From Bacteroidaceae bacterium (GTDB lineage Bacteria > Bacteroidota > Bacteroidia > Bacteroidales > Bacteroidaceae): a DNA stretch of 64,000 bases. Below the pieces are notes generated by a model. That model saw only the letters and a program-made list of their open reading frames with translations. It was not told the DNA's origin and did not search any database. Of this stretch, positions 1 to 64,000 are shown in pieces. Positions within the stretch are counted from its first letter, which is position 1. Each line of letters starts with the position of its first letter. The DNA is taken from NCBI GenBank assembly GCA_017464815.1, contig JAFTYI010000021.1, forward strand, positions 1 to 64,000, read 5' to 3'. A program made the position numbers and the translations under genes.

Positions 1-137
1 ACTCCCATGTCGAAGGCAAAACCGGTGACAAGACCGTGTTGGTGGTCGACATGTGCGCCTAAGGGGCAGACACGGTAGGGGGAGAAGATATGGTGTTGGG
101 CCTCTTTGCCAAAGAGGTTGCAGAAGGTGTTTTGCAT
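1..137 (-). CDS. Galactokinase-like GHMP kinase (N-terminal part only)
   Basis: The ATG is at 137 on the minus strand and the frame stays open to the window edge, giving about 45 residues. Residues 19-35 read SPYRVCPLGAHVDHQHG, which matches the galactokinase signature (GRVNLIGEHTDY-type) at the N-terminus of GHMP sugar kinases. Such enzymes phosphorylate galactose or related sugars at C1 in the cytoplasm. The substrate cannot be told from this fragment; it could be galactokinase or another sugar-1-kinase of the family. It lies downstream of the UpxY-like gene on the same strand, with a large hairpin between them. Confidence 0.7.
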   Translation of the reverse strand, partial: MQNTFCNLFGKEAQHHIFSPYRVCPLGAHVDHQHGLVTGFAFDMG

Positions 138-248
138 AAGTCGTAAGTTTATTATTTTACTTTACTTTTTACTTCTTGGTGGCAAGAAGCAAAAAGATAA
201 CAAAAAAGAAGAACCACCGGCTACACCAGAAAGGCTACTCATCAATCT

Positions 249-309
249 AAAATCCTAAGCGGGAAGAACGCACTTCGTTTGAACGGGCTTCCCGCTCTTA
301 ACGGATTTT
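249..309. repeat. Long imperfect inverted repeat, possible terminator of the UpxY-like gene
   Basis: AAAATCCTAAGCGGGAAG (249-266) faces CTTCCCGCTCTTAACGGATTTT (288-309), with two extra bases in the right arm. On the minus strand the hairpin ends in GGATTTTAG, so it may terminate transcription of the UpxY-like gene. A smaller hairpin, CTTCTTG-GTGG-CAAGAAG, lies at 172-189. Nothing coding is visible between 138 and 393. Confidence 0.5.
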
Positions 310-393
310 ACATTTCTTCGCTTAACGCCTTTCTGCCTAATGCCGGGAGCCATGCGGCACGTTAGTCCATGCGACGCGAGTACATAAAAGTAA

Positions 394-1485
394 TTAGTGG
401 CCTAACCAGCGATCGTAATCGCGGAGTTGGTCGATGAGTTGGCGTTTGCTTTTCTTAGGATTTGCCTCTGACATCCAAGGGGTGACAAGCTTGTGAGCGG
501 CCTCAAAATCGAGGTGGTCGTTGGTGCATCCGTAGAGGGTGACGTGCAAAAGGGCACGGGACTGCTCGGCCTTGACCAATGGCAGAAACGAGCGGATGGT
601 GTGAATGAGTTCATTGCGTTCAGCCTCGTTGCCCAACAGGGTGTGAATGGTCAGCAAATAGGCGTAACGCTTGCAGCGCATGACATCGGTATCAACCCGC
701 AAATTGCGGAAAGCCAACAGAGCCTCGGATGCCATCTGACGGTCGCTATCGGAAAGGGGAGCACCAGTGAGGTGACGCCCCATAGCCTGATGAAGCCCCA
801 AACGCAACCTGTCGTTATCGAAATGGAAATATTCGTGTTTGGAACCGGAATTGAGAGCTATGACTTCGTATTGTCCGGGAGCCACGTGCAGAAGGGGCAC
901 CCAAAGCCAATCGTCGACACGCACAACAATCTCTTTGTCGCTGCTACCGACATTGCTGACAAGTGTTGCTTCCACACCGGCAAACTGTCCTTCGAGGATG
1001 CGGATGCGATCACCCTTGACAAGGCGGGTAGCATCGGGCACATAGGCGGGCAGACGATTTTCGTAGGCTTGTGCCACCCAACGGAAATTCTGCATGGCGG
1101 CATCGGTGAGATAGGGAAACCACTCACCCGCTTCACCCCGCACACGAGGCAGGAAATTATAAGCAGGAAGATGTTTCTTCATCCGCTTGATTTCGGTTTC
1201 GGAGGAGTGAATGAAAACGTAGTTGAACAACAACGGACGTTTGATATTCTGCTCGTGACCACGAACGGTGCGTACCCGAGTGTAAGTGGGGGCAAAAAAA
1301 TCAAAAGTGGGTTCGCCAGCAACTGTACGACGTTCGACTTCGGCCTGAAGTTCGGCGGCACGTCCCCGATGAGAACCGGGAAGAGTGAGCACGTACCAAC
1401 GGATGACATGACTGTTTTTCCAGTTGGACACACGCTGTTCCACCGCTATATCAGCCGCACCTTGCATGGGGGAAGATTTTGTCAT
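394..1485 (-). CDS. UpxY-type NusG-family transcription antiterminator with C-terminal extension
   Basis: A specialised NusG paralogue of 363 residues. The NusG N-terminal domain runs from about residue 28 (RWYVL) through about 90 (NYVFI), and a KOW segment (KGDRIRILEGQFAGVEATL) lies near residue 155. About 160 further residues follow; they look helical and are not part of NusG. UpxY proteins act on RNA polymerase in the 5' leader of their own operons, usually capsule loci, to prevent early termination. Here no capsule genes follow in view; the next gene on the strand is galactokinase-like. An earlier in-frame start (1509) is TTG, so the ATG at 1485 is preferred. The putative promoter near 1685 leaves a leader of about 190 nt, suitable for antiterminator loading. 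Confidence 0.8.
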   Translation of the reverse strand: MTKSSPMQGAADIAVEQRVSNWKNSHVIRWYVLTLPGSHRGRAAELQAEVERRTVAGEPTFDFFAPTYTRVRTVRGHEQNIKRPLLFNYVFIHSSETEIKRMKKHLPAYNFLPRVRGEAGEWFPYLTDAAMQNFRWVAQAYENRLPAYVPDATRLVKGDRIRILEGQFAGVEATLVSNVGSSDKEIVVRVDDWLWVPLLHVAPGQYEVIALNSGSKHEYFHFDNDRLRLGLHQAMGRHLTGAPLSDSDRQMASEALLAFRNLRVDTDVMRCKRYAYLLTIHTLLGNEAERNELIHTIRSFLPLVKAEQSRALLHVTLYGCTNDHLDFEAAHKLVTPWMSEANPKKSKRQLIDQLRDYDRWLGH

Positions 1486-1681
1486 TGGAGTATTCTTCTG
1501 CTTCGTCAATGTTTTTATAAAACACTGACAAACAAGAAATTCGATTCAAAAAGAGTGTGTAAACTTGAAAAATCCACGTTTCTCTCTTTCTCATTTTTAC
1601 AATCCGACTCATGCGAGATTTAACGCATCTTCATCGGGAAATTCAACCCTCCTTTATACAAATCGGGAAAGAACTACAGCG

Positions 1682-1689
1682 CAAAGGTA
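1682..1689 (-). promoter_or_regulatory. Putative promoter of the UpxY-like gene
   Basis: CAAAGGTA on the plus strand is TACCTTTG on the minus strand, matching the Bacteroidetes -7 element TAnnTTTG. No convincing -33 element at the usual distance. Transcription would start near 1675, giving a long untranslated leader before the ATG at 1485. Confidence 0.5.
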
Positions 1690-1757
1690 ATAAGAATTTA
1701 GATAACAGAAAAACAAATGATGAAAAAGTTTCAAAAAAATACTGCAAGGATGAAAAT

Positions 1758-1798
1758 AAAAAAATGCAGGCTTCATTTTGGGCAGCCTGCATTTTTTT
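1758..1798 (-). terminator. Intrinsic terminator after the acyltransferase gene (bidirectional shape)
   Basis: AAAAAATGCAGGC (1758-1770) pairs with GCCTGCATTTTTTT. The A-run on one side and T-run on the other let it work on either strand. It lies about 40 nt beyond the stop of the minus-strand acyltransferase gene and just upstream of the UpxY promoter, so it insulates the two. Confidence 0.75.
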
Positions 1799-1839
1799 GA
1801 TCTGAAACGCACTTTCCCACCTAACGGGAATGGGAAATG

Positions 1840-2394
1840 TCAAATGTTGCCCACCGTGAAGTTCTCGGGGTTGCGTCCCTTGAAGTCCTTGAGGTAGAGC
1901 TTGATTTCGCGCAGGTCTTTGTCGAGGTCGCCCGACGGCATCAGTTCCTTTTCACAGGTGATGAGCTTCTTCTGATAGTCGATGCCAATGACAACGATGG
2001 GCACACCGGCCTTGAGGGCGATGTGGTAGAAGCCTTTCTTCCAGTTGGGATTGGCCTTGCGGGTTCCCTCGGGAGTGATGGCAAGATGAAACACTTCGCT
2101 GCGGTTGCAGGCCTCTACCATCTGGTCGACCAGGGAGTTGCGCTTACCCCGATTGACGGGGATGCCACCGATGGCACGAAACATGGGGCCAAGGGGCCAA
2201 AAGAACCACTCTTTCTTCATCATAAACTGGGTCTTGCGACCAATGGCGGCATAGAAGAGCTTGCCGAAGAAGAGGTCCCAATTGCTGGTGTGAGGACCAC
2301 AGCAGATGACATACTTGGGATGGTCGGGGACGGTGACACGGGTGTCCCACCCTAATACCTTATAATATATAAAGCGACAGATTGCCTGTTTCAT
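1840..2394 (-). CDS. PlsC-like 1-acyl-glycerol-3-phosphate acyltransferase family protein
   Basis: A 184-residue protein of the lysophospholipid acyltransferase family. The catalytic HX4D motif is seen as HTSNWD (about residue 35) and the substrate-binding motif as TPEGTR (about residue 108). The family transfers an acyl chain to lysophosphatidate or related acceptors at the inner face of the cytoplasmic membrane. At 184 residues it is shorter than typical PlsC (about 240), and no N-terminal membrane helix is evident, so the acceptor may differ. It follows the small helical gene by 8 nt and is probably co-transcribed with it. Confidence 0.8.
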   Translation of the reverse strand: MKQAICRFIYYKVLGWDTRVTVPDHPKYVICCGPHTSNWDLFFGKLFYAAIGRKTQFMMKKEWFFWPLGPMFRAIGGIPVNRGKRNSLVDQMVEACNRSEVFHLAITPEGTRKANPNWKKGFYHIALKAGVPIVVIGIDYQKKLITCEKELMPSGDLDKDLREIKLYLKDFKGRNPENFTVGNI

Positions 2395-2402
2395 GACGGG
2401 GA

Positions 2403-2669
2403 TCAGTGCAGGTTACCAATTTCGTCGATGATGGCATCCACCTGTGCCTGGAGGTCGGAACGGAATGCTTTATAGAATCCCTTGACATTTCCCGGCTGGG
2501 TGTGGCTGATGCGGCTGATGAACTCGTCCTGCATGTAGAGGATGCGGGTCATCAGGTCGTCGACCTTCTGCATGTCAACACCCGGCACTACCTTGGCAAG
2601 CACCACACACTCGGCAAAAAGTTCGCCGGCAATATAATTCACCTGTTTCTTTAATGTTCTTCTTTTCAT
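2403..2669 (-). CDS. Small helical conserved hypothetical protein
   Basis: 88 residues starting MKRRTLKKQVNYIAGELFAE. The ATG at 2669 is chosen because an upstream in-frame extension to 2768 would run through the putative promoter at 2735-2742. Mostly helical, with a basic N-terminus and an acidic middle and end; no motif that I recognise. It immediately precedes the acyltransferase gene (8 nt gap), so the two probably form an operon. Function unknown. Confidence 0.6.
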   Translation of the reverse strand: MKRRTLKKQVNYIAGELFAECVVLAKVVPGVDMQKVDDLMTRILYMQDEFISRISHTQPGNVKGFYKAFRSDLQAQVDAIIDEIGNLH

Positions 2670-2734
2670 AGTTACTACCTTATTATAATATATTAAAATG
2701 CACCGAGGGAATATCCCACGCGTGATTACGTGGG

Positions 2735-2742
2735 CAAAGATA
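2735..2742 (-). promoter_or_regulatory. Putative promoter of the small protein-acyltransferase operon
   Basis: CAAAGATA reads TATCTTTG on the minus strand, a good TAnnTTTG -7 element. A CAAA (TTTG on the minus strand) at 2766-2769 is 23 nt away, slightly too far for a -33 element. Confidence 0.5.
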
Positions 2743-2785
2743 AGCGTTTTTTTCGACTTACGAAGCAAAAAAATGTCATTTTTCT

Positions 2786-2815
2786 ATTGTATTTCAAAAA
2801 TATGTTGTAATTTTG
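2786..2815 (+). promoter_or_regulatory. Promoter of the aromatic amino acid operon
   Basis: ATTG (2786-2789) is followed after 18 nt by TAATTTTG (2808-2815), fitting the Bacteroidetes -33/-7 pattern. Transcription would start near 2822, about 22 nt before the leader peptide ATG. Confidence 0.65.
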
Positions 2816-2843
2816 CATCAAATTAAAGCAAAAAACTGGAATA

Positions 2844-2939
2844 ATGAAAGCATTGCATACATTCTTTTACTGCTTCTTTTATTACTTTTACTTTAGCAAT
2901 GAAGTGAAGCGGGAGGTTGTATGTGTACCTTACAGATGA
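2844..2939 (+). CDS. Phe/Tyr-rich leader peptide of the pheA operon
   Basis: A 31-codon ORF beginning MKALHTFFYCFFYYFYFSNE. It contains six Phe and four Tyr codons between codons 7 and 17, plus one Tyr at codon 30. It lies between the promoter and a terminator hairpin upstream of pheA. This is the arrangement of an attenuation leader: ribosome stalling at Phe/Tyr codons when these amino acids are scarce would favour an antiterminator. The ORF is too short to be listed by usual gene callers. Confidence 0.8.
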   Translation: MKALHTFFYCFFYYFYFSNEVKREVVCVPYR

Positions 2940-3000
2940 ATTGAACATGATTTATTAATATGACATCCCGCTTTTCCTTGACAGGAACTGCGGGATTTTT
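2907..3000 (+). terminator. Transcription attenuator (antiterminator and terminator) upstream of pheA
   Basis: The terminator stem is ATCCCGC (2965-2971) with GCGGGAT (2990-2996), extended inside by TTCC (2974-2977) with GGAA (2984-2987), and it ends in a T-run at 2996-3000. A competing segment inside the leader ORF, AAGCGGGA (2907-2914), is perfectly complementary to TCCCGCTT (2966-2973). Pairing of these would destroy the terminator. Seen directly in sequence; the regulation is inferred. Confidence 0.8.
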
Positions 3001-3012
3001 AGTAGAAGAAAG

Positions 3013-3852
3013 ATGAAGAAGATAGCCATACAGGGTATGATAGGGTCGTTTCACGACATTGCTGCCCACCAGTATTTCGAGGGCGAGGAGATTGAACTGA
3101 TATGCTGCAACACCTTTGAGGAGGTGTTTGAGGAAATTCGCCGCGACAGCAACGTGATAGGTATGACGGCCATCGAAAACACCATTGCGGGAAGCCTGTT
3201 GCACAACTATGAACTGTTGCGTGACAGCGGCACCACCATCGTGGGAGAACACAAGTTGCGCATCAGCCACAGCCTGCTGTGTCTGCCAGGAGAGAGTTGG
3301 GAGGACTTGGTGGAGGTGAACTCACACCCCGTGGCACTGGCGCAATGCCGCGAATTCCTGATGAAGCACCCTAACCTGAAGATTGTGGAGACGGATGACA
3401 CGGCGGGAAGTGCAAAGAACATCAACGAAAAACAGTTGAAAGGACACGCGGCCATCTGTTCGAAATTTGCTGCCCCACTCTACAACATGAAGGTGTTGGA
3501 GGAGGGTATCGAAACGAACAAACACAACTTTACCCGATTCCTGGTGGTGTCAGACCCATGGAAGGCTGACGAACTGCGCGAACGACGGCTGACGAACAAG
3601 GCGAACATCGTCTTTTCATTGCCGCATAGCGAGGGTAGCCTGAGCCAGGTGTTGAGCATCTTCTCGTTCTACCGCATCAACCTGACCAAAATCCAATCGT
3701 TGCCCATCATCGGACGTGAGTGGGAATATATGTTCTACATCGACGTGACTTATGATGACTATATGCGTTACCGACAGTCCATTGATGCCATCACACCACT
3801 CATCAAAGAGCTGAAGATTCTGGGAGAGTATAAGGCGTGTTTCGCAAATTAA
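3013..3852 (+). CDS. pheA: Prephenate dehydratase
   Basis: Converts prephenate to phenylpyruvate in phenylalanine synthesis (cytoplasm). The protein has 279 residues: a dehydratase domain with GSFHD near residue 11, TAIENTIAGSLL near residue 52 and the catalytic TRF motif (NFTRFLVV) near residue 174. A C-terminal ACT domain from about residue 200 contains the NLTKIQS motif, expected to bind Phe for feedback inhibition. There is no chorismate mutase domain here; that activity is fused to the DAHP synthase two genes downstream. First structural gene after the attenuator; the operon continues with the aminotransferase after an A/T repeat that also includes the stop codon. Confidence 0.95.
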   Translation: MKKIAIQGMIGSFHDIAAHQYFEGEEIELICCNTFEEVFEEIRRDSNVIGMTAIENTIAGSLLHNYELLRDSGTTIVGEHKLRISHSLLCLPGESWEDLVEVNSHPVALAQCREFLMKHPNLKIVETDDTAGSAKNINEKQLKGHAAICSKFAAPLYNMKVLEEGIETNKHNFTRFLVVSDPWKADELRERRLTNKANIVFSLPHSEGSLSQVLSIFSFYRINLTKIQSLPIIGREWEYMFYIDVTYDDYMRYRQSIDAITPLIKELKILGEYKACFAN

Positions 3853-3876
3853 AAATTAAAAATTAAGAATTAAAAA
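3848..3876 (+). repeat. A/T-rich dispersed repeat (TTAAAAATTAAAAATTAAG type)
   Basis: Tandem AATTAAAA-like units overlapping the pheA stop codon. Similar strings occur at 5035-5099 and 27692-27779, and a related AATTCATAATTC type at 8884-8911 and 9488-9578. Confidence 0.5.
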
Positions 3877-3879
3877 AAT

Positions 3880-5052
3880 ATGAATATACAGCCAGCGACA
3901 CGCTTGCAGAGCGTGAGTGAATATTACTTCAGCCGTAAGCTGAAAGAGGTGGCACAAATGAATGCCGAGGGAAAGGATGTCATCAGTCTGGGAATAGGAA
4001 GCCCGGATATGCCGCCTTCGGAGAGTGCCATCCGGGTATTGTGTGAACAGGCGCAACGGGCTGATGTACACGGATACCAGCCTACCGTGGGAATACCCGA
4101 ACTGCGCAAAGCCATGAGTGACTTCTACCAGAAATGGTACGGTGTTGAATTGGATCCCGCTACAGAGATACAACCGCTCATCGGGTCGAAAGAGGGAATC
4201 CTGCATGTGACCCTGGCATTTGTGAACCCGGGTGAACAGGTGTTGGTGCCTAATCCCGGATATCCCACTTACACATCGTTGAACAAGATTCTGGGAAGCG
4301 ACATCGTGACATACAACCTCTTGGAAGAGAAGAATTGGCAGCCCGACTTCGATGCTTTGGAGAAGATGGACCTGAGCCGTGTGAAACTGATGTGGACCAA
4401 CTATCCCAACATGCCGACAGGCGCCAATGCGACCCGCGAACTGTACGAACGGTTGGTGGACTTTGCACGACGGAAGAATATTGTTATCGTGAATGACAAC
4501 CCCTACAGTTTCATCCTGAACAAAGAGCCGCTGAGCATCCTGCAAGTGCCCGGTGCCAAGGAGTGTTGCATCGAGTTCAACTCGATGAGCAAGAGCCACA
4601 ACATGCCGGGATGGCGCGTGGGAATGTTGGCCAGTAATGCGCAATTCGTACAATGGGTGCTGAAGATTAAGAGCAATATCGACTCGGGCACTTTCCGCCC
4701 TTTGCAACTGGCTGCGGCGGAGGCATACCACAACAGCGAGGAGTGGCACCACGAAGCGAACTACACCGTATATCGCGAACGCCGAGACTTGGCCGAGGAG
4801 ATTATGAAGACATTGGGATGCACCTACGACCCGAATCAAGTGGGCATGTTCCTGTGGGGACGCATCCCCGACCATTATGCCGATGTGGAGGAACTGACCG
4901 AACGGGTGCTGCACGAAGCACGGGTGTTCATCACACCGGGATTCATCTTCGGCTCTGGCGGTGCACGCTACATCCGCATTTCACTTTGTGCCAAGAAGGA
5001 GAAATTGGCGGAGGCGTTGGGGAGGATGAAAGAGTTAAAAGTTAGAAATTAA
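3880..5052 (+). CDS. PLP-dependent aminotransferase of the aromatic operon
   Basis: A fold-type I aminotransferase of 390 residues. The PLP-binding lysine lies in SMSKSHNMPGWRVGM near residue 237; TNYPNMPTGA (about 170) and NDNPYSF (about 205) are further cofactor-site motifs. It resembles aspartate/LL-DAP-type aminotransferases. Its position between pheA and the DAHP synthase suggests that it transaminates phenylpyruvate and 4-hydroxyphenylpyruvate, the last step to Phe and Tyr; that substrate assignment is inferred from context. The last codons (KELKVRN) and stop lie within an A/T-rich repeat. Confidence 0.85.
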   Translation: MNIQPATRLQSVSEYYFSRKLKEVAQMNAEGKDVISLGIGSPDMPPSESAIRVLCEQAQRADVHGYQPTVGIPELRKAMSDFYQKWYGVELDPATEIQPLIGSKEGILHVTLAFVNPGEQVLVPNPGYPTYTSLNKILGSDIVTYNLLEEKNWQPDFDALEKMDLSRVKLMWTNYPNMPTGANATRELYERLVDFARRKNIVIVNDNPYSFILNKEPLSILQVPGAKECCIEFNSMSKSHNMPGWRVGMLASNAQFVQWVLKIKSNIDSGTFRPLQLAAAEAYHNSEEWHHEANYTVYRERRDLAEEIMKTLGCTYDPNQVGMFLWGRIPDHYADVEELTERVLHEARVFITPGFIFGSGGARYIRISLCAKKEKLAEALGRMKELKVRN

Positions 5053-5099
5053 AAATTAAAAGTTAAAAGTTAAAAGTTAGAAATTATAATAAAATCAGA
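5035..5099 (+). repeat. A/T-rich tandem repeat forming the aminotransferase C-terminus and spacer
   Basis: Tandem TTAAAAG/TTAGAAA units, the same family as at 3848 and 27692. The aminotransferase stop codon (5050-5052) lies inside it. Confidence 0.55.
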
Positions 5100-5103
5100 A
5101 TAT

Positions 5104-6171
5104 ATGGAACTGGAATTAAAACCGATTACGTTTCAAGGGATTGACCCGACGAAGCCGATGATTATTGCCGGCCCTTGCAGTGCCGAGACAGAAGAACAAG
5201 TGATGTGTACAGCCAAGGATTTGGCTAACAAAGGAACCAAGATTTTCCGTGCCGGAATCTGGAAACCGCGTACCAAACCAGGTGGTTTTGAGGGTATCGG
5301 TGTAGAGGGCTTGGGCTGGTTGCGCCGTGTGAAGGAGGAGACTGGCATGTATGTCTCTACTGAAGTGGCTACAGCCAAGCACGTAGAAGCGGCTCTGGAG
5401 GCAGGCATCGACCTGTTGTGGGTAGGCGCACGCACCTCGGCCAACCCCTTTGCCGTGCAGGAACTGGCTGATTCATTGAAGGGGGTGGACGTCCCCGTGT
5501 TGGTGAAGAACCCCGTGAACCCCGACCTTGAATTGTGGATTGGTGCCATGGAACGACTGAACCAAGCAGGCATCACCCGACTGGGAGCCATTCATCGCGG
5601 CTTCTCTTCTTACGACAAGAAGATTTATCGCAACCTGCCGCAATGGCACATCCCCATCGAATTGCGACGCCGCATCCCTGCCCTGCCTATCCTGTGTGAC
5701 CCGAGCCACATCGGTGGAAAGCGTGAGCTGATTGCCCCACTCTGCCAACAGGCTATGGACTTGGGATTCGACGGACTGATTGTGGAAAGCCATTGCAACC
5801 CCGACAAGGCTTGGAGCGATGCTTCGCAGCAGGTGACTCCGGCGGTGTTGGATTACATACTGAACCTGCTGGTCATCCGAAAGGAGAAACAAACGACCGA
5901 GAATCTGCACGAATTGCGTACACAGATTGACGAATGTGACAACAGCCTCATCGAAGTGTTGGCCAAGCGTATGCGTGTGGCTCGCGAAATCGGTACGTAC
6001 AAGAAGGAACACAACATGCAGATTCTGCAAACCGGACGCTACAACGAAATTCTGGACAAGCGCGGTGCACAGGGTGCGTTGTGTGGCATGGATGCCGACT
6101 TCATCAAGAAGGTGTTTGAGGCTATCCACGAAGAGAGTGTGCGCCAGCAGATGGAAATAATTAACAAGTAA
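5104..6171 (+). CDS. Bifunctional DAHP synthase / chorismate mutase
   Basis: 355 residues. Residues 1 to about 265 are a class I DAHP synthase (MIIAGPCSAE near residue 19, KPRTKPGGF near 58, CDPSHIGGKR near 199), which condenses phosphoenolpyruvate with erythrose 4-phosphate. The C-terminal 90 residues are an AroQ-type chorismate mutase (ELRTQIDECDNSLIEVLAKR). The fusion joins the first shikimate step to the branch toward prephenate, and so complements the PheA and TyrA of this operon, neither of which carries a mutase domain. DAHP synthase-chorismate mutase fusions are known in Bacteroidetes and Bacillus-type bacteria, where the mutase domain may also mediate feedback control. Confidence 0.93.
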   Translation: MELELKPITFQGIDPTKPMIIAGPCSAETEEQVMCTAKDLANKGTKIFRAGIWKPRTKPGGFEGIGVEGLGWLRRVKEETGMYVSTEVATAKHVEAALEAGIDLLWVGARTSANPFAVQELADSLKGVDVPVLVKNPVNPDLELWIGAMERLNQAGITRLGAIHRGFSSYDKKIYRNLPQWHIPIELRRRIPALPILCDPSHIGGKRELIAPLCQQAMDLGFDGLIVESHCNPDKAWSDASQQVTPAVLDYILNLLVIRKEKQTTENLHELRTQIDECDNSLIEVLAKRMRVAREIGTYKKEHNMQILQTGRYNEILDKRGAQGALCGMDADFIKKVFEAIHEESVRQQMEIINK

Positions 6172-6182
6172 ATACGTTTTTG

Positions 6183-6246
6183 GGCACGGATGACACGGAA
6201 AGGATTTTGTTTTAATATAAGAACTTTAAACCGTGTAATCCGTGCC
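6183..6246. repeat. GGCACGGAT-type dispersed inverted repeat
   Basis: GGCACGGATGACACGGA (6183-6199) faces CCGTGTAATCCGTGCC (6231-6246). Made of 9-nt units (GGATNACAC). Related copies are at 12371-12463, 15728-15839, 42400-42503 (inside a gene) and 44968-45069. Confidence 0.75.
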
Positions 6247-6262
6247 TAAAATAACCTGAAAT

Positions 6263-7036
6263 ATGAAAATACTGATTTTAGGAGCCGGGAAGATGGGTTC
6301 TTTCCTGACCGACGTGCTGAGTTTCCAACACGAAACGGCGGTGTACGACGTGGATCCGCAGAAGCTGAGGTTTGTGTACCACACCCTGCGGTTCACTTCG
6401 CTGAAAGAGATAGAGGAGTTCAAGCCTGAACTGGTCATCAATGCCGCCACGGTGAAGTATACACAGGAGGCTTTCCGACAGGTGATGCCTGTGCTCCCCA
6501 AGGAGTGCATACTGAGCGACATTGCTTCGGTGAAGACGGGATTGAAGGAGTTCTACGAACAGAGCGGATTCCGCTACGTGTCGACCCACCCGATGTTTGG
6601 CCCCACATTTGCCAACCTCGATAACCTGAGCCGCGAAAATGCCATCATTATCTCGGAGGGAGACTACATGGGACGCATCTTCTTCAAGGACCTCTACAGC
6701 TCGCTGAAACTGAACATCTTTGAATATACCTTCGACGAACACGACGAGACGGTGGCCTACTCGCTCTCCATCCCGTTCGTATCGACCTTTGTGTTCTCGG
6801 CCGTGATGAAGCATCAGGATGCACCGGGAACCACCTTCAAACGACACATGGACATTGCCCGCGGCCTGCTGAACGAGGATGACTACCTGTTGCAGGAAAT
6901 CCTGTTCAACCCCCGCACACCGGGACAGGTGGAGGGCATACGCCGGGAATTGAAGGAACTGCTCGAAATCATCTCGAACAAGGATGCTGAGGGAATGAAG
7001 GCGTATCTGACAAAGATTAGGGAGAAAATAAAATAG
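6263..7036 (+). CDS. tyrA: Prephenate dehydrogenase
   Basis: Oxidatively decarboxylates prephenate to 4-hydroxyphenylpyruvate for tyrosine synthesis. 257 residues with an N-terminal Rossmann nucleotide-binding motif, LILGAGKMG (residues 4-12), a SDIASVKTGL segment near residue 90 and the THPMFGP motif near residue 110 that is typical of TyrA. There is no ACT domain. Last gene of the aromatic operon, separated from the synthase-mutase gene by the inverted repeat at 6183-6246, which may modulate read-through or mRNA stability. Confidence 0.9.
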   Translation: MKILILGAGKMGSFLTDVLSFQHETAVYDVDPQKLRFVYHTLRFTSLKEIEEFKPELVINAATVKYTQEAFRQVMPVLPKECILSDIASVKTGLKEFYEQSGFRYVSTHPMFGPTFANLDNLSRENAIIISEGDYMGRIFFKDLYSSLKLNIFEYTFDEHDETVAYSLSIPFVSTFVFSAVMKHQDAPGTTFKRHMDIARGLLNEDDYLLQEILFNPRTPGQVEGIRRELKELLEIISNKDAEGMKAYLTKIREKIK

Positions 7037-7106
7037 GAGATAGAGGGAGATAGAAGGAGAAGAAGGAGATAGAGGCCAATAGCTTAAATAAAATAAAAGA
7101 ACCATC

Positions 7107-8090
7107 ATGAAGAAACTAATGTCAATAATGATGCTGGCATGGATGGGCATCTGTGCCGCACAAGCAGCCAAGAGTTACGACACCCCCGACACCATTGTGG
7201 TGGCACAAGACGGAAGCGGAGAATTCACCACCATCAGTGAAGCAGTGGAGGTGTGCCGCGCATTCACGGATTACCACAAGGTGATCTATATCAAAAAAGG
7301 TGTGTATTGCGAAAAGGTGGTGATTCCCTCGTGGAAAACAAACATCGAGCTGTGTGGCGAGGATGCAGAGACTACCATCCTGACCCACAACGACCATGCC
7401 AACATGGTGTACCCGAACACGACGCTGAAAATAGGGACCTTCCGCACCTATACACTGAAGATTGAAGGAAGCGACATCACCATCAAGAACCTGACCATCG
7501 AGAACAATGCCCCCCGACGCGGACAGGCCGTAGCCCTGCACACCGAAGGCGACCGGATAAAGTTGATTAACTGCCGCCTGTTGGGACATCAGGACACGGT
7601 GTACACGGGTGTGGCAAACACACGTGTCGTGTTCAACGGATGCTACATCGAGGGTACCACGGACTTTATCTTCGGTCCCTCTACGGCCTGGTTTGAGAAA
7701 TGCCACATCCACAGCAAGGCCAACAGCTACATCACTGCGGCTTCTACCCCGAAGGGTGTGAAGTGGGGATATGTGTTCAACGAATGCAAACTGACGGCCG
7801 ACGAAGGGGTGAACAAGGTTTACCTGGGACGTCCGTGGCGACCGTATGCCTACACCTTGTTCATGAAGTGTGAGCTGGGCAGCCACATCGTGGCAGCCGG
7901 TTGGCAAGCATGGAGCAACAAGGAGGATGTGAGCACCACCACTTACGTGGAATACAAGAACTACGGTCCCGGAGCAAATGCCGACAAGCGTGTTGAATGG
8001 AGCCGTCAACTGACCGACAAGGAGGCCAAAGGGGTGACTTTTGAGGAGGTGATGGGCACACAAGAATCGGACTGGAACGTGAAACTATAA
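7107..8090 (+). CDS. Secreted pectinesterase (carbohydrate esterase family 8)
   Basis: Hydrolyses methyl esters of pectin to free galacturonate units and methanol. 327 residues with a Sec signal peptide (about 1-20, ending CAAQA). Family motifs seen: GHQDTVYTG near residue 160, TTDFIFG near 184 (catalytic Asp region) and LGRPWRPYAYT near 240 (substrate-binding Arg/Trp). Its 70-nt spacer after tyrA is purine-rich (GGAGATAGA-like units). No obvious functional link to tyrA; it is an isolated CAZyme here, and may be transcribed by read-through. Confidence 0.92.
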   Translation: MKKLMSIMMLAWMGICAAQAAKSYDTPDTIVVAQDGSGEFTTISEAVEVCRAFTDYHKVIYIKKGVYCEKVVIPSWKTNIELCGEDAETTILTHNDHANMVYPNTTLKIGTFRTYTLKIEGSDITIKNLTIENNAPRRGQAVALHTEGDRIKLINCRLLGHQDTVYTGVANTRVVFNGCYIEGTTDFIFGPSTAWFEKCHIHSKANSYITAASTPKGVKWGYVFNECKLTADEGVNKVYLGRPWRPYAYTLFMKCELGSHIVAAGWQAWSNKEDVSTTTYVEYKNYGPGANADKRVEWSRQLTDKEAKGVTFEEVMGTQESDWNVKL

Positions 8091-8120
8091 GGCCCATCTT
8101 CATATTTTATGCAGCCAAAT

Positions 8121-8152
8121 GTTGCCCATTCAAATATAAATACCTAAATTTG
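8121..8152 (+). promoter_or_regulatory. Promoter of pyrH-frr
   Basis: GTTG (8121-8124) and TAAATTTG (8145-8152) are separated by 20 nt, a near-consensus Bacteroidetes promoter. The pyrH start is 22 nt downstream of the -7 element. Confidence 0.7.
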
Positions 8153-8174
8153 CGACCAAAAGAATTTTATACGT

Positions 8175-8885
8175 ATGGCAAAATTTAAAAGAATCCTCCT
8201 GAAATTGAGCGGAGAGAGCTTGATGGGAGAGCAGAAATATGGTATTGACGAGAAGCGCTTGGGAGAATATGCCCAGCAAATCAAGGAGATTCACGACATG
8301 GGCGTGCAGATTGGCATCGTCATTGGTGGTGGTAACATCTTCCGCGGATTGAGCGGTGCCAACAAGGGCTTCGACCGCGTGAAGGGCGACCAGATGGGTA
8401 TGCTTGCCACGGTTATCAACAGTTTGGGATTGAGCTCGGCACTGGGTGCCATCGGCGTGAAAGCCCGCGTGTTGACCGCTGTGCGCATGGAACCTATCGG
8501 TGAGTTCTACAGCAAATGGAAGGCTATCGAGGCCATGGAGCAGGGCGAAGTGGTAATCATGTCGGCAGGCACGGGTAACCCGTTTTTCACGACAGACACC
8601 GGCTCGTCGCTCAGAGGCATTGAAATCGAGGCTGAAGTAATGTTAAAAGGTACGCGCGTAGACGGCATCTACACCGCCGACCCCGAGAAAGACCCGACAG
8701 CCACGAAGTTCACCGACATCACCTACGACGAAGTGTTGGCACGCAACCTGCGTGTGATGGACTTGACCGCCACCTGCATGTGCAAGGAGAACAACCTGCC
8801 TATCTACGTCTTCAACATGGATATCGTGGGCAACCTGAAAAAGGTGATGGAAGGCGAAGAGATAGGAACATTGGTGCATAATTGA
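8175..8885 (+). CDS. pyrH: UMP kinase
   Basis: Phosphorylates UMP to UDP with ATP in pyrimidine nucleotide synthesis (cytoplasmic hexamer). 236 residues, the usual length. Amino acid kinase family motifs: KLSGESLMG near residue 9, VIGGGNIFRG near 49, and TGNPFFTTDT near 136. It is followed 35 nt later by frr, the common bacterial pairing. The stop codon abuts an A/T repeat (TAATTCATAGTTCATAATT). Confidence 0.96.
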   Translation: MAKFKRILLKLSGESLMGEQKYGIDEKRLGEYAQQIKEIHDMGVQIGIVIGGGNIFRGLSGANKGFDRVKGDQMGMLATVINSLGLSSALGAIGVKARVLTAVRMEPIGEFYSKWKAIEAMEQGEVVIMSAGTGNPFFTTDTGSSLRGIEIEAEVMLKGTRVDGIYTADPEKDPTATKFTDITYDEVLARNLRVMDLTATCMCKENNLPIYVFNMDIVGNLKKVMEGEEIGTLVHN

Positions 8886-8920
8886 TAATTCATAGTTCAT
8901 AATTTATAATTATACTTATT

Positions 8921-9481
8921 ATGATAGACGTAAATGTATGCCTCAACGAGGCTGAAGAGAAAATGGATATGGCCATCATGTATCTGGACGAATCATTGGC
9001 CCACATCCGTGCCGGCAAGGCAAATGTACGTATTCTGGACGGAATCCGCGTGGATTCATACGGAAGCATGGTGCCGCTGAACAATGTGGCAGCCATCAGC
9101 ACACCCGATGCACGCACCATTGCCATCAAGCCGTGGGACAAAAGCATGTTCCGCGTGATTGAAAAGGCCATCATTGACAGCGACTTGGGCATTACTCCTG
9201 ACAACAACGGTGAAATCATCCGATTGGGCATCCCCCCTCTCACTGAAGAGCGCCGTAAGCAATTGGCCAAACAGTGTGGCAAGGAGGCCGAGACAGCCAA
9301 AATCAGCATCCGCAATGCCCGCCGCGACAGCATCGATGCACTGAAGAAGGGCATCAAAGACGGATTGGCCGAAGATGCAGAGAAAGATGCAGAAGCCAAA
9401 GTGCAAAAGCTCCACGACAAGTTCATCAAGAAGGTAGACGAGATGCTTGCCGAAAAGGAGAAGGAAATCATGACAGTATGA
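8921..9481 (+). CDS. frr: Ribosome recycling factor
   Basis: Together with EF-G, splits the post-termination 70S ribosome. 186 residues, the normal length, with the conserved N-terminal pattern ([20 protein letters not shown] near residues 17-35) and the KxxEPWDKS-like segment ([11 protein letters not shown] near 72). The C-terminal helix carries the usual alternating Lys/Glu pattern. In the pyrH-frr unit. Confidence 0.96.
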
Positions 9482-9487
9482 TATTTT

Positions 9488-9578
9488 CATTTTGAATTAT
9501 GAATTGTGAATTATGAGATAACAACAACACACAAGTTACTTATAATTCATAATTCATAATTCTTAATTCATAATCCAA
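9488..9578. repeat. AATTCATAATTC-type dispersed repeat between frr and rsgA
   Basis: TTGAATTATGAATTGTGAA on the left faces several AATTCATAATTCAT units on the right, so the region can fold back on itself. The same right-hand motif is inserted in frame in the GH2 gene at 41171-41213. Confidence 0.6.
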
Positions 9579-9579
9579 A

Positions 9580-10515
9580 ATGCACGGCCTCGTCATCAAG
9601 AACACGGGCAGCTGGTACACGGTGCGCACCGATGAAAACCAGCTGATAGAATGTAAAATCAAGGGGAACTTCCGATTAAAAGGTATACGCAGCACCAATC
9701 CGGTGGCTGTGGGCGACCGTGTGCAGATAATCCTCAATCAAGAGGGAACGGCCTTTATCAGCGAAATAGAGGACCGCAAGAACTACATCATCCGCAAAGC
9801 CAGCAACCTGAGCAAGCAGTCGCACATCCTGGCTGCCAATCTCGACCAATGCCTGCTAGTGGTGACGGTGAACTATCCCGAAACATCCACCACCTTTATC
9901 GACCGTTTTCTAGCTTCAGCCGAAGCTTATCGCATCCCCGTAAAACTGGTGTTCAACAAAACCGACCTCTACAACGATGAGGATAACAGCTACTTGGATG
10001 CACTCATAAACCTGTATACCACCATCGGTTACCCCTGCTTCAAGGTGTCGGCCCACACGGGAGAAGGTGTGGAGCAGATACGCCGGGCCCTGCAGGGACA
10101 AGTCACCCTTTTCTCGGGCAACTCAGGCGTAGGGAAAAGTACCCTCATCAATGCCCTGATGCCCCACCTGAAGGTGAAGACAGGAGAAATATCCAACGCC
10201 CACAACAAGGGAATGCACACCACCACCTTCTCGGAAATGTTTCCCACACCTGAAGACGACGGCTACATCATCGACACACCGGGCATCAAGGGATTTGGAA
10301 CCTTTGATATGGAGGAAGAGGAGGTGGGACACTATTTCAAAGAGATATTCCACCACTCGGCCGAATGCAAATATGGCAACTGCACCCACACCCACGAACC
10401 AGGATGTGCCGTGCGCCGTGCCGTGGAAGAACACCTTATCAGCGAAAGTCGTTATGCCTCCTACCTGAGTATGCTGGAGGACAAAAACGAAGACAAGTAC
10501 CGGCAGGGATATTAG
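9580..10515 (+). CDS. rsgA: Ribosome small subunit-dependent GTPase A
   Basis: A circularly permuted GTPase that assists late 30S subunit maturation. 311 residues: N-terminal OB-fold, the NKTD (G4) motif near residue 126 preceding the P-loop ([11 protein letters not shown] near residue 180), DTPG (G3) near 230, and a C-terminal zinc site with C-x4-C (CKYGNC) followed by THTHEPGC. The G4-G1-G3 order is the hallmark of RsgA. It starts directly after an A/T repeat; no separate promoter recognised. Confidence 0.94.
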
Positions 10516-10619
10516 ATATAGGTATCAACCAAATCCTGATTTTTCGACAAGGCAAATTTATAGAACCAGCCTAAAAAGTATAATTATTGCACACAAAAGC
10601 AAAAATTGTGCTGTTTTTA

Positions 10620-10650
10620 TTTGGAATACGAATAAAATGCCATATATTTG
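10620..10650 (+). promoter_or_regulatory. Promoter of the long-chain acyl-CoA synthetase gene
   Basis: TTTG (10620-10623), 19-nt spacer, TATATTTG (10643-10650): a full Bacteroidetes consensus. Since it lies within the longest open frame, it also supports the downstream ATG at 10677 as the real start. Confidence 0.8.
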
Positions 10651-10676
10651 CACAATCTAAGCAAAAATGTGCAAAT

Positions 10677-12332
10677 ATGAATAGTACTTTTATAGGCCAT
10701 ATCGAAGAATCCCTGAAGAAAAACTGGGATTTGGATGCCTTGACTGATTACAATGGAAGCACCCTACAGTATAAAGATGTAGCGCGCAAAATCGAGAAAA
10801 TGCATATCCTCATGGCTGAGGGCGGTGTTGAAAAAGGTGACAAGATTGCCATCTGCGGACGCAACTCTTCGCATTGGGGAGTGGCCTTCCTGGCAACTGT
10901 GACATACGGAGCCGTGGCTGTGCCCATCCTGCACGAGTTTACGCCCGAAGTGGTACACAACATTGTAAACCACTCGGACGCCAAGTTCATGTTCGTGGGT
11001 GACGCCGTGTGGCCCACCTTGGATGCCGAGCAGATGCCCGCTTTGCAGGGTATCATTCTGGTGAACGACTTCTCGTTGCTGGTGAGCCGTTCGGAGAAGT
11101 TGACCTTTGCCCGCGAACATCTGAACGAGATGTTCGGAAAGAAGTATCCCAAGAACTTCCGCATCGAACACATCCATTACGAGCATGAAGCCTCCCCCAA
11201 TCAGTTGGCCATCATCAACTACACCTCGGGCAGCACCGGCCTCTCCAAGGGGGTGATGCTCCCCTTCCGCTCGCTCCTCTCGAACGTGGAGTTTGCCAAG
11301 GAGGTTATCCACCTGAAGCCCGGAAGCAGCGTAGTCTCCATGCTACCCATGGCTCACATGTACGGATTGGCCTTTGAATTCCTCTATGAATTCACTCAGG
11401 GTCTGCACATCTACTTCCTCACCCGCGTGCCCAGTCCGAAGATTATCTTCCAGGCATTTGCCGACGTGAAGCCCCACATCGTGATTGCCGTTCCGCTGAT
11501 TATCGAAAAGATTATGAAGAAGGCGGTGTTGCCCAAGTTGCAGACACCGACGATGAAGATACTCCTGAAGGTGCCCATCATCAACGACAAGATCAAAGCC
11601 TCGGTGCGCGAAAAGGTTATCAATGCTTTTGGCGGACGTTTCTACGAGGTGATTGTGGGCGGTGCAGCCTTCAATCAGGATGTGGAGAAGTTCCTGCGCA
11701 TGATAGACTTCCCCTACACGGTAGGTTACGGTATGACCGAGTGTGGTCCCATCATCTGCTATGAAGACTGGAAACGCTTCAAGGCCGCTTCGTGTGGAAA
11801 GGCCGCTCCGCGTATGGAGGTGAAGGTGCTCAGTCCCGACCCCGAAAACATTGTGGGCGAAATTGTGTGTCGTGGCGACAACGTGATGCTGGGCTACTAC
11901 AAGAACGAGGAGGCTACCCGCGAAGCCATCGATGCCGACGGCTGGTTGCACACCGGCGACTTGGGTGTGATTGACGCTGAAGGAAACGTCACCATCAAGG
12001 GACGCTCGAAAAACATGTTGCTGAGCGCTTCAGGTCAGAACATCTATCCCGAAGAGATTGAGGACAAACTGAACAACCTGCACTTGGTATCGGAGTCCAT
12101 CATCATCCAGAAGGACGACAAGCTGGTGGCCCTTATCCACCCCGACTACGACGAGGCTGGCGAAATGTCCGAAGAGGAGCTGAAACAGGTGATGCAGGCC
12201 AACATTCAGGAATTGAACACCTTGATTCCGCACTACTCACAGGTGTCGCGCTTCATCATCATGAAGGAGGAGTTTGAAAAGACTCCGAAGAAGAGTATCA
12301 AGCGCTTCCTCTACCTGCACGCTGCCGACTGA
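10677..12332 (+). CDS. AMP-binding long-chain fatty acid-CoA ligase-like protein
   Basis: A 551-residue adenylate-forming enzyme that activates a fatty acid as acyl-AMP and transfers it to CoA or another acceptor. Motifs: P-loop-like YTSGSTGLSKGVM near residue 181, GYGMTECGP near 351, WLHTGDLG near 424 and GRSKNMLLSASGQNIYPEE near 443. Start at ATG 10677 because the promoter occupies 10620-10650; the longer frame from 10587 is rejected. Single-gene unit by appearance. The exact acceptor (CoA or acyl carrier protein) cannot be told. Confidence 0.88.
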   Translation: MNSTFIGHIEESLKKNWDLDALTDYNGSTLQYKDVARKIEKMHILMAEGGVEKGDKIAICGRNSSHWGVAFLATVTYGAVAVPILHEFTPEVVHNIVNHSDAKFMFVGDAVWPTLDAEQMPALQGIILVNDFSLLVSRSEKLTFAREHLNEMFGKKYPKNFRIEHIHYEHEASPNQLAIINYTSGSTGLSKGVMLPFRSLLSNVEFAKEVIHLKPGSSVVSMLPMAHMYGLAFEFLYEFTQGLHIYFLTRVPSPKIIFQAFADVKPHIVIAVPLIIEKIMKKAVLPKLQTPTMKILLKVPIINDKIKASVREKVINAFGGRFYEVIVGGAAFNQDVEKFLRMIDFPYTVGYGMTECGPIICYEDWKRFKAASCGKAAPRMEVKVLSPDPENIVGEIVCRGDNVMLGYYKNEEATREAIDADGWLHTGDLGVIDAEGNVTIKGRSKNMLLSASGQNIYPEEIEDKLNNLHLVSESIIIQKDDKLVALIHPDYDEAGEMSEEELKQVMQANIQELNTLIPHYSQVSRFIIMKEEFEKTPKKSIKRFLYLHAAD

Positions 12333-12370
12333 TATTGATCAGCCTCGGATAAATAAGTTCTCTTGTTTCA

Positions 12371-12463
12371 GGCACGGATTACACGGATTGACACGGATTA
12401 TATTTGTTCTTATACCTATCAGGTTATAATATTATCCGTGTCCCCCCCCATGTAATCCGTGCC
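12371..12463. repeat. GGCACGGAT-type dispersed inverted repeat
   Basis: GGCACGGATTACACGGATT from 12371 faces ATCCGTG...GTAATCCGTGCC ending at 12463. The right arm is interrupted by a run of eight C (12442-12449). Same family as 6183-6246. Confidence 0.75.
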
Positions 12464-12491
12464 TAAATTCAATAAACAAACTATATATAGA

Positions 12492-13736
12492 ATGAACGAC
12501 ACCAAACATATCCACATCCAAGCCTACAACTATCCCCTGCCCGACGAACGGATTGCCAAGTATCCGTTGGCGCAACGCGACCAATCCAAACTGCTCATCT
12601 ACCGCAACGGTGAAGTGGTGGAAGACACCTTCACCGCACTGCCCACATTTTTGCCCAAAGGAAGCCTGATGGTGTTCAACAACACCAAGGTGATACAGGC
12701 ACGCATGCACTTCCGCAAAGAGACCGGAGCACTCATCGAAATCTTCTGCCTCGAACCCGCCCATCCGAGCGACTATGCACAGAACTTCCAACAAACCGAA
12801 GGGTGCAGCTGGCTCTGCCTCGTGGGCAATCTGAAGAAGTGGAAAGAGGGAACCCTCACACGCCAAGTGGAAGTGAAGGGAAGCGCCCTCACCCTCAGTG
12901 CCACACGTAAGGAGAACCGCGAGACCAGCCACTTGATTGAGTTCAAGTGGGACAATCAGGGAATTACCTTTGCTGACATTCTGGAGGCCGTCGGCGAACT
13001 GCCCATCCCCCCCTACCTCAATCGCGCCACTGAAGAGAAAGACAAGGAGACCTACCAAACCGTGTACAGCAAAATCAAGGGAAGCGTGGCTGCCCCGACG
13101 GCCGGACTCCATTTCACCCCACAGGTGCTGCAAGCGCTGGATGCGCAAGGCGTCGAACGCGAAGAGCTGACCCTGCACGTGGGTGCCGGCACCTTCAAAC
13201 CCGTGAAAAGTGAATCGATTGGCGGACACGAGATGCACACCGAGTACATTTCAGTCAGGAAACAGACCATCCAGCGCCTGATGGCCCACCAAGGCGAAGC
13301 CACTGCCGTGGGAACAACCAGTGTGCGTACCCTTGAGAGTCTCTATTACATGGGAGTCACACTGAGCAACAATCCTGAAGCAACGGAAAAGGAACTGCAC
13401 GTCCACCAATGGCAGCCCTATGAATACGCCGAATCCGTCAAACGCGGAGAAACGACAGCGCTCACCACCATGCAGGCACTGGAGCACATCCTGAACTACA
13501 TGGAGCGCAACCGGCTGGAGGTGTTGCACAGCAGCACACAAATTATCATCGCTCCCGGCTACAACTACCACATCGTGCGTCGCCTCGTCACCAACTTCCA
13601 CCAGCCACAGAGCACCCTGCTGCTCCTCGTCTCGGCCTTCGTCAACGGCGATTGGCGACGCATCTATGACTATGCCCTCAGCCACGACTTCCGTTTCCTC
13701 AGCTACGGCGACTCCAGTTTGTTGATACGCGAATAG
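12492..13736 (+). CDS. queA: S-adenosylmethionine:tRNA ribosyltransferase-isomerase
   Basis: Makes epoxyqueuosine in tRNA by transferring the ribosyl part of SAM to preQ1. 414 residues, longer than the roughly 345 of many proteobacterial QueA. Motifs: NYPLPDERIAKYP at residues 12-24, LMVFNNTKVIQARM near 61, VAAPTAGLHFTP near 199, and a C-terminal TNFHQPQSTLLLLVSAF near 370. The ATG at 12492 is chosen over 12459 because the N-terminus MNDTKHIHI then leads directly into the conserved segment. Followed by the Nudix gene after 8 nt. Confidence 0.94.
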   Translation: MNDTKHIHIQAYNYPLPDERIAKYPLAQRDQSKLLIYRNGEVVEDTFTALPTFLPKGSLMVFNNTKVIQARMHFRKETGALIEIFCLEPAHPSDYAQNFQQTEGCSWLCLVGNLKKWKEGTLTRQVEVKGSALTLSATRKENRETSHLIEFKWDNQGITFADILEAVGELPIPPYLNRATEEKDKETYQTVYSKIKGSVAAPTAGLHFTPQVLQALDAQGVEREELTLHVGAGTFKPVKSESIGGHEMHTEYISVRKQTIQRLMAHQGEATAVGTTSVRTLESLYYMGVTLSNNPEATEKELHVHQWQPYEYAESVKRGETTALTTMQALEHILNYMERNRLEVLHSSTQIIIAPGYNYHIVRRLVTNFHQPQSTLLLLVSAFVNGDWRRIYDYALSHDFRFLSYGDSSLLIRE

Positions 13737-13744
13737 ACCTCATC

Positions 13745-14248
13745 ATGAAACAAGACAATAACCAAGAAATGTTCCCCATCGTGGACGAAGAGGGAAACAT
13801 ACTGAACGCTGCCACACGCGGCGAATGCCACAATGGCAGCAAACTGCTCCATCCCGTGGTACACCTCCACCTGTTCAATCCTCAGGGTGAACTCTACCTG
13901 CAAAAGCGTCCTGAGTGGAAAGACATCCAACCCGGCAAGTGGGACACTGCCGTAGGCGGACACATCGACTTGGGCGAAAGCGTGGAACAGGCCTTGATAC
14001 GCGAAGTCAGGGAAGAATTGGGCATCCAGCTTCAGGAAGCGCCGCAACAGATAGCCCACTATGTGTTTGAAAGTGAGCGCGAGCGCGAACTGGTCTTTGT
14101 CCACAAGACCGTATACGACGGCGCCATCCATCCCAGCGACGAGTTGGACGGCGGCCGCTTCTGGCCTATCGAAGAGGTGAAAGCCTCTTTGGGAAAAGGC
14201 ATCTTCACTCCTAATTTTGAAAGCGAATTTCTGAAATTTATCGGCTAA
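13745..14248 (+). CDS. Nudix hydrolase
   Basis: 167 residues with a complete Nudix box, from GGHIDLGESVEQAL through REVREELGI (about residues 76-98), which matches GX5EX7REUXEEXGU. The N-terminus (PIVDEEGNILNAATRGECH) and general layout resemble isopentenyl-diphosphate isomerase-like Nudix proteins, but the substrate cannot be predicted safely. Starts 8 nt after queA and is likely co-transcribed. Its 3' end overlaps the convergent oxidoreductase gene by 11 nt. Confidence 0.88.
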   Translation: MKQDNNQEMFPIVDEEGNILNAATRGECHNGSKLLHPVVHLHLFNPQGELYLQKRPEWKDIQPGKWDTAVGGHIDLGESVEQALIREVREELGIQLQEAPQQIAHYVFESERERELVFVHKTVYDGAIHPSDELDGGRFWPIEEVKASLGKGIFTPNFESEFLKFIG

Positions 14249-15716
14249 GTTGCACCTCTTCACCATAGACACATCCGGCTGTCTGGATGGAGGCCATCAG
14301 CACACCGAGCATACCGTGCAAGGTGAGGTTTTGGCCAGTGAAGAAGAGGTTCGGCACGGGAGATTTGGGCGTGAGCACCGTCTGCATCAGTGCATCCGAG
14401 TCTTTGCGTATGCCGTAGGCTGAACCGTTGACCGTACCCGTATAGTCGCGGTAGGTCAAGGGACTGCTGGTGTAGACCTTCTCGATGTTTCCCGCCAATT
14501 CAGGCAGGTAACGGGTGGCCAGGCGGATGCAATCGTTGGCCTTCTGCTCCTTGAACACCTTGTATGCTTCGGGGCGACGTCCCACGCGGCTATCGCTCCA
14601 CTCCTCGACCTGCTCCCAAAGCATGGGAGTGAGGAGGTCCACCGTAGTGGCATATCCGTGGGCCTCGGCGGGCGGCAGGGAGAAGTTGACAAAGAGGCTC
14701 TCCACAGGGGCATTCTTTCCATAGTAAGCGTGCCACAGGTCTTCCATTTCGTGAATGTAGATTCCGCGGTTGCGATATCTGACGGTGCCGGGCTTGAGCA
14801 CCAACTGGGTGGTGAACATGCCATAGCTGTTGCGCAGGTTGGTGATGCGGCGACGGTAGACATTGCGCACCAAGGAACTCTCCTTGATGAGCGAAAGTGT
14901 GGTGGCGGGATGCACATTTGACACCACAGAACGGGCACCATAGACGGCTTCATCGGTGGTGCGCACCTCAGCAATGCGTCCGTTCCTTTCGACCAACTCA
15001 GCCACCTTGGCACGGGTGATGAGTGTGCCTCCCATGGCCTTGAACTGGTCGGCCATGTAGTGGACAAGCGTACCGCCTCCGCCTTGCAAGCGGTAGGAGC
15101 CTTGAATAAATGAATTGATACTTTGTGAAAAGGCGTAGAGCGGAAGTTGCTCCGTCAGCTCACTTTTGACACATCCGCCCACAATCACCTGACGAAGCAC
15201 GGGATTCTGGAAATGTTCGTTGAAGAAGCGGTAGGCGGTGGTGGTGAAACTCTCATTCTCAAAGATGTTCCAATCAGAGCGCAGCGAATCGTAGAGATGA
15301 TCGCTGATGCCCCGGAAGACATTGACCAAGGCGGTGATGCCTTCCCGGTCTTCGGGAAACTGGTCGATGAGGGACTCGGCAAAACGGTCGTAGCCGTGGG
15401 CAAAGCGGTAGGAGTGGCCACGATAGATAACCTCTTCGAATGCGTCATCGTCGAGCCTGTGCCAAGGGAGATTGCCCAATCCGAAGAACTCCACAAGCGG
15501 ATGCATCATCTCCTGTTGTCCTACTCCACCCACATAATGAAAGCCTGTGTCAAACCGATAACCGGCACGGCGGAACATCTGAAAGGCTCCGCCAATCTCC
15601 ACCCCCTGTTCGAGGATGCACACATTCATCCCCATCTTGGCCAAGGCATAGCCGCAACCAAGCCCTCCGAGGCCGGCACCAATGATGATAACATCGTAAT
15701 TCTGCATAGTTGTCAT
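14238..15716 (-). CDS. FAD-dependent oxidoreductase, phytoene desaturase / retinol saturase-like
   Basis: 492 residues. An N-terminal dinucleotide-binding motif, VIIIGAGLGGLGCGYAL (about residues 9-25), is followed by a C-terminal motif FFTGQNLTLHGMLGVLMAS near residue 462, as in CrtI-type desaturases and carotenoid isomerases. These act on polyene or sterol-like lipids at the membrane; the actual substrate is unknown. Either ATG 15716 (MTTMQNYD) or 15707 (MQNYD) could be used. Convergent with the Nudix gene, stops overlapping. Confidence 0.8.
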   Translation of the reverse strand: MTTMQNYDVIIIGAGLGGLGCGYALAKMGMNVCILEQGVEIGGAFQMFRRAGYRFDTGFHYVGGVGQQEMMHPLVEFFGLGNLPWHRLDDDAFEEVIYRGHSYRFAHGYDRFAESLIDQFPEDREGITALVNVFRGISDHLYDSLRSDWNIFENESFTTTAYRFFNEHFQNPVLRQVIVGGCVKSELTEQLPLYAFSQSINSFIQGSYRLQGGGGTLVHYMADQFKAMGGTLITRAKVAELVERNGRIAEVRTTDEAVYGARSVVSNVHPATTLSLIKESSLVRNVYRRRITNLRNSYGMFTTQLVLKPGTVRYRNRGIYIHEMEDLWHAYYGKNAPVESLFVNFSLPPAEAHGYATTVDLLTPMLWEQVEEWSDSRVGRRPEAYKVFKEQKANDCIRLATRYLPELAGNIEKVYTSSPLTYRDYTGTVNGSAYGIRKDSDALMQTVLTPKSPVPNLFFTGQNLTLHGMLGVLMASIQTAGCVYGEEVQLSR

Positions 15717-15727
15717 TGCTTGTTTTT

Positions 15728-15839
15728 GGCACGGATTACGCGGATTACACGGATGGTAGACATCCTTTTTCCGTGTAATCCGCGTAGTTCCTTGAACAAG
15801 GTGAAAAGTTCCTTGAACAAGGCGAAAAAATCCGCGCCT
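15728..15839. repeat. GGCACGGAT-type inverted repeat with an internal 21-nt tandem repeat
   Basis: The left arm GGCACGGATTACGCGGATTA starts at 15728; the right arms are CCGTGTAATCCGCG (about 15771) and ATCCGCGCC (15830-15838). Between them AGTTCCTTGAACAAGGNGAAA occurs twice with a 21-nt period (near 15786 and 15807), each with the palindrome CCTTGAACAAGG. Confidence 0.75.
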
Positions 15840-15850
15840 ATAAAATTCCT

Positions 15851-17704
15851 TTATGCCTCTTCCTGCTCGTCGATAACCTTGATTTTGTCGACAATCAGCT
15901 GGAGGTCGGCTTTCAGTTTCTCAATCTTGCGGTTCATCTCGGCCACCAGACTGTTGCCCTTCTTTGAGGAGCTGGTGAGGAATCCGATATTGTTCTCGTA
16001 AGTCTGGATTTCGTTCTTCTTCATCTCGTACGAGCGCATCAGCTTCTCGCGTTCACGGGTCAGGGAGTTGCCTCCACCTGCCAAGTTCGAGCGGAACTTA
16101 TTGAGGTTCTTTTGCGATGCTGAGATGTTGAACTTGTCGAACAGGGCATCCACGACGGTGCGATATTCCTTGTAGACCTTGTCCTTCTCCTTGAAGGGCA
16201 CGTGTCCCACGGCGTTCCACTCCTTCATCAGGGCACGTACGTCGCGCTCCACGCTATCGGCCACTTCGCCTTCGTTCAATTCAGTCAGGCGGGCAATGAT
16301 TTCTCTCTTCTTGGCCAAGTTCTCACCCTCCACCGAACGTTGCGACGAGGTTGCTTTCCCCTTCTGTTCGAAGAAGTAGTCACAAGCGGCGATGAATCGT
16401 TTCCACACGGCATCCGACTGTTTATGAGGCACAGCGCCGATGGTCTTCCACTCCTTCTGCAACTTGGTCAGCTTATCGGCCGTCTCCTTCCAATCGGTGC
16501 TGTCCTTCAGGGCTTCGGCCTGTTCACAGAGGGCTTTCTTCTTTCCCAAGTTCTCGTTCATGCTCTCCTTGTACTGCTTGAAGTACTCGGCCTTGCGGCT
16601 GAAGAAGTTGTCGCAGGCCTGACGGAAGCGCTCGAAAATCTTCACGTTCATCTTCTGTGGAGCATAGCCGATGGTCTTCCACTTGGCTTGCAGGGCCAAC
16701 ACCTCCTTGGTCTTCTCTTCCCACTGGGCAAAGCCGGTCAGCCTGTCAAGCTCCATGCCCTCCACGATTTCGCAGATGACGGTTTTCTGGTCGAGATTGT
16801 TCTGCTCGGCCTCCTTGATGGCTTCGAAGTGGCTCTGGTGACGCTTGTTCACCTCGGTAGAGGCATTCTTGAAACGTGTCCACAGGGCTTCGCGCAAGTC
16901 CTTGGCCACGGGGCCTGTCTCGCGATACTCCTGATGAAGTTTCTGCAACTGGCGGAAGGCGGCCACCACATCGGCCTCTTCGGCCAACTTCTCGGCCTCT
17001 TCGCACAGGCGGGTCTTTATCTCGAGGTTCTTCTTGAAGTCGTATTCACGGAATTCGTTGTTCAGCTTCAGCAGGTCGTAGAACTTCTCCATGTAGAGCT
17101 GGTAGCTCTTCCACACCTCGTTCACTCGTCCCGCCGGGATGTTCTTTATCTCCTTCCACTCCTGTTGAATCTGCTTCACCTCGTTGTAGGCGTTGGAGTC
17201 GATGACTCCCTCGCTGATGCTCTTCAACCGTTCAATGATGGCCAACTTCTTCTGCAGGTTCTCTTCGCGCTCGGCCTCCTGTTGTTCCAACAAGGCGTTG
17301 CGTTTCTGCTTGATTACGCCCATAGCCTCCTTGTAGTCATCCTCCAGCGTGTCGCGTTGGGGGACGAATGCTCCGGCTTCGTTTCCGGCCTCAATCCATG
17401 CGGCCATAGCAGCCTCGTGGGCGGCGCGATGCAATTTATAGAAGTTCAGCTTCAGGTAATCCAGCTCCTGCTTGTCTGACACGTCGCCCTCTTCGGCAAT
17501 CTCCTTGAGTCGGGCAATCACCTCCTCGCGTGTCTCGCGCATCTCATAGAGGGGCGCTTCGGCAACTGCCAGCTCCTCTTCGGTGCTCTGATTTTCTGTT
17601 GCTTCACTCGGCTGACCGTCAGTTACAGTCTCAGCCACTACTGTCTTGTCTTCTTCCAGCTTTCCATCTTCCTGAGGCAAACTGGTTTCGTTAGGATCCA
17701 TCAT
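15851..17704 (-). CDS. DUF349 repeat protein
   Basis: 617 residues, strongly charged and helical, with several DUF349 repeats recognisable by the recurring pattern W-K-x-I/V-G-x-A/V-P-x-K (LQAKWKTIGYAPQKMN near 340, LQKEWKTIGAVPHKQSD near 417, LMKEWNAVGHVPFKEKD near 492). The N-terminal 60 residues are acidic and low-complexity. DUF349 proteins have no agreed biochemical function; a long coiled-coil role is likely. The antisense frame at 16202-17479 is an artefact of its codon use. Tandem ATGs at 17704/17701. Confidence 0.88.
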   Translation of the reverse strand: MMDPNETSLPQEDGKLEEDKTVVAETVTDGQPSEATENQSTEEELAVAEAPLYEMRETREEVIARLKEIAEEGDVSDKQELDYLKLNFYKLHRAAHEAAMAAWIEAGNEAGAFVPQRDTLEDDYKEAMGVIKQKRNALLEQQEAEREENLQKKLAIIERLKSISEGVIDSNAYNEVKQIQQEWKEIKNIPAGRVNEVWKSYQLYMEKFYDLLKLNNEFREYDFKKNLEIKTRLCEEAEKLAEEADVVAAFRQLQKLHQEYRETGPVAKDLREALWTRFKNASTEVNKRHQSHFEAIKEAEQNNLDQKTVICEIVEGMELDRLTGFAQWEEKTKEVLALQAKWKTIGYAPQKMNVKIFERFRQACDNFFSRKAEYFKQYKESMNENLGKKKALCEQAEALKDSTDWKETADKLTKLQKEWKTIGAVPHKQSDAVWKRFIAACDYFFEQKGKATSSQRSVEGENLAKKREIIARLTELNEGEVADSVERDVRALMKEWNAVGHVPFKEKDKVYKEYRTVVDALFDKFNISASQKNLNKFRSNLAGGGNSLTREREKLMRSYEMKKNEIQTYENNIGFLTSSSKKGNSLVAEMNRKIEKLKADLQLIVDKIKVIDEQEEA

Positions 17705-17806
17705 TGTCAGTACATTTAATATAGGTATAGAATCTCAGGTTCTCAAGAAAAAAACCTTTATGAGTGGACAAAGTAACATAATAAATGTTTAATTCCCACC
17801 TTTTTT

Positions 17807-17845
17807 GCCCATTTTTTTCACAAATGGGGCGTTTTTTCTCTTTTT
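17807..17845 (+). terminator. Plus-oriented hairpin with T-run between two minus-strand genes
   Basis: GCCCATTT (17807-17814) pairs with AAATGGGGC (17822-17830, one bulge) and is followed by GTTTTTTCTCTTTTT. It has terminator shape on the plus strand, but both neighbours are on the minus strand; it might stop antisense transcription. The remainder of 17705-17921 shows nothing else. Confidence 0.3.
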
Positions 17846-17921
17846 GAGGGGTGTTTTGCGGGGTTGGCAGGGGCTTTTTCCGCTGATTATGCCACCTTTG
17901 TCATTTTTTTCGGGCCAACTC

Positions 17922-18728
17922 TCAGCAACCTCCCTCACTTCCCGCGGCCTTCAGTTCCGCCTCCACGCGATTGGTCAGTTCCACAAACTGCTCCACCGAG
18001 AGTTGCTCGGGCCGCTTGTTGAACAGTTCATCGGCCAGCAAGGGGCTATCTTTCCCGAGGATGGGCTTGATGGAGTTTCTCAATGTCTTGCGGCGCTGGT
18101 TGAAGGTGGTCTTCACCACCTGCTTGAACAACTGTTCGTTGCATCCAAGCTCCTTCGTGTCGTTTCGTGTCATGCGGATGACGGCACTCTTCACCTTCGG
18201 CGGCGGGTTGAACACATGCTCGTGGACGGTGAAGAGGTACTCCACCCTGTACCACGCCTGCATCAGCACACTCAGGATGCCATACGTCTTGCTTCCCGGC
18301 GCAGCCGCCATGCGCTCGGCCACCTCCTTCTGAATCATGCCCGTGCAACAGGGAATCAGTTCCTTGAACTCCAGCATCTTGAAGAATATCTGGCTCGATA
18401 TATTGTAGGGATAGTTTCCCGTCAACACAAAAGGCTGTCCGCCGAACAGGCGGTCGAGGTGCATTTTCAGGAAGTCATCCTCGATAATATTTTCCTCCAA
18501 CGAGGGAAAATGTTCTCTCAGGTAGGCCACCGATTCAAAGTCCAGCTCCACCACCTTCAAAGGACGGTTCTTGGGAATAAGGAACTGGGTGAGCACCCCC
18601 ATACCCGGACCCACCTCCAACACGGGCAGGTCGGGACAAGCATCCACCGTGTCGGCAATGTCCTGAGCAATTTTCAAGTCCCTCAGAAAGTGTTGTCCGA
18701 GGAACTTTTTAGGTTTTACAAGTCGCAT
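17922..18728 (-). CDS. rsmA: 16S rRNA (adenine(1518)-N6/adenine(1519)-N6)-dimethyltransferase
   Basis: Dimethylates two adjacent adenines in the 3' hairpin of 16S rRNA (KsgA). 268 residues with N-terminal KPKKFLGQHFL (5-15), the SAM-binding motif VLEVGPGMGVLT near residue 37, and the catalytic LTGNYPYNISSQI near 105 (NLPY-type motif with Tyr in place of Leu). A C-terminal rRNA-binding part follows. A -7 element lies 28 nt upstream of the ATG. Confidence 0.95.
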   Translation of the reverse strand: MRLVKPKKFLGQHFLRDLKIAQDIADTVDACPDLPVLEVGPGMGVLTQFLIPKNRPLKVVELDFESVAYLREHFPSLEENIIEDDFLKMHLDRLFGGQPFVLTGNYPYNISSQIFFKMLEFKELIPCCTGMIQKEVAERMAAAPGSKTYGILSVLMQAWYRVEYLFTVHEHVFNPPPKVKSAVIRMTRNDTKELGCNEQLFKQVVKTTFNQRRKTLRNSIKPILGKDSPLLADELFNKRPEQLSVEQFVELTNRVEAELKAAGSEGGC

Positions 18729-18755
18729 ATATCTCCTTTATTTCTTTTGTGAGGG

Positions 18756-18763
18756 CAAAGATA
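18756..18763 (-). promoter_or_regulatory. Putative promoter of rsmA
   Basis: CAAAGATA reads TATCTTTG on the minus strand, matching the -7 element. No clear -33 element. Confidence 0.5.
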
Positions 18764-18837
18764 CGCAATTTTTAATCATAAACACTGCTCTTTTCCATTG
18801 TTCTCACACTATTTTTCACTTTCACCAAATAACTGTT

Positions 18838-20229
18838 TTAGTCGGTTCTTTCTGAAGCATTCACTTTCAGATTGCTTAAATCCAAATGATAAACCTGTTT
18901 TTCCTCTGTTGTGTATTTGCGTATGAACATCGTCATATATATTGGCAAGTATAGTGTACGTCCATTGACGGACAGATTACCATTGCACAGTACGTACGCT
19001 TCAGAAATATCATACACATCGCCCGACATCAGATTGTTCAAGGCATTATGCCGTTCGTATGCTTTGCCTGACTTCACTTCAACAGGCACTGCTTTCCCCT
19101 TCTGTTCGATGATGAAGTCCAGCTCACCCATCTTTTTATTGTTGAAATAATGCAAATTATGTCCATACCCTCCAAAGCCATGAGCAACAAGCTCCTGAGC
19201 CACAAAGTTTTCATAAATGGCTCCGTAGTTCATGTCTATCTCGCCACTCAACAATTTCAACTGAATGCCCGAAGCATATTGGCAGGCCAACAACCCCACA
19301 TCATTCTGGAAGAGTTTGAATAGATTGCGCTGTTCGTCCAGTTTCAACGGCGCCATGGGTCTGTTCACATTGTAGGTAGGAATGGCCACACCGGCATCCT
19401 TCAGCCAAAGAAAACTGTCCTCAAAACGGGAAAAGCGAGCACGTTCGTTCAGATTCTTCAGGATGAACCGTTTATTTTTCGCATCAAGTTCAGAAGGTAT
19501 CAAGTCAAAAATCTCATCAATTTTCAATTTCCTATCTGAATCATACTGGCTGATGTCCCAACGATAGAGAGTAAGAATTTCGCGCTGTTTATCTTCCACC
19601 ACATTCAAGTCGTTCGTGTCAAGATAGGCCTGAACTGAAGCAGGCATACCACCTACCACCAAATACAGCCGTACAAGTTTGATGAGCGAATCATGGATTA
19701 CATTGTCAACAGGAATCTGTTTCTGCCATGCGTGGTGCAAGGATTCAAAGACTTCATCGGAAAGCCCTAAAGCACATGAGAATTCCTCAAGGTCGAGCGG
19801 AAAGACCTCTTTCACAGCCATATACCCTACAGGTACACTGCGTATATCCTTCAACTCCACTCCCAAAAGACTGCCACTGAGAGCATAACGACAACTTCCC
19901 TCATCAACAAGAAACTTAATCCAAGTCATAGCCTCAGGACACTGCTGCACCTCATCCAGAAATATCAGAGTATTGGGCAAAGAGGTCTTCTTCTGTGTGT
20001 GGGCAGATATACGCAACAACACGTCCTTTGCACTTTGTGCCCCTTGAAAGATAACCTTTGCCGATTCATCCTCATAGAAGTTGATTTCTATCAGATTCAT
20101 CTTGTGAGTCGAGGCATATTTACGCACCGCAAACGTCTTCCCTGTCTGTCTGGCACCAGTCAAAAGCAGGGCAGACTTATTCCTTTCATAGTGATTTTCA
20201 ATCTCTTTGTCTAATTTTCTATTGACCAT
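18838..20229 (-). CDS. AAA-family ATPase with DUF4143 C-terminal domain
   Basis: 463 residues. Walker A is GARQTGKT (residues 25-32), Walker B is TLIFLDEVQQCPEA near residue 91. The C-terminal DUF4143 region contains GELDFIIEQKGKAVPVEVKSGK near residue 400, which has the D-x(n)-ExK spacing of PD-(D/E)XK nuclease folds. This widespread family has many copies per genome and no settled function. The longest frame starts at a TTG (20310) inside tandem repeats; ATG 20229 is preferred because the N-terminus then resembles the family (NRKLDKEIENHYERNKSALLL). Visibly richer in A/T than its neighbours, suggesting transfer. Confidence 0.85.
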   Translation of the reverse strand: MVNRKLDKEIENHYERNKSALLLTGARQTGKTFAVRKYASTHKMNLIEINFYEDESAKVIFQGAQSAKDVLLRISAHTQKKTSLPNTLIFLDEVQQCPEAMTWIKFLVDEGSCRYALSGSLLGVELKDIRSVPVGYMAVKEVFPLDLEEFSCALGLSDEVFESLHHAWQKQIPVDNVIHDSLIKLVRLYLVVGGMPASVQAYLDTNDLNVVEDKQREILTLYRWDISQYDSDRKLKIDEIFDLIPSELDAKNKRFILKNLNERARFSRFEDSFLWLKDAGVAIPTYNVNRPMAPLKLDEQRNLFKLFQNDVGLLACQYASGIQLKLLSGEIDMNYGAIYENFVAQELVAHGFGGYGHNLHYFNNKKMGELDFIIEQKGKAVPVEVKSGKAYERHNALNNLMSGDVYDISEAYVLCNGNLSVNGRTLYLPIYMTMFIRKYTTEEKQVYHLDLSNLKVNASERTD

Positions 20230-20230
20230 A

Positions 20231-20341
20231 TTACACTTTTTCAGGGTTGCCAACTCTCTTTTTTGACACTTTTCCAAGGCATTTTCACCCGATTTATGAC
20301 ACTTTTCCAAGGCATTTCAGGGCATTTTCTGACACTTTTCC
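20231..20341 (-). repeat. Four direct repeats with an exact 33-nt period upstream of the ATPase
   Basis: TGACACTTTTCC (plus strand) starts at 20264, 20297 and 20330 (the last lacking only the final C match), and a degenerate copy TTACACTTTTTC at 20231. Spacing is exactly 33 nt each time, i.e. about three DNA turns. The copies sit directly at the 5' end of the ATPase gene. Confidence 0.8.
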
Positions 20342-20427
20342 AAGTTTTCAAGGGCAAAAGTAGCAATATTTATTGGATTCATCACTATATTTTCCGTCTT
20401 TTTTCGCCAAAAGACATCTTTAAACAT

Positions 20428-20475
20428 TTAACTCCGTTCGCAAACCGTGTCTGTTCGGTTCGCGAACGGAGTTAA
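20428..20475. repeat. 48-nt palindromic dispersed element, copy 1
   Basis: TTAACTCCGTTCGC (20428-20441) and GCGAACGGAGTTAA (20462-20475) are perfect inverted arms; the centre is AAACCGTGTCTGTTCGGTTC. A second copy of the same length lies in opposite orientation at 24012-24059. Confidence 0.8.
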
Positions 20476-20792
20476 TAGGTTATGGGCAATATACTGCACT
20501 AAATGCAGTTGTATCTACATAATAAATCAAACAATTGTGAATTACTAATTATAAATTCTGAATTATTTCACAGAATATGTTGAAGAACATAAAATGAGGT
20601 TCCAAACGAAGGATGAAATGGAATGCGAGCGTTCTTTACATCCACCAGTAATAAATCCCGCGCTTCTGTTTCTTTCCTATTTCGTTGAAGCAACGCACTA
20701 CGAAACGGGCAGACTTCCGCATAAATATGCATAAGGAAGGGAAGAGGAAGGCTTGGAGAGCTGGCCTCAAACGGGCGTTTCCACTCATCCGC

Positions 20793-20920
20793 TCCTAAAC
20801 ATGCGCGGAAGTTTAGGAGTGGTTGCATCCGTGCGCAGTTGCGCACCGTTGGAAATTCAGGAGTTCTTCGACGGACGTTTAGGAGCGAAAGAGCGGATGT
20901 TTAGGATAGGTACTGCCGAA
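20793..20920. repeat. GTTTAGGA array on a 22-nt grid
   Basis: GTTTAGGA at 20811, 20877 and 20899, with a degenerate ATTCAGGA at 20855; all starts differ by multiples of 22. An inverted copy TCCTAAAC at 20793-20800 forms a 9-bp stem with the 20811 copy (CTCCTAAAC/GTTTAGGAG). The unit at 20833 is not recognisable. Confidence 0.6.
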
Positions 20921-20967
20921 AGGCGTCGTCGGATAGAGTTTGCCATTGTTTTTATAACGCACTCGAA

Positions 20968-21003
20968 TGCATAATTATACACCCCTCACTGCATAATTAT
21001 GCA
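20968..21003. promoter_or_regulatory. Pair of TGCATAATTAT palindromes 22 nt apart (ARG-box-like)
   Basis: TGCATAATTATACA starts at 20968 and TGCATAATTATGCA at 20990. The form resembles ArgR operators (TGnATnnnnATnCA), but no arginine gene is adjacent. A related GCATAAATATGC lies at 20719-20730. It could equally be another member of the 22-nt repeat class. Confidence 0.35.
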
Positions 21004-21115
21004 AAAACGGCCGCACGAGAATCGCGTATATGCACACCTGTTTTCTTTCGCACGAAAAAGGAGCAGAATTTTAATCGGAACGTAAGTAACTGATGCTCAA
21101 CATTGTGACAAAGTT

Positions 21116-21146
21116 GCCTTAGCCTTGAATTAAGGTAGGCTTAGCC
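21116..21146 (-). repeat. CTTAGCC pair with 22-nt spacing, related to the array at 62893
   Basis: CTTAGCC starts at 21118 and 21140. The first copy lies in GCCTTAGCCTTG, the exact reverse complement of CAAGGCTAAGGC, which occurs twice in the array at 62893-62980. The minus strand also reads CTCATGGCTAAG, like the CTCAT...CTAAGG units there. Confidence 0.55.
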
Positions 21147-21349
21147 ATGAGATGGTGCAGACGAAGTAAAGCATACTTTCGATTTCCTGACATCTAAGAA
21201 GGCGAAATGTTTACAATTCAGATATATAATCCTTTGGTTGCGAATGGAAATGAAAAGAAAGAGAAAAGGGTACGTTCACCATTTTTAAAGATATTGGCTT
21301 TGCCATCTCAAATAAAAGTTGTTTCTTTGCATGAAATAAGACAAACTTG

Positions 21350-22363
21350 ATGAAGAAACACCTCAAAAGCATCATAAAAATAGTGTTGCCCCTTGCATTG
21401 GGGGGCGGGATTCTGTGGTGGACGTACCGCGACTTTGACTTCTCGGCCGTGAGCCACACGCTGCTCTACGAGATGAACTTGTGGTGGCTGGCATTGTCGC
21501 TGGTGTTCGAAGTGTTGAGCCATGTGCTCCGCGGCTTGCGATGGAAGCAGACACTGGAGCCGTTGGGCGAACGGCCACGCACGGAGACGTGCATCAACGC
21601 CATCTTCCTCTCCTACGCAGTGAGCCTGCTGATTCCCCGCTCGGGCGAGGTGGCACGGTGTGGCGTGCTGAAGAGGTACGACGGGGTGTCGTTCACCAAG
21701 TCGCTGGGCACGGTGGTGACGGAGCGCGTGGTGGACATGGTGTGTGTCCTGCTTATCGCCCTCATGGTGGTGATGCTCCAGTTCGATGTGTTGCGCACTT
21801 TTTTTATGGAAAAAGGAATGAGCATGAATGAGCTTGCCTCTGTGGCCACTTCATCCTACCTCATTCCAGGAGTGATGTTGGCGCTGGTCGTCTGCATCGC
21901 CGGATACTTCCTGCTCCTCCGCTTGTCGATAGCGGAGAAGGTGAAGGGAGTGCTGCGCAACCTGTGGGAAGGCATCTGCTCGGTGCGGCGGGTGAAGAAC
22001 GTGCCGCTCTTCCTCCTCTACAGCGCGGGCGTTTGGGGGAGCTACATCATGCAGTTCTATCTGACATTCTACTGTTTTCCGTTCACGGCCGACCTTGGTT
22101 TCAAGGCAGGACTGGCGGTGTTCATCACCACGAGTTTTGCCGTGTTGGTGCCTACGCCGAACGGAGCGGGACCTTGGCACTACGTGGTCATCTCGATGCT
22201 GACGCTGCTCTATGGAGTGAGCGAAAGCGACGCGGGCACCTTTGCCCTCATCGTGCATGGCACACAGACGGCGGCGCTCATCCTCTTGGGAGTGTATGCG
22301 ATGATAAGGATACTCCCCAAGGGCAGCCCCTCCCCCAACCCCTCCCTATATGGAGGGGAGTAG
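21350..22363 (+). CDS. Flippase-like integral membrane protein (UPF0104 / LPG synthase TM family)
   Basis: 337 residues with about eight membrane segments, of the family containing the transmembrane part of lysylphosphatidylglycerol synthase (lysylPG flippase-like). Conserved patterns seen: LSHVLRGLRW near residue 57, IFLSYAVSLLIPRSGEVAR near 85 and LVPTPNGAGPWH near 262. Probably moves or handles lipids in the inner membrane; substrate unknown. The frame begins with TTG at 21347; ATG 21350 is used. The last residues, SPSPNPSLYGGE, and the stop codon are encoded by a C-rich inverted repeat, so the native C-terminus has been altered or created by the repeat. Confidence 0.82.
   Translation: MKKHLKSIIKIVLPLALGGGILWWTYRDFDFSAVSHTLLYEMNLWWLALSLVFEVLSHVLRGLRWKQTLEPLGERPRTETCINAIFLSYAVSLLIPRSGEVARCGVLKRYDGVSFTKSLGTVVTERVVDMVCVLLIALMVVMLQFDVLRTFFMEKGMSMNELASVATSSYLIPGVMLALVVCIAGYFLLLRLSIAEKVKGVLRNLWEGICSVRRVKNVPLFLLYSAGVWGSYIMQFYLTFYCFPFTADLGFKAGLAVFITTSFAVLVPTPNGAGPWHYVVISMLTLLYGVSESDAGTFALIVHGTQTAALILLGVYAMIRILPKGSPSPNPSLYGGE
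22327..22361 (+). repeat. C-rich palindromic repeat overlapping the flippase 3' end
   Basis: CCCCTCCCCCAACCCCTCC and TATATGGAGGGGAG follow one another, giving a local hairpin. The reverse-complement version is at 22444-22478, so the two copies can also pair with each other across the 100-nt spacer. Confidence 0.7.
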
Positions 22364-22443
22364 ATACCCTTGCAAACCTATAGAAATGAACAGAAATTAA
22401 AAAAATAGAAACATTAAATCAATTTATTAACTACGGAACATTT

Positions 22444-22478
22444 CACTCCCCTCCCTTGTGGAGGGGCAGGGGGAGGGT
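22444..22478 (-). repeat. C-rich palindromic repeat upstream of pepD
   Basis: ACTCCCCTCCCTTGTGGAGG followed by GGCAGGGGGAGGG; inverted copy of the element at 22327-22361. It lies 19 nt before the pepD ATG. Confidence 0.7.
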
Positions 22479-22496
22479 CCGATAACATTTATTATT

Positions 22497-23957
22497 ATGG
22501 AAACTATCAAATCATTGGCTCCACAGGCCGTGTGGAAGCACTTCGATGCACTGACACAGGTACCCCGTCCGTCGGGACACCTCAAAGCAATCCAGCAATT
22601 CCTGCTCGACTTTGGCAAGCAAGTGGGCGTAGAAACGCGCATGGACGAAGCGGGCAACATCATCTATCGCAAGCCGGCAACGGCGGGTATGGAGAACCGC
22701 GAAACGGTCATCCTGCAAGCACACATGGACATGGTGCCGCAAAAGAATAACGACACGGTGCACGATTTCGAGAAAGACCCCATCCAAACCTATATCGACG
22801 GTGACTGGGTACGTGCCAAAGGTACAACGTTAGGTGCCGACAACGGCATGGGCGTAGCCGCCATCATGGCCATCATGGAGGACAACTCACTGGTGCACGG
22901 TCCGTTGGAAGCACTCATCACGGCTGATGAGGAGACGGGCATGTACGGTGCATTCGGACTGAAAGAGGGTACACTCGAAGGCAAAATGCTGCTCAACCTC
23001 GATTCGGAAGAGGAGGGCGAGCTCTACATCGGATGTGCCGGAGGTATCGACGTGACGGCTACTCTTGAATATAAGGAAGTGGAAACAGACCCGACAGACG
23101 TGGCCGTGAAGATTACTCTGAAGGGTCTGCGTGGCGGACATTCGGGTCTTGAAATATGCGAAGGTCGCGCCAATGCCAACAAACTGATGGTGCGCCTGGT
23201 GCGCGAAGCCATTGCCGACTACGAAGCCCGCTTGGCAAGCTGGAGCGGTGGCAACATGCGCAACGCCATCCCGCGCGAATGCGAAGTGGTGCTGACCATC
23301 CCTGCTGAAAACGAGGAGGAACTGATGGGACTGGTGAGCTATTGCGAAACCCTCTTCAACGAAGAGTACAGTGCCGTGGAGACTCCCATCACACTGAAGG
23401 CCGAGCGCGTGGAACTTCCGAAGGGCGAAGTGCCCGAAGAGATTCAGGACAATCTGGTGGATGCCATCTTTGCCTGTCACGACGGCGTGGTGCGCTACAT
23501 CCCCACTATCCCCGACACGGTGGAGACTTCATCCAACCTGGCCATCATCCGCATCGACGGCGGACGTGCCGAGTTCAACATCCTGGCACGTAGCAGCAGC
23601 GAATCGATGAAGGAATACGTGGCAACCTCTTTGGAATGCTGCTTCAACATGGCAGGCATGAAGGTGGAGCTGAGCGGAAGCTACTCAGGTTGGCAACCCG
23701 ACGTGAACTCACCTATCCTGAAGGCCATGAAGCAGAGCTACAACATCCAGTTTGGCAAAGAGCCGGAGGTGAAGGTCATCCACGCCGGACTCGAATGTGG
23801 CATCATCGGAGCATCGCATCCGGGCCTCGACATGATTTCCTTCGGCCCCACCCTGCGTTCGCCCCACTCTCCCGACGAACGTGTCTTCATCCCCTCGGTG
23901 CAGAAGTTCTACGACTTCCTGCTTGAGACACTGAAGCAGGTACCTTGTAAGGAATAA
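22497..23957 (+). CDS. pepD: Aminoacyl-histidine dipeptidase (M20 family)
   Basis: A zinc dipeptidase cleaving Xaa-His and other dipeptides. 486 residues, the usual size for PepD. Metal-site motifs: LQAHMDMVPQK near residue 77, GADNGMGVAAI near 115, TADEETGMYGA near 142 (catalytic Glu pair region) and HAGLECGIIG near 431. The ATG at 22497 is preferred; the longer frame from 22458 runs through the C-rich repeat and adds no family sequence. No partner gene evident. Confidence 0.93.
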   Translation: METIKSLAPQAVWKHFDALTQVPRPSGHLKAIQQFLLDFGKQVGVETRMDEAGNIIYRKPATAGMENRETVILQAHMDMVPQKNNDTVHDFEKDPIQTYIDGDWVRAKGTTLGADNGMGVAAIMAIMEDNSLVHGPLEALITADEETGMYGAFGLKEGTLEGKMLLNLDSEEEGELYIGCAGGIDVTATLEYKEVETDPTDVAVKITLKGLRGGHSGLEICEGRANANKLMVRLVREAIADYEARLASWSGGNMRNAIPRECEVVLTIPAENEEELMGLVSYCETLFNEEYSAVETPITLKAERVELPKGEVPEEIQDNLVDAIFACHDGVVRYIPTIPDTVETSSNLAIIRIDGGRAEFNILARSSSESMKEYVATSLECCFNMAGMKVELSGSYSGWQPDVNSPILKAMKQSYNIQFGKEPEVKVIHAGLECGIIGASHPGLDMISFGPTLRSPHSPDERVFIPSVQKFYDFLLETLKQVPCKE

Positions 23958-24011
23958 ATGAGCTTGAAGGTTAGTCAAGAGGCACGAAAGAGACTGACCG
24001 TTTTTAAAGTA

Positions 24012-24059
24012 TTAACTCCGTTCACGAACCGAACAAACACGGTTCACGAACGGAGTTAA
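24012..24059. repeat. 48-nt palindromic dispersed element, copy 2
   Basis: TTAACTCCGTTCACGAACC at the left and GGTTCACGAACGGAGTTAA at the right. The reverse complement aligns along its whole length with 20428-20475, including the centre. It lies between pepD and the convergent PG0541-like gene and may act as a terminator for either. Confidence 0.8.
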
Positions 24060-24103
24060 CTGTTTATATCCGATAGATAAATCTATCCGGAAAAGGAGGC
24101 AAA

Positions 24104-24397
24104 TCAAATGCTCTCCTCGATATTCCAGACAAAAGCGCGGAGGCCGAGCATCTCAGTCTCCTTATCCATGGCATGAAGAGTTTCCAAAAGAGGCTTCACA
24201 CGATGGTCTTCCACCATAGTGATGATGGCCGAACACATGCTGGGCCATGCATGGCTGCCCAAATGAGGTTCGCCAGTCTTGCTTCCACGTCCCTGCACTT
24301 GCTCGAAGCGGCTGAACCCGCGGCAGTTGAGACGGTCGAGCGTGGTGATGATGCGCTCGTGGAAAGCTTGGTCGTATGCTATAAATACTGATTTCAT
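24104..24397 (-). CDS. PG0541-family RND transporter-associated small protein
   Basis: 97 residues beginning MKSVFIAYDQAFHERIITTL. The size and alternating strand/helix look suggest a PII-like (ferredoxin-fold) protein. It is the last gene of the TetR-TolC-adaptor-RND order, as in Porphyromonas gingivalis, where PG0541 follows the PG0538-0540 pump genes. Role unknown; a regulatory or accessory function for the pump is inferred from its fixed position. Family assignment is from memory of the gene order and general sequence look. Confidence 0.65.
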   Translation of the reverse strand: MKSVFIAYDQAFHERIITTLDRLNCRGFSRFEQVQGRGSKTGEPHLGSHAWPSMCSAIITMVEDHRVKPLLETLHAMDKETEMLGLRAFVWNIEESI

Positions 24398-24421
24398 ATT
24401 CTATTAAAATTATGAGACCCA

Positions 24422-24495
24422 CCTAACCTCCCTGTGAGGGAGGAACCATAATAGTCTTTATAATCCCTATCCCCTCCCTCACAGGGAGGGTTAGG
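24422..24495. repeat. Near-perfect inverted repeat between the RND pump and PG0541-like genes
   Basis: CCTAACCTCCCTGTGAGGG (from 24422) pairs with CCCTCACAGGGAGGGTTAGG (ending 24495) with one extra G; about 22 bp in total around a 29-nt A/T-rich loop. Inside the operon it could reduce read-through or protect the upstream mRNA. Confidence 0.8.
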
Positions 24496-24507
24496 GTGAG
24501 TCTTCTA

Positions 24508-27500
24508 TTAGTCCTTAATTAAATTATCTGTCTTGGCCTTCTTGGTCATCTTGTCCTTGTGGCTCTGGTAGTACTCGTTCAGTTCACGAGCCTTACGCAT
24601 CTGACCGCGCTTACGCACAATGCCTACACCGGCAAACGAACAGAAGAGCACGGGCACGAGCAACAACGTAAGGATGGTAGAGATGGTCAGACCACCGATT
24701 ACGGAGATACCAAGAGGACGCCACATTTCGGCACCTTCACCTGAACTGATGGCCATAGGCACCATACCAAGAATGGTGGTCAGTGTGGTCATCAACACCG
24801 GACGGAGACGGCTACGACCTGCGGTAACTACTGAGTTGAGCACCGACATGCCTCGCTCGCGGCAAAGCATGGTGTAGTCGATGAGCACAATACCGTTCTT
24901 CACTACGATACCAATCAACATGATACCTCCCAAGAGGCTCATCACATTCAGGTTGGTACCCGTCAGGAAGAGAGCCAGCAACACACCACTGAAGGCGAAG
25001 GGCACTGACATCATGATGATGAACGGATAAGAGAGCGACTCGAACTGGGCAGCCATCACGATGTAAACCAACACCACGATGAGGATACCCAACACGCCGA
25101 GGTCGGCAAACGATTCCTGCTGGTCTTCATACGAACCGGAGATGTCGATGTTGTATCCGCTGGGCAGATCCATTTGAGCAATAACGGCATTGCTGGCGGT
25201 TACCACGTCACTCAATGTACCAGACACAACAGCTGATACGGTTACGATACGCTCACGGTCCTTACGCTCGATGGTAGGCGGATTCTGACGCTCGACAACC
25301 TGACCCACATCCTTCACACGGATGGCCTTGCCACCATTGTTATAGAGAAGGATGTTTTCCAGGTCCTCGATGCTCTGACGGAACTCGGGAGCATAGCGCA
25401 CCACGATGTCGTACTCGTCACCATCCTCGCGGAAGTAGGAAGCAGTGGCACCGTTCACACGGTTACGCAGGTAGGTGGCAGCAGTTCCCAAGTTCAATCC
25501 GTGCATAGCCAGCTTCTCGCGATCGAAGTCCACCTGATACTCGGGCTGGTAGTCCTGACGGCTGATGTTCACCTCGGATACTCCGTCAATCTTCAGCAAC
25601 TCACGCTTCAAGAGTTGTGAGAGGCTGTCGGTGATGGTGAAGTCGTAACCGTAGATTTCAAAGTCGGCAGTTGCCTGTCCACCCATACCACCTTGACCCA
25701 TAGTCACCTGTGTGCGGTCAAATTCGGGATAGCCCTTCAGGTCTTCACGCATCTGCTCGCAGACTTCTTCCATTCGGATGTCACGCTCAGTCACACTCAC
25801 CATACCGATATTGAAGGAGATGATGTGTGAACCATTCTCCTGCATAGAAGCAAAGGTATTGTCTGAGTCGGCCTGACCGATGGTGAAGTTACATGCACGC
25901 ATGTCGTCACCATAACGGGTCATCCACTTGTTGGCCAACTCTTCGGCCAGCTCCTGAGCACGCTCTACGCGGCTACCGATGGGCAAATAGAGTTTCACCG
26001 AAGCACGTCCGCTATCCTGTGTGGGGAAGAACTCGGTACCGATGCCTGTTGCACAGTAGAGGCTGAGAACGAAGATAAGCGCACAGCTACAAATGGATAT
26101 CACACGATGGCGGACTGCCCAATGCAGACGACGCTTGTACCACTCATCCAGCCCGTCCAACGCACGCTCGATGGGTTTGTAGAGAGTCAAGAAAATCTTG
26201 CTGGGCTTCTTCTGCAAACGGAGCATCTGAGAACACATCATCGGGGTAAAGGTCAAGGCTGCTACGGTTGACACGAACATAATCACACACATCATCCAAC
26301 CCAACTGTTCGAAGAGCACACCGGCCATACCGGTCACCATGGTCAAGGGGAAGAACACGGCAATCATGGTCAACGTAGAGGCGATAACGGAGATGGCCAC
26401 CTCGTTGGTTCCGTGGATAGAGGCCTGCTTGGGGTCGGCACCACGTTCGATGTGGGTGGTGACGTTTTCGAGTACCACAATGGCGTCGTCCACCACGCTA
26501 CCGATAGCGATGGAGAGACACGACATGGAGATGATGTTCAACGAACCGTCGGTGATGGCTAGATAGATGAACGAGGCCACCAACGAAAGAGGAATGGTGA
26601 TGCAGATAATCACCGTCGCACGCCAACGACCGAGGAAGAGGAACACCACCAGCACCACGAACAACATGGCGTAGGCAATGGTTTCAACAAGAGAGTCGAT
26701 GGTATTCTGAATGTTGTCGGAGGTGTTGACAATGATACCGAGCTTCACGTCGCTGGGCAGACGCTTCTGCAAATCGGGCAACTGATCCATTACGGCTTGC
26801 GAAATGGCAACGGAGTTACCACCCGACTGCTTCTGCACGATAATCATCGCACCCTGCTTGCCGTTGGTGAAGGTCTTCTGAGCACGCTCCTGCACACCGT
26901 CCACCACGCGAGCCACGTCGCGCAGGTAGATGTTGGCACCGTTGCGGCTACCAACCACCAAATTCTCCATCTCCACAGGATCAACGAATTCACCTTCGAC
27001 ACGGAGTGAATAGGTAGAGTTACCAATGTCAAACGTACCACCGGGGATGTTGCGGTTCTCGGCACCGATAAGGCCACTGATGGCCTCAACGGTCAGGCCA
27101 TAAGCCTCCAAGCGGTTGGGGTCGCAATAGACATTCACCTCGCGCTGGGGAGCACCGGCAATAGACACCGAACCCACACCAGGCACACGTGCCAAGGGGT
27201 TGGCCACGTTGTCGTCCAAAATCTTATAAAGGGCTGCCTGGCTCTCCTCGGCCTGTACGGACAGGAGGAGGATAGGCATCATGTCGGCGCTGAACTTGAA
27301 GATGATGGGGTTGTTCACTTCGTCGGGAAGAGAAGAAGTGACCATATCCAGTTTGTCGCGCACATCGTTGGTCAGCACATCAATGTCGTGGCCATACTCA
27401 AACTCCAAGGTTACGATAGAAATATTTTCGGAAGACTTGGAAGTAATATGTTTCAGGTACTCCACTGAATTCAGCGTGTTTTCCAACGGACGGGTCACGT

Positions 27501-27684
27501 TGTTCTCGATATCCTCGGCACTGGCACCGGGATAAGCCGTCATCACCATGATGGTGTTTGTCTCAATATCCGGCATCAGGTCGATGGGGAGTTTCGACAA
27601 TGAAAAGAGACCAAATATCGCCACCGCCACAAAGCAAAGCGTGGTCATAATCGGTTTTTTAACCGCTCCTTCGTATAAACTCAT
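24508..27684 (-). CDS. RND multidrug efflux transporter permease (AcrB/MexB-like, HAE1 family)
   Basis: 1058 residues, full length for this family, with 12 membrane segments in the usual 1+6... arrangement and two large periplasmic loops. The proton relay aspartates are in GSVVDDAIVVLENV (about residue 403). N-terminus KPIMTTLCFVAVAIFGLFSL is the first membrane helix. It exports drugs, bile salts or lipids using the proton gradient, together with the adaptor and TolC-like genes upstream. A charged tail (KDKMTKKAKTDNLIKD) ends the protein. 100 nt of A/T repeat separates it from the adaptor gene. Confidence 0.95.
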   Translation of the reverse strand: MSLYEGAVKKPIMTTLCFVAVAIFGLFSLSKLPIDLMPDIETNTIMVMTAYPGASAEDIENNVTRPLENTLNSVEYLKHITSKSSENISIVTLEFEYGHDIDVLTNDVRDKLDMVTSSLPDEVNNPIIFKFSADMMPILLLSVQAEESQAALYKILDDNVANPLARVPGVGSVSIAGAPQREVNVYCDPNRLEAYGLTVEAISGLIGAENRNIPGGTFDIGNSTYSLRVEGEFVDPVEMENLVVGSRNGANIYLRDVARVVDGVQERAQKTFTNGKQGAMIIVQKQSGGNSVAISQAVMDQLPDLQKRLPSDVKLGIIVNTSDNIQNTIDSLVETIAYAMLFVVLVVFLFLGRWRATVIICITIPLSLVASFIYLAITDGSLNIISMSCLSIAIGSVVDDAIVVLENVTTHIERGADPKQASIHGTNEVAISVIASTLTMIAVFFPLTMVTGMAGVLFEQLGWMMCVIMFVSTVAALTFTPMMCSQMLRLQKKPSKIFLTLYKPIERALDGLDEWYKRRLHWAVRHRVISICSCALIFVLSLYCATGIGTEFFPTQDSGRASVKLYLPIGSRVERAQELAEELANKWMTRYGDDMRACNFTIGQADSDNTFASMQENGSHIISFNIGMVSVTERDIRMEEVCEQMREDLKGYPEFDRTQVTMGQGGMGGQATADFEIYGYDFTITDSLSQLLKRELLKIDGVSEVNISRQDYQPEYQVDFDREKLAMHGLNLGTAATYLRNRVNGATASYFREDGDEYDIVVRYAPEFRQSIEDLENILLYNNGGKAIRVKDVGQVVERQNPPTIERKDRERIVTVSAVVSGTLSDVVTASNAVIAQMDLPSGYNIDISGSYEDQQESFADLGVLGILIVVLVYIVMAAQFESLSYPFIIMMSVPFAFSGVLLALFLTGTNLNVMSLLGGIMLIGIVVKNGIVLIDYTMLCRERGMSVLNSVVTAGRSRLRPVLMTTLTTILGMVPMAISSGEGAEMWRPLGISVIGGLTISTILTLLLVPVLFCSFAGVGIVRKRGQMRKARELNEYYQSHKDKMTKKAKTDNLIKD

Positions 27685-27691
27685 ACTTTTC

Positions 27692-27779
27692 TAATTAAAA
27701 GTTAAAAGTTAAAAATTAAAAATCGAACAAAGCTAAGCGAACTTGCAGCTTTTAATTTTTAATTCTTAATTTTTAATTG
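27692..27779. repeat. A/T-rich inverted repeat between adaptor and permease genes
   Basis: AATTAAAAGTTAAAAGTTAA on the left faces CTTTTAATTTTTAATTCTTA on the right, with a central GAACAAAGCTAAGCGAACTT. Same family as 3848 and 5035. Confidence 0.6.
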
Positions 27780-27783
27780 ATTA

Positions 27784-28818
27784 TTATTTCTCTACCGTCA
27801 CTTCCATGCCGTTCAACAGAGCCTTCTGTCCGGCAATTACAACCTGTGAATTGTTGTCCACACCTGAAAGCAACTCATACTCGGTGTTCATGCGACGGCC
27901 CAGCTGTACTTTGTTGTAAGACACAGTCTTGTCTTTACCATTGTACACATACACATAGCGGTCGCCTGAACCTGCCTGCTTCACAACGGCCATGTCGGGC
28001 ACAACCACGTGGTCGGCCGTACCGAAGTTCATGATAACGCGGGCAAACATACCCGGACGGATGCGCTGGTTAGCATTGGCCACCTTCACCTCTACGGGGA
28101 ATGTGCGGGTAGCAGCGTCGATGGTGGGATAGATGAGGTCAACCATACCGGTGAACTCCTCGTCGCCATACACGTCGAGCTTCACGGTCACCTTGTCGCC
28201 CTTCTTCACTTTGGGGAAGTTGTTCTCTGACACATTCACCACCAGCTTTACGGGTGAAATCTGCTCAACTACGAGCACGGGACTTGCTCCGCCATAGAGG
28301 TCGCCATTATCGTAGTTGCGGGCGGTGACGATGCCGTTGATGGGAGAAACCAACTGGGTGTTCTCTATCATATTGGCGTATGAACGACGGAGTTTGTCGA
28401 GGTTGGTGCGCATGGCATCCCAATTTGACTTTGACACACCGCCCACCTTGTAGAGTTCGTCGATACGCTTGAACTCTGTCTCCATGTTGTCGAGGTCGTA
28501 TTTCAATGATGTTGAATTCACGTCGTCCATCTCAACGAGTTTCTGACCTTTCTTCACCTGGTCGCCCACTTCCACCAGGATGCGCTTGATGCGCACGGGG
28601 GTTGAGGGGGCAATCTTGTTCACCACGTCGGCCTTCACCGTTGCCGTGTACTCGGCCACTTGATCAACGGGACGCACTGACACCTTTGCCAACTTCACCA
28701 CGGGTTTCTCAACCGTTGTTGCTTGGGCAGTTGTCGCTTCACTTTCGCTCTTCGAGCTGCATGCACTTGCGGTCATCACCAGAGCGGCAAGTGCCATCAT
28801 TTGAAAATTGATTTTCAT
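27784..28818 (-). CDS. RND efflux periplasmic adaptor (membrane fusion protein, lipoprotein)
   Basis: 344 residues. The N-terminus MKINFQMMALAALVMTASAC is a lipoprotein signal with a Cys at residue 20. A biotinyl/lipoyl-like hairpin domain (VNKIAPSTPVRIKRILVEVGDQVKKGQKL near 67-95), a coiled coil and beta-barrel parts follow in the order of AcrA-type adaptors. It bridges the inner-membrane pump and the outer-membrane channel. Second structural gene in the TetR-headed operon. Confidence 0.93.
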   Translation of the reverse strand: MKINFQMMALAALVMTASACSSKSESEATTAQATTVEKPVVKLAKVSVRPVDQVAEYTATVKADVVNKIAPSTPVRIKRILVEVGDQVKKGQKLVEMDDVNSTSLKYDLDNMETEFKRIDELYKVGGVSKSNWDAMRTNLDKLRRSYANMIENTQLVSPINGIVTARNYDNGDLYGGASPVLVVEQISPVKLVVNVSENNFPKVKKGDKVTVKLDVYGDEEFTGMVDLIYPTIDAATRTFPVEVKVANANQRIRPGMFARVIMNFGTADHVVVPDMAVVKQAGSGDRYVYVYNGKDKTVSYNKVQLGRRMNTEYELLSGVDNNSQVVIAGQKALLNGMEVTVEK

Positions 28819-28864
28819 ACCTTATTATATATTCTTTTTTTGTTTTATCTGATTTGTTGTTGTT

Positions 28865-30178
28865 TTATTCTTCACGTCCGAGCACCAGGTCGAGGTCGGC
28901 CTTGGCGGTCAGGTAATCATAGATGGATTGTCCGTAGGTCAACTCGGCTTGTGTGAGCGAAACCTGTGAGCTGTTGAGCTCGAGCACGGTGCCTGCACCC
29001 ACTTCGTAGCGCTTCTTCGAGATAGAGAGTGCCTTGTTGGCTTGGTTCATTGCCTCCTTGTTTGAGAGCACCTGTTCAGAGCTTGCCTTCATGTTGCTCT
29101 TGTAGCTTGTCACCTGCATGTTCAGTTTGCGCTCGGTGTCAATGCGGGTCAGCTCAAGCTGGGTGCGTTGCAGGCGGGCGCTCTTCAACTTGGTGAAGTT
29201 GCTTGCCTTGAAGATGGGGATGCTGAGGTTGAAGGTCAATTGGGAGCTTCCTACCCAGCTGTAGTCAAACACATTCCAATGGTCGTTGTACATAGATTGG
29301 TACTGGCCGGTAAGAGCTACGGCAAACGTGGGCATGAAGCCTGTCTTCTGCAATCCGATGTTCTTCTGCAACATCTGGTCATTGAGTGCAAACTGGCGCA
29401 TGGTGCTGTTGTTCTCCAATCCGAAGTTGTCGTTGTCGAGTTGGTTGGTGAAGACCATGTTCTCGTAGCTGTTGAGTTTCTCGGAAACCACCACGTCGAT
29501 GTCTTCAGTGATACCCATCAACACCTTCAATTGGATTTTTGAAAGGCGCACACCGTTTTCGGCAGAAACCACACTGGGCTTCACGTTGCGCATCTGCACC
29601 TCGGCACTAATCTTGTCGTATTCGCTCACCAGGCCTTGCTCGAAGCGGGAGTTCACCACGTTGTAGTTCTCCTCGGCCAATGCATAGCTGCGCTTCAACA
29701 CTTCGTAGCTGTCCTGCGTCAACATCAATTGGTAGTATGCTTTTGTCACCTGATTGATGAGGTCGAGACGTGACGAACGGGCTTTCTCCAAAGCCAATTC
29801 AACGTCGGTCTTCGTCAGCGACATGCTCTTGTACACGGCAGGAGCAAACACGGGGATGCTGAGAGTTGCTACAGCAGCAGCCGTATTCACTCCATCGTCA
29901 CCCATACGGAACGACATTCCGTTCAACTTCATTTCAGGAGCCTTAATGGTGTGTTGCCACGAACCAACCAGACTTACCTCGGGCAACAATGATTGCCAGG
30001 CTTGTTTGTTTGCCACTTTCTTCAACACAATCTCCTGGTCGGCAACCTTAATCGTAGGGTTGTCGGCAAGAGCAATCTCCAACGCCTTGTCCAATGTCAG
30101 ATTCAGCGTTTCCTGCGCACTGACGGCTCCCGTCAACAACAGAGCCAGAGCCAATGCCAAGCAGTTCTTACTTCTCAT
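28865..30178 (-). CDS. TolC-family outer membrane efflux channel
   Basis: 437 residues with a Sec signal peptide (about 1-21, LALALALLLTGAVSA). Two repeats of long helices typical of outer membrane efflux proteins, with the recurrent pattern of family ends (KRYEVGAGTVLELNSSQVSLTQAEL near residue 385). Forms the outer-membrane exit duct of the pump. First structural gene after the TetR regulator, 39 nt away. Confidence 0.93.
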   Translation of the reverse strand: MRSKNCLALALALLLTGAVSAQETLNLTLDKALEIALADNPTIKVADQEIVLKKVANKQAWQSLLPEVSLVGSWQHTIKAPEMKLNGMSFRMGDDGVNTAAAVATLSIPVFAPAVYKSMSLTKTDVELALEKARSSRLDLINQVTKAYYQLMLTQDSYEVLKRSYALAEENYNVVNSRFEQGLVSEYDKISAEVQMRNVKPSVVSAENGVRLSKIQLKVLMGITEDIDVVVSEKLNSYENMVFTNQLDNDNFGLENNSTMRQFALNDQMLQKNIGLQKTGFMPTFAVALTGQYQSMYNDHWNVFDYSWVGSSQLTFNLSIPIFKASNFTKLKSARLQRTQLELTRIDTERKLNMQVTSYKSNMKASSEQVLSNKEAMNQANKALSISKKRYEVGAGTVLELNSSQVSLTQAELTYGQSIYDYLTAKADLDLVLGREE

Positions 30179-30217
30179 ACGTCTTACTTAATTGATTTAT
30201 ATAATCCTATAATTACT

Positions 30218-30844
30218 TTATTTCTCTCTCTCAAAGAACTCGTCCAACATGCGCATTCCCTTCTCGGTGCAGATGCCCCGCATGTTCACGCGCACCACGG
30301 TGTCGAGCACATCCGTCAGTGTCCATTGTTCCATCATCACTTTGCTATTCAGGAAACCATTCATGGAGAGGTCCATCAGGAACTGGAAGATTTCAAAGTT
30401 GATGTCCGTGCGGAAGAGGCCTTGCTGGATGCCTACTTGATAGAACTTCTTTGAGTTCTCGGCACTCTGCGCTTTCTGTTGCTTCAAGAACTCGGCCACT
30501 TTGGGGTACTTCCGAATCTCCAGATACATGGAGGGGTGGATGTTCTTCATCTGATTCATCCCGTGTTGATAGAGGCGGAGCACGATTTCCAAGACATTGT
30601 CGGCCGTGGCCACCACTTGTGCCACAAACTCGCGCTTCCGCTCTTCCTTCAGCTTCATCCCTTCGAGCAGGAGTTCTTCCTTGTCGGCAAACATTTCATA
30701 GAGGGTGCGCTTGCTCATGCCAAGGGCTGCGGCCACGTCGTCCATGCGCACGGCGCGGATGCCCTGCTCGGCAAACATCTTGCCGGCCATGTCTATCACG
30801 CGGTTGCGTTGCTCAGTGTGCGTATGCTTGTCAACAACCTCCAT
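30218..30844 (-). CDS. TetR/AcrR-family transcriptional regulator of the efflux operon
   Basis: 208 residues with an N-terminal TetR helix-turn-helix (IRAVRMDDVAAALGMSKRTLYEMFADKEELL, roughly residues 33-63, shown here only by its key pattern MDDVAAALGMSKRTLYEMF). The C-terminal ligand domain has no diagnostic motif. It is the first gene of the operon TetR-TolC-adaptor-RND-PG0541, so it probably autoregulates the operon from the promoter at 30904-30935. Confidence 0.9.
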   Translation of the reverse strand: MEVVDKHTHTEQRNRVIDMAGKMFAEQGIRAVRMDDVAAALGMSKRTLYEMFADKEELLLEGMKLKEERKREFVAQVVATADNVLEIVLRLYQHGMNQMKNIHPSMYLEIRKYPKVAEFLKQQKAQSAENSKKFYQVGIQQGLFRTDINFEIFQFLMDLSMNGFLNSKVMMEQWTLTDVLDTVVRVNMRGICTEKGMRMLDEFFEREK

Positions 30845-30903
30845 ATATTCTAATAATGATGATAAAATCTGTACCTTAAAAAAAATGTTCTATAAACACG
30901 CTG

Positions 30904-30935
30904 CAAAGGTACGTAGAAAACTGCAACCATACAAA
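30904..30935 (-). promoter_or_regulatory. Promoter of the TetR-RND efflux operon
   Basis: On the minus strand TTTG (30935-30932), 20 nt spacer and TACCTTTG (30911-30904): a complete consensus promoter. A TetR operator is expected in the 60 nt before the ATG but no clear palindrome was seen. Confidence 0.75.
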
Positions 30936-31030
30936 AAGTTTCCTACAGAAGTTACAATATTTATGTTTTGTTCACATATCACCCGAATGGCATTCGAGAA
31001 TATGGACAAGTCGTCGGTAAAATGTGACAA

Positions 31031-31912
31031 TCATCCCTTCTTTTCCCTGCGGTATTCGCGAGGCGAACAGCCCATCACCTGCTTGAAGAGGCGCGAGAAG
31101 TAGTAGGGGTCTTCGATGCCCACCTTGAAACAGACTTGATTGACCTTCATGTCGGTGAAGTCGAGCAGTTCGCATGCCCGCTGGATGCGCAGCTGGTTGA
31201 AGTAGGCCATCGGGCTTTGTCCCGTGGCTTCGCAGAAGAGCGACGAGAAGTGCGAGGGGGAATATCCCGTGAAAGCAGCCATGTCGGCCAGCGTCAGTTT
31301 GCGTTCGATATGCTCGTTCATGAAGTGGACGACGGACTCCAACAGGGTGTCGTCGGCGTGGCTCTCGGCATTGCGGTATTGCACCCAATAGCAGAGCGAC
31401 CCGAGGAAGTGGTGGAAAAGGGAGCTGACGTAGTTGAGATTGTCGCGACTGTATCCCAACTTCAGAATGTTGAACATCTCCTCAAACAAGGCAATGCGCT
31501 GGTTGATGCGTGATTGCACACCCGGATTGAGCGTCACGGGCGAGGCGCCTCCGGTGACGTAGCTCGAGGCCAATGTGCCCTTGAAGTGAATCCAATAGAT
31601 TGTCCAGGGGTTCTCCTTGTCGGCTCCGTACTCATGCGGCACACCGGCCGGAAGAATGACGAACTGGTTGGCGCTAATCGTGTGTCTCACCCCACCGGCC
31701 ACACACCACCCTGCCCCATCGGTGCAATAGATGAGGATGTATTGCCCGATGCCGTTGGTGCGCGCCCTGTAGTGGTGGGCCGCACGGGGATAATAGCCCA
31801 TGTCCGTCACGTGCAATGCGGCCGACAGGGGGCTGCTCTCCATCTGCTCAACTATCATGCGGGGCAACACGATGGCGCGTTCGCCCTTGAATCCGTCCTT
31901 CAAATGTGGCAT
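31031..31912 (-). CDS. AraC-family transcriptional regulator
   Basis: 293 residues. The N-terminal part is a cupin-like sugar-binding domain (YILIYCTDGAGWCVAGG near residue 58, LPAGVPHEYGAD near 86) and the C-terminal 100 residues carry two helix-turn-helix motifs (LADMAAFTGYSPSHFSSLF and VCFKVGIEDPYYFSRLFK). ATG 31912 is used because a -7 element at 31938-31945 excludes the longer frame. Divergent from the MFS transporter gene, with a 22-nt array between them; it is likely to control that transporter and the CAZyme genes after it, with a sugar as inducer. Confidence 0.88.
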   Translation of the reverse strand: MPHLKDGFKGERAIVLPRMIVEQMESSPLSAALHVTDMGYYPRAAHHYRARTNGIGQYILIYCTDGAGWCVAGGVRHTISANQFVILPAGVPHEYGADKENPWTIYWIHFKGTLASSYVTGGASPVTLNPGVQSRINQRIALFEEMFNILKLGYSRDNLNYVSSLFHHFLGSLCYWVQYRNAESHADDTLLESVVHFMNEHIERKLTLADMAAFTGYSPSHFSSLFCEATGQSPMAYFNQLRIQRACELLDFTDMKVNQVCFKVGIEDPYYFSRLFKQVMGCSPREYRREKKG

Positions 31913-31937
31913 TGTCAACTGGTTTCCTTTCTGCCTG

Positions 31938-31945
31938 CAAAAGTA
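31938..31945 (-). promoter_or_regulatory. Putative promoter of the araC-like gene
   Basis: CAAAAGTA reads TACTTTTG on the minus strand, a -7 match 25 nt upstream of the chosen ATG. No clear -33 element. Confidence 0.5.
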
Positions 31946-32100
31946 ACATTTTCTAGTCACATTCCCTACATAATAAGGAAGAATTCTGATGAATTTCCCT
32001 CCGTCGTCCCCACCTTATACGGCGCTTTGCGCTTGGATGCCCATCTGAATCCCCTCACATCCCTACTTTCAAGCGATAAGACCTATGACTTTTACACCTT

Positions 32101-32180
32101 ATCACAGATGTGATTAAGTCTGCTCACGGATGTGATTAAGTTTGCTCACAGATGTGATTAGACTTCATCACATCTGTGAT
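32101..32180. repeat. Four-unit array with exact 22-nt period between AraC and MFS genes
   Basis: 14-nt palindromic cores at 32101 (ATCACAGATGTGAT), 32123 (CTCACGGATGTGAT), 32145 (CTCACAGATGTGAT) and 32167 (ATCACATCTGTGAT). The starts are exactly 22 nt apart. The last copy has the core reverse-complemented, so the last two can form a 13-bp stem with an 8-nt loop. The spacers are TAAGTCTG, TAAGTTTG and TAGACTTC. It lies about 100 nt upstream of the transporter's -7 element, within 31913-32325, which otherwise holds only the two promoters. It could be an operator array for the AraC protein or a member of a repeat class (see findings). Confidence 0.85.
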
Positions 32181-32285
32181 AAGGCCCAACGATAAGGAGA
32201 TGAAGGGAGGAAGAACGCGAGAGCATCGTAATATTCTCCATCTTCTTTATCTCTCCATTCTATGCCACCCGTCGGCATAAATGTG

Positions 32286-32293
32286 TACTTTTG
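32286..32293 (+). promoter_or_regulatory. Putative promoter of the MFS sugar transporter gene
   Basis: TACTTTTG matches the -7 element; 32 nt before the chosen ATG. No clear -33 element, as expected if an activator such as the AraC protein is needed. Confidence 0.5.
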
Positions 32294-32325
32294 CGGCAAT
32301 TAATCACAAATCAAACATTCATCTC

Positions 32326-33753
32326 ATGAACAAACTGAATCAAAAGTTTATCTATTTCATCTGCCTCGTGTCGGCCATGGGCGGCCTGCTCTTCGGCTAC
32401 GACTGGGTGGTGATTGGCGGTGCAAAGCCTTTCTATGAACTGTTTTTCGGCATCTCCGACTCGCCGGTGATGCAGGGTGTGGCCATGTCAACGGCCCTCG
32501 TTGGTTGCCTCATCGGTGCGATGGTGGCGGGTGCGATGGCCGACAAGTACGGACGCAAGCCGTTGCTCATCTGGTCGGCGGTGCTCTTCACCGTGTCGGC
32601 GGTGGCCACGGGCGCGTTCGACGACTTCACCTTATTCAATATAGCACGCTTCATCGGAGGCGTGGGCATCGGCATTGCCTCGGCCCTCTCGCCCATGTAC
32701 ATTGCCGAAGTGGCGCCCACGGCGGTGCGCGGACGGTTGGTGTCGCTCAACCAGATGACCATCGTGCTGGGCATCTTGGGCGCACAGATATGCAACTGGC
32801 AGATTGCCGAACCGCTTCCCGAGGCCGTAGCCGCCATGCAAGTGTCGGGCGTAGCGGTGCAAGAGGCTATGGCTGATGCCTTTATCCTTGAATCATGGAA
32901 TGGCCAGATGGGCTGGCGCTGGATGTTTTGGGCCGAAGCCTTGCCGGCGGCTCTCTTCCTCATCCTGGCCTTCTTCATCCCCGAAAGCCCGCGCTACATG
33001 GCCATGAAGGGCGAGGACGGGAAAGCCCTTGCCACTCTGTCGATGATAGGTGGCGAGGAGTATGCCCGCGAGGAGCTGACCGTCATCAATGCCACCCGTG
33101 CGGCCGAAGCCGAACAGGCAGGATTGAAGACCCTCTTCACCCGCAAGTATGCCGCCGTGCTCACACTGGGTATCGTGGTAGCCGTCTTCCAGCAATGGTG
33201 TGGCACAAACGTCATCTTCAACTATGCCCAAGAGATTTTCTCTGCCGCCGGCTATAGCGTAGGCGACGTGCTTTTCAACATCGTCATCACCGGCGTGGCC
33301 AACGTCATCTTCACCATCGTGGCCCTTTTCACCATCGACCGCTGGGGACGCCGTTCATTGATGCTCTTCGGAGCCTCATCCTTGGCCATCATCTACCTCA
33401 TCCTGGGCACTTGCTATCATCTGCAAATCACCGGTTTCTTCATGGTCATCCTGGTGGTAGCCGCCATCTCGGCTTACGCCATGACCCTCGGCCCCGTCAC
33501 CTGGGTGCTGTTGGCCGAAATCTTCCCCAACAAAGTGCGCGGCGTGGCCATGGCCACCTGCACCTTTGCCCTCTGGACAGGATGCACCACCCTCACCTAC
33601 TCCTTCCCCTCGATGAATGCAGCCCTTGGCAGTAGCGGCACCTTCTGGATTTATGCCGCCATCTGCGCCGCCGGCTTCATCTATCTCTTCCGCCGTTGCC
33701 CCGAAACAAAGGGCATCTCCCTGGAGGAATTGGAAAAGAAATTGGTGAAGTAA
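32326..33753 (+). CDS. MFS sugar:proton symporter (XylE-like)
   Basis: 475 residues with about 12 membrane helices. Sugar transporter family signatures: GGLLFGYDWVVIGG near residue 20, DKYGRKPLL (loop 2-3) near 76, PESPRYMAMKG near 217 and the C-terminal PETKGISLEELEKKL. It imports a pentose or hexose with protons across the inner membrane. The ATG at 32326 is used because the promoter occupies 32286-32293. It heads the CAZyme run that follows and is divergent from the AraC regulator. No SusC/SusD importer is present in this locus. A tandem GGAACTATA spacer separates it from the DUF5107 gene. Confidence 0.9.
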   Translation: MNKLNQKFIYFICLVSAMGGLLFGYDWVVIGGAKPFYELFFGISDSPVMQGVAMSTALVGCLIGAMVAGAMADKYGRKPLLIWSAVLFTVSAVATGAFDDFTLFNIARFIGGVGIGIASALSPMYIAEVAPTAVRGRLVSLNQMTIVLGILGAQICNWQIAEPLPEAVAAMQVSGVAVQEAMADAFILESWNGQMGWRWMFWAEALPAALFLILAFFIPESPRYMAMKGEDGKALATLSMIGGEEYAREELTVINATRAAEAEQAGLKTLFTRKYAAVLTLGIVVAVFQQWCGTNVIFNYAQEIFSAAGYSVGDVLFNIVITGVANVIFTIVALFTIDRWGRRSLMLFGASSLAIIYLILGTCYHLQITGFFMVILVVAAISAYAMTLGPVTWVLLAEIFPNKVRGVAMATCTFALWTGCTTLTYSFPSMNAALGSSGTFWIYAAICAAGFIYLFRRCPETKGISLEELEKKLVK

Positions 33754-33770
33754 ATTCAATATAGGAACTA

Positions 33771-33828
33771 TATCTTTATAGAAAACTATAGGAACTATAG
33801 GAACTATAAAAACTATAGAAACTATAAA
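33771..33828 (+). repeat. GGAACTATA tandem repeat
   Basis: Five or six copies of (A/G)GAACTATA or AAACTATA, about 9 nt each, between the transporter and DUF5107 genes. No function evident. Confidence 0.6.
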
Positions 33829-33849
33829 ATCTAAAAAAAACATCAAACA

Positions 33850-36800
33850 ATGGTAAAAGCATGGAAAGAACAGGTGACCATCCCCACCTACGAAGTGGGA
33901 GCACCTGAGAAGAACCCTATATTCTTAGAGAACCGCGTTTATCAAGGCTCGAGCGGCGTGGTTTACCCCTACCCCGTCATCGAAAGCATCAGCGACGAGC
34001 GGGTGGACAAGGAGTACAATGCCATCTACTTGGAGAACGAATACATCAAGGTGATGATTCTGCCCGAGTTGGGCGGCCGTGTGCAGATGGCCTACGACAA
34101 GGTGAAACAACGCCACTTTGTCTATTACAACCACGTCATCAAACCCGCGCTCGTAGGCTTGGCCGGCCCTTGGATCAGTGGCGGCATCGAGTTCAACTGG
34201 CCTCAGCACCATCGCCCTTCGACCTACATGCCCGTGGATGCAAAGATTGAAGAGAATGCCGACGGCTCGGTCACCGTATGGGTAAACGAGATGGAGCGCA
34301 TGTTCCATCAAAAAGGTATGGCCGGCTTCACCTTGCGCCCCGGCTGTGCTTACCTCGAGATTCAGGGAAGAGTGAGCAACCGCACTCCTCTGCCACAGAC
34401 ATTCCTTTGGTGGGCCAACCCCGCCGTGGAGGTGAACGACCACTATCAGAGTGTCTTCCCACCCGATGTGAATGCAGTGTTCGACCATGGCAAGCGGGCC
34501 GTCTCGTCCTTCCCCATCGCCACGGGCACATACTACAAGATGGACTATTCGGCCGGCGTCGATATCTCCAACTACAAGAACATCAAGGTGCCCACCTCGT
34601 ACATGGCCGTAAACTCGAAGTACGACTTTGAAGGAGGTTATGAGAACGACACCAAGGGCGGTATGCTCCACGTGGCCAGCCACCATTTCAGCCCCGGCAA
34701 GAAGCAATGGACATGGGGCAATGGCGACTTCGGCCGTGCATGGGACCGTTGCCTTACCGACGATGATTACGAAGGTGCCCCCAGCATCTTCCGCCCCTAC
34801 ATCGAGCTGATGGCAGGCGTCTATACCGAAAACCAGCCCGACTTCACCTGGCTGATGCCTTACGAGGAAAAGCAATTCGTGCAATACTTCATGCCCTACC
34901 GCGAACTGGGCGTGGTGAAGCAGGCGACGAAGGATTTTATCATGAACCTGACAGCCTCCCCTGACCGAAAGGACGAGGTAATGCTGAAGGTTCTTGCCAC
35001 ATCAACCAAAAGGGTTTGGATTCGTCTGTATGGGAAAAAGGGAATAATGCACTTCGGTGAGGTAATGACTCTTGCACCCGAAAGTGTATTTGAACAAAAT
35101 ATCACCGTCGAAGGCTCTTCACTGAATGATTTGAGACTCATCATAGCCCCCTATGGTGACGAGACGGGAAGCCGGCTTGAATGGTTCGCCGAATCCGACG
35201 ACATCCGTCCCATTCCTGATGCAGCCGAAGCGGCATTGCCCCCTATCGAAACAAAGACCATCGACCAACTCTATCTTACTGGTCTTCACCTCGAGCAATA
35301 CCGCCACGCCACTTGGTCGGCTCTCGACTATTACGAAGAGGCTTTGCGCCGCGACCCAATGGACTACCGTTGTAACAATCAGATGGGCTTATGGTACCTG
35401 CGCCGCGGACGTTTTGATAAGGCCGAGCCTTATTTGCGCACCGCAGTCCGTGTGCTTCAGAAGCGCAATCCTAATCCCTACGATGGGGAGCCGATCTTCT
35501 ATCTCGCCCTTTGTTTGAAACTACAAGGCAAGACACAGGAAGCTTACCACTGGTTCTGGAAATCCACTTGGAATAAGGGATGGGCCGATGCCGGTTACTA
35601 CCAGGCCGCCTGCATCAGCGCAAGTGAAGGAAGAATCTATGATGCCTTTGATGAAATAGAGCGTTGCCTCATCCACAACAGTAGGAATCATCAGGCACGT
35701 GCATTGAAAGCCCAACTGCTATACGAGGATGAACGCACAGAAGAGGCATTGGTTTGGATTGACGAGTCGCTCCGCATCGACCCATTCAACTATGGATGTA
35801 TGCTCACAAGATACCTCATCACCAATGACGAAGAAGACCTCATTGCGATGAAACACTTGCTTCGAGGTGATGCTCACAACTACGACGAAGTGGCACTCGA
35901 CTATGCCAATGCCGGATTGTGGAGAATAGCTTTTTACTTGTGGGATAAAGCCGAAGAGGAGGGAGCCGTCAGTCCCATGAGCTACTACTATCAAGTATAT
36001 GGTGTTGCCCATTACCACATGACGAAGCAAGCCAAAGAGGCAATAGACGCCCTGCTTCAGCAAGCGGCAAGTTTCACAGCCGACTACTGTTTCCCAAACC
36101 GTCTTGAAGCCATCCTTGCATTGGATTTTGCCAAAGGGAGGAACCCTTCCGATGCCCGCGCTCCCTATTACCTCGGATGCCTCTACTACGACAAGCGGCA
36201 GTACGACCTTGCCTGTGAGAATTGGGAACTTTCGGCCGAACGCGACCCAAGTTTCCCCACCGTGTGGAGAAACCTTGCTCTCTATTATTATAATAAGGAG
36301 AAGAACTGCGACAAGGCTCTCGAATGCATGGAGTGTGCCTTCCACCTCGACGAAACCGATAGCCGCATCCTGATGGAACTCGACCAACTCTACAAGGTGA
36401 CGGGCAAACCTCATGCCGAACGATTGGCTTTCCTTGAACAATACCCTGCCCTGATTGCCGAACGCGACGACCTGTTGCTGGAGCTGATTACCCTGCTCAA
36501 CCAACTGGGCCGCTACGACGAAGCAATGACTCTGCTCGACGGCCACATCTTCCACCCATGGGAGGGAGGCGAAGGAAAGGTGCCTGCCCAATACCAATAT
36601 GCCCGCGTGGAAAAAGCGAAGCAGCTACTTGCCGCCTGCCTGCCAGGTAGTCTTTCTGTTGAATGTCCGGTCAGCCGAGATTCAATCTCGGCCAAGACAG
36701 AAGCAACCAAGATGGAAACTGCCCTCCGCCTCCTGCAAGAATGCCTCACCTATCCCCACCACCTCGGCGAAGGCAAGCTGCACGGTGCACAGGAGAACGA

Positions 36801-37251
36801 CTTCTACTACTTCCTCGGCTGTGCCCACGAGCAATTGGGCGACATGGAGAAGGCACACACGTGTTGGGAGCAGGCCACCCACGGCCCCACCGAACCGGCC
36901 GCAGCCATGTACTACAACGATGCCAAGCCCGAGAAGATATTCTACCAAGGACTGGCTCTGCTGAAATTGGGCCGCATCGACGAGGCACGTGGCCGCTTCT
37001 ACAAGCTGGTGAACTACGGCAAGCAACATATCTTCGAGTCGCAGGTGATGGACTACTTTGCCGTCTCCCTGCCCGACCTCCAGATATGGGACGGCGACCT
37101 CAACGAGAAGAACCGCATCCACTGCCTCTTCATGCTCGCCCTCGGCTACACCGGCCTGGGTGACAAGGAAAAGGCCGAGCGCTACCTCCGCGAAGTGGAG
37201 CAAATGGATATCAACCACCAAGGAGTGCAAGCACTCCGTTCGCTCATTTAA
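33850..37251 (+). CDS. DUF5107 and TPR-repeat protein
   Basis: 1133 residues, no signal peptide. The N-terminal 300 residues match the DUF5107 family (ILPELGGRVQMAYDKV near residue 72, GGIEFNWPQHHRPSTY near 115), a fold resembling aldose-epimerase/galactose-mutarotase sandwiches. The remainder is made of TPR-like helical repeats (YRCNNQMGLWYLRRGRFDKA near 507, and others to the end). Such proteins accompany glycosidases in Bacteroidetes and actinobacteria; activity unproven. Starts 96 nt after the MFS gene and ends 4 nt before a GH2 gene. Residues near 935-955 (CLPGSLSVECPVSRDSISAK) break a TPR helix and contain a perfect palindrome in the DNA, suggesting an in-frame repeat insertion. Confidence 0.8.
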   Translation: MVKAWKEQVTIPTYEVGAPEKNPIFLENRVYQGSSGVVYPYPVIESISDERVDKEYNAIYLENEYIKVMILPELGGRVQMAYDKVKQRHFVYYNHVIKPALVGLAGPWISGGIEFNWPQHHRPSTYMPVDAKIEENADGSVTVWVNEMERMFHQKGMAGFTLRPGCAYLEIQGRVSNRTPLPQTFLWWANPAVEVNDHYQSVFPPDVNAVFDHGKRAVSSFPIATGTYYKMDYSAGVDISNYKNIKVPTSYMAVNSKYDFEGGYENDTKGGMLHVASHHFSPGKKQWTWGNGDFGRAWDRCLTDDDYEGAPSIFRPYIELMAGVYTENQPDFTWLMPYEEKQFVQYFMPYRELGVVKQATKDFIMNLTASPDRKDEVMLKVLATSTKRVWIRLYGKKGIMHFGEVMTLAPESVFEQNITVEGSSLNDLRLIIAPYGDETGSRLEWFAESDDIRPIPDAAEAALPPIETKTIDQLYLTGLHLEQYRHATWSALDYYEEALRRDPMDYRCNNQMGLWYLRRGRFDKAEPYLRTAVRVLQKRNPNPYDGEPIFYLALCLKLQGKTQEAYHWFWKSTWNKGWADAGYYQAACISASEGRIYDAFDEIERCLIHNSRNHQARALKAQLLYEDERTEEALVWIDESLRIDPFNYGCMLTRYLITNDEEDLIAMKHLLRGDAHNYDEVALDYANAGLWRIAFYLWDKAEEEGAVSPMSYYYQVYGVAHYHMTKQAKEAIDALLQQAASFTADYCFPNRLEAILALDFAKGRNPSDARAPYYLGCLYYDKRQYDLACENWELSAERDPSFPTVWRNLALYYYNKEKNCDKALECMECAFHLDETDSRILMELDQLYKVTGKPHAERLAFLEQYPALIAERDDLLLELITLLNQLGRYDEAMTLLDGHIFHPWEGGEGKVPAQYQYARVEKAKQLLAACLPGSLSVECPVSRDSISAKTEATKMETALRLLQECLTYPHHLGEGKLHGAQENDFYYFLGCAHEQLGDMEKAHTCWEQATHGPTEPAAAMYYNDAKPEKIFYQGLALLKLGRIDEARGRFYKLVNYGKQHIFESQVMDYFAVSLPDLQIWDGDLNEKNRIHCLFMLALGYTGLGDKEKAERYLREVEQMDINHQGVQALRSLI
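36674..36692. repeat. Perfect 9+1+9 palindrome inside the DUF5107-TPR gene
   Basis: GCCGAGATT-C-AATCTCGGC. It sits in a segment whose translation does not fit the surrounding TPR pattern, as expected for an inserted repeat kept in frame. Confidence 0.6.
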
Positions 37252-37255
37252 CCAG

Positions 37256-40216
37256 ATGGACAAATCGAAAATACTGTTAATCACGTTTTTCTTCTGTGCG
37301 GCACAGTTTGCTGCACAGAAGAGAACGGTTTTATCCAACTCCTTTGAATTGCGCTATGTGACAGCCGATGAAAAGGCCAACGGTGAAACTGACTACAAGG
37401 GAGCAACTGAATTCCTCACTACCGACCAGCGTGTGGAATACCTGCACAACTGGGCGGATTATGCCACTACCTGCTTCAACGACAAGAATCTTGACCAGCA
37501 GGCTGTGACCGACGACGAGGTGGCCGAGGTGATGGAGCGCATCAAAGCACAACCACTCCCTCAAGTGCGGCAACAAATACGACTTGACGAATGGAAGTGG
37601 ACGGGAATGAAGATGTCAAAGAGCAAGGCTGACACACTGGGCAACACCTACCAATTCACTCCCCAAGAATGGCGTTTCCGCCTTGAGATGGATGTCAATG
37701 GCACAGGTACTGTAAAACTGATGGATGACGGAACCATCGTTTGTGAATACCAGAACGATGGCGTTTCTCACCACCTTGTTTTTGAAGTGGACCTTACTCC
37801 TGATGAGCGTCGTTACAACCTGTATGTTGACAACAAACTCACGGTTGACTTCCAGCCTCTGCTTACGACACAAGGAGGAGTTGACAGACTGGTTGCTGAT
37901 AGTGAAAACGGCCTGGTCATGGATAACATTTGGGGCGTTGGCTATAAAAAGACAACGGACACCAAACGTCTTAACCAACCGATGTTTGCATCCACATTCA
38001 TTGATGTGAGCAGCAAGCCTTGCCCCGACACCGACAAGTGGATGTGCACCGACTACGATGATTCCCTGTGGGAGAGTTGCACCATGCCCAAGAATCATGG
38101 TACGGAGCGACACAAGGGTGAGGCATTGTTGCTGCGCAAGTGGGTCAAGACTGGTGATTTTGAAAAGGCCTATTTCGAACTGGAGTCGCTCTTTCCCAGC
38201 GGTGAGTTATGGATAAACGGCAAGGTGGTAAGCGTCATGGACGACTCACATCGCCAATGGGTGGATGTGACCAAATACCTCAAACCTGACAGCGACAACC
38301 TGATAGCCCTGCGCATCAATCCCTTTCAAGCCAACTTCAAGCAGATGATGCACCATACTCCCACCGACCCAAACATCGGTTGGTTTGCCGGACGTTCAAC
38401 CCTGCATCTCACCAAAAGCACGATGATAGAAGACCTCTATGTCTATGCTACTGGCGTAAAAGTGAATGAAGAAGAGAGGAGAAATGAAAGAAAGGGAGGA
38501 AAACACCAACAGGGGGAAGAAGGCAGCGACGAAGCTGAGGTGACAGCCGAAGTGACCGTATGCAACACCACCCACACCTTCTATCGGGGAAAGCTGCAAG
38601 TGCTTCTCAGCGAGTGGTTCCCTACGGAGGGGGACGAATGGGTGGCCGATTCACTACAGATTGTCATGCAACCTCAAGAAAGCCGCACCTTCAAACTGCG
38701 CTTCAAGGTCAACGATGCCAAGCTATGGAGCTGGCGCACCCCGCAGCTCTACCAAGTGCGCGCACTGATCATCAACAGCATCAGCGGCAAACAGACCGAG
38801 ACCTTTGCTGCCATTGACGGCGACTTGGCACGTAGCCGCGAACGGTATGTGTCCAAACTCACCGACGACTTTGTCATCACTACCGGCTTCCGCACCATCG
38901 AGCAAGAAGGAGGGACCTTCTGCATCAATGGGAAGCCGGAACTATTACGTGCGCCTCTGTATTTCGGACAACGTTTCCCCTTGGAGACCAATGCACAGAA
39001 CATCCTTTCGCCCCAAACGGAGGACATCGTGCGCGAGCTGCTTGCCGTGAAGAAGATGAACGGTAACGGTATGCGTATGCACTCCCACTGGAGCGACGAC
39101 CATCCGCAGGACGGCACCAACGACCCGCGTTTTGCCGAGATTGCCGACCAATTGGGATTGATGTACATATGGCAGACTGCTTCGTGGATTCGCCTGCGCT
39201 CCCCGCTTGTTGCCGATTTCGAGGGAATGGCAACTGATGTACGACAGGTGCGCAACGCGCCCAGCATTGTCATCTGGCAACCGTCGAATCACCCCGACAT
39301 GACCGATTGGGAAGTGGCTATGGCCTATTGGCACAAAGTGTATGACGCCATCTATCCCAACGATACCACCCGCTTGATAACCCCTACGGCCGACTTCCGC
39401 CATACACGGGTATATAACGATGAAGGTACGCGCGACAACCGCCGCCGCCCGGTGGAATACTGCGACCCAGTGTGGACAGCCAACCGCATCTCACGAGGAA
39501 GTATGGACTACCCCACCGGTTTCGGACAAGACTGGGAGTATCTGCGCCGTTGGCCTTTCCCACACAAGTGGAAAGGGAACCCTGATATACACAGTTTCCT
39601 CACCAGCAAACACCGTGCCTACTTCAACTTTGAGCAGGAAGAGAGCATCGGGCAGATGAACTGGGCACTCTTCAAGGGAAAGCCAAACTACAAGTTCCAC
39701 TCTTACGAATGGGAGTATGACAAAGGCAGCATCGGCCGCTTGCTCACCACCGATGAGTGGCGGGAGAGTCAGGCATGGCAGGCTTTTTCTGCCTATGAGT
39801 GTATCCGCAAGATGCGTTGGCTCGACTACGATGGTCTCTCATGGTGTTGCATGTGGGGCGGCGGCAACATGGGGACTTACCAAAAGCCCCTCGTCGATGC
39901 TCTCGGTCACAAGAAGTTGGCTTACTATGCCCACCGCATGGGATTCCAACAGATACTTGCAGGTTCGCGGGATGTGGATATGGTGTATGGCACTGCCGAC
40001 AAGCCCACCATCACCGTGCTCAACTTGGGTGAAGAGCAACAGGTTACTGTCAATGTCAGTGTAAAGAATCTGCAAGGCAAGCGCGTACATCGCCAAACGT
40101 TCAAGGATGTCACCCTCCCTGCCGGCCGCACGGCTACCGACGTGGGGACCCTGCAACTGCCCACCCTGCCCGACGGCTATTATTTCATAGAATACGAAGT
40201 GAACAAGTTTAATTAA
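37256..40216 (+). CDS. GH2-family secreted protein with altered acid/base motif
   Basis: 986 residues with a signal peptide (MDKSKILLITFFFCAAQFAA). A beta-sandwich sugar-binding part (LRKWVKTGDFEKAYFELESL near 300), an immunoglobulin-like part and a TIM-barrel part (GMRMHSHWSDDHPQDG near 604) follow in GH2 order. The segment equivalent to the catalytic acid/base, normally ending in NE, reads SIVIWQPSNHPD near residue 670, with His in place of Glu. It may be inactive, use another residue, or belong to a divergent subfamily. A charged insertion (EEERRNERKGGKHQQGEEGS, about residues 403-425) interrupts the domain before the barrel. Start 4 nt after the DUF5107 stop; the longer frame from 37058 overlaps that gene and is rejected. 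Confidence 0.78.
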   Translation: MDKSKILLITFFFCAAQFAAQKRTVLSNSFELRYVTADEKANGETDYKGATEFLTTDQRVEYLHNWADYATTCFNDKNLDQQAVTDDEVAEVMERIKAQPLPQVRQQIRLDEWKWTGMKMSKSKADTLGNTYQFTPQEWRFRLEMDVNGTGTVKLMDDGTIVCEYQNDGVSHHLVFEVDLTPDERRYNLYVDNKLTVDFQPLLTTQGGVDRLVADSENGLVMDNIWGVGYKKTTDTKRLNQPMFASTFIDVSSKPCPDTDKWMCTDYDDSLWESCTMPKNHGTERHKGEALLLRKWVKTGDFEKAYFELESLFPSGELWINGKVVSVMDDSHRQWVDVTKYLKPDSDNLIALRINPFQANFKQMMHHTPTDPNIGWFAGRSTLHLTKSTMIEDLYVYATGVKVNEEERRNERKGGKHQQGEEGSDEAEVTAEVTVCNTTHTFYRGKLQVLLSEWFPTEGDEWVADSLQIVMQPQESRTFKLRFKVNDAKLWSWRTPQLYQVRALIINSISGKQTETFAAIDGDLARSRERYVSKLTDDFVITTGFRTIEQEGGTFCINGKPELLRAPLYFGQRFPLETNAQNILSPQTEDIVRELLAVKKMNGNGMRMHSHWSDDHPQDGTNDPRFAEIADQLGLMYIWQTASWIRLRSPLVADFEGMATDVRQVRNAPSIVIWQPSNHPDMTDWEVAMAYWHKVYDAIYPNDTTRLITPTADFRHTRVYNDEGTRDNRRRPVEYCDPVWTANRISRGSMDYPTGFGQDWEYLRRWPFPHKWKGNPDIHSFLTSKHRAYFNFEQEESIGQMNWALFKGKPNYKFHSYEWEYDKGSIGRLLTTDEWRESQAWQAFSAYECIRKMRWLDYDGLSWCCMWGGGNMGTYQKPLVDALGHKKLAYYAHRMGFQQILAGSRDVDMVYGTADKPTITVLNLGEEQQVTVNVSVKNLQGKRVHRQTFKDVTLPAGRTATDVGTLQLPTLPDGYYFIEYEVNKFN

Positions 40217-40224
40217 CAACAACC

Positions 40225-43200
40225 ATGACACACCGATTACCGACATTCATCCTTATCCTCTGCCTGACTCTATGCGGGCAGGCACAAAGCAGTATCGACC
40301 TCTCCGGCCTGTGGAGTTTCCAAATTGACCGCGAAGGGGTAGGCGAACAGGAACAGTGGTTCAGCGGGAAAAAGGCATTCGACGACACCATCCTGCTGCC
40401 CGGCTCGATGCCCCAGCGGCTGAAAGGCGACGACCCCACCCTGACGACTCCGTGGACAGGGACGCTCTACGACAGTTCGTTCTACTTCAACCCCGCGATG
40501 GAGGTTTATCGCCGGACGGGAAACATCAAGTTCCCCTTCTTCCTCACGCCCGACAAGCACTATGTGGGCCGCGCCTGGTATCAGCACACCGTCAGCGTGC
40601 CGCGCAACTGGCGGGGACAGCGCATTGTGCTCTCCCTTGAAAGGCCACACATACAGACGACCCTGTGGGTGAACGGCCGGCAAGTGGGTGTACAAAACTC
40701 CCTCTCGGTGCCGCACGTATATGATGTGACAGACTATGTGAAGCGGGGCGACAACACGCTGACCCTCTGCGTCGATAACCGACCCGAGACGGTGAAGGTG
40801 GGCGACGACTCGCACAGTCTGAGCGACCAGACGCAGGGAAACTGGAACGGCATCGTGGGCGAAATGTCCCTCACGGCCATGCCGAAGACCTACATTGCCG
40901 ACCTGCAGGTCTATCCCAATGTGGCAGAGAAGAACGCCCTTGTCAAGCTGAAGATTGAGGCCGATAAGAAAAAGACAATGACCGTTTCACTCGATGCCAC
41001 CAGTTTCAACACCCCCCTGCCCGAACAATCCTTCTCCGCCACGAAAGAGGTGACGCTGAATGTGGGAGAAAACGAAGTGGAGATGCTCCTCCCCTTGGGC
41101 GACAGCCCCTACCTGTGGGACGAGTTCTCCCCGTCGCTCTACCGCCTGAATGCCGAATTAATTCAAGGGGCAAAGGACAAAGGACAAAGGTCAAAATTCA
41201 TAATTCATAATTCAAGCACCACCTTTGGTATGCGCGACTTCCGCATCGAGGGCAAGTGGTTCTACGTCAACGGGCGGCAGACGATGCTGCGTGGCACAGT
41301 GGAGTGCTGTGTCTTCCCCCTGACGGGCTATGCGCCGATGGAGGTCGAGGAGTGGGAACGGGTGTTCCGCATCTGCCGCCAGTATGGGTTGAACCACATG
41401 CGCTTCCACTCCTACTGTCCGCCGCGGGCGGCATTCGAGGCGGCCGACCTCGTGGGCTTCTACCTGCAACCCGAGGGACCGAGTTGGCCCAACCACGGGG
41501 TGAAGCTGGGCGTGGGACAACCCATCGACCAGTACTTGATGGAGGAGACCATCCGGCTGAACCGCGAGTATGGTAATCACGCCTCATTCTGCATGTTGGC
41601 TTGTGGAAACGAACCGGCGGGCCGCTGGGTGGAATGGGTGACAGACTTCGTACACTATTGGCAGAAAGCCGACCCGCGCCACGTCTATACTGGTGCCTCG
41701 GTGGGCGGCGGATGGGCCTGGCAGCCGGCCAACGAGTTCCACGTGAAGGCCGGAGCACGCGGACTGGAGTGGGCCAAGCGCCGACCCGAGTCGTGGAGCA
41801 CCTTCAGCCACAAGATTGACACTGTGAGCCAGCCCTTCGTCTCCCACGAGACGGGACAGTGGAACTGCTACCCCAACTTTAACGAGATTGGCAAATACAC
41901 GGGCGTGAACAAAGCAAAGAACTTTGAGATTTTCCGCGACCTGCTGGCTCAAAACAGCATGGGACACCAGGGACAGGAGTTCCTGATGGCGAGCGGACGA
42001 TTGCAAGCCCTCTGCTACAAGCACGAATTGGAGCGCACCCTGCGCACGCCAAACTATGCGGGCTACCAGTTGCTGGCACTCAACGACTACAGCGGTCAAG
42101 GCAGTGCCGTCGTTGGCATCCTCGATGCCCTGTGGGGCGAGAAGGGCTACATCACTGCCCCCGAATGGCGACAGTTCTGCGCCCCCACCGTGCCATTGGC
42201 CAAGATGGACCGCTTCGTCTTCACCGACCGCGACACCATCCGCGCCACCATCGAGCTGAGCCACTTTGGCGAAACGCCGCTCACCAACGCCACCTTCCTA
42301 TATATAATAAAGGATAAGGAGGGCAAAGTGCTCCACACCCAGCAGCAACAAGTGAAGCAGGTGCCCATCGGTGGGCAGATACCGCTGACAGAACTTAAAT
42401 TTTTAGGCGCGGATTACGCGGATTACGCGGAAAAATATAATAATAACGAGAATAATAATAATTATAATAAATCCGCGTCATCCGCGAAATCCGCGCCTAA
42501 AAACGGTGCCGCATGGCAAGAGAAATCCGTGCCTAAAAACAGTTCCGCATGGCAAGCCAAACAACTCACCCTTGAAGTGCGCCTCACCGACTGCGACCAA
42601 TACCGCCAGCGACGCGCCGTGGGCGAAGGAACCTTGGAGCGTAATTACCCCGTGCACGAGGTGGTGAACAGCTGGGACCTGTGGGTATATCCCCAGCGCG
42701 AACTGACGGGCTATGAAGACCCCGACCTGATGGTGACCGACACACTCAGCCCCGAGGTCATCGCTCTGCTCGAGCGCGGCGGCAAGGTGCTGCTCACCGC
42801 TGCCGGACGGGTGGAGTACGGCAAGGGCATCGTGCAACACTTCGTGCCCACCTTCTGGAACACCTCGTGGTTCAAGATGCGTCCGCCACACACCGTCGGT
42901 TCGTGGATCGATGCCTCCCACCCACTCTTCCGCCACTTCCCCACCGACAACCACACCGGCCTCCAGTGGTGGGAGCTTGTCAACCGCGCCCAGTGCATGA
43001 TGACCGACCACATACCGGGCGAGTTCCACAGCATCGTCCAGCCCATCGACACGTGGTTCCTCAGCCGCCGCCTCAGCACCCTGTTCGAAGCCAAAGTGGG
43101 AAAAGGCCGTCTCATCATGACCAGCCTCGACCTTCGCAACAACCTCTCCACCCGCCCCGTGGCCCGCGAACTGATGCACGCGCTGTTGCAATACATGCAG

Positions 43201-43329
43201 TCCCCCGACTTCCGCCCCACTCAATCCATGACGGTGGAGCAAATTGAGACCATCTACACCCGCCCCACCCCTGCGGTCGATAGCTTCACCAAGGACTCGC
43301 CGGATGAGTTGAAGCCAAAAATAAAATAA
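40225..43329 (+). CDS. GH2-family secreted glycoside hydrolase with two in-frame repeat insertions
   Basis: 1034 residues with a signal peptide (LILCLTLCGQAQ). Sugar-binding sandwich (DLSGLWSFQIDREG near 25, RAWYQHTVSVPRNWRGQRI near 115), then the TIM barrel. The acid/base Glu is in MLACGNEPAGRW near residue 457 and the probable nucleophile in VSHETGQWNCYP near 540, so it should be active on a beta-galactoside, glucuronide or similar. About residues 316-331 (KDKGQRSKFIIHNS) come from an AATTCATAATTC repeat, and about 726-775 from a GCGGATTAC inverted repeat plus a 36-nt tandem duplication (PKNGAAWQ / PKNSSAWQ). Starts 8 nt after the previous GH2 gene: same operon. Confidence 0.85.
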   Translation: MTHRLPTFILILCLTLCGQAQSSIDLSGLWSFQIDREGVGEQEQWFSGKKAFDDTILLPGSMPQRLKGDDPTLTTPWTGTLYDSSFYFNPAMEVYRRTGNIKFPFFLTPDKHYVGRAWYQHTVSVPRNWRGQRIVLSLERPHIQTTLWVNGRQVGVQNSLSVPHVYDVTDYVKRGDNTLTLCVDNRPETVKVGDDSHSLSDQTQGNWNGIVGEMSLTAMPKTYIADLQVYPNVAEKNALVKLKIEADKKKTMTVSLDATSFNTPLPEQSFSATKEVTLNVGENEVEMLLPLGDSPYLWDEFSPSLYRLNAELIQGAKDKGQRSKFIIHNSSTTFGMRDFRIEGKWFYVNGRQTMLRGTVECCVFPLTGYAPMEVEEWERVFRICRQYGLNHMRFHSYCPPRAAFEAADLVGFYLQPEGPSWPNHGVKLGVGQPIDQYLMEETIRLNREYGNHASFCMLACGNEPAGRWVEWVTDFVHYWQKADPRHVYTGASVGGGWAWQPANEFHVKAGARGLEWAKRRPESWSTFSHKIDTVSQPFVSHETGQWNCYPNFNEIGKYTGVNKAKNFEIFRDLLAQNSMGHQGQEFLMASGRLQALCYKHELERTLRTPNYAGYQLLALNDYSGQGSAVVGILDALWGEKGYITAPEWRQFCAPTVPLAKMDRFVFTDRDTIRATIELSHFGETPLTNATFLYIIKDKEGKVLHTQQQQVKQVPIGGQIPLTELKFLGADYADYAEKYNNNENNNNYNKSASSAKSAPKNGAAWQEKSVPKNSSAWQAKQLTLEVRLTDCDQYRQRRAVGEGTLERNYPVHEVVNSWDLWVYPQRELTGYEDPDLMVTDTLSPEVIALLERGGKVLLTAAGRVEYGKGIVQHFVPTFWNTSWFKMRPPHTVGSWIDASHPLFRHFPTDNHTGLQWWELVNRAQCMMTDHIPGEFHSIVQPIDTWFLSRRLSTLFEAKVGKGRLIMTSLDLRNNLSTRPVARELMHALLQYMQSPDFRPTQSMTVEQIETIYTRPTPAVDSFTKDSPDELKPKIK
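41171..41213 (+). repeat. CAAAGGA / AATTCATAATTC repeat inserted in the GH2 frame
   Basis: Three CAAAGGA-like units are followed by AATTCATAATTCATAATTC. The same type of sequence occurs between genes at 9540-9575. Confidence 0.75.
42400..42503. repeat. GCGGATTAC-type inverted repeat inserted in the GH2 frame
   Basis: TTTTTAGGCGCGGATTACGC (from 42400) faces GCGAAATCCGCGCCTAAAAA (ending 42503) across an AATAAT-rich loop. Intergenic members of the same family are at 6183, 12371, 15728 and 44968. It stays open in the GH2 frame. A 36-nt direct duplication (CCTAAAAAC at 42496 and 42532) adjoins it. Confidence 0.85.
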
Positions 43330-43350
43330 TATAAAAAACATCCTATATAC

Positions 43351-44955
43351 ATGAAGAGACTCTTATCCATCGTGGCCGTGGTGGCGGCCGTCCTCCTGAC
43401 TGCTTGCGGGGGAGAAAAGAAGGGAACTTTCCTGACCATCACCAACAACCAGTTCTGGAACACCGCCGACGGGCAGCCCATCTACAGCCAAGGGGGCGGC
43501 ATCTTCAAGTTCGCCGACCCACAGACGGGCGAAGAGAAGTATTATTGGTACGGCGTGCACTACAAAGAGGCGGAGCTGTATCGCGAGAATCCCGTGGAGA
43601 AGTATGACCACTGCACCTTCGAAGGGGTGACATGCTACAGTTCGACGGACTTTGTGAACTGGACGTTCGAAGGCCACGTCCTTACCCCCGAAGAGGTAAA
43701 CCGCGACAGCCGCCCCACGTGGGTAGGCCGCATGGGCGTGGGCTACCTGAAGGAGCTAGGACAGTACGTCCTGATGGTGCAACACGGACAGAACGTGCTC
43801 ATCTGCACAGGCGACAGCCCCACAGGAGAGTTCAAACAACACCGCCACATCGACATGACCGACCGCATCGGTACACCCAACACGGGCGACCAGACGGTGT
43901 TCGTGGACGAAGAGACGGGTAAGATGTACCTCATCTACTCCTACGGACGGGGACGCAACAAGATATACGTATCGGAAGTGGGCATGAAGGACGGTATGGT
44001 CGATTTGCTCGACTGTGTACAGGTCTTCAAGGGCGAGAGCCGCGAGGGCAACTGCCTCTTCAAGTACAAGGGCAAGTACTACATGTGTGCCAGCAACATC
44101 TATGGCTGGGACTGCTCATACGCCTACTACCTGGTGGCCGACAACATCTATGGCCCCTACACACCGACGAACGACATGCAGGTGATGCCCGGCTGTGAGG
44201 AGGACTTTGCCCACGTGACCCAGACGGGATTCTTCTACACCATCCGCGGCACGAAGCAAGACCTGGTGCTCTACTGCGGCGACCGTTGGGCCGACTTTGC
44301 CGGCAACGGCCTGGGCTACAACCAGTGGTTCCCCATCACTTTCGAGGGCGAAGAACAGACGCCGCGCTTCAACTCGCTGAGCCAATGGGAGCTGAATGCC
44401 ACCACGGGTGAATGGCGCGTGGGAAGGGAGAACAACTACGTGCTGAACCCATCGTTCGAGGCCGACCGCAACGCCATCCCTAGCAACCGCAAACCCGTGC
44501 AATTGCAACTGAAGGGTTGGACGAGCGAAGTCATCGAAGGCAACCAGATAGCCAACTTCGACCCCCATTCTCCCCAACTGAACTACTTCAACACCCGCGA
44601 AGACCGCAAGGTGGTGACAGGTGAAAAGAGCCTTTGCCTGCACGATACCATACCCTTCACAAGAAGAGTATATCAAGTGGTGAAGTCGCGCCCGAACATC
44701 CCGTTGGAAGAGGGAACGTATAGCTTGAGTGCCATGGTGCGCACAACAGGTTCAGTTGCATCGGCCTCCATGTATGCCGAAGGGGTACAGGAAGGCGGAG
44801 TATCCCTCGGCATCACTCCCACCAACGACGAGTGGCAACGCATCTCGACCGACATCGAAATAAAGTCCGACAGCATCCAAATCGGTTTCCTTGTCAAAGG
44901 CAAAGCCGATGCCCGCTTGCTTGTCGATGATGTAGAGATGAAGAGAAAGCAGTAA
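43351..44955 (+). CDS. GH43-like lipoprotein with C-terminal carbohydrate-binding-like domain
   Basis: 534 residues. Lipoprotein signal MKRLLSIVAVVAAVLLTAC, so surface- or periplasm-anchored. The five-bladed propeller fold of GH43 is suggested by the repeated YYWYGVHY, CYSSTDFVNWTFEG, MYLIYSYGRGRNKIYV and GKYYMCASNIYGWD blades; EGNCLFKYKGKYY near residue 230 may include the catalytic acid. The C-terminal 165 residues (VLNPSFEADRN onward) look like a jelly-roll carbohydrate-binding module. Possibly an exo-galactanase-type or arabinosidase enzyme; exact activity unclear. Same operon, 21 nt after GH2. Confidence 0.82.
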   Translation: MKRLLSIVAVVAAVLLTACGGEKKGTFLTITNNQFWNTADGQPIYSQGGGIFKFADPQTGEEKYYWYGVHYKEAELYRENPVEKYDHCTFEGVTCYSSTDFVNWTFEGHVLTPEEVNRDSRPTWVGRMGVGYLKELGQYVLMVQHGQNVLICTGDSPTGEFKQHRHIDMTDRIGTPNTGDQTVFVDEETGKMYLIYSYGRGRNKIYVSEVGMKDGMVDLLDCVQVFKGESREGNCLFKYKGKYYMCASNIYGWDCSYAYYLVADNIYGPYTPTNDMQVMPGCEEDFAHVTQTGFFYTIRGTKQDLVLYCGDRWADFAGNGLGYNQWFPITFEGEEQTPRFNSLSQWELNATTGEWRVGRENNYVLNPSFEADRNAIPSNRKPVQLQLKGWTSEVIEGNQIANFDPHSPQLNYFNTREDRKVVTGEKSLCLHDTIPFTRRVYQVVKSRPNIPLEEGTYSLSAMVRTTGSVASASMYAEGVQEGGVSLGITPTNDEWQRISTDIEIKSDSIQIGFLVKGKADARLLVDDVEMKRKQ

Positions 44956-44967
44956 CACACATTTCTT

Positions 44968-45069
44968 AGACGCAGATGACGCGGATGACGCGGATAAATA
45001 GTTATAAGAATAACATGGATTGATAAAAAACAAAAAAAAGAATCCGCGTCATCTGCGTCATCTGCGTCT
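44968..45069. repeat. GCGGATGAC-type inverted repeat between GH43 and GH35
   Basis: AGACGCAGATGACGCGGATG (from 44968) faces CATCTGCGTCATCTGCGTCT (ending 45069): a 28-bp near-perfect stem of 9-nt units around an A-rich loop. Long hairpins like this inside an operon may lower expression of the downstream gene or protect the upstream mRNA. Confidence 0.85.
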
Positions 45070-45093
45070 GAAAAATAAATTTAGCACAAATAT

Positions 45094-47448
45094 ATGAGAA
45101 AGAGTATTTCCCTTATGCTGGCCCTTGCCGGCACCCTGAGCCTGAGCGCACAGAACACTTATGAGCTGACCGAACCGGCCACGCCCAAACAGATACACAC
45201 CGGACACCTGAAGCTGGGAGGCACCGCCCCCGACGGACGGCGCATGGAGGTGAACAGCTACTATGTGACCGAAAACGGACGCCCGATGATACCCGTCACC
45301 GGTGAGTTCCACTACAGCCGCTTCCCCCGCGAACAGTGGGAGGAGTCGGTGATGAAGATGAAGGCCGGCGGACTGACCGTTGTCCCCATCTACGTCTTCT
45401 GGAACATGCACGAAGAAGAGGAAGGCCGCTTCCGCTGGGACGGCAACCTCGACCTGCGCCACTTCGTAGAACTCTGCAAGAAGCACGGACTGAACGTCAT
45501 CGTCCGCGTAGGCCCCTTCTGCCACGGAGAGATTCGCAACGGCGGACTGCCCGACTGGCTCTTTGCCAAGCCCTTGGAAGTGCGCTCCAATGATGCCAAC
45601 TACCTGAAGTACGTGGAGCGTCTCTATGGCGAAATAGGCCGCCAACTGAGCGGACTCTACTACAAGGACGGCGGCCCCATCATCGGCATACAGATTGAGA
45701 ACGAACACCAACACAGTGCCGCTCCCTGGGCCATCAACTACCCCGACGAAGCGCCTGACCACACTAGTGCTTCCTACGACAAGTCCATCACCATGGTGGG
45801 CGTGAGCGAGCAGAATCAGGAAATCACCACCGCCGAACTGGGCGAGCAACACATGCTCACCCTCAAGCGAATGGCCGAAAAGGCGGGCATGATTACCCCC
45901 CTCTATACCGCCACTGGCTGGGGTAACGCAGCCGTCATAGGCAACGAAGCCATCCCCGTGACCGCGGCCTACACCTACCCCTTCTGGGCACGGCCGTCGA
46001 TGTCGCCCTTCTGCCTTTTCAAGGACATCCAGCACGAGCCGGACTATTCGCCTGTGCGCTACAACACCGACCTCTATCCCTCGTTCTGTGCCGAAATGGG
46101 CGTGGGCATACAGATGATTTACAAAAGCCGTCCCGTGATTGATGCTCGTGCGGCCGAGGCACTGATGGTGCGCACACTTGGCTCGGGAGCCAACTGCATC
46201 GGCTACTACATGTACCACGGAGGCTCCAACCCCCGACGCATCGGTGGCGGATTCTTTGCCGACGAACCGATGGGTATTCCCAAGATAAACTACGACTACC
46301 AAGCCCCCATCGGCGAGTTTGGCCGTGTGCGCGACTCCTATAACTACCTGCGCATTCTGCACACCTTCATCCGCAACTTCGGCCATCAGCTGGCCCCGAT
46401 GGAGACCGTCCTGCCCGAAGGATACCGCGACATTAAACCCGGCAACCGCGAGACACTGCGCTTTGCCGCCCGCATGAAGGAGGGAAGCGGATTCCTGTTC
46501 ATGACCAACTTCCAGGACCACGACACGGCACGCATCGACCAGCGGGACTTGCAAATCAAGCTGAACCTGAAGGGAGAGACGCTGACCATCCCCGCCAACG
46601 GCACCTTCACACTGAAGAAGGACGCCAGCGCCATCCTGCCCTTTAACCTCGACATGGAGGGCGCTCTGCTGAAGTATGCCACGGCACAGCTTCTGGCCAA
46701 GCTCGAAGACGACGGACGCACGCACTACATATTCTTCGCACCCGACGGATTTGCGCCCGAATACATCTTCGACAAGAGCACCATCAAGGGAGGCAAAGTG
46801 CGCTTCACCCCCACCCCAGGCACCAAGAGTACCTTCCGACTGACCACCGCCAAGGGCGAGAAGCTGATGATTACCACCCTCACCCGCCAACAGGCACTGA
46901 ACACCTTGCAACTGGAAGACGGCCGCCTGCTCATCACCGATGCCACCGTGCTCCCCGAGAAGGAGCGGGTGACCTTCCTCAGCGTGGGCCGTCCCTCAGT
47001 AGAATACATTCTCTACCCCTCAAAGCAAGGATGGAAGCCCCAAACGGTGAGCGTAGAACCCGTTGTCCCCAAGGTTGAATGGAAAAAAGTGGGTGGCCAG
47101 CGCATCACCGTTCGTCCCGAACAACCCGCCTTGCCACAGGTGAACGACTACTTCCTCGACATCGCCTACACGGGCGACGTGGCCATGGCCTTCATCGGCG
47201 ACAACATCGTGCTCGACCACTTCTGGTACGGCGCTCCGTGGAGCATCGGCCTCAAGCGTTTCAAACAGCAACTGGAGCAACATGGCGAAATGTCCTTCTA
47301 CTTCCGCCCCCTCAAGAAGGATGCCCCCTTCATCAAGATGGGCGGTGTGCCCGAAGAGGCCTTCCCCGACTTCAGCAAACAATCCAGCGTGCTCAGCATC
47401 GACCGCGTGGAGCTGGTGCCGGAGTATCGGTTGAACATCGGGCTGTAA
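45094..47448 (+). CDS. GH35 beta-galactosidase (secreted)
   Basis: 784 residues with a signal peptide (MRKSISLMLALAGTLSLSAQ). GH35 hallmarks: VTGEFHYSRFPREQWEE near residue 70, YVFWNMHEEEEG near 102, GPFCHGEIRNGGLPDWL near 138 and the acid/base region IGIQIENEHQ near 197; FCAEMGVGIQ near 330 may contain the nucleophile. It removes terminal beta-galactose from side chains of pectin, arabinogalactan or other glycans in the periplasm or at the surface. Last gene of the AraC/MFS CAZyme run. The large antisense frames here are artefacts. Confidence 0.92.
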   Translation: MRKSISLMLALAGTLSLSAQNTYELTEPATPKQIHTGHLKLGGTAPDGRRMEVNSYYVTENGRPMIPVTGEFHYSRFPREQWEESVMKMKAGGLTVVPIYVFWNMHEEEEGRFRWDGNLDLRHFVELCKKHGLNVIVRVGPFCHGEIRNGGLPDWLFAKPLEVRSNDANYLKYVERLYGEIGRQLSGLYYKDGGPIIGIQIENEHQHSAAPWAINYPDEAPDHTSASYDKSITMVGVSEQNQEITTAELGEQHMLTLKRMAEKAGMITPLYTATGWGNAAVIGNEAIPVTAAYTYPFWARPSMSPFCLFKDIQHEPDYSPVRYNTDLYPSFCAEMGVGIQMIYKSRPVIDARAAEALMVRTLGSGANCIGYYMYHGGSNPRRIGGGFFADEPMGIPKINYDYQAPIGEFGRVRDSYNYLRILHTFIRNFGHQLAPMETVLPEGYRDIKPGNRETLRFAARMKEGSGFLFMTNFQDHDTARIDQRDLQIKLNLKGETLTIPANGTFTLKKDASAILPFNLDMEGALLKYATAQLLAKLEDDGRTHYIFFAPDGFAPEYIFDKSTIKGGKVRFTPTPGTKSTFRLTTAKGEKLMITTLTRQQALNTLQLEDGRLLITDATVLPEKERVTFLSVGRPSVEYILYPSKQGWKPQTVSVEPVVPKVEWKKVGGQRITVRPEQPALPQVNDYFLDIAYTGDVAMAFIGDNIVLDHFWYGAPWSIGLKRFKQQLEQHGEMSFYFRPLKKDAPFIKMGGVPEEAFPDFSKQSSVLSIDRVELVPEYRLNIGL

Positions 47449-47481
47449 GAGAGAGACAAGTACACTGGAAATTCTTTTCTG

Positions 47482-47541
47482 ACAGAAGGACAAAAGAACA
47501 TAAGAAGCAGAGTCCCCTTGCTTGTTCTTTTGTCCTTCTGT
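47482..47541. repeat. Perfect 19-bp inverted repeat downstream of GH35
   Basis: ACAGAAGGACAAAAGAACA (47482-47500) and TGTTCTTTTGTCCTTCTGT (47523-47541), loop of 22 nt, followed by TTGGCTTTT. It may end the CAZyme transcript, or be another dispersed palindrome. Confidence 0.8.
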
Positions 47542-47615
47542 TTGGCTTTTATCCCCATCCCCCCTTGACATAAATCAAGAAATATGTTATAAAACATAAA
47601 AAAGAGGGGTAAATG

Positions 47616-47646
47616 CTTGCAGATTCAGCAAAAAGCAGTACCTTTG
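47616..47646 (+). promoter_or_regulatory. Promoter of a short stand-alone transcript
   Basis: CTTG (47616-47619), 19-nt spacer, TACCTTTG (47639-47646). It faces no protein gene: the next plus-strand gene starts over 1.2 kb later, beyond a terminator and a minus-strand gene. Confidence 0.7.
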
Positions 47647-47652
47647 CATCAA

Positions 47653-47714
47653 GTTTTTCATGGTATTAGATTTAAGGTTAATAAAGGTTGGGTCAAGGCG
47701 TTGACCCTTTTTTT
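47653..47714 (+). ncRNA. Candidate small RNA of about 60 nt with intrinsic terminator
   Basis: From the expected start near 47653 the transcript reads AAGTTTTTCATGGTATTAGA, then TTTAAGGTTAATAAAG, and ends in a perfect terminator, GGGTCAA-GGCG-TTGACCC (47690-47707) plus seven T (47708-47714). No ORF of useful length. Everything needed for an independent short RNA is present. I have an impression of similar leader sequences in other Bacteroidales, but cannot verify it. Confidence 0.6.
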
Positions 47715-47780
47715 ATGCCTATACGTCACCTCCCCCCCTTCATACAATCTCTTTCATACAGACAAAGGATGTAGAACGGG

Positions 47781-48485
47781 TCAATCCTCCAAATAGTAAT
47801 CAATGGTGGTCACTACGCGTACCTTTTTGATATAAGGAGTGTTGCTGTCGCGGTCACTGATACTGAACTGTCCTTGATAGGCGTGCTTGATTTTGCCGAG
47901 TTCGCTATCCGAGTCAGAGGCAAACTTCTCGGCAGCCGCACGTGCATTCTTCGTTGCCTCCTCTATCATCTGTGGCTTGATGCGGTTCAGGTCGGTATAG
48001 TCGTATTGCACGCTGTAGCGATAGTCGCCACCCGTGATGGCAATCCCCTGCTTCAGCAGTTCACCCTGTTCGCTGATAAGCCGGCGCACAAGGTCAACCT
48101 GTGTGGAGGTGACGGTGATAACGGCCGTCACATTGTAGCGGTAGCCCGTCTGGTTGTTGCTGTATCGCTCAGCATCAAGGTCAATGATGTCAGGAGCATT
48201 CACGGTAATCTCCTCTTTGGCGATACCCTTCTTTTGCAGAAAATCAACGATAGCCTCGTTCGTGCCGTTTATCTGATTGTAGAGTGCCGTGAGGTCGTTC
48301 CCCAACGCCTTGTACATCAAGGGCCACGTCACCTTGTTGGCCGCCACCTCCATTTCGGCCAGTCCCTTCACATTCACCACCCGGTCGCGATTGGCAAAAC
48401 CGTCCAATCCATCCTTCACAAACTTGCCCATCAGCAACAATCCTGCCGCTAAAATAAGGGCCTCCAGTTTCCAACTTTTCATCAT
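47781..48485 (-). CDS. SIMPL-domain (DUF541) protein
   Basis: 234 residues with one N-terminal membrane anchor or signal (LEALILAAGLLLMGKFV). The rest fits the SIMPL family: VVNVKGLAEMEVAANKVTW near residue 36, FLQKKGIAKEEITVNAP near 83, and AAAEKFASDSDSELGKIK near 185. These periplasmic proteins have no established enzymatic role; some affect oxidative stress resistance. Transcribed alone from the promoter near 48570. Two adjacent ATGs (48485, 48482) are possible starts. Confidence 0.85.
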   Translation of the reverse strand: MMKSWKLEALILAAGLLLMGKFVKDGLDGFANRDRVVNVKGLAEMEVAANKVTWPLMYKALGNDLTALYNQINGTNEAIVDFLQKKGIAKEEITVNAPDIIDLDAERYSNNQTGYRYNVTAVITVTSTQVDLVRRLISEQGELLKQGIAITGGDYRYSVQYDYTDLNRIKPQMIEEATKNARAAAEKFASDSDSELGKIKHAYQGQFSISDRDSNTPYIKKVRVVTTIDYYLED

Positions 48486-48567
48486 AATTATCTCTTTAGC
48501 ATGGTTCTACAAATACACTTTATCGGATACCCGTTTCTTATCTTATCCGCCATCCCATATTTTTCCG

Positions 48568-48575
48568 CAAAGATA
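48568..48575 (-). promoter_or_regulatory. Putative promoter of the SIMPL gene
   Basis: CAAAGATA reads TATCTTTG on the minus strand, a clear -7 element about 85 nt upstream of the ATG. Confidence 0.5.
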
Positions 48576-48757
48576 CGGCTTTATACCGAGGGAAAAAACA
48601 TTTCCCGCTAAAACATATAAGGACGAAGCATCATAAATGTTCGACGGACACAAAACCAAAGCCTCCGCCGATGCCCTGCTATTGTTCCATCGACAAACAG
48701 GAACATATCCACCGAGAAACAACAGGATTTCCGCCATCAAACCGCTATCCTCCGAAA

Positions 48758-48829
48758 GTGCAGTGCGGCATTACACAAAAGTACAGTGCGGCATTGCAGT
48801 TAAGTGTAGTGCCGCACTACACTTTTAAC
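48758..48829. repeat. Three-unit array with 23-nt period upstream of the HU-like gene
   Basis: CAGTGCGGCATTACA at 48761, CAGTGCGGCATTGCA at 48784, TAGTGCCGCACTACA at 48807: starts 23 nt apart. The last unit has its core inverted (GTGCGGCA becomes TGCCGCAC), giving a 9-bp stem with the preceding unit. It lies in the divergent region between SIMPL and HU-like genes, ending about 30 nt before the latter's -7 element. Confidence 0.8.
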
Positions 48830-48860
48830 ATCTTTCTATGGTTGGATAGAAAAATAGTTG

Positions 48861-48868
48861 TATCTTTG
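48861..48868 (+). promoter_or_regulatory. Putative promoter of the HU-like gene
   Basis: TATCTTTG, a -7 match, 24 nt before the ATG. GTTG at 48841-48844 is 16 nt upstream, slightly close for a -33 element. Confidence 0.5.
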
Positions 48869-48891
48869 CAGCAAAATAACTGAAATCAATC

Positions 48892-49350
48892 ATGAAAATA
48901 ACAGGAGATATTGACAAGGCTTCGCTTTCGTTGGAAATAGCCCGCCAGCCCGTGCCTTTTAAAGAAGAGGAGGTGATGTATTCCCTCCGAGTGAGTAAGC
49001 AGTCCGTCATTTCGTTTGAGAAATTGGCTTGTCGCGAAATGTCGGTGCGTGGTGTACGTCCCGCCATGGCCCGCATGGTGGCCGAGGAGTTGGGCGATGC
49101 CCTCCGCTCGTGGCTTTCGGCCGGTCATGCCGTCAACATTGCTGGTGTAGGCACCCTGCGCCCTGTGGTTAATAGCAAGGCACAAACACGCCCTCACGAC
49201 TGCTCTGTGGATGACATCCGCCTAGCCAAACTCCGTTTCTACCCCTCGCTAGAGATGAAGGAGATGTTTCGTGATGCCCACTACCACATCCGCAACCGCG
49301 AAGAGTTTCTTGCAAAATGGGAGCGAGAACAGAATGGTGAAGAGGAGTAA
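48892..49350 (+). CDS. HU-like DNA-binding protein (Bacteroidales type)
   Basis: 152 residues. The middle region (MSVRGVRPAMARMVAEELGD at about residue 43 and AGHAVNIAGVGTLRPVV near 75) follows the HU/IHF fold, with N-terminal and C-terminal extensions; the C-terminal 35 residues are helical and charged. Such divergent HU paralogues are common in Bacteroidales and may structure DNA locally. Single gene with its own promoter; the 23-nt array ends about 60 nt upstream of the ATG. Confidence 0.75.
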   Translation: MKITGDIDKASLSLEIARQPVPFKEEEVMYSLRVSKQSVISFEKLACREMSVRGVRPAMARMVAEELGDALRSWLSAGHAVNIAGVGTLRPVVNSKAQTRPHDCSVDDIRLAKLRFYPSLEMKEMFRDAHYHIRNREEFLAKWEREQNGEEE

Positions 49351-49395
49351 GCGTTGGGTATTTTATACTTTTTGCGGCTACATTTTTTGTATTAG

Positions 49396-49521
49396 GAAAG
49401 TGACGTTTGGTTGACAGGAGATGGAATTAGAATTGTTGTCAGTAGCCAATGGCAAGAATGGAAAACAGATAAAGTAATGCAATTAGCCCAAAGACTAAAA
49501 TATCGTGTCGAAAAAGAATAA
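49396..49521 (+). pseudogene. Possible gene remnant of 41 codons
   Basis: An open frame without start reads ESDVWLTGDGIRIVVSSQWQ, then 21 more residues ending in KYRVEKE and a stop; a TAG precedes it. The sequence looks like the C-terminus of a real protein and is A/T-rich, unlike the flanking HU gene. I do not recognise the family. It could be debris of a gene that entered with the neighbouring DUF3990 cassette. Confidence 0.3.
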
Positions 49522-49633
49522 ACCTTCTCGGGTATTTGCCATGCTGAAATACAAATGAAGGGTAAGCCCATTTTGACAAGTGAATTCTGGGCCTGTTTTT
49601 ACCTTTTTTCTCCATCAGTTCCTCATACAGCAG

Positions 49634-49837
49634 TCATTTATACTCCATCATCAGCTCATCTGCCAGATAGAGGTCGCTACGGCAATGAAGGTCGGCAATG
49701 CCCTCTTGCAGTAATAGGAAAGTGGTGGAGTGATAGAATAAATCCATCGCTTCGCCCAAAGATATACCCTTTAGCTTGGCAAACTCTTGGATGATACGCG
49801 CATATTTCAATAGTTTTATAACTCCTACGGCTTCCAT
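49634..49837 (-). CDS. Small DUF3791-like protein (third gene of the DUF3990 cassette)
   Basis: 67 residues (MEAVGVIKLLKYARIIQEFA, then GISLGEAMDLFYHS and IADLHCRSDLYLADELMMEY). The pattern of an LH-containing turn followed by a Y-x-(A/V)-(D/E)-(D/E) helix resembles the end of DUF3791 proteins. It starts 4 nt after the DUF3990 stop, so the two are translationally linked. Function unknown; a partner or antitoxin role is inferred from context. Confidence 0.6.
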   Translation of the reverse strand: MEAVGVIKLLKYARIIQEFAKLKGISLGEAMDLFYHSTTFLLLQEGIADLHCRSDLYLADELMMEYK

Positions 49838-49841
49838 AATG

Positions 49842-50327
49842 TCAGTTCAATTTTATTGATTCCTTAAAATGTAAGTACATATCCAAAGCCTCTTGGTCTA
49901 ATATGCATATTTGATGGTTGGGTTTTTCGTATTTCAATTTATCCAGTGCCATCTCTTTGCTCATATAGCCGGCAAAGTATGAATCTATCGTGGCGAAAAT
50001 CTTGTCATTGGCAATACCTCCCGTGACAACATCGTATTGCTGGTACACTTCTTTTCCTTGGCGACAAGCAAAGATGTAGTCCAACCATTCTTCGTTGTAT
50101 TCTGCAAAATTCTTGATTTTTAGGTTTGCAGAACAGAAAATGGCTTCATCCAGTTCATATACGTTCACGTAGCCGGATTTCCCTATTCTTATATATCGGG
50201 TGCACCATCTTTCTGCTTGTTCTTTGAGTGGTGTCAAGTAAAAGCCTCTTCCGAAATCCAACTTATCGCGTGAAAAAGATATGTCAGGATGTTCAATTTC
50301 GCAATACGAGCCGTGAAAAACTACCAT
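49842..50327 (-). CDS. DUF3990 protein, ADP-ribosyltransferase-like
   Basis: 161 residues. The N-terminus VVFHGSYCEIEHPD has a His at residue 5, and DFGRGFYLTPLKEQAERW has a Tyr at residue 30: the first two of the H-Y-[E/D/Q] motifs in one branch of the ADP-ribosyltransferase fold (strand-HG, then GxGFYLT). The third residue is not obvious; the C-terminus (NHQICILDQEALDMYLHFKESI) is typical of DUF3990. If active, it would transfer ADP-ribose from NAD to an unknown target. It overlaps the upstream DUF3791 gene by 7 nt. A/T-rich compared with the chromosome around it, suggesting transfer. Confidence 0.78.
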   Translation of the reverse strand: MVVFHGSYCEIEHPDISFSRDKLDFGRGFYLTPLKEQAERWCTRYIRIGKSGYVNVYELDEAIFCSANLKIKNFAEYNEEWLDYIFACRQGKEVYQQYDVVTGGIANDKIFATIDSYFAGYMSKEMALDKLKYEKPNHQICILDQEALDMYLHFKESIKLN

Positions 50328-50563
50328 GATATAACCCCCTTTTCTTTCATTGCACGGATGACATCTTCTACAATGTACTCCTGACTTTGGGTATGCAATA
50401 CGTCATAAAGTTCCACTATATAGTCACGCAAGAGACCGCTCCGTTTCAGAAGATCGTAAACTTCTGTGGCCGGACGATTCAACTTCTCTGCTACACATCC
50501 TACACAGAATACTGCAAATTCCATTTGCCGCGGTGACATGTTATCGTACTCAACTTCGCTCAT
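50321..50563 (-). CDS. DUF3791 protein (first gene of the DUF3990 cassette)
   Basis: 80 residues starting MSEVEYDNMSPRQMEFAVF. The family pattern is clear: EFAVFCVGCVAEKLNRPATE, VYDLLKRSGLLRDYI, YDVLHTQSQEYIVEDVI. ATG 50563 is used; the longer frame from 50629 covers the promoter at 50594-50626. The last codons overlap the DUF3990 start by 7 nt, which couples their translation. DUF3791 and DUF3990 are often adjacent; the small first protein might be an antitoxin or substrate adaptor. Confidence 0.75.
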   Translation of the reverse strand: MSEVEYDNMSPRQMEFAVFCVGCVAEKLNRPATEVYDLLKRSGLLRDYIVELYDVLHTQSQEYIVEDVIRAMKEKGVISW

Positions 50564-50593
50564 TGTGCAATGCTTTGATATAATACTCTGTTT

Positions 50594-50626
50594 GCAAAAA
50601 TAAGGACTATCAGTGAAATACACAAA
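50594..50626 (-). promoter_or_regulatory. Promoter of the DUF3791-DUF3990-DUF3791 cassette
   Basis: On the minus strand TTTG (50626-50623), 21-nt spacer, TATTTTTG (50601-50594): full consensus. The ATG follows 30 nt downstream. Confidence 0.7.
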
Positions 50627-50750
50627 CATTTAATGAATAAACAATGTTTATTTTCCTTTTTTCTTAAAAATTCGTCTCATCATCTATCGCAGATGTTTCA
50701 TTTCTACACCTTATTTATATATATAGGGGGACGGATTGAAAAATAATCAT

Positions 50751-50758
50751 TATCTTTG
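50751..50758 (+). promoter_or_regulatory. Putative promoter of the GH127/146 gene
   Basis: TATCTTTG is a clear -7 element, 47 nt before the ATG; no -33 element at the right distance, as for regulated promoters. Confidence 0.5.
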
Positions 50759-50805
50759 TCCGCTGAAACATTGAATTTATTTTTGAAAGCATAAAACTAC
50801 GACGC

Positions 50806-53139
50806 ATGAGAAACCGAATAAGAGTTTGGGGAATGGCCTCCTTGTTAGGAATGGCAACCTTGAGTGCCACAGCACAGATTCCACAGAAGGTGGAGAGTTT
50901 TCACATCAATCAAGTCAGACTGACGGGCAGTGCCTTCAAGCACGCCGAAGAGATGGACATACAGTACCTGATGGCCATCAATCCCGACCGCCTGTTGGCT
51001 CCCTACCTGAAAGAGGCCGGGCTGACACCGAAGGCTGAAAACTACACCAATTGGGAAAACACGGGATTGGACGGACACATCGGTGGACACTACGTGTCGG
51101 CCCTTTCGTATATGTACGCCGCTACGGGTAACGAGGAAATCAAACGCCGCCTGGATTACATGCTCAGCGAACTGAAGCGCTGTCAGGACGAGGACGGATA
51201 CCTGAGTGGTGTGCCCAACGGCCGACAGACATGGAAGGAAATCAAGGAGGGAAACATCCGCGCCTCGGGCTTCGGATTGAACGACCGATGGGTGCCCCTC
51301 TACAACATTCACAAGATTTACGCCGGCCTTCGCGATGCTTACCTGCAAGCGGGAAGCAAGGATGCCAAGGAGATGCTCATCAAACTGACCGACTGGATGA
51401 TTTGCCTCGTGGAGGGACTCTCTGACGCACAGATGCAGGATATGCTTCGTAGCGAACATGGCGGATTGAACGAAACTTTTGCCGACGTGGCAGCCATCAC
51501 GGGCGACGAGCGTTACCTGAAATTGGCCCACAAATTCTCGCACCAACATGTGTTGCAACCTCTGCTCAAGGGCGAAGACCGACTGACGGGTATGCATGCC
51601 AACACACAGATTCCGAAGGTTATCGGCTACAAGCGCATGGCCGACCTCGAAGGAAACACTGATTGGAGCGAAGCCGCACGCTATTTCTGGGAGACAGTGG
51701 TAGACCGACGCAGCATCAGCATCGGTGGAAACAGTGTGCGCGAACATTTCCACCCCGACACCGACTTCAGCAGTATGCTCACCAGCGAGCAGGGTCCTGA
51801 GACATGCAACACCTACAACATGCTGCGCCTCACCAAGATGCTCTACCAGACGAGTGGCGACACCCACTACATGGACTTCTACGAACGGGCCATGTACAAC
51901 CACATCCTCTCGACCATCAACCCCATCCAAGGCGGATTTGTCTATTTCACTCCCATGCGTTCGGGGCACTACCGCGTCTATTCACAACCACAGACGAGCT
52001 TCTGGTGTTGCGTAGGTTCGGGTATGGAGAACCACGCCCGCTATGGCGAAATGATTTACGCGCACAAGGATGCCAACCTCTACGTGAACCTTTTCATCCC
52101 CTCCACCCTGCAATGGGAGGGAACCACCATCGAACAACAGACTGGCTTCCCCGATGAAGAGGCTACCACCCTCATCATCACTCCCAAGAAGAGCAAGCAG
52201 GAGTTTACCCTGAACATCCGTGTCCCCGAATGGTTGAAGGCAGATGAAATGACCATCTCCGTCAACGGTGAATCGCAACCAGTCAGTGTAAAAGAAGGTT
52301 ATGCCACCATCAGCCGCACTTGGAAGAAGGGCGACAAGGTGAACGTAGGCCTGCCTATGCACCTGCATGTGATGGGTTTGCCCGACGGTTCGGCCAACTA
52401 CTCCATCATGTATGGTCCCATCGTGCTCGGCGCATCGCTTGGCAAGCAAGACCAAGATGGCATGTACGCCGACGATAGCCGTGGCGGACACATTGCAGGT
52501 GGTCCTCGCCTCCCCCTTCAGGATATGCCCGTCATCGTGGGAGAGAAGGATGAAATCATCTCTAACATCCAAAAGGTAAACAACCAGCCGCTTACCTTCA
52601 AGCTGGACAACGTATATCCCACTCGCTACGAAGGTATGACGCTCCGCCCCTTCTACACCCTTCACGAGTGCCGCTACATGGTTTACTGGCCGCTCATCTC
52701 GAAAGAAGAACTTGCCGCCCGCCAAGAACGACTGGCCCGCGAAGAGCAGGAGCGCCAAGCCCTCGATGCCATCACCACCGACAAAGTCATCTGTGGTGAA
52801 CAGCAGCCCGAGAGCGACCACTTCGTGAAGATGGAGCAGAGCCATGCCGGCGACGACGAAGGCACCCATTGGCGAGAAACCCGCGGATGGTTCAGCTACC
52901 AGATGAAAACCCACGGACAAGTTCCCACGAAAGTGCGCCTCCTTTACCATCCCGACAACCGTCGCGATGCCCGCATCTACGTGAACGACACCGAGATTGG
53001 CACAATCACCAACCAAGGCTCAGTAGCCGAACTCGAAATCCCCACCGACCTTCGCTCACAAGAGGTCTTGACCATCAAAGTAAGCAAAGGCGAACGGAAC
53101 ATCACTCCACATATCTACGAAGTGCGATTGGTGAAATAA
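50806..53139 (+). CDS. GH127/GH146-type beta-L-arabinofuranosidase (DUF1680 family)
   Basis: 777 residues with a signal peptide (about 1-23, ending SATAQ). The DUF1680 catalytic domain shows GHIGGHYVSALSYMYAATG near residue 90, the metal/nucleophile region SEQGPETCNTYNMLRLT near 327 and SFWCCVGSGMENHARYGE near 400, whose cysteines and glutamate are used by these enzymes. The C-terminal region (from about 565) resembles accessory domains found with GH146 enzymes. It removes beta-L-arabinofuranose from arabinan or complex pectin side chains. Followed 46 nt later by a double GH43 gene: an arabinan-degrading pair. Confidence 0.88.
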   Translation: MRNRIRVWGMASLLGMATLSATAQIPQKVESFHINQVRLTGSAFKHAEEMDIQYLMAINPDRLLAPYLKEAGLTPKAENYTNWENTGLDGHIGGHYVSALSYMYAATGNEEIKRRLDYMLSELKRCQDEDGYLSGVPNGRQTWKEIKEGNIRASGFGLNDRWVPLYNIHKIYAGLRDAYLQAGSKDAKEMLIKLTDWMICLVEGLSDAQMQDMLRSEHGGLNETFADVAAITGDERYLKLAHKFSHQHVLQPLLKGEDRLTGMHANTQIPKVIGYKRMADLEGNTDWSEAARYFWETVVDRRSISIGGNSVREHFHPDTDFSSMLTSEQGPETCNTYNMLRLTKMLYQTSGDTHYMDFYERAMYNHILSTINPIQGGFVYFTPMRSGHYRVYSQPQTSFWCCVGSGMENHARYGEMIYAHKDANLYVNLFIPSTLQWEGTTIEQQTGFPDEEATTLIITPKKSKQEFTLNIRVPEWLKADEMTISVNGESQPVSVKEGYATISRTWKKGDKVNVGLPMHLHVMGLPDGSANYSIMYGPIVLGASLGKQDQDGMYADDSRGGHIAGGPRLPLQDMPVIVGEKDEIISNIQKVNNQPLTFKLDNVYPTRYEGMTLRPFYTLHECRYMVYWPLISKEELAARQERLAREEQERQALDAITTDKVICGEQQPESDHFVKMEQSHAGDDEGTHWRETRGWFSYQMKTHGQVPTKVRLLYHPDNRRDARIYVNDTEIGTITNQGSVAELEIPTDLRSQEVLTIKVSKGERNITPHIYEVRLVK

Positions 53140-53185
53140 TTGAATAAAACTATTAATAAAGGAAAGAACTTAAAATACCATTTTT

Positions 53186-55171
53186 ATGACAAAAAGACAG
53201 ACATTGGCTATCGCGCTCGGCCTGATGAGTGCAGGTGCTGTGGCACAAATCATCCCCAATGGGGAACCGTACAGATGGAATGCGACGCAGAACCCCATCA
53301 TCACTCACAAGCATACGGCTGACCCTGCGGCTATGGTGAAAGGCGACACGCTGTTCCTCTACACAGGCATCGACTTTGCCGGCAATCAGGGCGGTTACAA
53401 GATGCATGAGTGGGGACTGTTCACCACCACCGACATGCGCACGTGGACGGAACACAAAAGTCCTCTGCACGTGGATGAGTTCAAGTGGCAGAATTCACAT
53501 GCGGCATACGCCGCCCATGTGGCCGAAAAGGACGGCAAATATTACTTCTACGTATCCACCAACTGGTGTGGAATCGGTGTGGCAGTGGCCGACTCGCCCT
53601 ACGGTCCCTTCAAGGATGCACTGGGCAAACCGCTACTCACCAATGCCAATTGTCCCGGCACCGACCACTCATGGGCTTGCATCGACCCCGCCATCTATCA
53701 GGACGAGGAGGGTAACGCTTGGATTTACTGGGGCAACCGTCGTTGCTTCATGGCCAAACTGAAGCCGAACATGATAGAAATTGATGGCGAGGTGAAGGAC
53801 ATCACACCCGCAGGTTCAAACTTCACCGAGGCTCCGTGGGTACACAAGCATAACGGAAAATTCTACCTCACTTTTGCACAGGGATGGCCTGAGAAATTGG
53901 GTTATGCCGTAAGTGATTCACCCGAAGGCCCGTTTGAATACAAGGGAATCTTCTCCGAAGTGGCAGGAAACAGCAACACCACCCACCCCGCCGTGGTGGA
54001 ATTCAAGGGCAAAACCATCCTCTTCACCCACAACGGTGCGTTGCACGCGGGTACCAGCTATTCGCGCTCAGTGTGTGCACAGGAGTTGAAGTACGACAAG
54101 GAGGGAAATATCTTGAAGTGTGACATCACCACCGACGGTGTGCCCTACATGAAGGAATACTACGACCGCAAGAAGCAGGAGGAAAAGGCACTTCGCAAGC
54201 GCGAAAGCAAGATGGGAGCCTACCTGATGGTGTATCACAAGGATGTTGACCACGGCCTGCACATGGCCATTAGCTACGACGGCTATGAGTTCAAGGCGCT
54301 GAACGAAGACAAGCCCCTCATCGCCGGCGACACCATTGCCGAGCAGAAAGGCATCCGCGACCCGCACATCTTCCGCGGTCCCGACGGAGCTTTCTATTTG
54401 GCTATGACCGACCTCCATGTGTTTGGTGTACGCGATGGCTACCGCACAACCGAATGGGAGCGCGACGGAAAGAAGTATGGTTGGGGAAACAACCGTGGTC
54501 TGGTGTTGATGAAGAGTACCGACCTTAAGAACTGGACACGCACCAATCTGGACTTCCAGAAATTGGGTGGCGAATGGTCAGAGGTAGGCTGTGTATGGGC
54601 ACCCGAAACCTGCTACGACGAAGAGAAAGGCAAAATCTTCCTCCATTTCACCACTCGCACAGGCACGGGCGTGAACCGTATCTATTACGTCTATATGAAC
54701 GATGACTTCACTCAAATGGACGGTGAACCGAAGTTGCTTTTCGAAGCACCCGAAGGCAAGTATGGCGTCATCGACGGCGATATCATGTACCACGATGGCA
54801 CCTATCACCTCTACTACGTATCCCACGAAGGAGGCGCCACGGTGAAACATGCCACATCGGCTGCCATCAATGGCCCCTACATGATGGATAATGACTATTA
54901 CGACGGCGTGCGCCAAGGACACGAAGCCCCCAACTGCTGGAAGCGTATCGGCGAAGATTGCTGGGTGGTGATGCATGACAATTACCGCATCAACCCGCAC
55001 AACTTCGGCTTTACCGAGACTCGCGATTTTATCAACTACACTCCGCTGGGCAACTTCGACAAGGGAAAAATGACCCGCGTAGGCTTCAGCGAGCAGAAGC
55101 ACGGCGCCGTCATCCACATCACCAAGAAAGAGGCTAAAATGCTGGAAAAGATTTGGAATAAGAAGGATTGA
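53186..55171 (+). CDS. Tandem-domain GH43 arabinosidase-like protein
   Basis: 661 residues with a signal peptide (about 1-20). Two propeller-like GH43 units appear to be fused: the first from NPIITHKHTADPAAMVKGDT (catalytic-base Asp region) to about residue 315, with CIDPAIYQDEEGNAWIYWG near 171 and FTEAPWVHKHNGKFYLTF near 212 (general-acid Glu); the second from MGAYLMVYHKDVDHG with RDPHIFRGPDGAFYLAMTDL near 391 and VWAPETCYDEEKGKIFLHF near 471. It probably releases alpha-L-arabinofuranose. Same transcription unit as the GH127/146 gene. Confidence 0.85.
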   Translation: MTKRQTLAIALGLMSAGAVAQIIPNGEPYRWNATQNPIITHKHTADPAAMVKGDTLFLYTGIDFAGNQGGYKMHEWGLFTTTDMRTWTEHKSPLHVDEFKWQNSHAAYAAHVAEKDGKYYFYVSTNWCGIGVAVADSPYGPFKDALGKPLLTNANCPGTDHSWACIDPAIYQDEEGNAWIYWGNRRCFMAKLKPNMIEIDGEVKDITPAGSNFTEAPWVHKHNGKFYLTFAQGWPEKLGYAVSDSPEGPFEYKGIFSEVAGNSNTTHPAVVEFKGKTILFTHNGALHAGTSYSRSVCAQELKYDKEGNILKCDITTDGVPYMKEYYDRKKQEEKALRKRESKMGAYLMVYHKDVDHGLHMAISYDGYEFKALNEDKPLIAGDTIAEQKGIRDPHIFRGPDGAFYLAMTDLHVFGVRDGYRTTEWERDGKKYGWGNNRGLVLMKSTDLKNWTRTNLDFQKLGGEWSEVGCVWAPETCYDEEKGKIFLHFTTRTGTGVNRIYYVYMNDDFTQMDGEPKLLFEAPEGKYGVIDGDIMYHDGTYHLYYVSHEGGATVKHATSAAINGPYMMDNDYYDGVRQGHEAPNCWKRIGEDCWVVMHDNYRINPHNFGFTETRDFINYTPLGNFDKGKMTRVGFSEQKHGAVIHITKKEAKMLEKIWNKKD

Positions 55172-55193
55172 TCATTTCTCCTCTTCTATAATA

Positions 55194-55287
55194 AATACAG
55201 AAACACGGGGATACAAAGTATATTTCCTTATAATAAGCCACAAGGGGAATTATAGGAAAAAGCTCTGCAACTCTGTGTTTCTGTATT
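55194..55287. repeat. Long nested inverted repeat downstream of the GH43 gene
   Basis: AATACAGAAACAC (55194-55206) pairs with GTGTTTCTGTATT (55275-55287), and inside it TTTCCTTATAAT pairs with ATTATAGGAAA (one bulge). It probably ends the GH127-GH43 transcript or is another dispersed palindrome. The rest of 55172-55493 holds only the maeB promoter. Confidence 0.75.
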
Positions 55288-55409
55288 CTGCTTGAATTAT
55301 AACTGCTATCAATTCTCCCACATTGATTTTTCAAAGCATAATTATAAATGCTTCATCGTGCGCGAACACAACCCTTTCCTTATTTGTTATCACAAATAGA
55401 TGAGAAAAC

Positions 55410-55440
55410 TTTGTTATTCCAAAAAATAGCCGTAACTTTG
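55410..55440 (+). promoter_or_regulatory. Promoter of maeB
   Basis: TTTG (55410-55413), 19-nt spacer, TAACTTTG (55433-55440): full consensus. A leader of about 45 nt precedes the ATG. Confidence 0.75.
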
Positions 55441-55493
55441 CGGCAATTTTTCAGTAAAAAGAGGAAAACGATAACAAAATAATAGCAAAAACG

Positions 55494-57791
55494 ATGGCAA
55501 AGATTACAAAAGAAGCAGCCTTGCTCTACCACTCACAGGGCAAGCCGGGTAAGATTGAGGTCGTACCCACCAAGCCTTACAGTACACAGACCGACCTTTC
55601 GCTGGCCTATTCACCAGGCGTGGCCGAACCCTGTCTGGAAATCGAAAAGAATCCGCAGGATGCCTACAAATACACAGCTAAAGGAAACCTCGTAGCCGTC
55701 ATCTCCAACGGTACAGCCGTGTTGGGATTGGGCGATATAGGTGCCATGGCTGGTAAACCAGTAATGGAAGGAAAGGGTTTGCTGTTCAAGATTTACGGAG
55801 GTATCGATGTGTTCGATATCGAAGTGAACGAAAAAGACCCCGATAAATTCATCGAAGCTGTAAAAGCCATCGCCCCCACCTTTGGAGGTATCAATCTGGA
55901 GGACATCAAAGCTCCTGAGTGCTTCGAAATCGAACGCCGTCTGAAGGAGGAGCTGGACATCCCTGTGATGCACGACGACCAGCATGGTACGGCTATTATC
56001 TCCAGTGCAGGCTTGCTGAACGCCTTGGAAGTGGCCGGTAAGAAGATTGAGGACGTACGCATCGTGGTAAACGGTGCCGGAGCTGCAGCCATTTCATGCA
56101 CCAAGCTTTACGAAGCATTGGGCGCATCACACGCAAATATCGTCATGCTCGACTCCAAAGGCGTTATCCGCAGCGACCGCGAAGGACTCGACCGCCCTGG
56201 AAACGAGATGAAGAAGTACTTCGCCACCGACCGCCGCGACATCACCACGCTGGAAGAGGCCGTGCGTGGAGCCGACGTCTTCCTTGGCCTTTCGAAAGGC
56301 AATGTGCTCAGTCAGGACATGGTGCGCTCAATGAACGACCACCCCATCGTGTTCGCCTTGGCAAACCCCGTTCCGGAAATCTCATATGAAGATGCAATGG
56401 CCGCCCGTCCCGACGTGCTGATGTCAACCGGACGCAGCGACTATCCCAATCAGATAAACAACGTTATCGGATTCCCCTATATCTTCCGCGGTGCACTCGA
56501 CGTTGCCTCCACCGCCATTAACGAAGAGATGAAGTTGGCTGCCGTGCGCGCCATCGCCGCTTTGGCCAAGCAACCCGTACCCGATGTGGTGAACGAGGTG
56601 TACCACGTAAACAACTTCACCTTCGGACCCGATTACTTTATCCCCAAACCTGTCGACCCACGCCTCATCACCGAGGTCTCTATGGCCGTGGCCAAAGCCG
56701 CAATGGATAGCGGTGTGGCACGCAAACCCATTGAGGACTGGGATGCTTATCGCCAACATCTGAAAGAACTGATGGGCCAAGAGAGCCAGCTGACCCGCCA
56801 ATTACGCGAAACAGCCCGTCGCAATCCACAACGTGTGGTGTTTGCCGAAGGCATCCACCCCAACATGTTGAAAGCAGCAGTGGAAGCCAAGGCCGAAGGC
56901 ATCTGCCATCCCATTGTGCTGGGCAACGACGAAGCCATCACCAAACTGGCCAAAGAGCTTGACCTCAGCCTCGAAGGTATCGAAATCGTGAACCTGCGCC
57001 ACCCCAATGAAGCACCGCGCCGCGAACGCTATGCACGCATTCTTGCCGAGAAACGTGCTCGCGAGGGAGCCAACTTCCAAGAGGCAAACGACAAGATGTT
57101 CGAGCGCAACTACTTCGGTATGATGATGGTAGAGACAGGAGAAGCCGACGCATTTATCACCGGACTCTACACCAAGTACAGCAACACCATCAAGGTTGCC
57201 AAGGAAGTCATCGGCATCCAGCCAGGCTTCAAACACTTCGGCACCATGCACATCCTGAACAGCAAGAAAGGAACCTACTTCTTGGCCGACACGCTCATCA
57301 ACCGTCATCCGGGCACCGACACCCTCATCGACGTAGCCCGATTGGCCGATAAGACGGTCCGTTTCTTCAACCACACTCCCGTGATGGCCATGCTGAGCTA
57401 CAGCAACTTCGGTTCCGACCCCGAAGGAAGCCCCGCCAAGGTACACGAGGCCGTGGACTACATGCAGCGCGAATATCCCGAACTGGCTATCGACGGCGAG
57501 ATGCAGGTAAATTTCGCTATGAACACCAAGTTGCGCGACGAGAAATTCCCCTTCACCCGACTGAAAGGCAAGGAGGTGAACACACTCATATTCCCCAACC
57601 TCAGTTCGGCCAACTCAGGCTACCAGCTCATCCAAGCTATGAGCGGCGACACGGAGATCATCGGCCCCATCCAGATGGGATTGAACAAGCCCATCCACTT
57701 CACCGATATCGAAAGCTCGGTACGCGACATCGTGAACACTACCGCCGTGGCCGTCATCGATGCCCTTGTAGCCAAGAAAATGAAGGAATAA
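55494..57791 (+). CDS. maeB: NADP-dependent malic enzyme with phosphotransacetylase-like domain
   Basis: 765 residues, the usual MaeB size. Residues 1 to about 430 are the malic enzyme ([14 protein letters not shown] near 31, [20 protein letters not shown] near 161, and the nucleotide-binding [11 protein letters not shown] near 193). The C-terminal 330 residues resemble phosphate acetyltransferase ([16 protein letters not shown] near 444, [15 protein letters not shown] near 703), generally regulatory and binding acetyl-CoA. It decarboxylates malate to pyruvate, making NADPH. Followed by a tiny membrane protein gene 3 nt later. Confidence 0.94.
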
Positions 57792-57794
57792 AAG

Positions 57795-57965
57795 ATGTCC
57801 CGTCGTCTCAACCGTACCCAATCCGTCCTGCTCGTCCTTTTTTGGGCAGTGCTTTGCTACATGGTACTCGTCAGTGCCCAACGCATCGACGGGCCACTCA
57901 TCCTCTCGCTCGTCATCTCAGGCGCATTGGTCTTTATACCTATATATAAAAGCATGCGGAAGTAA
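57795..57965 (+). CDS. Small two-helix membrane protein
   Basis: 56 residues starting MSRRLNRTQSVLLVLFWAVL; a second hydrophobic segment is LILSLVISGALVFIPIY, followed by KSMRK. It starts 3 nt after the maeB stop and ends at the terminator, so it is certainly in the same transcript. The two hydrophobic stretches with basic ends suggest an inner-membrane protein with both termini in the cytoplasm. No family recognised; it is too short for most gene lists. Confidence 0.65.
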   Translation: MSRRLNRTQSVLLVLFWAVLCYMVLVSAQRIDGPLILSLVISGALVFIPIYKSMRK

Positions 57966-58003
57966 AAAAAGGTGCATCCAATATTAGGATGCACCTTTTG
58001 TTT
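57964..58003. terminator. Bidirectional terminator between maeB and the glycogen operon
   Basis: A-run, GGTGCATCC (57971-57979), loop ATATTA-rich, GGATGCACC (57987-57995), then TTTTGTTTT. The run on each side suits both the plus-strand maeB unit and the minus-strand GH57 gene. Confidence 0.85.
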
Positions 58004-58045
58004 TATTGCACGAGGAGTTGTGTTTCCCCGCACCATTGAATTGAA

Positions 58046-59449
58046 TTACTCTGCTTTCTTGGCAGGAGCCTTTTTGGGAGTTGCCTCTTTCTTGGCTTTG
58101 GGAGCTGCAGCTTTTTTCGGAGCGGTTTCCTTCTTTGCCTTGGCAGGTGCGGGAGCCAGTTTGGCGAGCTTGGCTTGCAGCTTGTCGTTTTCCTTCTGGA
58201 GGAGTTCCAGCTCTTCACCTTGATTCTTGATGGTGGTCAAGAGGGCGTTCAGCTCTTCGTTGTCCATCTCTACGGGATAGAGTGAGTTCACGCGGCTGAT
58301 GAAGTCGCCCAGGATGTTCATGTAGTTGGTGAAGGCATCGAAGGGTGAATCGTAGATACCACGGTTGAGCCAGATGCCAGTCTGCTTGGTGGTCATGAAG
58401 CGGAAGTTGTTCGAAGCCTGCATGTAGCTCCAATCCTGCTTGATGCGACGGTCGGTGCAGATGCGCACACGGTCGGCCACGCTATAGAGTTTGTCGAAGG
58501 CTTCGCGTTGCATCACGTTACCCAGCCAGCAGCTGATGTCGCGCTCCTCGTCAACCCAGCTGAGGGGATAGGGCACGTCAATCTGGTCAACAGACTTCAG
58601 CTTGGCAATCACCTCAGAGGGTGTAGAGAAGGTGATTCCGCGCTCCTTGGCGCATGCGGGCAATGCCTTCAAGAACTCGAGGATGTTGCTTGAGAGCGGT
58701 TGGCTGATACCCAGTGCCGAAAGCTCCATAAAGATGTTGAACACCTGCTCTTCCTCGGGCATGTCGGCAATCCAACCGATGTATTTGTCGGCAAACAGGG
58801 GGTATTCGCTCCACTCGCTATTGTTGAAGCGGAGGCTGATGTCATCAGAGAGTTTGAAGTCGCGCAGGAGCAGCTTCAGCTTGTTGTTGTAGGCGCAATG
58901 ATAGAGGTAGTGGGGGCTCTTCCAACCGAGCACGTGCTTGGCTCCTTCGGTGAGCATACCCTTGAAGCCCATGTTGGCTACCATGGCACCGATTTCGTTG
59001 CTGTAAATCAAGCTGCTGTTGCGGAAGACTTTCGGGTCCTGACCGAACATCTGCTTGATTTTCTTGCGCATGTTCTCCACATCCTCGCAGAAGCACTCTT
59101 CGTTGGCAAGTGCCGAGAGACCGTGAGAGTAAGGCTCGCACAAGAATTCGCAGCATCCCGTTTCGTTCAACTCGTGAAGCAGTTCAATCACGCGGGGGGC
59201 ATACATTTCCAACTGCTCGAGACCCACACCCGAGAGTGAGAGAGCTACCTTGAAGGCTCCACCGTTGGTCTTGGCCATGTCGATGAGGGCGGTCAGCGAG
59301 GGGATGTAGCTGCGCTCGGCAATGTCGGTGATGCTACGTTCGTTTTCGTAGTCATCGTAGTAGTAATGGTCGCGACCGATGTCGAAGCAACGGTAGCGTT
59401 TCAGATGGATAATCTGATGTATCTCAAAATAAAGACAGATAGTTTTCAT
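58046..59449 (-). CDS. GH57-family alpha-amylase-like protein with lysine-rich tail
   Basis: 467 residues, no signal peptide. The GH57 domain (MKTICLYFEIHQIIHLKRY at the start, CEFLCEPYSHGLSAL near 99, and a conserved VFRNSSLIYSNEI near 140) is followed by a coiled coil (about 396-430) and a Lys/Ala/Pro tail (KKAAAPKAKKEATPKKAPAK, about 443-463) resembling histone H1-like ends. GH57 enzymes cut or transfer alpha-glucans. Third gene of the operon debranching enzyme - glycosyltransferase - GH57, so cytoplasmic glycogen metabolism is likely. The tail is unusual for a glycoside hydrolase. Confidence 0.85.
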   Translation of the reverse strand: MKTICLYFEIHQIIHLKRYRCFDIGRDHYYYDDYENERSITDIAERSYIPSLTALIDMAKTNGGAFKVALSLSGVGLEQLEMYAPRVIELLHELNETGCCEFLCEPYSHGLSALANEECFCEDVENMRKKIKQMFGQDPKVFRNSSLIYSNEIGAMVANMGFKGMLTEGAKHVLGWKSPHYLYHCAYNNKLKLLLRDFKLSDDISLRFNNSEWSEYPLFADKYIGWIADMPEEEQVFNIFMELSALGISQPLSSNILEFLKALPACAKERGITFSTPSEVIAKLKSVDQIDVPYPLSWVDEERDISCWLGNVMQREAFDKLYSVADRVRICTDRRIKQDWSYMQASNNFRFMTTKQTGIWLNRGIYDSPFDAFTNYMNILGDFISRVNSLYPVEMDNEELNALLTTIKNQGEELELLQKENDKLQAKLAKLAPAPAKAKKETAPKKAAAPKAKKEATPKKAPAKKAE

Positions 59450-59467
59450 TGTTTATTCTTCTTTTTA

Positions 59468-60733
59468 TTACTTACTTTTTCTAATTAACTCGTCGTAGAT
59501 GGCACGATGGCGCAAGCCCACCTTTTCCCACGTAATCTGGTCGACCTCCTTGATGCCTTCCTCTTGCAGATATTTGAAGAGCGAGGGGTTGGTGCAGATG
59601 GAGTAGATGGCATCGGCCATGGCGTTGATGTCCCAATAATCGACCTTGATGACGTTCGTCAGGATTTCGCCACAACCCGATTGCTTGCTGATGATGGAGG
59701 GCGTACCGCACTGCATGGCTTCGAGCGGAGCGATACCGAAAGGCTCGGACACGGATGGCATCACGAACACATCGCTGTTCTTGTAAGCCTCGTACACCTG
59801 CTTGCCCTTCTGGAAACCGGGGAAGTGGAAGCGGTCGGCAATGCCACGCTCGGCAGCGAGGTTAATCATGGCATTGAGCATGTCGCCCGAACCAGCCATC
59901 ACGAAGCGGATGTTGCGCGTGCGCTGAAGCACGAGGGCGGCAGCCTCCACGAAGTACTCGGGTCCCTTCTGCATGGTGATGCGTCCGAGGAACGTCACCA
60001 CCTTCTCCTTCGGATGCTCCACGCGGGGGATGTCCTGAAGCTCTTGCGACAAGGGATATACGGCATTGTGCATGGCCACACACTTGCGGGGGTCCTGATG
60101 ATATTGATGGATAACCGTCTGACGGGTCAACTCGCTCACACACATGATGCAGTCGGCGTGGTCCATACCATCCTTCTCGATAGAGTAGACGGTGGGGTTC
60201 ACCTTTCCGCGCGAACGGTCAAAGTCGGTTGCATGCACGTGGATGCAGAGGGGTTTTCCGCTCACCATCTTGGCGTGTACACCGGCAGGATAGGTCAGCC
60301 AGTCGTGGGCGTGGATGATGTCAAACTCCTGTTGACGGGCCACCACTCCGGCAATGATGGAGTAGTTGTTGATCTCCTCGTGCAGGTTCTTCGGATAGCC
60401 ACCGGCAAACTCCATGCAACCGAGGTCGTTGACGTGCATGTAGGAGAAGTCGGCATAGATGTTGTCGCGGAAGGCATAGTACTGCTCGGGTGTGGTGTAG
60501 CTCTGCAGGCGCGATTTCAGGTAGTCGTAGTTCACGTCGCGCCACACGATGGGCACCTGATTCATGCCGATGATGTTGAGGAACTTCTCCTCTTCACCCG
60601 TCGGTTTCGGCAGGCAGAAGGTGGTCTCCACGTCGCCTTGCACACTCAAGCCTTTCGTAATACCGTAGGAAGCTACGGCCAATCCACCAAGGATTTTGGG
60701 AGGAAATTCCCATCCAAACATTAATACTTTCAT
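59468..60733 (-). CDS. GT4/GT5-like glycosyltransferase, probable glycogen synthase
   Basis: 421 residues with a GT-B fold. N-terminal WEFPPKILGGLAVASYGITK (residues 8-27), HAHDWLTYPAGVHAK near 141, and C-terminal VMPSVSEPFGIAPLEAMQCG near 333, which holds the E-x7-E nucleotide-sugar site. It should extend alpha-1,4-glucan chains from ADP- or UDP-glucose. Between GDE and GH57 genes in one operon; spacing of 18-19 nt on each side. Shorter than E. coli GlgA (477) and closer to eukaryote-like/archaeal forms; donor not predictable. Confidence 0.85.
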   Translation of the reverse strand: MKVLMFGWEFPPKILGGLAVASYGITKGLSVQGDVETTFCLPKPTGEEEKFLNIIGMNQVPIVWRDVNYDYLKSRLQSYTTPEQYYAFRDNIYADFSYMHVNDLGCMEFAGGYPKNLHEEINNYSIIAGVVARQQEFDIIHAHDWLTYPAGVHAKMVSGKPLCIHVHATDFDRSRGKVNPTVYSIEKDGMDHADCIMCVSELTRQTVIHQYHQDPRKCVAMHNAVYPLSQELQDIPRVEHPKEKVVTFLGRITMQKGPEYFVEAAALVLQRTRNIRFVMAGSGDMLNAMINLAAERGIADRFHFPGFQKGKQVYEAYKNSDVFVMPSVSEPFGIAPLEAMQCGTPSIISKQSGCGEILTNVIKVDYWDINAMADAIYSICTNPSLFKYLQEEGIKEVDQITWEKVGLRHRAIYDELIRKSK

Positions 60734-60752
60734 AGTCAGGTTCCTCCTTATA

Positions 60753-62693
60753 TTATATATTATACTTATTTAATATGTACAGTGTTCTCAAGATTTCGGC
60801 CACGTTCATGGCGAAGGAGACCGCACCACGTCCCTTGAACGGCGGGTTGCCGTCGAACAATTCGGGGATTGAGCCCACGCAATGCGAGTTCATCTCGGCC
60901 TCGTAGCCGATAAGCTGGCGCTCGACGAAGGAGAGGCCGCTCATCTTGTAGATGCGCAGGTAAGCCTCGAAGTAGAAGCCTGCCAACCACGGCCAAGCCG
61001 TACCCTGGTGGTAGGCATAGTCGCGCTGGTTCTGCGGACCCACGTAGTTGGGGTTGTAGCCACCGCTCTTGGGCGAAAGGCTGCGGAGTCCCTTGGGCGT
61101 AAGCAGTTCCTTGGTGACGATGTCCAGCACGCGCTTCTTCTGATGCGTATCCAGCGGACTGTAGTCGAAGGCCACGGTGAAAATCATGTTGGGGCGTACG
61201 CTCCAATCCATCATGTAACCGTCCACATAGTCGAGCAGGTAGCCATACTCGTTGAGGAAAGTCTCCACGAACGCGGGTTTCACCTTCTCGGCCAGTTTCT
61301 CCAACGGAGTCGCCTCGGCAGGATTGCCATGTTCGTTCATCATCTTGGCCACAAACATCAGGGCATTGTACCACAGGGCGTTCACCTCCACCAAGTAACC
61401 CGTGCGGGCCACCACCGGGCGTCCGCCGGCTACCGAGTTCATCCAGCTCACCGCCTTGTTGGTGCCATTGGTGTAGAGGAGTCCGTTCTGATGCAAGAAC
61501 AGGTTGGGATGCTTGCCGCTCACGAGGTAATCCATGATGTCCTCCATCAGCTGGCCATACTTCTCCCAGCACTGCTTGGCGCCCACCATCTTGGCATATT
61601 GTTGCAGCGTCCACACGGCCCACAGGAGGATGTCGGGATGCTCCATCTCGTACACTTTTGCCTCGCTCGGGCGCTCGTTCATCCAGTCGTTCAGCGCCTC
61701 ACGGGCCGTCTCCATGGCGTTGTGGAACTCGTCCAGCTCACCCACGGCCAGTGTAAGACCCGGCAGGCTGATGAACATGTCGCGTGCGCGGCACTTGAAC
61801 CACGGATAGCCGGCCAACACGTAGTTGCGCTCGCCCTGCTTGTTGTGGAACTGGTGGGCAGCGTTCACCAGGCAATGGTAGAAGCTGTCGCGCGGAGCAC
61901 GCACCTCCACCTCCTTGTCGAAGGTCGACTTCAGCGTGCGCGTCGTTGTCGGAGCCACACCGCCCGAGAAGACGATGCTCTCGCCCTTCTTGATTTCCAC
62001 CTCGAAGTAGCCGGGCACGTAGAGGTCTTCGTTGAAAGCATATCCGCGCTCCTGCTCTTTCGGGTATTCGATTCCCCGGTACCAGTCGGGCTGGAAGTGG
62101 AACTCATTCTTCTTGTTCAACTGCATGAACAGTTCGGGATAACCCGGATACATGCACGTCTTGATACCGTTCTCCACCAACTGGTAGTCGCGGCTTGCCT
62201 GGCTGTTCTCATGCGTATATTGGCGCACACTGCGGAAGGCCAGGAAGGGGCGCAGGCGCAGGATGGTGGCCGAGTGGGCCTCCATGAGGGTGTAACGGAT
62301 GAGGATTCGGTTCTCGTGGTGAACAAAGAGTTTCTCCTTCTTCAGCACCACGCCACCCACGCGGTAGATGGTGGTGGGCACTTTTTCCCACTCAAACTCA
62401 CGGATGTACTTGTGTCCGTTGGGACTGTAGTTGTTACCCTGATACTTGTGGAGTCCCAGGTTGAACTCTGCCCCATGCTGAATCACCGTCTCATCGAGGC
62501 TCGACAGCAACACATGGTTCTCGTCGTCCATCTCGGGGATGGGGATAACGAGCAAGCCATGATACTTGCGTGTGTTGCAATCCACGATGGTAGAGCAGTG
62601 GTAGGCGCCCGACCGGTTGGTGCGCAGAATCTCGCGTTGGAGACTCTCTTCCAAATTGGTCATCAGCGTCTTGTCAAATCGCAAATAGCTCAT
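60753..62693 (-). CDS. Glycogen debranching enzyme (amylo-alpha-1,6-glucosidase family)
   Basis: 646 residues. The N-terminal GDE domain starts MSYLRFDKTLMTNLEESLQR with RSGAYHCSTIVDCNTRKYHG near 28, and the C-terminal (alpha/alpha)6 barrel includes GYPWFKCRARDMFISLPGL near 301 and AYHQGTAWPWLAGFYFEAYL near 585. It removes alpha-1,6 branches from glycogen or amylopectin. ATG 62693 is selected over 62747; the frame before it lacks family sequence and approaches the promoter. First gene of the glycogen operon. Confidence 0.9.
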   Translation of the reverse strand: MSYLRFDKTLMTNLEESLQREILRTNRSGAYHCSTIVDCNTRKYHGLLVIPIPEMDDENHVLLSSLDETVIQHGAEFNLGLHKYQGNNYSPNGHKYIREFEWEKVPTTIYRVGGVVLKKEKLFVHHENRILIRYTLMEAHSATILRLRPFLAFRSVRQYTHENSQASRDYQLVENGIKTCMYPGYPELFMQLNKKNEFHFQPDWYRGIEYPKEQERGYAFNEDLYVPGYFEVEIKKGESIVFSGGVAPTTTRTLKSTFDKEVEVRAPRDSFYHCLVNAAHQFHNKQGERNYVLAGYPWFKCRARDMFISLPGLTLAVGELDEFHNAMETAREALNDWMNERPSEAKVYEMEHPDILLWAVWTLQQYAKMVGAKQCWEKYGQLMEDIMDYLVSGKHPNLFLHQNGLLYTNGTNKAVSWMNSVAGGRPVVARTGYLVEVNALWYNALMFVAKMMNEHGNPAEATPLEKLAEKVKPAFVETFLNEYGYLLDYVDGYMMDWSVRPNMIFTVAFDYSPLDTHQKKRVLDIVTKELLTPKGLRSLSPKSGGYNPNYVGPQNQRDYAYHQGTAWPWLAGFYFEAYLRIYKMSGLSFVERQLIGYEAEMNSHCVGSIPELFDGNPPFKGRGAVSFAMNVAEILRTLYILNKYNI

Positions 62694-62760
62694 AGATTCT
62701 GTTATTATTTTAAGGTTTGATAAATTGTAAACTATCTTACGCCACACAATTAGCGGCTTC

Positions 62761-62792
62761 CAAAGTTACACCTTATTTTATAATGCAGCAAA
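62761..62792 (-). promoter_or_regulatory. Promoter of the glycogen operon
   Basis: On the minus strand TTTG (62792-62789), 20-nt spacer, TAACTTTG (62768-62761): full consensus. Divergent from the outer membrane protein gene, with the 22-nt array between the two. Confidence 0.78.
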
Positions 62793-62892
62793 TAAAAGGG
62801 AGGAAATTTTTAACTTTTCGCCAAAAACACCTCCCAAGTGTGCAAATAGATGTTTTATAACATATTTCCGAAGACCAAAAACAGTGGCCATC

Positions 62893-62980
62893 TCATGTCA
62901 AGACAGTGGCCGACTCATCCCAAGGCTAAGGCCAGTTCATCCCAAGGCTAAGGCAGGCTCATCCTTGGGATAAGGTCTGT
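62893..62980. repeat. Four-unit array with exact 22-nt period between the glycogen operon and OMP gene
   Basis: TCAT starts at 62893, 62915, 62937 and 62959. Units two and three read TCATCCCAAGGCTAAGG; the fourth reads TCATCCTTGGGATAAGG, i.e. with CCCAAGG replaced by its reverse complement CCTTGGG in the same register. The first copy is degenerate. The last two units can form a 9-bp hairpin (ATCCCAAGG/CCTTGGGAT). Shares the 12-mer CAAGGCTAAGGC with 21116-21127. The remainder of 62694-63150 contains only the two promoters. Confidence 0.85.
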
Positions 62981-63088
62981 TAACAATTGAAGGAGTGAAA
63001 AGGATGGAAGCTGACGCATCAGATTACCAATAGTTCTACTTGAAACAATCGCCAAAGTTGCACAAAACCACATTTTATGTGCAAAAAG

Positions 63089-63120
63089 TTTGTCCGTTAG
63101 CATTTCTTGTTGTACCTTTG
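63089..63120 (+). promoter_or_regulatory. Promoter of the outer membrane protein gene
   Basis: TTTG (63089-63092), 20-nt spacer, TACCTTTG (63113-63120): full consensus, 30 nt before the ATG. Confidence 0.8.
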
Positions 63121-63150
63121 CAGCCGAATTTTAACAAAACATTTTTAGAA

Positions 63151-64000
63151 ATGAATAAAAAACTGTTAATCGGTGCTGCGGCACTTATCGTTTCAACCTC
63201 AACTTTCGCAGGTGGAATCTTGACAAACACGAATCAGAATGCAACCTTCTTGCGCAACCCGGCACGCGATGCTGTGATTGCCATCGACGGTGTGTACACG
63301 AACCCTGCCGGTATCGCTTTCTTGCCCGAGGGTGCTCACTTCTCACTCAGCTGGCAGGCTGCTTGGCAGAAGCGCCAGATTATGTCTCAGCACAACTTCT
63401 ATGCGCTGAATGCGGCCACTCCGGGCGTGACCCGCAAGGAGTTCACCGGTAAGGCACAGGCTCCCGTAATCCCCTCATTCCAATTTGCTTACGTCTTCAA
63501 CGACAAGTGGTCGGTGTCTGCCCAGTTCGCCATTGGTGGCGGTGGTGGCGAGTGTGAGTTCGAAAACGGACTCCCCATGTTTGAGAAGTTGGTGGGTGGC
63601 AACTTGGCATCAGCCGGCGCCACTTCGTATGGCTTGACTCAGAATCTGACGGGCGAACAGTATTTCTACGCCTTGCAGGTGGGTGGAACTTATAAGGTGA
63701 CTGACAAGGTGTCGGTGTTCGGAGGTGTGCGCGGCGTGTTGGCCAACTGTGCTTACACGGGTGCCATTGCCAACATCACAGCTAACGGTGTGCCGGGTGC
63801 AGCTTACTTGAACGCTGTTGTGGGCAATTTGCAGACTCAGATTCAGAATGCGACCCTCGCAGGTGCTCCCCAGGCAACCATCGACCAACTGACTGCTGCT
63901 GCTCAGAAGGCCGGTACCTATGCTTACCTGATGCAGAGCGACTTCAACCTCGACTGCTCACAGGAGGGCTTCGGCATCACTCCCATCATCGGCGTGGACG
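63151..64000 (+). CDS. FadL/OmpP1/TodX-like outer membrane transport protein (3' end beyond window)
   Basis: 283 codons are visible with no stop. Signal peptide MNKKLLIGAAALIVSTSTFA. Then the N-terminal plug region (NATFLRNPARDAVIAIDGVY and TNPAGIAFLPEG, the NPA pattern of the family) and beta-barrel strands (FQFAYVFNDKWSVSAQFAIG, VGGTYKVTDKVSVFGGVRG). FadL-type channels bring hydrophobic molecules such as fatty acids across the outer membrane. Strong consensus promoter; the gene is truncated only by the window edge. Confidence 0.85.
   Translation, partial: MNKKLLIGAAALIVSTSTFAGGILTNTNQNATFLRNPARDAVIAIDGVYTNPAGIAFLPEGAHFSLSWQAAWQKRQIMSQHNFYALNAATPGVTRKEFTGKAQAPVIPSFQFAYVFNDKWSVSAQFAIGGGGGECEFENGLPMFEKLVGGNLASAGATSYGLTQNLTGEQYFYALQVGGTYKVTDKVSVFGGVRGVLANCAYTGAIANITANGVPGAAYLNAVVGNLQTQIQNATLAGAPQATIDQLTAAAQKAGTYAYLMQSDFNLDCSQEGFGITPIIGVD

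Follow-up and report, generated by a model that had tools for sequence, protein, structure and literature searches.

Two-turn-phased palindromic rows in a Bacteroidaceae genome are associated with HU-HIG genes and may be binding sites of their products

The window, i.e., the whole stretch of 64,000 nucleotides of a Bacteroidaceae bacterium (G000) analysed here, contains an 88-bp element between the divergent genes of an AraC-family regulator and an MFS sugar transporter. Four TCACRNNYGTGA palindromes, read directly from the sequence, follow one another within this element at a pitch of exactly 22 nt. The features of the locus are:

31034–31912, minus strand: AraC-family regulator with a cupin-type ligand domain, flanking gene
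32097–32184, no strand: family-A element, 88 bp, ends CCTTATCAC...GTGATAAGG, four palindromic cores at 22-nt pitch
32102–32113, no strand: core 1, TCACAGATGTGA
32124–32135, no strand: core 2, TCACGGATGTGA
32146–32157, no strand: core 3, TCACAGATGTGA
32168–32179, no strand: core 4, TCACATCTGTGA, the reverse complement of core 1
32286–32293, plus strand: TACTTTTG, which we take to be a Bacteroidetes-type –7 box, about 100 bp past the array and before the MFS transporter gene
32326–33753, plus strand: MFS sugar transporter, flanking gene

The longer open reading frame 31031–31960 was used in the family search of the AraC regulator. The ends of the element mirror each other (CCTT...AAGG), and the stretch 32102–32160 receives a TRF score of 104. 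A first-pass annotation of this DNA had described four palindromic cores in exact 22-nt steps, the last of them reverse-complemented, and both statements agree with the cores as read at 32102, 32124, 32146, and 32168. The asymmetry of a core resides mainly in its two centre bases, so that the 'inverted' core amounts to a GA/TC swap.

Three more arrays that had been claimed for the window are real as well, and each of them is also dispersed in the genome:

48755–48823, no strand: array B, three palindromes GTGYAGTGCSGCACTRCAC at 23-nt pitch, dispersed, seven places
62881–62970, no strand: array C, CTTANCCTTGGGATAAG-type palindromes at 22-nt pitch, dispersed, 46 match rows
20634–21216, plus strand: element D, a dispersed repeat of about 584 bp with 22-nt-phased TTTAGGA, TGCATAATTATGCA and family-C boxes (22-nt phase at 20780–20897; 28 match rows)

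Besides the AraC–MFS place, a BLAST search with the array finds related family-A copies at seven more contig places in this genome, including a fragment at a contig start; the array is therefore not a chance arrangement. All seven complete copies (this array and six others) have four cores, 10-nt linkers, and no insertion or deletion, array B has three units in each of the seven copies laid out, and the three complete family-A rows of the relative G006 have five units each. Along the row, the centres and linkers of the 15 family-A copies laid out take either orientation. Since the cores are palindromes with freely varying centres, the in-register inverted last unit, put forward earlier as the defining feature, is not a rule. 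By eye, the sequence common to the copies extends only about 12 nt past the row at either side, and the ends are mirrored over about 20 nt. Element D is nearly constant in length (583–590 bp in 13 copies with ends set by hand), carries a family-C row at one end, and its copies match that of the window at 68–89% identity along most of their length with little net length change, two further copies being 99% identical to it over 166 bp. The A and B copies occupy gaps of all three kinds, tandem, convergent, and divergent, and their called neighbours are unrelated genes; some copies, placed at the end of a contig, have a neighbour on one side only. No regulon is seen among the genes that flank the dispersed copies. 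A DUF4143/AAA_14-type ATPase gene at window 18838–20310 adjoins element D, and genes of this type adjoin two array-B copies (L020 and L021, labelled by eye). Separately, 9-nt tandem repeats of the CACGGATTA / CGCGGATTA type and GACGCGGAT / ATCTGCGTC occur at window positions 12373–12400, 15730–15754, 42408–42431, 44969–44995, and 45042–45068.

Among relatives, a two-unit family-A pattern is present in 5 of 61 near relatives, this genome included, and this genome alone has it among 395 genomes drawn across the phylum. The AraC–MFS orthologues of G006 and G014 are without the array, both genomes being too diverged for a base-level empty site, and G006 keeps the promoter-proximal stretch with TACTTTTG; G002, G005, and G013 were not counted here, their transporter neighbour being different or unmatched. 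The gap between the genes of glutamate dehydrogenase (GDH) and NDP kinase, on the other hand, holds a family-A array in both this genome and G013, which indicates that at least some rows are old in place. G012 was rejected as an empty site for that gap, as its NDP kinase gene adjoins another gene.

The pitch is common to rows of many sequences. A scan of 858 kb of this genome for triplets of units with a common pitch, whether in direct or in-register inverted orientation, finds 13, 33, and 21 intergenic arrays at 21, 22, and 23 nt, respectively. The periodicity was to be regarded as chance, according to the first-pass annotation, if there were no further arrays or if periods of 21, 24, and 25 nt were equally common; it withstands this check, with no arrays at 24–26 nt and two at 16–20 nt. 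The first sample (458 kb, the window and 20 stretches) gives 9, 16, and 10 intergenic arrays at 21, 22, and 23 nt, none at 24–26 nt, two at 18 nt, none at 16, 17, 19, or 20 nt, and five at 33 nt, and a single mononucleotide shuffle of it in 100-bp blocks yields one array over all periods from 14 to 45. The second sample (400 kb) gives 4, 17, and 11, with none at 14–20 and 24–26 nt. Many of its stretches covered known family hits, so that the counts without families A–D are the fair ones, i.e., 4, 7, and 7 (18 arrays) at 21–23 nt versus none at 14–20 nt and three at 24–30 nt. The cores are many unrelated sequences, mostly palindromes, and some are not evidently palindromic. The five intergenic arrays at 33 nt, or three helical turns (window 20229–20348, L065, L071, L072, and L075), have no counterpart in the second sample; TCTAGA boxes in steps of about 10–11 nt, one helical turn, are seen by eye beside an MFS gene of G002 (L234, about 1390–1500).

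The peak at 22 nt reappears in a set of 80 loci from named records (781 kb, mostly Bacteroidales by title and all picked for an AraC relative), with 12 intergenic arrays, two of which are the same array in two species, besides one each at 21 and 23 nt, two at 24 nt, and three more at 22 nt outside called gaps. Samples of relatives hold three arrays at 21–23 nt in 332 kb of the genus and family (two of them in stretches picked for holding family A), two in 248 kb of the order, and one in 317 kb of the class and phylum. The 67 intergenic arrays at 21–23 nt of this genome lie in tandem (25), convergent (23), and divergent (19) gaps, as compared with 33.8, 14.5, and 18.7 expected from intergenic length (chi-square p = 0.025), and two further arrays lie inside called genes. 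Convergent gaps are somewhat over-represented, and divergent gaps show no enrichment over these 858 kb; a location always between divergent genes, as first suggested, describes the four arrays of the window and does not extend to the genome.

Directly behind array B, 68 bp from its end, begins a gene of the HU-HIG family:

48892–49350, plus strand: HU-HIG (PF18291) gene, with TATCTTTG at 48861–48868 between array B and the gene

The genome has 17 PF18291 matches, all of which are included here and two of which are plain HU-sized (about 90 residues). Nine of them have an array of 21–24 nt pitch within 300 bp upstream of the start, each with its own core, versus 39 of 529 sampled genes (p = 2e-6), where the start is the ATG nearest to the match for HU-HIG and that of the gene caller for the background. 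Restricting the background to genes whose gap measures 150 bp or more gives 38 of 284 (p = 2.5e-4), and to those with 250 bp or more, 33 of 193 (p = 0.0016); when its seven HU-HIG genes are removed, it is 35 of 522 (p = 1e-6). At eight of the 17 matches no array was scored. Uncounted are C12, with GAGTCG/CGACTC boxes by eye that resemble rows in G014, G005, and G002, and C24, whose family-C array lies more distant from the start, at –323 to –252. The rows also lie closer to HU-HIG genes, the median distance from row end to gene start being 74 bp for the nine HU-HIG genes and 149 bp for 35 other genes (p = 3e-5). Among the 39 row-bearing genes, HU-HIG is the only Pfam family matched more than once (4 of 39, two having no match; tables read by eye).

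The hypothesis of such an association arose from loci of G006, G013, and the window. Matches in relatives were taken in score order, leaving out this genome and the already seen C33 of G013, and dropping loci with less than 300 bp upstream (two in a first set and one in a second). Pooled, 12 of 36 HU-HIG matches have an array, versus 1 of 151 genes of the genus and family (1 of 153 for the order). The first set contributes 7 of 17, including C32 of G006, which was known beforehand, and L317 of G015, a poor palindrome (0.46) as some counted rows are. The second contributes 5 of 19 (p = 6e-5 versus 1 of 151), with four of the five hits from G017; excluding that genome leaves 1 of 12 (p = 0.14) in the second set and 8 of 28 (p = 1e-6) in the two combined. 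A TAnnTTTG box is found past or near the row end in 13 of the 22 array-bearing HU-HIG loci, at varying relative position. In the 80 named-record loci no HU-HIG ORF was found, and the arrays there thus stay unlinked.

Several cores that stand before HU-HIG genes recur elsewhere. Within the sampled 858 kb, the core of array B (C52) is found as a row at four further places, that of the row at C1 at three, that of C30, whose own locus lies outside the sample, at two, and that of C19 at one, where the null means are 0 to 0.3. The word GACATC-TT-GATGTC of C56 recurs as an array at C39 and, by eye, also at C15 and C24. The cores of C37 and C39:100569 recur in no array of the sample, and that of C11 only in its own. 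Family-A-type rows precede HU-HIG genes in G006 (C32), G017 (two genes), and G013 (C33), and in both G006 and G017 a genome-specific linker type is common to the dispersed family-A-like rows and the rows before HU-HIG genes. Family A precedes none of the 17 HU-HIG genes found in this genome, which is 79% complete. The same core is kept by a close pair of HU-HIG proteins that are 86% identical (C11 of G000 and C23 of G007). Over a wider range, protein identity and core similarity show no significant relation (Mantel test, rho 0.15, p = 0.07 for 24 proteins and p = 0.24 for 19 non-redundant ones, C12 of G000 and L317 of G015 having been left out beforehand). In one HU-HIG subgroup about 78 residues follow the Pfam domain. 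The protein of C33 in G013 matches HU structures in its HU part (best E = 2e-4) and, in its C-terminal part, a winged helix weakly and below the cut-off (GMT-wHTH, E = 0.0019); for the HU-HIG protein of the window, no solved relative scores better than E = 0.11.

Taken together, the sequences lead us to give roughly 55% probability to the reading that the rows are sites to which HU-HIG proteins bind cooperatively and in helical phase, located in the promoters of their own genes and scattered elsewhere. The array would be a ready-made operator row for a DNA-binding protein of two-fold symmetry, with one dimer per palindrome of 12–14 bp, and the pitch of 22 bp, or two helical turns, would place neighbouring dimers on the same face of the helix and allow them to bind cooperatively. 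The most likely readers are the HU-HIG proteins, a family of multiple paralogues in these genomes, with an HU domain and, in one subgroup, a C-terminal part that may be a winged helix. In HU itself this domain bends DNA. A paralogue tends to have a row with a core of its own a short way upstream of its gene, as autoregulation would require, and the rows of matching core that are scattered through intergenic DNA could be further sites of the same protein. For family A, the reader would be a HU-HIG subgroup that recognises TCAC/GTGA. The dispersed copies may serve regulation or architecture, or have no function. As for the original suggestion of a binding array for a DNA-bending or sequence-specific protein, the palindromic cores, the strict 21–23 nt phasing, and the link to genes of the HU fold point the same way, and we infer the binding from them.

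A purely selfish dispersed repeat of the MITE or BIME kind, in which the rows are substrates of a transposase or of recombination and their proximity to HU-HIG genes is incidental, appears rather unlikely, although it ranks first among the alternatives to HU-HIG binding. The dispersed copies beside unrelated genes, the mirrored ends, the absence of the array at the AraC–MFS orthologues of G006 and G014, and, for element D, the nearly constant length and the two copies of 99% identity are what such a repeat would leave behind. It does not predict the enrichment and closeness of rows at HU-HIG genes, nor one common pitch across many unrelated cores; moreover, the family-A row is kept between GDH and NDP kinase in two genomes, and the genome contains a single Y1 transposase-like match (PF01797, 27.5 bits; 79%-complete genome), which makes a RAYT/REP system appear less likely. 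The earlier notion of a mobile repeat is supported in part, by the dispersed copies and by the two relatives without the array at the AraC–MFS place; the rows may have spread by transposition or by recombination.

An element acting as RNA, where the transcribed row folds into one long hairpin that serves as a terminator or RNA stabiliser, or else a DNA cruciform, is improbable. The stretch 32095–32190 does fold far better than its shuffles on either strand (z about –10; about –6 for array B), and the slight excess of convergent gaps noted above (23 versus 14.5 expected; p = 0.025 over all classes) would suit such an element. Yet the complementarity of the variable centres is 0.42 for units that would pair in the hairpin (n = 30) and 0.42 for other unit pairs (n = 72), and that of the linkers is 0.63 versus 0.64 (15 copies); lacking this compensatory signal, the long hairpin, as RNA or as cruciform, was rejected. 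The symmetry sits within each core, a simple scan finds no terminator-like site in 31900–32400, and the sole Rfam match in the window lies elsewhere, the arrays having no match at the gathering score and none up to E = 1 in 20500–21400. As an observation apart, FopS (Rfam RF04319), a paralogous Bacteroidetes sRNA family, is located at window 47651–47717. Least probable of all, and already disfavoured, is a conventional operator belonging to the adjacent AraC or sugar-transport gene, which would suit the position between the two genes and upstream of the –7-like box but not the related copies at seven other places, beside unrelated genes where callable, or the promoter-proximal stretch that G006 retains without the array.

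Several rows of family A, read here as candidate HU-HIG sites, also have an insertion sequence close by. The left end CAGGGCARACGCATTATATNTTTTACC, with one mismatch allowed, is present seven times in 15 genomes of the genus, twice in G000 and five times in G002:

ISAs1-like insertion loci: L345 and L347 (G000); L346 and L348–L351 (G002); L476 (Bacteroides finegoldii, in addition to these seven)

In these two genomes, six of the seven left ends follow the last core of a family-A row at a distance of 23 or 24 bp, and the seventh has a weaker two-unit match nearby. The 8 bp that precede the insertion vary from genome to genome, but four of the six end in TACTTTT, so that a target-sequence preference may be involved. 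On the right, the element cuts into a family-A row in G000 (C40) and ends just upstream of a HU-HIG gene in G002 (C33). Of two left ends in Bacteroides finegoldii, one directly adjoins a palindromic row of 22-nt pitch, and none of the three right ends with flanks shows an array. The ISAs1 label rests on one annotated hit of 65% identity. A scan of viral contigs for the end gave non-specific 15-mer matches and was set aside.

These observations are compatible with a more far-reaching and tentative proposal, that of an addressing code of the Bacteroidales. Each HU-HIG paralogue would have its own palindromic word, repeated at a pitch of 21–24 bp both in the promoter of its gene and at scattered positions. 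Every such row would nucleate a phased and bent nucleoprotein block, which at least one ISAs1-like element would take as its landing mark, inserting at a fixed 23–24 bp beyond. According to textbooks, HU proteins bend DNA non-specifically. If HU-HIG paralogues are instead sequence-specific and autoregulated, with private phased sites, the Bacteroidales would gain a layer of chromosome organisation or regulation, and the scattered 22–23 nt repeats of these genomes would be explained. The literature searched yielded no account of such a layer, nor, by titles and listings, of phased arrays before HU-HIG genes. The predicted site of a dozen HU-HIG proteins stands upstream of their own genes, which makes the proposal directly testable.

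Comparison with known systems places the rows among, but apart from, several classes of repeats and operators. The phage repressor operators and plasmid iterons are likewise repeated sites about two helical turns apart, with cooperative binding and autoregulation, whereas the rows described here are chromosomal and dispersed, with many specificities per genome. The BIME/REP sequences of enterobacteria are dispersed intergenic palindromes in mosaic arrays, some of which are bound by IHF or gyrase. We know of no fixed two-turn pitch among them, and the present rows differ in falling into many core families, in a genome with a single Y1_Tnp match. MITEs in general have terminal inverted repeats and dispersed copies, and family A has both.

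A HU-like gene linked to a nearby inverted repeat has a precedent in the Bacteroidales, the HU protein PG0121 of Porphyromonas gingivalis, which is tied to a 77-bp inverted repeat at the capsule locus (PMC3969353). That case concerns a single locus, the abstract and headings of the report mention no phased array, and the binding is there called non-discriminatory (PMC3969353). The BrickBuilt MITE of the same species is closer in layout. Passages of its report (PMC4596501) describe intergenic 23-nt tandem units without spacers, with 19 dispersed copies in one strain, predicted stem-loops, and one core family in 1 to 22.8 units between a leader and a tail with IS5-type ends; one of the 19 copies, BrickBuilt_14, lies beside a gene for a PF00216 DNA-binding protein. 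The relation to BrickBuilt proposed at first holds for the intergenic tandem rows of about 23 nt in Bacteroidales, here of 22 nt (family A) and 23 nt (array B), and a family link is not supported. As far as those passages go, BrickBuilt has a long leader and tail with IS5-type inverted repeats, where family A shares, by eye, about 12 nt per side, and a variable number of units, where the number here is small and fixed (four in 7 of 7 copies for A, three in 7 of 7 for B); the rows of this genome are further set apart by their many core families and by their link to HU-HIG genes.
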